A stretch of 20,787 bases of DNA from a virus. Positions 1 to 20,787 of the stretch are shown one piece after another (position 1 is the stretch's first letter; each line of letters starts with the position of its first letter). The stretch is taken from the IMG/VR virus record IMGVR_UViG_3300031975_002178, positions 1 through 20,787 of that record; one strand, 5' to 3'. The notes beneath the pieces were generated by a model. That model ran no database searches, was not told the origin of the DNA, and saw nothing but the letters and a program-made list of their open reading frames with translations. A program made the position numbers and the translations under genes.

Positions 1-46
1 CGCCGCCCTCATCAGGCGCTTGCCATGCGCACGCCAGCCGAGGCAT

Positions 47-229
47 TCAGATTAGCGGCTTAACCTGAGCAGATTCCGCTGGGTCGATACAGGTGATCAG
101 AACCGAACCGCGATCGTGCCGATCCTCCACGACTTCCATCAGATCTTGGCGCTGGCCTGCGGTCATGCGAGTCTGGAACCGGCGGGTATTGCGGCTGGCG
201 ATCTCGCGTTCGACGAGCCGGCCGAGCCA
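47..229 (-). pseudogene. istB: IS21-family IstB remnant, internally deleted
   Basis: This minus-strand reading frame carries two separate pieces of an IS21 IstB helper ATPase joined together. About 22 residues (EWLGRLVEREIASRNTRRFQ) resemble the N-terminal region of IstB. They run directly into AGQRQDLMEVVEDRHDRG and SVLIT, which resemble the segment after Walker B near the C-terminus. The Walker A region that should lie between them is missing. After SVLIT, at about position 92, the similarity stops and an unrelated tail follows. It lies directly downstream of the istA remnant, as in the normal istA-istB order. It cannot be a functional ATPase. Assignment rests on remembered family motifs. 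Confidence 0.7.
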
Positions 230-237
230 TTCGGGAT

Positions 238-590
238 GCGGTCGCGCAGGATCACCGTGATCAGGGTGGCGGTGTTTGGCCCGATCTTCGCCGCCCAGGA
301 CGTAAGCCGCTCGGGCGACCATTCGGAATAGCGCCGATGGCTGGCCGGCATGTGATCGGCGACGGTGGTGTGTCGGCGGTTGGACGAGGTTCGCGCGTGG
401 GCCGCGACGCGCTTGCCATGGTGGAATATCTCGACCGTCCGGGCCGTGAACCGGACCCAGACCTTCTCGCGTAGCGGGCTGTGCGGCGCCGAGTAGTAGT
501 GCTTGTCGACCTCGACATGGTGCCTGACCACCGCAATCGCCCGCCCCGCAGCGCGAGATGAAAGCTCCGCGCGTCGTGCGATTGCTCAAC
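238..590 (-). pseudogene. istA: IS21-family transposase IstA remnant (C-terminal region)
   Basis: The minus frame reads HHVEVDKHYYSAPHSPLREK, then WVRFTARTVEIFHHGKRVAA, then SWAAKIGPNTATLITVILRD. This is the typical post-catalytic, Mu-transposase-C-like region of IS21 IstA. The DDE catalytic core is absent: upstream in the same frame the ORF is closed by a stop near 590, with no N-terminal part. Downstream, after VILRDR, the normal C-terminus is missing and the sequence switches to the istB scrap in another frame. It is a dead element that marks the left boundary of the restriction locus and suggests past IS activity there. Confidence 0.8.
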
Positions 591-857
591 CTGCGCCGAT
601 CGGCGTAAACACCAACCGGGCTCCGGTCACGGCTGGACGAAACATCAGTGGCAGGTCAGTCGCTCCAGTAGCGGGGAGCCAGTCTTCCCAGAAACGGTCG
701 GATCGCCCTTCAAGCCGACAACCGAGTGCGTGAAATTCTGTTCTCTTTGCAGGACAACGGCGAAGAACGAAAAACAGTATCGCCGCCTTGCTTCCGCAAC
801 CATTGGCAAAGTAGCGTTACGCGTTACTCCTTTGGTTGAGCAGTTCGGTAGGGCGAT
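591..857. other. Intergenic region upstream of hsdR
   Basis: No convincing gene is present; short ORFs on both strands look like noise or the far edge of the IS remnant. A perfect tandem duplication GCGTTAC-GCGTTAC occupies 814-827, about 30 bp before the hsdR start. It could be a regulatory site for the hsd operon, but no clear -35/-10 pair stands out. The ribosome binding site of hsdR is weak (GTAGGG a few bases before the ATG). Confidence 0.4.
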
Positions 858-3311
858 ATGGACAAGCGGGTTTTGAGCGAACGCGATATCTGCACGAAGT
901 TCATCACTCCTGCCCTCGTCACCGCAGGGTGGAACATCGCCACTCAGATCCGCGAAGAGGTCAGCTTTACTAAGGGGCGGATCATCGTGCGCGGAAAGAT
1001 GGTCAGCCGAGGAGAGGGCAAGCGCGCTGACTACATCCTCTCGGCCAAACCCAACATCCCGATCGCGATCATCGAGGCGAAAGACAACAACCAGCCTGTC
1101 GGTGGCGGCATGCAACAAGCGCTTGGCTATGCCGAAACGCTAGATATCCCGTTCGTTTTCTCGTCGAACGGCGACGGCTTTGTTTTCCATGACCGGACGG
1201 GCGCATCATCCGAAGTCGAGCAGACCTTGGGGATGGACGAGTTTCCCAGCCCTCAAGAGCTTTGGCACCGCTACAAATTCTGGAAGGGCCTGACCGACGC
1301 GGAAGAGAAGATCGCACTACAGGACTACCACGACGACGGGTCCGGCAAGGAGCCGCGGTACTACCAGGTCAACGCGATCAACAAGACGATGGAGGCGATT
1401 GCCAAGGGTCAGGATCGCGTATTGCTCGTCATGGCAACGGGGACAGGCAAGACCTATACGGCGTTTCAAATCATCTGGCGCTTTCTCAATGCGTTCCCGG
1501 GAAAGCGGGTTCTCTTCCTCGCCGACCGGAACGTGCTGATCGACCAGACCATGGTCAACGATTTTCGGCCCTTCAGCGGCAAGATGGCGAAACTGTCTAC
1601 ACAGTCGAAGACCATCGAGCGCCCGGACGGGACCAAGGAGAGCGTGACCCTCGCGTTGGACAAGAAGCGCCGGATCGACTCGTCCTACGAGATTTACCTT
1701 GGACTGTATCAGGCGATCACCGGGCCGAACGAGAGCCAGAAGATCTACCGCGAATTCTCCAAGGACTTCTTCGACCTAATCATCATCGATGAATGCCATA
1801 GGGGCAGCGCGTCGGCGGACTCGGCCTGGCGCGAAATCCTCGATCATTTCTCTTCCGCGGTGCAGATCGGCCTGACCGCGACGCCGAAGGAGACGGAGTA
1901 TGCCTCGAACATCGATTACTTCGGCGCACCGGTCTACAGCTACACCTTGAAGCAAGGCATCCGCGACGGGTTCCTCGCTCCCTACAAGGTCATCAAGGTC
2001 CATATCGACCGCGACGTGCAGGGGTATCGCCCCGAGAAGGGGCAGTTGGATCGTGACGGCGAAGAGGTCGAGGATCGGATCTACAACGCCAAGGACTTCG
2101 ACCGCACCGTGGTGTTGGACGACCGGACCAAGCTCGTCGCGAAGAAGGTGACCGAGTTCCTTCGCGAAAGCGGGGACCCCATGGCGAAGACCATCGTCTT
2201 TTGCGTGGATCAGGAGCACGCTGCGCGTATGCGGCAGGCCTTGATCAACGAGAATGCCGACCTCGTCGCGAAAAACGCGCGCTATGTCATGCGCATCACC
2301 GGGAACGACAAGGAAGGTATCGACCAGCTCGGGAACTTCATCGACCCCGAGGCTTCCTACCCCGTGATCGTCACGACATCCAAGCTGTTGTCCACGGGCG
2401 TCGATGCGCAGACCTGCCGCCTGATCGTGCTTGATCGCGAGGTCGGGTCTATGACCGAGTTCAAGCAGATCGTCGGGCGCGGCACGCGCGTGCACGAAGA
2501 CACCCGGAAGCTTTTCTTCACGCTGATGGATTTCCGTGGGGCGTCCAGCCATTTTGCCGATCCCGACTTCGATGGCGAACCGGTCCAGATTGACCAGCCC
2601 GGGCCGGGTGATCCGGTGACCCCCCCGGATGAGACGCCAACCAACAACGATGACACCTCGATCCCGGATGACATCGGTGAGGACGAAACCGTCCTGATCG
2701 ATCCGCGCAACGACACCATCACGAGCGACACCACCACCGGTCCGCGCCCGAAGGTCTACATCGACGGCGTTGGTGCCGATATCGTGGCCGAGCGCGTCGA
2801 GTACCTAGACGAGAACGGCAGGCTCGTGACGGAGTCCTTGCGTGACTACACACGCAAAGCCATGCGCCAGCGGTTCGCCAGCCTCGATGACTTCCTGCGT
2901 CGCTGGAAGCAGACCGAACGCAAGAACGCACTCATCGAGAAACTTGCCGAAGAAGGGCTACCCCTCGACGTGATCGCCGACGAACTGGGTCTCGATCTCG
3001 ACCCCTTCGACGTGATCTGCCACATCGCCTTTGACGCCAAACCGCTGACCCGCAAGGAGCGCGCCGAGAACGTCAAGAAACGCGATGTCTTCACGAAATA
3101 CGGCCCCCAGGCCCGCGCGGTCCTCGAAGCCCTGCTCGAGAAATACTCCGACGACGGCGTCATCAGTATCGACGATCCCAAGATCCTGAAAATCAATCCC
3201 TTCTCCGGCATGGGCACCGAGGTTGAACTGATCCGGGCTTTCGGTAAGAAACCGGACTACATCCGCGCCGTGCATGAAATGCAGGCGGCGCTCTACGAAG
3301 AAAGTGCCTGA
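858..3311 (+). CDS. hsdR: Type I restriction endonuclease subunit R (HsdR, EcoEI/EcoAI-like)
   Basis: This is the motor and nuclease subunit of a type I R-M complex. It translocates DNA using ATP and cuts far from the recognition site when the site is unmethylated. The 817-aa length fits the shorter EcoEI-type R subunits. The N-terminal nuclease shows D58 (RADYIL), E73-A-K75 (IIEAKDN) and a QQALGYAE motif at about 86-93. The SF2 motor shows Walker A ATGTGKT (193-199), the DEAD-box variant DECH (311-314), TAT (340-342) and motif VI QIVGRGTR (537-544). The C-terminal ~200 residues match the helical EcoEI_R_C region that binds the methylase core. It is followed by hsdM after 2 bp, so it is co-transcribed. 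All key residues are present, so restriction is expected to be active. Confidence 0.96.
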   Translation: MDKRVLSERDICTKFITPALVTAGWNIATQIREEVSFTKGRIIVRGKMVSRGEGKRADYILSAKPNIPIAIIEAKDNNQPVGGGMQQALGYAETLDIPFVFSSNGDGFVFHDRTGASSEVEQTLGMDEFPSPQELWHRYKFWKGLTDAEEKIALQDYHDDGSGKEPRYYQVNAINKTMEAIAKGQDRVLLVMATGTGKTYTAFQIIWRFLNAFPGKRVLFLADRNVLIDQTMVNDFRPFSGKMAKLSTQSKTIERPDGTKESVTLALDKKRRIDSSYEIYLGLYQAITGPNESQKIYREFSKDFFDLIIIDECHRGSASADSAWREILDHFSSAVQIGLTATPKETEYASNIDYFGAPVYSYTLKQGIRDGFLAPYKVIKVHIDRDVQGYRPEKGQLDRDGEEVEDRIYNAKDFDRTVVLDDRTKLVAKKVTEFLRESGDPMAKTIVFCVDQEHAARMRQALINENADLVAKNARYVMRITGNDKEGIDQLGNFIDPEASYPVIVTTSKLLSTGVDAQTCRLIVLDREVGSMTEFKQIVGRGTRVHEDTRKLFFTLMDFRGASSHFADPDFDGEPVQIDQPGPGDPVTPPDETPTNNDDTSIPDDIGEDETVLIDPRNDTITSDTTTGPRPKVYIDGVGADIVAERVEYLDENGRLVTESLRDYTRKAMRQRFASLDDFLRRWKQTERKNALIEKLAEEGLPLDVIADELGLDLDPFDVICHIAFDAKPLTRKERAENVKKRDVFTKYGPQARAVLEALLEKYSDDGVISIDDPKILKINPFSGMGTEVELIRAFGKKPDYIRAVHEMQAALYEESA

Positions 3312-3313
3312 CC

Positions 3314-4762
3314 ATGTCCGTCCGCAACCTCGTCAAATCCATTCAGGACATCATGCGCAAGGACACCGGCGTCGACGGTGACGCGCAGCGCATGTCGCAG
3401 CTGGTCTGGATGTTCTTCCTCAAGATCATGGACGACCAGGACGAGGCGCTCGAAATCACCCTGGACGACTACTCCTCGCCCATCCCCGAGGACCTGCAAT
3501 GGCGCTCCTGGGCGGCCGATCCCGAGGGCATCACCGGCGACACCCTGCTGACCTTCGTCAATGACGACCTCTTCCCGCGCCTCAAGATCCTGTCGCCGCA
3601 GAAGGGTCCCCGCGCCAAGGTCGTGCGCGACGTCTTCGAGGATGCCTACAACTACATGAAATCCGGCCAGCTCATGCGGCAGGTGATCAACAAGATCAAC
3701 GAGGTCGACTTCAACAACCTGTCGGAGCGCCAGCACTTCGGCGACATCTACGAACAGCTGCTGAACGACCTGCAGAACGCGGGCAACGCCGGCGAATACT
3801 ACACGCCCCGCGCCGTCACCGCCTTCATGGTGCAGCAGATGGACCCGAAGCCCGGCGAGATCCTCATGGACCCTGCCTGCGGCACCGGCGGCTTCCTGAC
3901 CTGCGCCATGCGCCACATGCGCGACAAACACATCAAGCGCCCCGAAGACGAGACGCTGATGCAGGCCTCCCTGCGCGCGGTCGAAAAGAAACCGCTCCCC
4001 CACATGCTCTGCGTCACCAACATGCTGCTGCACGGGGTCGAGGAGCCGTCCTGGGTCCGCCATGACAACACGCTTGCCCGCCCGCTGGTCAGCTGGGGAC
4101 AGGCCGACAAGGTCGACATCGTCCTGTCGAACCCGCCCTTCGGCGGCAAGGAGGAGGACGGGATCGAGAACAACTTCCCCACCTTCCGCACCCGCGAAAC
4201 CGCGGACCTCTTCCTGGCGCTAATCATCCGCCTGCTCAAGGACACGGGCCGCGCCGCAGTGGTCCTGCCCGATGGCTCGCTCTTTGGCGAGGGCATCAAG
4301 ACCCGGCTGAAGGAACACCTGCTCGAGGAATGCAACCTTCACACCATTGTGCGGCTGCCGAACTCGGTCTTCAAACCCTACGCCTCCATCGGCACCAACC
4401 TGCTGTTCTTTGAAAAGGGGACGCCGACGCAGGACATCTGGTATTGGGAACACCGCGTCCCCGAGACGCAGAAGGCCTATTCCATGACCAAGCCGATCCG
4501 GCTGGAGCATCTGGACGACTGCGCCGCATGGTGGGGCGGGTCGACCCGCGAGGGGCGGCAGGAAAGCGAGCGCGCCTGGAAGGTGTCGATCGACGAGATT
4601 CGCGAACGCGGCTTCAACCTCGACATCAAGAATCCGCATGTCGAAGACGTGGACCATGGCGAGCCGGAGGAACTGCTGGCCGACCTGCAACGCGCCGAAG
4701 CCTCGGTCGACCACCTGCGGGCCGAGCTGAAGGCGATCCTGACCGAGGCGCTGGCGCGATGA
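3314..4762 (+). CDS. hsdM: Type I restriction-modification DNA methyltransferase subunit M (HsdM)
   Basis: This is a SAM-dependent adenine-N6 methyltransferase that with HsdS forms the modification enzyme and with HsdR the full restriction complex. The N-terminal helical domain (about residues 1-150) leads into YEQLLNDLQNAG, then the SAM-binding motif DPACGTGGF (186-194) and the catalytic motif IV NPPFGG (273-278). The length of 482 aa is normal for the family. A C-terminal stretch rich in E, L and A (about 455-482) looks like a coiled coil, as expected for contacts with HsdS. It starts 2 bp after the hsdR stop and its stop overlaps the hsdS start (ATGA at 4759-4762), so M and S translation is probably coupled. 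Confidence 0.97.
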   Translation: MSVRNLVKSIQDIMRKDTGVDGDAQRMSQLVWMFFLKIMDDQDEALEITLDDYSSPIPEDLQWRSWAADPEGITGDTLLTFVNDDLFPRLKILSPQKGPRAKVVRDVFEDAYNYMKSGQLMRQVINKINEVDFNNLSERQHFGDIYEQLLNDLQNAGNAGEYYTPRAVTAFMVQQMDPKPGEILMDPACGTGGFLTCAMRHMRDKHIKRPEDETLMQASLRAVEKKPLPHMLCVTNMLLHGVEEPSWVRHDNTLARPLVSWGQADKVDIVLSNPPFGGKEEDGIENNFPTFRTRETADLFLALIIRLLKDTGRAAVVLPDGSLFGEGIKTRLKEHLLEECNLHTIVRLPNSVFKPYASIGTNLLFFEKGTPTQDIWYWEHRVPETQKAYSMTKPIRLEHLDDCAAWWGGSTREGRQESERAWKVSIDEIRERGFNLDIKNPHVEDVDHGEPEELLADLQRAEASVDHLRAELKAILTEALAR

Positions 4763-6396
4763 ACGCGGAACGGTTGCTGGAAGTCTACGAGCAGATCAGC
4801 GAAGCGCCGGATGCCATCGCCCGGCTGCGGCGGTTCGTGTTGGATTTGGCGGTGCGCGGGAAGCTGGTGGAGCAAGACGTTTCAGAGGCTTCGGAGCAGG
4901 TCGGCTTCGAACCTCACATCAATGATGCTCCTTACGAATTGCCTGCCAATTGGCGATGGATGCGCATTGGCGATCAGCTGGACTTGCTCAACGGTATGGC
5001 GTTCAAGCCAACTGATTGGATTTCAGAGGGGCTACGAATTGTCAGAATTCAAAACCTCAACAACCCTGATGCGCCGTATAACTTATGCGATCCTGCCATG
5101 GCCCGGAATCGATCCCTGATCGACAACGGCAGCTTTCTAATCAGCTGGTCCGGCACCCCAGGCACTTCATTCGGTGCCTTCATCTGGGATCGAGGGCCAG
5201 CGGTTCTGAACCAGCACATTTTCCGCTGTGACTTTCAAACCGATGCCTATACCCCTGAGTTTCTAAAGCTGGCCATCAATGGTCGCTTGGACGAGATGAT
5301 AGAAAAAGCCCACGGGGGAGTTGGGCTTCGCCACATCACCAAGGGCAAACTTCAGGCAATGTTGATTGCCGTCCCCCCTCTCGCCGAGCAGCACCGGATC
5401 GTCGCCAAGGTCGATGAACTCATGGCGCTCTGTGATCGGTTGGAGGAGGCCCGCAAGACGCGGGAAAAGGTGCGCGACAAGCTCACCGCCGCCAGCCTCG
5501 CCCGCCTGACCGCCCCAGATACCACGGCAGAGGACTTCCCCACCCACGCCGCCTTCGCCCTCGAGGCGCTCCCCGCACTCACCACGCGCCCCAACCAGAT
5601 CAAATCCCTCCGCCAAACCATCCTCAACCTCGCAGTCCGCGGCAAATTGGTGGAACAGCAGGCGCTTGAAGGGACTGGGCAGGAACTGATGTCCACTATC
5701 GCTTCCAGCCTTGGTCGCCGAACATTCGCGCGTGCAGACTCGAGCTTGATCGATTTTCCCATTCCTGAAGGCTGGGACCTGAGAAGCCTGGATGCGATCA
5801 CAGAGAATGGGCCGAAGAATGGCCTTTCTCCGACCAAGACCGAAAACCCTTCGGCCCCAAAGGCAATCACACTAACAGCGACAACCAGTGGTCAGTTTGA
5901 TGGCCGCCACTTCAAGCGAGTGGATGTTTCGTTGACTGCCGCTGAACCATTCTGGCTGCAACCGAATGATTTGCTATTCCAGCGTGGAAACACGCCGGAA
6001 TATGTCGGGATGGCGGCAATTTACGATGGCCCTGAAAGAGAGTTTCTCTATCCTGATCTTATCATGCGCGTCCGTATTACTTCCGCGATGAGCCTGCGCT
6101 TCGTTCACCTATGGTGCATTTCGCCTGTAGCCCGTGGCTACTTGATGGCGAACGCTACCGGCGCTCAAAAAACCATGCCGAAAATAAATCAAGGGGTTTT
6201 GAGAGAGCTTCCCATCATGATCCCCCCTCTTGCCGAACAACACCGCATCGTGGCCAAGGTCGATGCCCTCGTGGCCCTTTGCGACCGTCTGGAGGCCGCC
6301 CTGGCCACCACCGACACCACCCGAACCCGCCTCCTCGAAGCCCTCCTCCACGGGGCGCTGGAACCCGCCCCAGAAACCTTGGAAGCCGCCGAATGA
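4759..6396 (+). CDS. hsdS: Type I restriction-modification specificity subunit S (HsdS)
   Basis: HsdS sets the bipartite recognition sequence for the hsdRMS complex. The start at 4759 (ATGA overlap with hsdM) gives 545 aa; upstream sequence in the same frame is an hsdM shadow. There is a clear internal duplication. LRRFVLDLAVRGKLVEQ (about 23-39) is repeated as LRQTILNLAVRGKLVEQ (about 284-300). PLAEQHRIVAKVDELMALCD (about 208-227) is repeated as PLAEQHRIVAKVDALVALCD (about 491-510). Each conserved block precedes or follows a variable target-recognition domain (about 50-205 and 310-488). The two variable domains have visibly lower GC than the repeats, a sign of domain exchange. The downstream gene overlaps by ATGA at 6393-6396. 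Confidence 0.96.
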   Translation: MNAERLLEVYEQISEAPDAIARLRRFVLDLAVRGKLVEQDVSEASEQVGFEPHINDAPYELPANWRWMRIGDQLDLLNGMAFKPTDWISEGLRIVRIQNLNNPDAPYNLCDPAMARNRSLIDNGSFLISWSGTPGTSFGAFIWDRGPAVLNQHIFRCDFQTDAYTPEFLKLAINGRLDEMIEKAHGGVGLRHITKGKLQAMLIAVPPLAEQHRIVAKVDELMALCDRLEEARKTREKVRDKLTAASLARLTAPDTTAEDFPTHAAFALEALPALTTRPNQIKSLRQTILNLAVRGKLVEQQALEGTGQELMSTIASSLGRRTFARADSSLIDFPIPEGWDLRSLDAITENGPKNGLSPTKTENPSAPKAITLTATTSGQFDGRHFKRVDVSLTAAEPFWLQPNDLLFQRGNTPEYVGMAAIYDGPEREFLYPDLIMRVRITSAMSLRFVHLWCISPVARGYLMANATGAQKTMPKINQGVLRELPIMIPPLAEQHRIVAKVDALVALCDRLEAALATTDTTRTRLLEALLHGALEPAPETLEAAE

Positions 6397-6863
6397 GCGA
6401 GGACGTCGACTGGACGCGCGTCGCCGCCTTGCTCGACGATCTCTACAACGCTGCCGATGGCCTCGAACGGATCTTCCCCGGCCGGAAATTCACCCTCGAC
6501 GGCCATCTCGTCGGCAGCGTCGGCGAGGTCGTCGCCGCCTACATGTTCGACCTCGACCTGAACCCGGCCTCCACCCACGGCCACGACGCCCGCGCCCGCG
6601 ATGGTCGCCAGGTCGAGATCAAGCTGACCCAGGGCCGTGGCGTCGCCATCCGCCACGAGCCCGAACACCTGATCGTCCTGCACCGCCCCGCAGGCGGCCC
6701 GATCCGCGTGGTCTTCAACGGCCCCGGTCCCGTCGCATGGGCCGCCTCTGGCGCGATGCAAAGGAACGGCCAGCGCCCAATTTCACTCGCCCGCCTGACC
6801 GCACTGTCGAACGACGTGGCCGAGCAAGACCGACTGCCACTCCTGCGCCCTCCACCCGTCTGA
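6393..6863 (+). CDS. DUF6998-type protein, hsd-operon accessory, possible PD-(D/E)XK fold
   Basis: This 156-aa protein starts inside the hsdS stop (ATGA), so it is the fourth gene of the restriction operon. It resembles DUF6998 proteins, which I recall beside restriction systems; the function is not established to my knowledge. Directly visible are GSVGEVVAAYMFDLDL (41-56), HGHDARARDGRQVEIKLTQG (62-81) and the tail EHLIVLHR...VVFNGPGPVAWAASG. E45, D65, E75-x-K77 and Q80 are spaced as in a PD-(D/E)XK nuclease core, so a nuclease-fold accessory subunit is an inference worth testing. It could instead be a structural or inhibitory partner. No signal peptide or membrane segment is seen. Confidence 0.8.
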   Translation: MSEDVDWTRVAALLDDLYNAADGLERIFPGRKFTLDGHLVGSVGEVVAAYMFDLDLNPASTHGHDARARDGRQVEIKLTQGRGVAIRHEPEHLIVLHRPAGGPIRVVFNGPGPVAWAASGAMQRNGQRPISLARLTALSNDVAEQDRLPLLRPPPV

Positions 6864-7050
6864 CCCCATCGGGCCTCCGCAGTCCGCGTGCCCATGAAGA
6901 GCACGTCACGAGCAACGCCCAAGGTCTGCCCCTATCGGTACCTCGACTGACGAACGTCAGCCGGGACAGCAGAAAAATCTCTCCTGAATAAAATCAGCGT
7001 GGTGTAGTGATCGTTCCAGCCCAGTCAGGCTCACACCGCGATCATGGGGT
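6864..7050. other. Convergent intergenic region between hsd operon and mobile-element remnant
   Basis: No gene is seen. A small perfect hairpin CTGACG-AA-CGTCAG lies at 6947-6960, followed after about 10 bases by AGCAGAAAAATC. It might be a weak terminator for the hsd operon, but the stem is short and there is no clean T-run. This is the likely boundary between the restriction locus and the integrated element; no obvious att repeat was found by eye. Confidence 0.35.
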
Positions 7051-7593
7051 CTAGAGGTTTCGGTCCAACTTCCGACGCGCCTCTAGCACCTTGATCTTGG
7101 CTTCCAACTCCTTGTTTGACAAAGCGGCTAATGCCGCGCGACTCGAGCTTTCGTTTGTGTCTTCACCACCATTCCACTCCGTCGCGCTCCATTCGTTTCG
7201 GCGGCGCAATTGCAGCCAATGAATGGCCGCCTTGGTGTCGGGAGGAATTTCTGCCATGGTCTGGGTGACAACGATCTCACCTTGATTGTTTTTCAATGCC
7301 TTCTCGGATTTCACGGTCATCCCGATGGCGCGCTTGTAGAGGGCAAAGGCAACGTCGGCGTCCGCGATTTCCTTTCCTCTATGAACCGCGTCACGAAAAC
7401 CGGGATATTCAGCTTTCCAGCGATGGAAGGTGTTGCGGCTGACATCGAAGAATGTCGCCATCTGGCCCTCCGTCAGGCCGAGCAGGGCAAGTTTGTAGGC
7501 TTGGTCGTCCATTGCCGGATCATAACCACAGGCGCGACCTGGACCAGGTTCCGTGCCGTTCAAGTAGCGGCCATTGCTATCTCGCTTTTCCAT
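7051..7593 (-). CDS. Terminase small subunit-like DNA-binding protein (orphan TerS)
   Basis: It resembles a family of short phage proteins that recognise packaging sites. A helix-turn-helix is visible at about residues 38-61 (GLTEGQMATFFDVSRNTFHR). This is followed by the family-like stretch GKEIADADVAFALYKRAIGM (73-92), the phrase IPPDTKAAIHWLQLRRRNEW (116-135), and a charged C-terminal helix (about 158-177). I chose the ATG at 7593 (180 aa) because GGGACGG precedes it; an ATG at 7605 has no ribosome binding site. No large terminase or portal follows: the next gene on that side is the convergent hsd operon. It is therefore an orphan, as in phage satellites or eroded prophages. It could also be a plain HTH regulator. 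Confidence 0.75.
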   Translation of the reverse strand: MEKRDSNGRYLNGTEPGPGRACGYDPAMDDQAYKLALLGLTEGQMATFFDVSRNTFHRWKAEYPGFRDAVHRGKEIADADVAFALYKRAIGMTVKSEKALKNNQGEIVVTQTMAEIPPDTKAAIHWLQLRRRNEWSATEWNGGEDTNESSSRAALAALSNKELEAKIKVLEARRKLDRNL

Positions 7594-7645
7594 ATTCCGT
7601 CCCATGATCGATTGTTTGTGAGGGTGGCGCAGCCAATCTCTCCAG

Positions 7646-7744
7646 CGTGACGAGCGTGACACCTCCTAGAGGTGTGTCACGCTCGTCACGGCCAAATTGA
7701 GCCGCACGTGTCACGCACGGTGACGGGATGTCACGTTGGTCACG
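7646..7744. repeat. Iteron-like array of GTCAC/GTGAC words with a perfect 17-bp inverted repeat
   Basis: Eight copies of GTCAC or GTGAC, seven flanked as CGTGAC/GTCACG, are packed into 99 bp: near 7646, 7655, 7676, 7685, 7710, 7720, 7730 and 7739. The first four form a perfect inverted repeat with arms 7646-7662 and 7674-7690 (CGTGACGAGCGTGACAC and its complement) around an 11-nt centre that is itself partly palindromic. The array sits between the stop of the helicase remnant (5 bp away) and the TerS-like gene. It could be a replication origin, a packaging site or an operator for the TerS gene. Confidence 0.8.
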
Positions 7745-7748
7745 GTGC

Positions 7749-8276
7749 TCAATCATCATCTTGCACCCTCCACACGTGGTCGCCCCACTCGCGCACCTCG
7801 TTCATGTCCATCAGCTTGTCCTTGGCTCGCTTGAAGGCTTGCCGCCCCGCGCTATCGCTTGTGCCAGAGGTCAGGCCGTGAACAGCACACGCGTCCCGCC
7901 AGCGATCCACATGGACCACCTTGCGGTTGCTGGGGTATGCGTTGCCGCTCTTGGTCTCGCCGTGTTCGCGCAGGGCGTCATACAGCGCCTGCATGGCCAC
8001 CTCGTTCTTGCCCGTCAGGGCCTTGCGTTCTTTCTTGGGGGGCTCGCTGGCCTCGACCACCGCGCTTGTGACCTGATCACCGGCCTCGTCCGATATGCCG
8101 CCGTCGTCATACTGATCGCGGACCAGCACCCAGCCCTCTGACCGCTGGCTGGCGATATACGCCTCGCAAGCCTCGCGCTGGGCGTGCAGGCTGTTGAATT
8201 CCTGCTCCAGCCCTTCCTCGGAGGATTTCCGGGTGTAGACTGCGCAGCGCAGCTTGCGGACGACGGGTTTCGTCAT
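7749..8276 (-). pseudogene. Chimeric ORF: serine recombinase N-terminus fused to RepA-like helicase C-terminus
   Basis: The 175-aa ORF begins as a large serine recombinase: CAVYTRKSSEEGLEQEFNSL (11-30) contains the catalytic serine, and it continues to QYDDGGIS (about 55-62). Instead of the rest of the resolvase domain and the DNA-binding/zinc part (normally several hundred residues), it switches to DEAGDQVTSAVVEASEPPKK and then MQALYDALREHGE, RWRDACAVHG and AFKRAKDKL, ending WGDHVWRVQ. That second part resembles the C-terminal wHTH tail of phage/plasmid RepA-like AAA helicases. The junction lies near 8090 and is in frame, so a deletion is the simplest explanation. The start at 8276 overlaps the DUF2924 stop (ATGA). 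Recombinase activity is almost certainly lost. Confidence 0.8.
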
Positions 8277-8728
8277 GTCCGCCCCCTGTGGTTCTTGAGC
8301 CCGAAGAATACCCAGCCGTTCCAGCGCGTGCCGGTGATAGCGCGTGCGATGGCGGACAGCGACTTGTACGGCCGCCCCTGCCATTCGAAGCCGTCAGCGG
8401 TGACCGTGACGATGTATTCGACGCCCTGCCATTCGCGCAGAAGGCGCGTGCCGGTGATGGGGCGGTCGCGGTCGAGGCGCAGTCCGCGCTTCTTCTTGTC
8501 GCCGCCGTCGAGTTCCTCACCGAGCCATTCCAGCCGCCGGACGGTCTCAGGCTTCAGCCCGCCATAGGCGAGTTCCTGGATGCGGTAGGCCAGGCGGGAT
8601 TCAAGGTAGCGCCGGTTGAAGGGTGGCGGCTCGCTGTCGAACAGGTCGCGCCATTGCTTCTTCAGGTCTGGCGTCGGGGTGGTCTTCAGCGCGGCCAAGC
8701 GCGCGGGGATGGGGTCATGTGTCGTCAT
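8273..8728 (-). CDS. DUF2924 domain-containing protein, recombinase-associated
   Basis: The 151-aa protein resembles DUF2924, a family commonly encoded directly upstream of large serine recombinases in alphaproteobacterial prophages; its molecular role is unknown to me. Recognisable parts are LKKQWRDLFDSEPPPFNRRY and LESRLAYRIQELAYGGLKPE in the first half, then RLLREWQGVEYIVTVTADGF and EWQGRPYKSLSAIARAITGT near the end. I chose the ATG at 8728, preceded by GGAG at good distance and overlapping the upstream gene's stop (ATGA); an ATG at 8764 is possible but inside that gene. Its own stop overlaps the recombinase start. It appears intact, although the recombinase beside it is broken. A role with the recombinase, for example in binding or directionality, is only inference. 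Confidence 0.9.
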   Translation of the reverse strand: MTTHDPIPARLAALKTTPTPDLKKQWRDLFDSEPPPFNRRYLESRLAYRIQELAYGGLKPETVRRLEWLGEELDGGDKKKRGLRLDRDRPITGTRLLREWQGVEYIVTVTADGFEWQGRPYKSLSAIARAITGTRWNGWVFFGLKNHRGRT

Positions 8729-8928
8729 GCGGTCTCCGTGGGGTTCGGGGTTGCATGACGGCATCGGTCAGCCGGATAGTGTAGGCGAATTTCTCCAGTA
8801 TCGTCAGAAGGTTCTCCCCGCTGGCGTTGCATCAAGCGCACCAGCCCGAGGGCGAGCAACCCGCACAATTCAGCGCGACGCTCGGCAGGCGTCATCTGAT
8901 TGGGTGGCAGTGGATTGGGGCGTTTCAT
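8725..8928 (-). CDS. Small conserved hypothetical protein upstream of DUF2924 gene
   Basis: A 67-aa basic protein starting MKRPNPLPPNQMTPAERRAE, with a predicted helix ELCGLLALGLVRLMQRQRGE and the tail EIRLHYPADRCRHATPNPTE. I recall near-identical small proteins at the head of recombinase/DUF2924 operons in Rhodobacterales, but know no function. GAGG precedes the ATG at about 6-7 bases. Its stop overlaps the DUF2924 start by ATGA, so the three genes form one leftward operon. One Cys and two His residues are too few to argue for a metal site. Confidence 0.75.
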   Translation of the reverse strand: MKRPNPLPPNQMTPAERRAELCGLLALGLVRLMQRQRGEPSDDTGEIRLHYPADRCRHATPNPTETA

Positions 8929-9209
8929 GCGGGCCTCGGAGCGGTCGTCTCCTTGGGCCTCTACTCACCGGACTTGGCGACCGTCCCAAGCATCGCCGGA
9001 AGCAGGCGCAAGAGGATCATGGGACTCGACTCTCGGTTGATTTCGCGGCAGGAACACAATAAGAACATCTTTCCTCCTCCCGAGGTGAATCGGCGTTAAT
9101 GCGCCCTTCGGTCCCCAGCGCGGTATTTCGCGCCCCGGCGTGCCGACCGGCGGTTCCTGAGCCGTGTTCTTTGTTCGGAATGAAGGGTTCAGGATCGTAG
9201 GAAGCACAA
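8929..9209. promoter_or_regulatory. Divergent control region between recombinase operon and 412/331-aa unit
   Basis: No gene is seen in these 281 bp, which must hold promoters for both directions. The best rightward candidate is TTGATT at 9037-9042, a 17-bp spacer, then TAAGAA at 9060-9065, which would give a leader of about 140 nt before the ATG at 9210. That ATG is preceded by TAGGAAG. A short hairpin GCGCG-GTATTT-CGCGC lies in the leader near 9118-9133. No clear leftward promoter was recognised. Confidence 0.35.
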
Positions 9210-10448
9210 ATGTCCAAAAGGATCAGGAATTTCATCGACCGCGCCTTCTCGAGAACCGTCGATCTCGGAATGCTTCACCGTTTTCTGTCCCCGTATCTCG
9301 GGCAGATCGGATTGGATTGGGATTCGCTCCCCGCTGACGAAGCGAAAAGGCGCGAGACCATCTTCAGTCTCTTCGCCAAAGCCGATTTAAAATTTCCGGC
9401 AAAGCTTCAATTCGCTCTCTACAACATTTCCACACTGTCCACGGAAGCCGGTGCCCGGATCATCCAGGAGATCGCGTCGGAATCAGGCGTCGACGTCCTG
9501 GCGCCCCATCGTGTTGATGGCAGCCCCGACGATCTGCGTTTCACCCCGCGCTTCATGGCCTTGGCCACGTGGCTGGATCATCGTGCCCTTTTCGACAGGG
9601 CGCTGAGCGCGGCGGCCTTCCTCGCGCACTCGACGAAGCTCGAGCGCGACGCCGACTGCGAAGACGTCGAGCCCCGGCATCAGGAAATCGGTGTGAAGGA
9701 AGCGTTCTCGGAAGCCGTGCGGCTGCATTTCGCCGGACGGTACAACGGGCATTGCTGCGACGTGCGGTGGTTCGAAGAGGAGGATCTGCTGCGGGTGCTG
9801 ATCCTGCATGGCTCCAAGCCGGAGACGAAGAATGTCGATCAGGAAGGCGCGGAGGACACCCTGAAGTTCCGAGAAATCGTCCAGTCGACCATCGAATACG
9901 ACCCGCGCCAGGGGGCGATCGCCGTCGGCTCGAAGTCGGCAACCGATGCCAAGAAGCTTGTGAAGCTCTTCGGCGGCCACGTTCTGGGGGACGAGGATAT
10001 CTTCGAGGCGTCGGCGAAGGAGCAGCTCTACACGCTCGTGCCGCTTCAGAAACAGGGCGCGGCGTTCAAGTTCCACTTCGCCCCAGAAGGCGACATCACC
10101 CATGTCGCCCTGCGCGAGGTGCGCGTCGATGAGGCCCAGATCACCACGACGGGACGGCTGCGGCGCTCGCCGTGGTTCCTGACGCTCGGCGATTCCGAGA
10201 ATGCGCTGAAGCGCCTGAAGATCGTCGCACCGGAAATCGAGATCGACGATATCCGCATTGTCCACGCAAAGATCGATGTGACTATCGAGGTGGACGACAG
10301 CGAGACCGTGGTCCCGGTGACGATCCGGCCGCCGCGCACTGTCAGCATGCGCGACCACTCGCACGAACGGCTCATTCTCGAAATGCTGGAAAACAATGAC
10401 ATTCGCAAACGCCGCAGAACTGATCAGGCTGCTGCTGCGGCAGAGTGA
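9210..10448 (+). CDS. Uncharacterised 412-aa protein, first gene of a two-gene unit
   Basis: I do not recognise a function. The protein is soluble-looking, with no signal peptide or membrane segment. The N-terminal ~110 residues are helical (RNFIDRAFSRTVDLGMLHRF; ETIFSLFAKADLKFPAKLQF). A central mixed region includes LHFAGRYNGHCCDVRWFEEE and DLLRVLILHGSKPETKNVDQ, then IEYDPRQGAIAVGSKSATDA and KLVKLFGGHVLGDEDIF. The last third is rich in beta-type stretches, ending in a basic tail NNDIRKRRRTDQ and a run of alanines. RBS TAGGAAG supports the start. The next gene begins 53 nt before this stop, a strong sign of coupled expression. It lies in the cargo/immunity slot of the element, so a regulator or defence partner is possible but unproven. 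Confidence 0.85.
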   Translation: MSKRIRNFIDRAFSRTVDLGMLHRFLSPYLGQIGLDWDSLPADEAKRRETIFSLFAKADLKFPAKLQFALYNISTLSTEAGARIIQEIASESGVDVLAPHRVDGSPDDLRFTPRFMALATWLDHRALFDRALSAAAFLAHSTKLERDADCEDVEPRHQEIGVKEAFSEAVRLHFAGRYNGHCCDVRWFEEEDLLRVLILHGSKPETKNVDQEGAEDTLKFREIVQSTIEYDPRQGAIAVGSKSATDAKKLVKLFGGHVLGDEDIFEASAKEQLYTLVPLQKQGAAFKFHFAPEGDITHVALREVRVDEAQITTTGRLRRSPWFLTLGDSENALKRLKIVAPEIEIDDIRIVHAKIDVTIEVDDSETVVPVTIRPPRTVSMRDHSHERLILEMLENNDIRKRRRTDQAAAAAE

Positions 10449-11391
10449 TCGTCACCCAATCCGTGCCGTCGGTGCGGCCGAACTTGAGCCTTATGATCCG
10501 CGCTTCGTCCGATCGCTGCGCAATATCGGGGTCCTGGCGGACCGGGAGGATCAGCGCGACGATGGCACTGCGGTTTTCCAGGTGGTCGACAGTGAACTGA
10601 TCGTCGTCGACCCCGAGACAGGCGAGTGCGAACGTCACGTCGATGCGCTGGATATCCAGTCGTTCGACATCGACATCGCTGCCCTCTGCCGCGCGATACG
10701 AGAGCAGTCGGGACTGAAGGGGCCGGGACCGGTTGCGATCTCGGCCAGGATTTGGCGGCTCGGTCGCCACGAACAGCATGGTCGAACTGCCGAAATCTGC
10801 CTCGTGCGCCGACTGCGGGAGGAGACTGCGCAAGAAATCGTGGACCATGTGCGCGGCGCCATCGACAGCGAAACGCCTGTTGCCCTGATCAGTCTCGGCG
10901 ATTGCGACGTGCCGACGGCAGTCGCTCGCCAGCTCGACGGCCTCCGCCTGAAGGTTGCCCGCGCCGTCGATCTGCTGCGCGACGACCGGGAACGCCCCTT
11001 CGCGCTCGATCTCGGTCGGGTTCGGGTGCCCACGGGACAGCAGGCCCCGGACGCGCGCCTCCAGATCGACCGTATCGGCCGCCGGGTGATCTTCGAACGC
11101 ATCGAAATTGACATCGAGCCGCGGGACTTCGACGCCTTCGCCCTGCTCGCGGAAGAGGCCATGGCCGCCGGGGGCTGGGTTTCAAAGGACGCTCTGGCGG
11201 CAACGCTTCAGGCGAGCACAGGGCGAGAGAGTAATCCCGAACAGGTAGATCGCTGCATCAACCGGCTGCGCGATGCGTTCCGAAAGAACACGCGGCTAAG
11301 TGCGGTCCCGAGCAACGGGTTCATCGACCGCAAGTCCAAGGTCGGCGCACGTCTCGACCTCGCATCCTCCGGGATCGCGTTCATCGCGTAG
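10396..11391 (+). CDS. Uncharacterised 331-aa protein with C-terminal OmpR-like winged helix
   Basis: The C-terminal ~95 residues look like a winged-helix DNA-binding domain: DRIGRRVIFERIEIDIEPRD (about 225-244), then FALLAEEAMAAGGWVSKDAL (248-267), and a recognition-helix-like VDRCINRLRDAFRKN (284-298) followed by a wing ending NGFI. The N-terminus (AELIRLLLRQSDRHPIRAVG, then RFVRSLRNIGVLAD) also looks like a small winged helix. The middle contains no receiver domain or recognisable enzyme motif, so it is not a standard response regulator. It starts at an ATG inside the preceding gene, overlapping it by 53 nt. Together they could act as a DNA-binding regulator or sensor for the element, perhaps with the 412-aa protein as signal partner. 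Family not recognised. Confidence 0.8.
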   Translation: MTFANAAELIRLLLRQSDRHPIRAVGAAELEPYDPRFVRSLRNIGVLADREDQRDDGTAVFQVVDSELIVVDPETGECERHVDALDIQSFDIDIAALCRAIREQSGLKGPGPVAISARIWRLGRHEQHGRTAEICLVRRLREETAQEIVDHVRGAIDSETPVALISLGDCDVPTAVARQLDGLRLKVARAVDLLRDDRERPFALDLGRVRVPTGQQAPDARLQIDRIGRRVIFERIEIDIEPRDFDAFALLAEEAMAAGGWVSKDALAATLQASTGRESNPEQVDRCINRLRDAFRKNTRLSAVPSNGFIDRKSKVGARLDLASSGIAFIA

Positions 11392-11508
11392 ATCCGTTTT
11401 CCGGCACCGGGAGGTTTTCGGGAGGTTTCCGGGAGAACCCCGAGAGATAAAGTATTTCAAAAGGTTGCATCTTCGACTGGTCAACGCAAACGACCAGGAT
11501 CGAAACAG
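11392..11508. promoter_or_regulatory. Upstream region of sigma-factor gene with tandem 11-mers and an operator-like inverted repeat
   Basis: Two 11-bp direct repeats plus a partial third copy (GGGAGGTTTTC, GGGAGGTTTCC, GGGAG) fill 11409-11435. A perfect 6-bp inverted repeat CTGGTC-N9-GACCAG spans 11477-11497, ending 11 bp before the ATG at 11509 and overlapping the likely ribosome binding site. Both look like protein-binding sites controlling the sigma gene and the operon behind it. An AT-richer stretch (GATAAAGTATTTCAAAAGG) between them could hold a -10 element. Confidence 0.5.
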
Positions 11509-12102
11509 ATGCTCCCTCCCATTTCCCACGACGACCTTGCCACGCTGATCGACGAGGCGGCCGTCGCCGCGCGCCGCCTGCACCGCAAGCTGATGCTGCC
11601 CGCCGCCGATCTCGACGATCTCCGCCAGGACCTGCTGGTCGACCTGATCTGCCGGTTGCCCGGCTTCGATCCGCGCCGCGGCAGCATCGGCGCCTTCGCC
11701 AACATCGTCCTGCGCAATCAGTCCTCGCGCATCGCGATCCGCCATCATCGCGAGCGTCGCGCGCAGGGCGGATCGCTGCTCTACCTCGAAGTCCCGCTCG
11801 CCGGGAGCAAGGAGCCGGTCGGCGACACGCTGACCGAGGATGACGGGCTGGCCGCCTGGCATGGCCACAGCTGCTGCGCGGTTTCGGTCAGCAACGAGCG
11901 CCGCGCGCTGGAGACCGCGCTCGCGAAGCTGACGGCGGAGGACCGCCGCTTCTGCGGCGCGCTGGCAGATCGCTCTGTCCCCGCGCTGGCGGCCGCGGGG
12001 TTCGGGAGCCGGTCAGCGCTCTACCGCCGCCTGACCGATCTCCGTCACGTCCTCACCGCCCACGGTCTCGGTCCCGCCTGGGACGATCTCGTGGCGGCCT
12101 GA
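11509..12102 (+). CDS. Sigma-70 family RNA polymerase sigma factor-like protein, element-encoded
   Basis: The 197-aa protein has the two-domain layout of a small sigma factor. A region-2-like part (about residues 15-85) contains AADLDDLRQDLLVDLICRLP, then GFDPRRGSIGAFANIVLRNQ and SSRIAIRHHRERRA, matching the region 2.1-2.4 pattern. A linker follows, then a region-4-like part (about 130-190) with ALETALAKLTAEDRRFCGAL and a helix-turn-helix GFGSRSALYRRLTDLRHVL. It heads the right-hand operon, which suggests it steers host RNA polymerase to element promoters, though its targets cannot be seen. The ATG is preceded by CAGGAT and an inverted repeat that could allow autoregulation. It is divergent from housekeeping sigmas in length and sequence. 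It could also be a sigma-like DNA-binding protein without sigma activity. Confidence 0.8.
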   Translation: MLPPISHDDLATLIDEAAVAARRLHRKLMLPAADLDDLRQDLLVDLICRLPGFDPRRGSIGAFANIVLRNQSSRIAIRHHRERRAQGGSLLYLEVPLAGSKEPVGDTLTEDDGLAAWHGHSCCAVSVSNERRALETALAKLTAEDRRFCGALADRSVPALAAAGFGSRSALYRRLTDLRHVLTAHGLGPAWDDLVAA

Positions 12103-12124
12103 GTAGAGGCGAAAGGAGGAGATC

Positions 12125-12477
12125 ATGTTCATGGGCACCACCCCCTTCGTCACGGTCCGCGCCAGCCGGCCGCTCACCGAAATCGAGTTCTGCGCCTGGG
12201 TGGCGCAGGCGGTTCCGGGCGACCGGCTGGAATACCATCGCGGCTTTCTGGTCCTCGACATCTTCCCGATGCTCGGCCGCCTGTCCGACCAGCAACGGGC
12301 GGAACTGTCGAGGCTCGGCTCGCGGGCCTTCTGGGCCGCCGAACAGGGCCTCGTGCATCTCGTGCAGCAGCGCACGGGACCGGACCTGTTCGCCTACATC
12401 GCGGTCGCCGCCCCAAGCCCAAGGCCGCTGCCGTCTCGCTGTCCGCGCTTCTGCTCACCGAACGCGAGGCCGCCTGA
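12125..12477 (+). pseudogene. Small phage-type hypothetical protein with a single-base frameshift near its end
   Basis: A strong AAAGGAGG precedes ATG 12125. The first ~95 residues (PFVTVRASRPLTEIEFCAWV, then GDRLEYHRGFLVLDIFPMLG, RAFWAAEQGLVHLVQQRTGP, DLFAYIAVA) look like a compact conserved prophage protein of about 115-120 aa. At the C-run 12411-12414 the frame is lost. Adding one C gives PKPKAAAVSLSALLLTEREA and a stop at 12475-12477, which overlaps the next gene's ATG as TGATG, exactly the coupling used by its neighbours. As written, the frame stays open and reads on into the ATPase gene at 13007, giving a false 585-aa fusion. It could be a real mutation or a sequencing error in the C-run. 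Function unknown. Confidence 0.75.
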
Positions 12478-13010
12478 TGACCGCCTTCCAGTCCCTTTTT
12501 GCCGATCACGGAGACCCTTTCATGCCGTTCCCCGAGAACACCCCTACCTGCGACGACCTGCCGGGTCTCAGCCTGCAGGACATCGCCCAACTGCCCGTCG
12601 AACTGCTCGCCATCCTGCAGCGCGAGATCGACGAGCGCATGTCCCGGATCAAGGCCGCGAAGGCCCGCCTCGATGGCGCGCTGACAGTCCGCTACGCCAC
12701 TCGCGCGGAAGTGGAGAGGCGGGCCGCGGGCAAGGATACCGGGACGATCCGCTTCGACGATGGCGACTTCACCGTCGTCGCCGATATGCCGAAGCGGGTC
12801 GACTGGGACCAGGATCGCCTCGCCGCCGTGGTCGAGCGCATCCGTGCCGCCGGGGACGACCCGGCCCAGTACGTCGACATCGCCTTCAAGGTGGCCGAGC
12901 GGAAATACACCGCCTGGCCCGATGCGATCCGGGCGAGCTTCGAGCCCGCGCGCACCGTGCGTCCGGGCACACTGAAGATCGAGATCCTGCCGCAGGGAGG
13001 CGACGCATGA
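12477..13010 (+). CDS. Phage-type hypothetical protein, 177 aa
   Basis: I know no function. The middle has a helical, coiled-coil-like stretch (LQREIDERMSRIKAAKARLD, about 52-71). It is followed by IRFDDGDFTVVADMPKRVDW (about 91-110) and a C-terminal part IAFKVAERKYTAWPDAIRAS then TVRPGTLKIEIL. The start at 12477 overlaps the corrected stop of the previous gene (TGATG). An alternative ATG at 12522 has a GGAG 8-9 bases upstream and would remove 15 residues. The stop overlaps the ATPase gene by ATGA. Its position directly before a Sak4-like ATPase suggests a role in the same recombination/replication step, for example as a nuclease inhibitor or DNA-binding accessory, but nothing in the sequence proves this. 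Confidence 0.85.
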   Translation: MTAFQSLFADHGDPFMPFPENTPTCDDLPGLSLQDIAQLPVELLAILQREIDERMSRIKAAKARLDGALTVRYATRAEVERRAAGKDTGTIRFDDGDFTVVADMPKRVDWDQDRLAAVVERIRAAGDDPAQYVDIAFKVAERKYTAWPDAIRASFEPARTVRPGTLKIEILPQGGDA

Positions 13011-13882
13011 GCCTCCCCATCATCAGCGCCGATCAGCGGCTGTCCGAACAGCGCGGCGTCAAGGGCTGCATCTTCGGAAAATCCGGCATCGGGAAGACCT
13101 CGCTGCTCTGGACCCTCGATCCGGACCGCACGCTGTTCATGGATCTCGAGGCGGGCGATCTCGCCATCGAGGGCTGGGCAGGCGACAGCATCCGGCCGCG
13201 GACCTGGACCGAATGCCGGGACTTTGCCGTGTTCATCGGCGGGCCGAACCCGGCGCTACGCGACGAGCAACCCTACAGCCCGGCGCATCACGCCGCCGTC
13301 TGCCAGAAATTCGGCGATCCGGCCGCGCTCGACCGCTACGAAACGATCTTCGTGGACTCGATCACCGTCGCCGGACGCCTTTGCTTCGGCTGGTGCAAGG
13401 GGCAGCCCGAGGCCTTCTCGGAAAAGACCGGGAAGCCGGACATGCGCGGCGCCTACGGCCTCCACGGCCGGGAAATGATCGCTTGGCTGACCCATCTCCA
13501 GCACACGCGGGCGAAGAACGTGTGGTTCGTCGGGATCCTCGACGAGAGGCTCGACGACTTCAACCGCAAGGTCTTCCAGCCGCAGATCGACGGCTCGAAG
13601 ACCGGGCTCGAACTGCCGGGGATCGTCGACGAGGTGATCACCATGGCGGAACTGAAGTCCGAGGGCGGCGAGCCCTACCGGGCCTTCGTCTGCCAGACGA
13701 TCAACCCCTGGGGCTTCCCGGCGAAGGACCGCTCCGGCCGTCTGGACCGGATCGAGGAGCCGCATCTCGGCCGCCTGATCGCGAAGATCCGGACGCCCGT
13801 GAGCCCGGCCTCCGCCCGGCTGACCTACACCCCGCCGTCCGCCGATCCGGCTCCGGCCGATCAACCTAACCCGCAATCCTGA
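13007..13882 (+). CDS. Sak4/RecA-like phage ATPase (single-strand annealing recombinase type)
   Basis: A 291-aa AAA_24-type phage nucleotide-binding protein. Walker A is GKSGIGKTS (24-32). A hydrophobic Walker-B-like strand TIFVDS lies at 113-118. VWFVGILDERLDDFNRKVFQ and LPGIVDEVITMAELKSEGGE follow, as in other members, and the last ~30 residues are a proline-rich tail. Proteins of this size and layout are minimal RecA cores (Sak4 group) that pair or anneal single-stranded DNA with help from an SSB. The start overlaps the previous stop (ATGA). The next gene, 19 bp on, encodes a probable ssDNA-binding partner, which fits the Sak4 pairing known in phages. A general ATPase role in replication is the alternative. 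Confidence 0.85.
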   Translation: MSLPIISADQRLSEQRGVKGCIFGKSGIGKTSLLWTLDPDRTLFMDLEAGDLAIEGWAGDSIRPRTWTECRDFAVFIGGPNPALRDEQPYSPAHHAAVCQKFGDPAALDRYETIFVDSITVAGRLCFGWCKGQPEAFSEKTGKPDMRGAYGLHGREMIAWLTHLQHTRAKNVWFVGILDERLDDFNRKVFQPQIDGSKTGLELPGIVDEVITMAELKSEGGEPYRAFVCQTINPWGFPAKDRSGRLDRIEEPHLGRLIAKIRTPVSPASARLTYTPPSADPAPADQPNPQS

Positions 13883-13901
13883 CCAGAAAAGGAGGTTCCC
13901 C

Positions 13902-14510
13902 ATGGGTTCCTGGAACGATTTCAACGACGCGCAGTCGAACACCAACCTCATCCCGAAGGGCACGCTGGCGAAGGTGCGTCTGACCATCCGGCCCGGCGGC
14001 TTCGACGACGCCTCGCAGGGTTGGACCGGCGGCTATGCCACGCGCGGCTCGACCGGCGCGGTCTATCTGAACGGCGAGTTCACGGTGACCGAGGGGCAAT
14101 ATGCCCGGCGCAAGATCTTCACGCTGATCGGGCTTTACAGCCCCAAGGGGCCGGACTGGGGCAACATGGGTCGCGGCCTGATCCGCGGCATGCTGAACTC
14201 GGCACGCGGGATTTCTGACAAGGACCAGACCCCGCAGGCTCAGGCCGCACGGCGGATCGGCGGTTTCGCCGATCTCGACGGGATCGAGTTCGTCGCCCGC
14301 ATCGACATCGGCACGGATGCAAACGGCGACGACAAGAACGAGATCAGGGCGGCCGTCACCCCGGATCACCGCGACTATGCCGCGCTCATGGGCACGGCGG
14401 GTCTCCAGTTCGGTGGCGCCGGAAACACGCCCCAACAGCCTGCGGCCACCCAGCCCAGCCAGCCCGCGTCCGCCCCCGGCGCCGCCGGTCGGCCGAGCTG
14501 GGCGCAGTAA
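13902..14510 (+). CDS. Probable phage ssDNA-binding protein (DUF669-like)
   Basis: This 202-aa protein follows the Sak4-like gene after a strong AGGAGG. The first ~160 residues look like an OB-type all-beta domain: MGSWNDFNDAQSNTNLIPKG, TLAKVRLTIRPGGFDD, AVYLNGEFTVTEGQYARRKI and FADLDGIEFVARIDIGTDAN. The last ~40 residues are a low-complexity tail rich in P, Q, A and S ending WAQ. A structured beta domain followed by a disordered tail is the usual SSB plan, though the classic acidic tip is absent. The closest family I can name is DUF669-like phage proteins, found beside recombinases and thought to bind ssDNA. It likely coats single strands made by the exonuclease and helicase of the same operon. 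Function is inferred from context and layout. Confidence 0.7.
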   Translation: MGSWNDFNDAQSNTNLIPKGTLAKVRLTIRPGGFDDASQGWTGGYATRGSTGAVYLNGEFTVTEGQYARRKIFTLIGLYSPKGPDWGNMGRGLIRGMLNSARGISDKDQTPQAQAARRIGGFADLDGIEFVARIDIGTDANGDDKNEIRAAVTPDHRDYAALMGTAGLQFGGAGNTPQQPAATQPSQPASAPGAAGRPSWAQ

Positions 14511-14524
14511 GGGGGAGACCGGCC

Positions 14525-16213
14525 ATGCGCCTGCGCCCCCGCCAGAAGACCTTCGTCGAGCGCAGCGTGGCTGCGCTCGCTTCCCGCGGCAACACGCTGG
14601 GCGTGGCGCCCACCGGTGCGGGCAAGACCATCATGCTCTCGGCGGTCACCGGCGAGATGATCGGCGACGGCGCCAAGGCCTGCGTGCTGGCCCATCGCGA
14701 CGAGTTGACGGCGCAAAACCGCGCCAAGTTCCAGCGCGTGGTGCCGGGCGTCGCCACCTCGGTCATCGACGCCACCGAGAAATCGTGGACCGGCCAGGTC
14801 GCCTTCGCCATGGTGCCGACGCTGGCGCGGGCCTCGAACCTTGCCGACATGCCCCGCCTCGATCTGCTTGTCGTGGATGAGGCGCACCATGCCGTCGCCG
14901 ACAGCTACCGCCGCATCATCGACCGGGTGCGCGAGGCCAATCCCGACGCCCGGATCTTCGGCGTCACGGCCACCCCGAACCGGGGCGACCGGAAGGGCCT
15001 GCGCGAGGTTTTCGACAATGTCGCCGATCAGGTGCGGCTGGGCGAGTTGATCGCCTCGGGCCACCTCGTGCCGCCGCGCACCTTCGTCATCGATGTCGGT
15101 GTCCAGGACGAGTTGCGATCCGTCCGCAAGACCATGTCGGATTTCGACATGGCGGAGGTCGCGGGCATCATGGACCGCGCGCCCGTCACCGACGAGGTGA
15201 TCCGCCACTGGAAGGAAAAGGCGGGCGACCGGCAGACCGTGGTGTTCTGCTCCACCGTCGCCCACGCCGAACACGTCACCGACGCCTTCAGGGCGGCGGG
15301 CGTTTCCGCCGCGCTGATCCATGGCGATCTGGCGGCCGAGACCCGCAAGGCGATCCTCGCCGACTACGCGGCGGGGGATATCCGCGTCGTGGTCAACGTG
15401 GCGGTGCTGACCGAGGGCTGGGACCATCCGCCCACCTCTTGCGTCGTGCTGCTGCGCCCCAGCTCCTACAAGTCCACCATGATCCAGATGGTTGGGCGCG
15501 GCCTGCGCACCGTCGATCCCGAGGAACATCCCGGAATCGTCAAGACCGATTGTGTCGTGCTGGATTTCGGCACATCGAGCCTGATCCACGGCACGCTGGA
15601 ACAGGATGTCGATCTCGACGGCAAGACCGAGACCGGCGAGGCGCCGACCAAGACCTGTCCGGCCTGCGAGGCGGAGATCCCGCTGGCCGCCACCGAATGC
15701 CCACTCTGCGGTGAGGCGTTCCCGCGCGAGGATCTGGATGCGGGCGAAGGCGGGGCCGCCGCGCCGCTCTCGGGCTTCATGATGACCGAGATCGACCTGC
15801 TGCAGCGGTCCAGTTTCGCGTGGGTCGACCTCTACGGCACGGACGACGCGCTGATGGCCACGGGCTTCGCCGCCTGGGGCGGCATCTTCTGGCTGGACGG
15901 GGTCTGGTACGCCATCGGCGGGGCGAAGGGCGAACGCCCGCATCTGCTGGGCGTCGGCGAGCGCACGGTCTGCCTCGCGCAGGCCGACGACTGGCTGAAC
16001 ACCCACGAGACCGACGAGAGCGCCTTCAAGACCCGCTCCTGGTTGCGCCAGCCCCCCACGGAAAAGCAGCTGCAGTACCTGCCGCCCGAGTGCCGCCACG
16101 ACTTCGGCCTGACGCGCTACCGCGCCTCGGCGCTGATGACCTTCGGCTTCAACAAGCGCGCCATCCGCCAGCTGATCGACAGCGCGGCCAGCCCCGAACG
16201 GAGGGCGGCATGA
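14525..16213 (+). CDS. DEAD/DEAH-box superfamily 2 helicase with C-terminal zinc ribbon
   Basis: A 562-aa ATP-dependent DNA helicase of the phage SSL2-like type. Motifs seen are APTGAGKT (28-35), DEAH (118-121), TATPNRG (148-154), VVFCSTVAHAEHVTDAF starting motif IV, and motif VI QMVGRGLRT (about 321-329). A CX2C-X10-CX2C zinc ribbon lies at C378, C381, C392 and C395. The C-terminal ~160 residues (WVDLYGTDDALMATGFAAWG; RHDFGLTRYRASALMTFGFN) are a domain I do not recognise beyond its presence in related phage helicases. GGGGGAGA precedes the ATG. It probably unwinds or remodels DNA in phage replication or recombination with the Sak4/SSB pair just upstream. A DNA-repair or restriction-type motor is a less likely reading because no nuclease domain is fused. 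Confidence 0.92.
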   Translation: MRLRPRQKTFVERSVAALASRGNTLGVAPTGAGKTIMLSAVTGEMIGDGAKACVLAHRDELTAQNRAKFQRVVPGVATSVIDATEKSWTGQVAFAMVPTLARASNLADMPRLDLLVVDEAHHAVADSYRRIIDRVREANPDARIFGVTATPNRGDRKGLREVFDNVADQVRLGELIASGHLVPPRTFVIDVGVQDELRSVRKTMSDFDMAEVAGIMDRAPVTDEVIRHWKEKAGDRQTVVFCSTVAHAEHVTDAFRAAGVSAALIHGDLAAETRKAILADYAAGDIRVVVNVAVLTEGWDHPPTSCVVLLRPSSYKSTMIQMVGRGLRTVDPEEHPGIVKTDCVVLDFGTSSLIHGTLEQDVDLDGKTETGEAPTKTCPACEAEIPLAATECPLCGEAFPREDLDAGEGGAAAPLSGFMMTEIDLLQRSSFAWVDLYGTDDALMATGFAAWGGIFWLDGVWYAIGGAKGERPHLLGVGERTVCLAQADDWLNTHETDESAFKTRSWLRQPPTEKQLQYLPPECRHDFGLTRYRASALMTFGFNKRAIRQLIDSAASPERRAA

Positions 16214-16216
16214 CCC

Positions 16217-16627
16217 ATGTCCACATCCACCCCCATCACGGCCGAGGACCGGCGGCGACTCTGGCATCCGCGTGGAACGCTCTGTGCTGTCTGCCGGCAA
16301 CCCACCCGTGGTTTTGGCTGGTTCGATCCGCACCGAATGAGGCGGCCCCGGCCCTCGGTCTGGTTCTGCTCGATGCCCTGCCAGTCCTTTTGGACGCGCC
16401 TGGCGCGGGAGCGTTTCGCCATGGTTGACCTGACCGAGGAAGAGCGCGCCGCGATCACCGCCACCATGAAGCGCGTGGCGCTGCTGATGGACGAGATCGG
16501 CTGGGCCACTCCGCTCGCCGACCTGACCGAGCCGCAGGTGCGCGCGCTGATCGAGGAAGCTGTCGAAGGCTTCCGTGAAGCCATGTCCGACATCGCCCGG
16601 GCGCAGACGCCGGAGGTGCTGTTTTGA
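16217..16627 (+). CDS. DUF6511-type Cys-rich protein
   Basis: A 136-aa protein whose N-terminus carries a treble-clef-like cluster: CAVCRQPTRGFGWFDP, then VWFCSMPCQSFW, giving CX2C and CX3C pairs about 26 residues apart. A helical C-terminal half follows: MVDLTEEERAAITATMKRVA, LLMDEIGWATPLADLTEPQV. This matches DUF6511 proteins that I recall in phage replication clusters; no function is established to my knowledge. The start at 16217 lies 3 bp after the helicase stop; an ATG at 16210 is out of frame. Its stop overlaps the TTG start of the nuclease gene. A zinc-binding DNA-contact role with the adjoining helicase or nuclease is inference. Confidence 0.8.
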   Translation: MSTSTPITAEDRRRLWHPRGTLCAVCRQPTRGFGWFDPHRMRRPRPSVWFCSMPCQSFWTRLARERFAMVDLTEEERAAITATMKRVALLMDEIGWATPLADLTEPQVRALIEEAVEGFREAMSDIARAQTPEVLF

Positions 16628-17394
16628 CTCTCGATTACAATCATCGGCCCAATTTCGCCGACCGGGTCAACGCCGCCATCGACCGGGCGCTGACCGCCGA
16701 TCAAGCGACGCGGCCGCCCCGCGACTACCTCGGCGGCTCGCGTCTCGGCCATGCCTGCGAGCGCGCCCTGCAGTTCGAGTTCACGGCAACGCCGAAGGAC
16801 GAGGGTCAGGATTTCAGCGGCCAATCGCTGCGCATCTTCGCCATCGGCCATGCGCTCGAGGATCTGGCCGTCGCCTGGCTGCGCGGCGCGGGCTTCGACC
16901 TCTACACCCGCAAGGGCAACCGGCCCGATGGCGGCCAGTTCGGCTTCTCGGTCGCGGGCGGGCGTATCCGGGGCCATGTCGACGGCATCATTGCCGCCGG
17001 GCCCGAGGGCTTCGGTCTCGCCGTTCCCGCGCTCTGGGAATGCAAGACGATGAACGCGAAGAACTGGCGCGCCTGCGTCAAGGACGGCGTGACCAAGTCG
17101 AAGCCGGTCTACGCCGCCCAGATCGCGCTCTATCAGGCCTACATGGAAACCAGCGTGCCAGGCATCAGCGCCGCGCCTGCCGTGTTCACCGCGATCAACA
17201 AGGACACGGCCGAGATGCACCACGAACTGGTGCCATTCGACGCCGACCTCGCGCAGCGCATGTCCGACCGGGGCGTGCGGATCCTGCAGGCGACCGATGC
17301 GGGCGAGTTGCTGCCGCGCGTCGCCACTACGCCTGACTTCTTCGAATGCCGCTTCTGCCCGTGGTCCGAGCGCTGCTGGGGGCTGCCGGCATGA
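16624..17394 (+). CDS. PD-(D/E)XK exonuclease, Cas4/RecB-like with a Fe-S-type cysteine set
   Basis: The 256-aa protein shows the nuclease core: GHALED (75-80), GHVDGI with D120, WECKT with E139 and K141, and QIALY (Q166, Y170). Four cysteines are placed as in Cas4/AddB-type iron-sulfur nucleases: C45 near the N-terminus (GSRLGHACERAL) and C242, C245, C251 at the very end (ECRFCPWSERC). It likely resects DNA ends to give single strands for the Sak4-like recombinase upstream. The start is TTG at 16624, preceded by GGAGG 7-8 bases away and overlapping the previous stop (TTGA); no in-frame ATG exists before the conserved core. The stop overlaps the primase gene by ATGA, so expression is coupled. 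Confidence 0.9.
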   Translation: MTLDYNHRPNFADRVNAAIDRALTADQATRPPRDYLGGSRLGHACERALQFEFTATPKDEGQDFSGQSLRIFAIGHALEDLAVAWLRGAGFDLYTRKGNRPDGGQFGFSVAGGRIRGHVDGIIAAGPEGFGLAVPALWECKTMNAKNWRACVKDGVTKSKPVYAAQIALYQAYMETSVPGISAAPAVFTAINKDTAEMHHELVPFDADLAQRMSDRGVRILQATDAGELLPRVATTPDFFECRFCPWSERCWGLPA

Positions 17395-19685
17395 GCGACG
17401 ACGGCGTCCTGCATTTCAACCCGTGGATGGACTTCAACGACGGGCCACCGTCCGAGAACCCGTTCGGCTGCGACCCCGACCCCGGGCAGATCGCCGTCTT
17501 CCTCGACACCGTGTTCAGCTGGTGCGAGGGGCTGATCCCGCTCCGGGGTTTCGTCGACAAGGGTCAGGGCCGGGACGGCAAGCCGCACAACATCTGGATC
17601 CCCGCCGACGACACCGCGCCCGAGAAACTCGCGACCTTCGCCACATGGGCCAATCGCGAGGGGGCGGCCGTCTATGTCATCCCTGGCACCGTCGCCGAAC
17701 AGGGTCACGCTCGCGCCGCAGACGTCCTTCAGATGCAGGCCATCGTCGTCGATCTCGACGCGGGCGACATCCCGGCCAAGCTGGACCACGTCACCCGCCA
17801 CCTCGGCCCGCCCACGCTGATCATCGAAAGCGGCGGGCGCACGCCAGAGGGCGCCGCGAAGCTCCATGTCTGGTGGAAACTGACCGAGCCCGCCGAGAGC
17901 GACGACCTGGCCACCCTCTGCCGCCTTCGCGGCGAGATCGCCGTAAAGGTCGGCGGCGACACGCATTTCCGCTCGGCACACCAGCCGATCCGGGTGCCCG
18001 GCACGGTCTATCACAAGCACGGCCACCAGCGCCTCGTGCAGATCCGCGAACATCGCGACGTCGAGGTGGATCTTGCGGATTTCGCCGAAAAGGTCGCCGA
18101 GATGCCGCCGCTGCCGGGCGTGGGCTTCGCCCGCGACGCGGCCGCGCCGACCGCGACGCCCGGCCTCGACGCGGTGCTCACCACACCGGTGCGCGAGGGC
18201 GCGGTGGACGACTGGTCCCGGTTCCAGGGGGCCAGCGCCGCCATCGGCCATTACGTCCGCCTTGTGCACGAGGGCCGCCTCGATCCCTTCGCGGGCTGGG
18301 AGGCGATCTGCGGCTACAACGCCGCCATGCTGCGCCCGTCCTGGCCGCTTGATCGGCTGCAGGCCGAGTCTGAACGCCTCTGGGCGCTGCATGTGAAGCG
18401 CAACGGCCCTCCGCTCCTGCGTGCGGCCCACGCCGACGCCCCGGCCAGCCCATTGCCGACCTTCAGCCTCGGCGCGCTGCTCGACGACACGAGCCCGATG
18501 CCCGAGGACATCATCGGCCCCCGCGTGCTGACCCCGGGCGGTCTCTTGGTGCTGGGCGGCGCGCCCAAGGTCGGCAAGAGCGACTTCCTGATCTCATGGC
18601 TCGTGCACATGGCCGCTGGCGTGCCGTTCCTCGGCTTCACGCCGCCCCGGCCGCTGCGCGTGTTCTACCTGCAGGCAGAGATCCAGTATCACTACCTGCG
18701 CGAGCGCATGCAGCAGATCGCGCTGCCCGCCGCCGTGATCGCAGCCGCGCGCGACACCTTCATCGCCACGCCGAAACTGAAGCTGCTGCTCGACGCGGAG
18801 GGCGTCGCCCGCGTGGCCGAGGCGATCCGCGCGGCATTCCCCGACGCGCCGCCCGACATCATCGTCATCGACCCGATCCGCAACCTCTTCGATGGCGGGC
18901 CGGAAGGTGGCGGCGAGAACGACAACACCGCCATGATGTTCTTCCTGAAGGACCGGGTCGAGCTCCTGCGCGAGGCGGTCAATCCGGACGCGGGCGTCAT
19001 CCTCGCCCACCACACCCGCAAGGCCAGCAAGCACCAGGTCAAGGACGACCCCTTCCTCGCACTCTCCGGCGCCAGCGCGCTGCGCGGCTTCTACACCTCG
19101 GGGCTGCTCATGCACCGGCCCGACGAGGACAGCAGCGTCCGCAGGCTGGAGATAGAGCTGCGCAACGGCCCCGCGCTACCGGCAAAGCTCATCGACAAGC
19201 GACACGGCGCGTGGGTTGAGATCAACCCGATGAACGAGCGCCTGGTGCGTCAGGAGGTCGGCGCGAAACACGACGCCGAGCGCAATCGCAAGGGCGATGT
19301 CATCCTGAGCATGCTGTTCGAGGAAGCCGCCGAGGGGCGTCTCTACACCTCGACGCAATCCGGGGCCGCCTTCGAGAACCAGCATGGTCTGGGAAGCGAG
19401 TTCACCATCCGGCAGCGCCTGAACGTCCTGGCGACGAAAGGCTTCGTGAAGTTTCGCCGCGATCTGGCCGAACATGGCTTCCCGGCGACCCGCTCGCACT
19501 TCGGCTACCTCTGTGTCGAGGAGATGCGTTTCGGCCGCGATCCGGCGATCGATCCCGACACGGGCGAAGTCCTGGCGGAAGGCGAGCCGGTGCTTCCGAC
19601 CCACTTCAAATGCCCCCATTCCGGTCGTGCGCGGGAGGTCGAGAACCCCGCGGTCTGGGTCTATCCGGAGGGCCTGGAGGAATGA
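17391..19685 (+). CDS. AEP-like primase fused to RepA-like replicative helicase
   Basis: A 764-aa replication protein. The N-terminal ~230 residues look like a primase-polymerase of the RepB/AEP type: IVVDLDAGD with D121 and D123, LIIESGGRTPEGAAKLHVWW (H159), and IRVPGTVYHKHG (200-211). A helicase core follows with Walker A GGAPKVGKS (389-397), RVFYLQAEI after strand 2, Walker B IIVIDP (490-495), and AHHTRK (539-544), as in hexameric RepA/AAA_25 helicases. The last ~110 residues (GLGSEFTIRQRLNVLATKGF) resemble a winged helix that could read DNA. The start (ATGA overlap) removes 15 residues of an upstream open frame. An iteron-like array begins 3 bp after the stop, which suggests this protein binds an origin there. 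It probably initiates element replication. Confidence 0.88.
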   Translation: MSDDGVLHFNPWMDFNDGPPSENPFGCDPDPGQIAVFLDTVFSWCEGLIPLRGFVDKGQGRDGKPHNIWIPADDTAPEKLATFATWANREGAAVYVIPGTVAEQGHARAADVLQMQAIVVDLDAGDIPAKLDHVTRHLGPPTLIIESGGRTPEGAAKLHVWWKLTEPAESDDLATLCRLRGEIAVKVGGDTHFRSAHQPIRVPGTVYHKHGHQRLVQIREHRDVEVDLADFAEKVAEMPPLPGVGFARDAAAPTATPGLDAVLTTPVREGAVDDWSRFQGASAAIGHYVRLVHEGRLDPFAGWEAICGYNAAMLRPSWPLDRLQAESERLWALHVKRNGPPLLRAAHADAPASPLPTFSLGALLDDTSPMPEDIIGPRVLTPGGLLVLGGAPKVGKSDFLISWLVHMAAGVPFLGFTPPRPLRVFYLQAEIQYHYLRERMQQIALPAAVIAAARDTFIATPKLKLLLDAEGVARVAEAIRAAFPDAPPDIIVIDPIRNLFDGGPEGGGENDNTAMMFFLKDRVELLREAVNPDAGVILAHHTRKASKHQVKDDPFLALSGASALRGFYTSGLLMHRPDEDSSVRRLEIELRNGPALPAKLIDKRHGAWVEINPMNERLVRQEVGAKHDAERNRKGDVILSMLFEEAAEGRLYTSTQSGAAFENQHGLGSEFTIRQRLNVLATKGFVKFRRDLAEHGFPATRSHFGYLCVEEMRFGRDPAIDPDTGEVLAEGEPVLPTHFKCPHSGRAREVENPAVWVYPEGLEE

Positions 19686-19797
19686 CTTTGTCATATGACA
19701 GAGGCCTCTCTCATCCTCATGCCTCTGTCATATCCGCAATGAAATCAACGGCTTGGGGATGAGCCATGACAAAGACCACTGTCATGCCCTCTGTCAT
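19682..19797. repeat. Iteron-like array of TGTCAT/ATGACA words downstream of the primase-helicase gene
   Basis: Six exact TGTCAT or ATGACA hexamers (near 19689, 19695, 19726, 19766, 19780, 19792), plus an extra ATGAC at 19682, lie within about 115 bp. They include a perfect 12-bp palindrome TGTCATATGACA (19689-19700), a 13-bp inverted repeat ATATGACAGAGGC (19693-19705 with 19721-19733), and ATGACA-N8-TGTCAT (19766-19785). There is no T-run, so a terminator is unlikely. An origin bound by the adjacent replication protein, or an operator for the following genes, is the best reading. Confidence 0.75.
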
Positions 19798-19816
19798 AAA
19801 ATCAGGAGAAAACACC

Positions 19817-19942
19817 ATGGAAACAGACACTTGCCAGTCTCGGATGAGGAAGAAGAGCAAGCCCCATACTTCGTATGGGGGCCACCCGATGGGTGTGGCC
19901 CCCGATACGGCGCCGGGTGTTCCCGCAGGTGCCCAATCCTGA
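19817..19942 (+). CDS. Small ORF, possible 41-aa (or 58-aa) peptide
   Basis: ATG 19817 follows AGGAGA with an 8-base gap and encodes METDTCQSRMRKKSKPHTSY then GGHPMGVAPDTAPGVPAGAQ. An in-frame ATG at 19766 inside the repeat array (with GGGGATGAG upstream) would give 58 aa. The product is basic at first, then rich in P, A and G. I know no homologue. Its middle is encoded by a strong hairpin (19872-19909), so the segment may instead be a structured leader of the RuvC-like gene. Codon use does not decide the matter. Confidence 0.35.
   Translation: METDTCQSRMRKKSKPHTSYGGHPMGVAPDTAPGVPAGAQS
19872..19909 (+). repeat. Strong hairpin (14-bp stem, one bulged base) in leader of RuvC-like gene
   Basis: CGTATGGGGGCCAC at 19872-19885 pairs with GTGGCCCCC, a single extra G, then ATACG at 19895-19909, around a 9-nt loop. 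No T-run follows. It lies 130 bp upstream of ATG 20039 and could shape an RNA element, attenuate transcription, or be a DNA site. It also sits within the small ORF above. Confidence 0.6.
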
Positions 19943-20038
19943 CCACCCCAAGATCCGACGACAACGACCCGACACCGTCAGGCACCACGTTGCCGTCGTC
20001 CTTCCAATCGAGCAGCCAACCAGAAGAGGAGATCACCC
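19943..20038. other. Leader before the RuvC-like gene
   Basis: No gene is supported in these bases. They end in GAGGAGA, the ribosome binding site of the gene at 20039. No clear promoter was recognised; together with 19686-19942 this makes the only break of more than 300 bp in the right-hand operon. Confidence 0.4.
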
Positions 20039-20575
20039 ATGGCTGACCTGACACCCGCCACCACCGGTCATGCAGCGGTTCCGGACATGCCGCCCGTCGT
20101 CCTTTCCGGTCGGGTGATGCTCGCGCTCGATCTCGGCACCATGACTGGCTGGGCGCTGCGCTCCGCCGATGGGCTGATCACCTCCGGCACGGCGTCATTC
20201 CGCCCCGGTCGCTTCGACGGCGGTGGCATGCGGTATCTCCGCTTCACCAACTGGCTGGCGGAGATCGAACGTTTGTCCGGTCCCATCGCCGCAATCTGGT
20301 ACGAGGAGGTCTGTCGTCACGCAGCCACCGATGCAGCCCATGTCTACGGCGGGCTCATGGCCACGCTGACCGCATGGGCGGAGCTGCGCGGCATCCCCTA
20401 CGAGGGCGTCCCGGTCGGAACGATCAAGCGCCATGCCACGGGCAAGGGCAACGCCCCGAAGGAGGCGATGATTGCCGCCGCCCGTGCGCACGGTTTCTCG
20501 CCCGCCGACGACGACGAAGCCGACGCCATCGCGATCCTGCTCTGGGCCATCGAAACCTGTGGAGGTGCGCGATGA
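20039..20575 (+). CDS. RuvC-like Holliday-junction resolvase family protein
   Basis: The 178-aa protein has the RNase-H-fold layout of phage RuvC-like nucleases: LALDLGTMTGWAL with D31, AIWYEEV with E89/E90, the conserved VGTIKRHATGKGNAPKEAMI (126-145), and SPADDDEADAIAILLW with D157-D159 and D162. These supply the expected acidic active-site set. It would cleave branched DNA formed in recombination or replication by the upstream genes. GAGGAGA lies 7 bases before the ATG; the first ~25 residues are probably a flexible extension, since the fold begins at about residue 27. The following gene's ATG overlaps its stop (ATGA). Confidence 0.88.
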   Translation: MADLTPATTGHAAVPDMPPVVLSGRVMLALDLGTMTGWALRSADGLITSGTASFRPGRFDGGGMRYLRFTNWLAEIERLSGPIAAIWYEEVCRHAATDAAHVYGGLMATLTAWAELRGIPYEGVPVGTIKRHATGKGNAPKEAMIAAARAHGFSPADDDEADAIAILLWAIETCGGAR

Positions 20576-20775
20576 ACGGCATGCGGTTCACGCCGAAGGG
20601 CTATGGCGGCCAGCGTCGCGGCCCCGACGAGGTCAAGCGCGACGGCTGGCGCGAACAGGGTCTCCTGGCCGTCGCCATCGACGACGGCCGGCTGACCTGG
20701 CCGGAACGGGAACTTGTCCGTCAACTCGGCGAAAGGCTCTACGGCAAGCGGGAAGAGGAGACGCGTCATGGCTGA
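20572..20775 (+). CDS. Small hypothetical protein, 67 aa
   Basis: Start ATG 20572 overlaps the RuvC-like gene's stop (ATGA) and GGAGG lies upstream, so it is a translated member of the operon. The sequence (MRFTPKGYGGQRRGPDEVKR, GLLAVAIDDGRLTWPERELV, RQLGERLYGKRE) is highly charged, with one or two helices. I recognise no domain. It resembles small proteins found after RuvC-like genes in alphaproteobacterial prophages. The next gene starts 8 bases before its stop. Confidence 0.7.
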   Translation: MNGMRFTPKGYGGQRRGPDEVKRDGWREQGLLAVAIDDGRLTWPERELVRQLGERLYGKREEETRHG

Positions 20776-20787
20776 CTGGACAACGAC
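20768..20787 (+). CDS. Start of a further gene, cut by the window edge
   Basis: ATG 20768 follows AGAGGAG by about 8 bases and overlaps the previous stop. Only MADWTT is visible, too little to name the product. The pattern of overlap shows that the operon continues past the window. Confidence 0.5.

Follow-up and report, generated by a model that had tools for sequence, protein, structure and literature searches.

We propose that a cluster of GTCAC/GTGAC words at positions 7646-7744 of a virus contig is a set of replication-origin iterons, and that these are read by the C-terminal domain (CTD) of the adjacent initiator via a short code in its recognition helix. We consider this reading highly probable. 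The sequence that we analyzed, which we will call the window, is the whole of a 20,787-nt record (a 20.8-kb virus contig without known neighbors). In the window, the initiator gene has lost its motor and its 3' end is fused to part of another gene, so most of the evidence comes from intact relatives.

The array and its neighbors in the window

The array (7646-7744, minus strand, in the reading direction of the rep remnant) has the word CGTGACA. The eight GTCAC/GTGAC words start at 7647, 7656, 7676, 7685, 7710, 7720, 7730, and 7739. In the reading direction they form pair 1 (7743-7730), a mixed pair 2 (7724-7710), pair 3 (7689-7676), and an inverted pair 4 (7660-7647). Pairs 3 and 4 make up a perfect 17-bp inverted repeat around ACCTCCTAGAGGT (7646-7690, no strand), with arms at 7646-7662 and 7674-7690 that are 100% complementary and have 11 nt between them. 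This inverted repeat is conserved in relatives as CGTNACnAACGTNAC-ACACCTCTAGGAGGTGT-NACGnTTGTNACG. The last word ends 5 bp short of the stop codon of the ORF at 7749-8276 (minus strand); read on that strand, the array begins 5 bp past this stop and finishes 40 bp short of the gene for the terminase small subunit (TerS). An initial annotation of this DNA had described eight words in 99 bp, four of them in a perfect 17-bp inverted repeat, beginning 5 bp away from the stop codon that ends a RepA-like C-terminus, and the coordinates and the complementarity of the arms confirm all of this.

The number of words in these 99 bp is far above chance. The initial annotation had suggested shuffling the sequence, and when the 99 bp were shuffled 20,000 times with dinucleotides preserved, no shuffle reached 7 words (the maximum was 6, which occurred 13 times), which puts eight words beyond chance. 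Averaged over the window, there are 0.2 words per 99 bp. It had also been suggested that a conserved coding gene across the array might account for the words. Translations of the array differ between relatives, as do translations of a GGTCCCAATGCCCC motif that follows it in some of them, so conserved coding sequence is ruled out for both. The array has no match in Rfam to a structured RNA, and we identified no AT-rich melting region.

Judging from homology, the ORF at 7749-8276 is a chimera of the N-terminus of a serine recombinase and the CTD of an RSF1010-RepA-like (AAA_25) helicase. Its first ~60 codons (8092-8276, minus strand) come from the large serine recombinase of a phage and run up to YDDGGIS (phrog_95 and nucleotide homology), and are in frame with the Rep C-terminus. 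Next to it is a DUF2924 gene (8273-8764, minus strand; PF11149, E = 7.8e-52), which is normally found 5' of the serine recombinase and is colinear with the genes in prophages. The window's nucleotide homology with prophage regions that have DUF2924 and an intact recombinase spans 8092 to beyond 9000, and it breaks off at 8087-8092. The remaining 343 bp of the ORF (7749-8091, minus strand) encode the C-terminal winged-helix domain of an AAA_25 RepA-like initiator, as indicated by identity to intact Reps, an AlphaFold2 model, and pN/pS; it is 74-80% identical over 107 amino acids to intact proteins from Rhodobacteraceae and IMG/VR contigs. Its recognition helix is DSAGRQAFKRAKDKL, and the key residue is Q. 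In the Pfam search, 7749-8276 had no AAA domain (the motor is missing from the window's copy, and the recombinase N-terminus is in its place) and no match to CRP. There was no match to the window's CTD in the phage collection. The ORF had been described as a helicase remnant; it does have a RepA-like C-terminus, but only the DNA-binding domain, fused in frame to a recombinase N-terminus.

The gene just past the array (7051-7605, minus strand) encodes TerS, as the initial annotation had it (phrog_309, E = 4.9e-38). A close search for relatives of this TerS in viral contigs found none, and the only matches were to distant phage TerS proteins, so there is no evidence from synteny on the TerS side. 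Adjoining the TerS gene, the region 858-6396 seems to encode all three subunits (R, M, and S) of a type I restriction-modification system, an annotation made by reading the sequence.

Arrays behind intact initiator genes

The initial annotation had proposed looking for intact copies of this helicase elsewhere, and had taken unrelated sequence behind them as evidence against an origin. In about 20 relatives the helicase gene is intact, and behind it lies the same array, with matching position and internal layout. The intact helicases are 360-400 amino acids long and match AAA_25 in Pfam (PF13481, E = 5.6e-41 in the relative L011), and the helicase core is similar to RSF1010 RepA (PDB 1g8y, E = 3.8e-9). 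Within a few bases of the stop codon of the intact rep, we see pair 1, pair 2, a spacer, pair 3, a palindrome centered on CTCTAG, and the inverted pair 4. The middle base of the word varies between the relatives' loci (GTCAC, GTGAC, GTAAC, or GTTAC), and the words within a locus vary together.

Most of these relatives are elements of ~10 kb from Rhodobacteraceae, with genes for an integrase, a PrimPol (where recognized), rep and its array, TerL, head closure, HNH, capsid, protease, and portal proteins. No tail genes were recognized in these ~10-kb elements. Given this size, the integrase, replication, and head genes, and the lack of recognized tail genes, we consider them to be cfPICI-like satellites. 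For example, L392 (about 2056-11892) has an integrase, replication genes, its own head genes, and no tail genes within the size of a satellite, and the genes that flank it beyond the portal are cellular. L392 and another satellite, L393, share these features and the ~10-kb size with cfPICIs, but their gene order is unlike that of the enteric cfPICIs. No TerS was recognized in L392 or L393.

In the Rhodobacteraceae satellites (such as L006 and L011), there is a conserved non-coding motif, TGGTCCCAATGCCCC, 3' of the array and ~120-140 bp past the rep stop codon; it is absent from the window. A motif ATCAAnGGGTT lies within many other arrays. Both motifs are possible candidates for primase or loading sites. 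L009 (1316-1560; the contig is shared with L024) has a frame-disrupted rep and then tandem arrays, GTTAC followed by GTCAC, before terL. In L038 and L039, the reading frame of Rep continues past the usual C-terminal end, and in L038 the extension reads as repeats of VTS/VTP/VTC, which is how it would look if the protein included a translation of the array.

To see how widespread such arrays are, we assembled a set of AAA_25 Reps (from viral contigs, genomes, and plasmids), of which 240 were unique and had sufficient sequence 3' of the gene. (An array was called if there was a 6-mer array at p ≤ 0.01 within 180 bp past the stop codon, and equal-sized windows from the same loci were the controls.) A significant array lies 3' of rep in 205 of the 240 loci (85%), versus 1/240 of the control windows, and the first word is a median of 5 nt past the stop codon. 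So, these loci have the SaPI-like layout of short repeated words directly 3' of the gene for an initiator helicase. If we cluster the proteins, then arrays are present in 100 of 125 clusters at 70% identity and in 30 of 41 clusters at 50% identity. Among the 101 clusters at 70% identity that were counted as having arrays, there are 54 distinct top words, and distant homologues with unrelated downstream genes have arrays of another word. Of 27 more distant homologues newly sampled from genomes, only 10 had such an array, so the association is weaker outside the family.

The window's phage has an AAA_25 protein of its own, a primase-helicase (17346-19685, plus strand; PF13481 and phrog_13004), and this gene also follows the rule that the array is behind rep. 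Directly 3' of it is a second iteron array (19683-19800, plus strand) with six ATGACA/TGTCAT words and a AATGAAATCAACGGCTTGG motif inside (0/2000 shuffles). This second array is probably the phage's origin.

These comparisons also bear on whether the array serves the terminase instead, as the initial annotation had offered as an alternative. In the satellites, the array sits between rep and terL, and in the window TerS is the next gene, so the array might be a packaging site (cos or pac) for the small terminase; the conserved GGTCCCAATGCCCC motif that follows the array in the satellites could then be a second site. However, arrays are found 3' of AAA_25 Reps with no adjacent terminase in the window's own phage, in most of the 240 loci, and in plasmid loci from Xanthobacter and Sinorhizobium (L026 and L028), and the word tracks the CTD of Rep (see below). 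We saw no association with terminase that was independent of rep: arrays follow rep with unrelated neighbors. Because they do so whatever gene is next, we reject the packaging site, which we consider to be very improbable.

Similarly, the array could be an operator for the TerS gene, which it lies upstream of, or a terminator for the rep transcript, as the inverted repeat has strong folding as single-stranded DNA (z = -5.2 for the array region, relative to shuffles). But we found no terminator-like or sigma-70-like site at the array and no run of T 3' of its hairpin, and arrays keep their place at the end of rep as the genes beyond them vary. A role as operator or terminator seems just as improbable as packaging.

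The recognition helix and the iteron word

The word varies between elements and it tracks the CTD. For 105 non-redundant loci, we wrote the word in the form N1N2N3ACA and scored each column of the CTD against each base of the word. The column of Q84 in the window (in the motif R-Q-AF-K-RA) was the top column for N2 (mutual information of 0.93 bits, z = 17.0) and also for N3 (1.04 bits, z = 18.5); the next column after it reached a z of 13-14. When this key residue (X1) is K or R, N2N3 is GG in 48 of 51 cases; T goes with TC (10/13), Q with TG (9/11), and V with TA (4/6). The residue before it is equivalent to Arg180 of CRP, and where this is Q, N1 is C in 7/7 cases; overall, N1 is less well explained than N3. 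Exceptions to the code include L004 and L112 (M with GTCAC), L248 (Q with CAGACA), and L123 (A with GTCAC). When we inspected the fresh sample of distant homologues by hand, five had both an array and an alignable code residue, and N2N3 fits the code in L400, L413, L414, and L425 but not in L407.

Covariation might also arise if the CTD and the array are inherited together as a cassette, with shared ancestry and no direct reading. The CTD and the array do move jointly in some pairs: in L223/L177 and L227/L228, the motor DNA is 93-97% identical (the core is nearly identical in L223/L177), while the CTD and the array are down to about 50-65%. These sequences look like the result of an exchange of a CTD-origin cassette. 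But in other pairs the word was switched in place. L279 and L281 have CTDs that are 92% identical, with a change from K to Q in the helix; about ten words differ, GGGACA versus CGGACA, and the spacers are nearly unchanged. L012/L016 and L109/L011 are further in-place switches with CTDs that are otherwise near-identical. Shared ancestry alone also does not explain why the Q84 column outranks all other columns of the CTD. Among pairs with motor domains that are 85-99.5% identical, the key residue differs in 94% of the 32 pairs with different words and in 2% of the 186 pairs with the same word, but these are not independent pairs. The word changes at least 52 times on a motor-domain tree. Independent pairs chosen from the tree agreed with the code in 6.8 of 10 cases, with 0.0 against, on average (median p = 0.016), and some subtests of these pairs had too few pairs for significance. 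Given these results and the agreement with CRP's contact positions, which we describe next, we think that co-inheritance alone is quite unlikely, and we favor direct reading by the helix.

We built an AlphaFold2 model of the window's CTD with 54 relatives (mean pLDDT 74.7). The model is a winged helix with a recognition helix and a wing, and the key residue lies within the helix at 79-95. The top matches in PDB from Foldseek are CRP-family domains, but these are weak (the first E-values are above 0.01). With VIA-align, the best matches are winged helices of Orc1/Cdc6 (Z = 9.2), and the CRP family has Z up to 8.0. The aligned end points place residue 109 of the model with residue 206 of CRP, which would put residue 84 at position 181 of CRP and R-Q-A-F-K-R on R180-E181-T-V-G-R185. 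We infer this register from the aligned end points and not from a residue-level superposition. In CRP, Arg180 contacts G2 of TGTGA, and Glu181 and Arg185 contact the G4:C4 pair (PMC11253593). If CGTGACA is laid on TGTGA, then N1 is predicted to pair with position 180 and N3 with position 181. The covariation agrees with both predictions, more weakly for N1.

The CTD seems to share the fold of the CRP/FNR winged-helix domain and the helix register R-x-x-F-x-R, its site CGTGACA corresponds to TGTGA, and the same positions appear to set the specificity (PMC11253593, PMC12531629). There are several differences. CRP's site is a 16-bp palindrome, while here there are direct pairs of words 9-10 bp apart and one inverted pair. 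CRP is a cAMP-responsive regulator, while the CTD belongs to a replication initiator. The CTD is joined to a helicase motor and not to an N-terminal cyclic-nucleotide or effector domain, so it does not belong to the CRP/FNR family of transcription factors. We describe it as a CRP-like winged helix for its predicted fold only, and we do not claim common ancestry.

A proposed origin and its relation to known systems

We propose that in an intact element, the RepA-like helicase, as a hexamer, would use its C-terminal winged helix to bind the words and would load directly behind its own gene, with primers from the primase that is encoded just upstream (PrimPol where recognized). The recognition helix would read N1-N2-N3-A-C-A in the manner of CRP: the Arg180 equivalent would read N1, the Glu181 equivalent (Q in the window) would read N3 and its neighbor, and the Arg185 equivalent hardly varies. 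A change in the helix would be accompanied by a change in all words of the array, either in place or by exchange of the CTD and the array as a cassette. In the window, a deletion probably fused the recombinase gene of the phage to the final ~110 codons of a rep gene, which would leave the array as an origin without a motor. The initial annotation had suggested a fossil or live origin, with iterons just after the rep gene, and the intact homologues with the same array in the same place support this.

That suggestion came from a comparison to SaPIs, which is apt for the iterons just 3' of rep but not for the type of helicase. In SaPI Rep and SCCmec Cch2, it was shown experimentally that the CTD of the initiator binds the origin iterons (PMC7581432 and works cited there). 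These are self-loading helicases whose CTD binds short iterons directly 3' of their own gene, and the layout here, a matched module of origin and initiator, is the same. However, SaPI and SCC helicases have SF3/D5-type AAA+ motors. The intact relatives match AAA_25 and 1g8y, so their motors have the RecA fold and are related to RSF1010 RepA, and we rule out the SaPI/SCC helicase family. Also, the primase here is a separate PrimPol gene, and the word varies widely between elements and follows the recognition-helix code. The intact relatives have the RecA-fold motor that defines the RSF1010 RepA-like class, and the window's copy does not. The RSF1010 RepA of the solved structure has 279 amino acids, and only its motor part is homologous to the relatives' helicase; the relatives have a C-terminal winged-helix domain in addition. 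The iterons of RSF1010 are bound by another protein, RepC. In the open-access literature, we found no description of an AAA_25 iteron family or of a code linking helix and iterons, only the SaPI/SCC work and work on PLE.

In PLE and its phage ICP1, the specificities of the initiator and of the iterons covary as modules, as they do here, although the initiator family (RepA_N) is unrelated (PMC7145576, PMC8263062). ICP1's Odn is a chimera that contains an initiator's DNA-binding domain, captured by the phage, and it acts as an anti-satellite protein against PLE (PMC8263062). The chimera in the window, a putative counterpart, also has such a domain but no nuclease.

As far as we can tell from the sequence, neither the CTD in the window nor any of the eight words has decayed: pN/pS for the CTD is 0.20-0.39, which is within the range for pairs of intact copies (median 0.25), and the CTD differs at only two invariant positions. 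With the motor lost, the element would be unable to replicate itself, so either the deletion was recent or the domain or the array is still useful. For instance, the fusion, the spare array, or both might be an anti-satellite device that occupies or titrates origins of the GTGAC type. The open, in-frame ORF and the lack of decay are consistent with this, as is the precedent of Odn, and if it is true, then this would be a second, unrelated example of how ICP1's Odn acts on PLE. But we found just one such case, the recombinase part is too short for a catalytic domain, we saw no promoter, and a recent deletion accounts equally well for the absence of decay. We regard an anti-satellite device as unlikely, if a little less so than the other alternatives above.

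The arrangement of an initiator followed by its own iterons was known from SaPIs. It now extends to another family of helicases, across phages, satellites, and plasmids, and almost every lineage has its own word. This gives a predicted replication origin, from sequence alone, for hundreds of uncharacterized phages and satellites. It also gives a short and testable recognition-helix code, at the equivalents of Arg180 and Glu181 of CRP, for the specificity of an initiator for its origin. The code bears on how replication incompatibility groups of phages and satellites arise, which may be through point mutations in a single helix along with a concerted switch of all iterons, or through swaps of cassettes.
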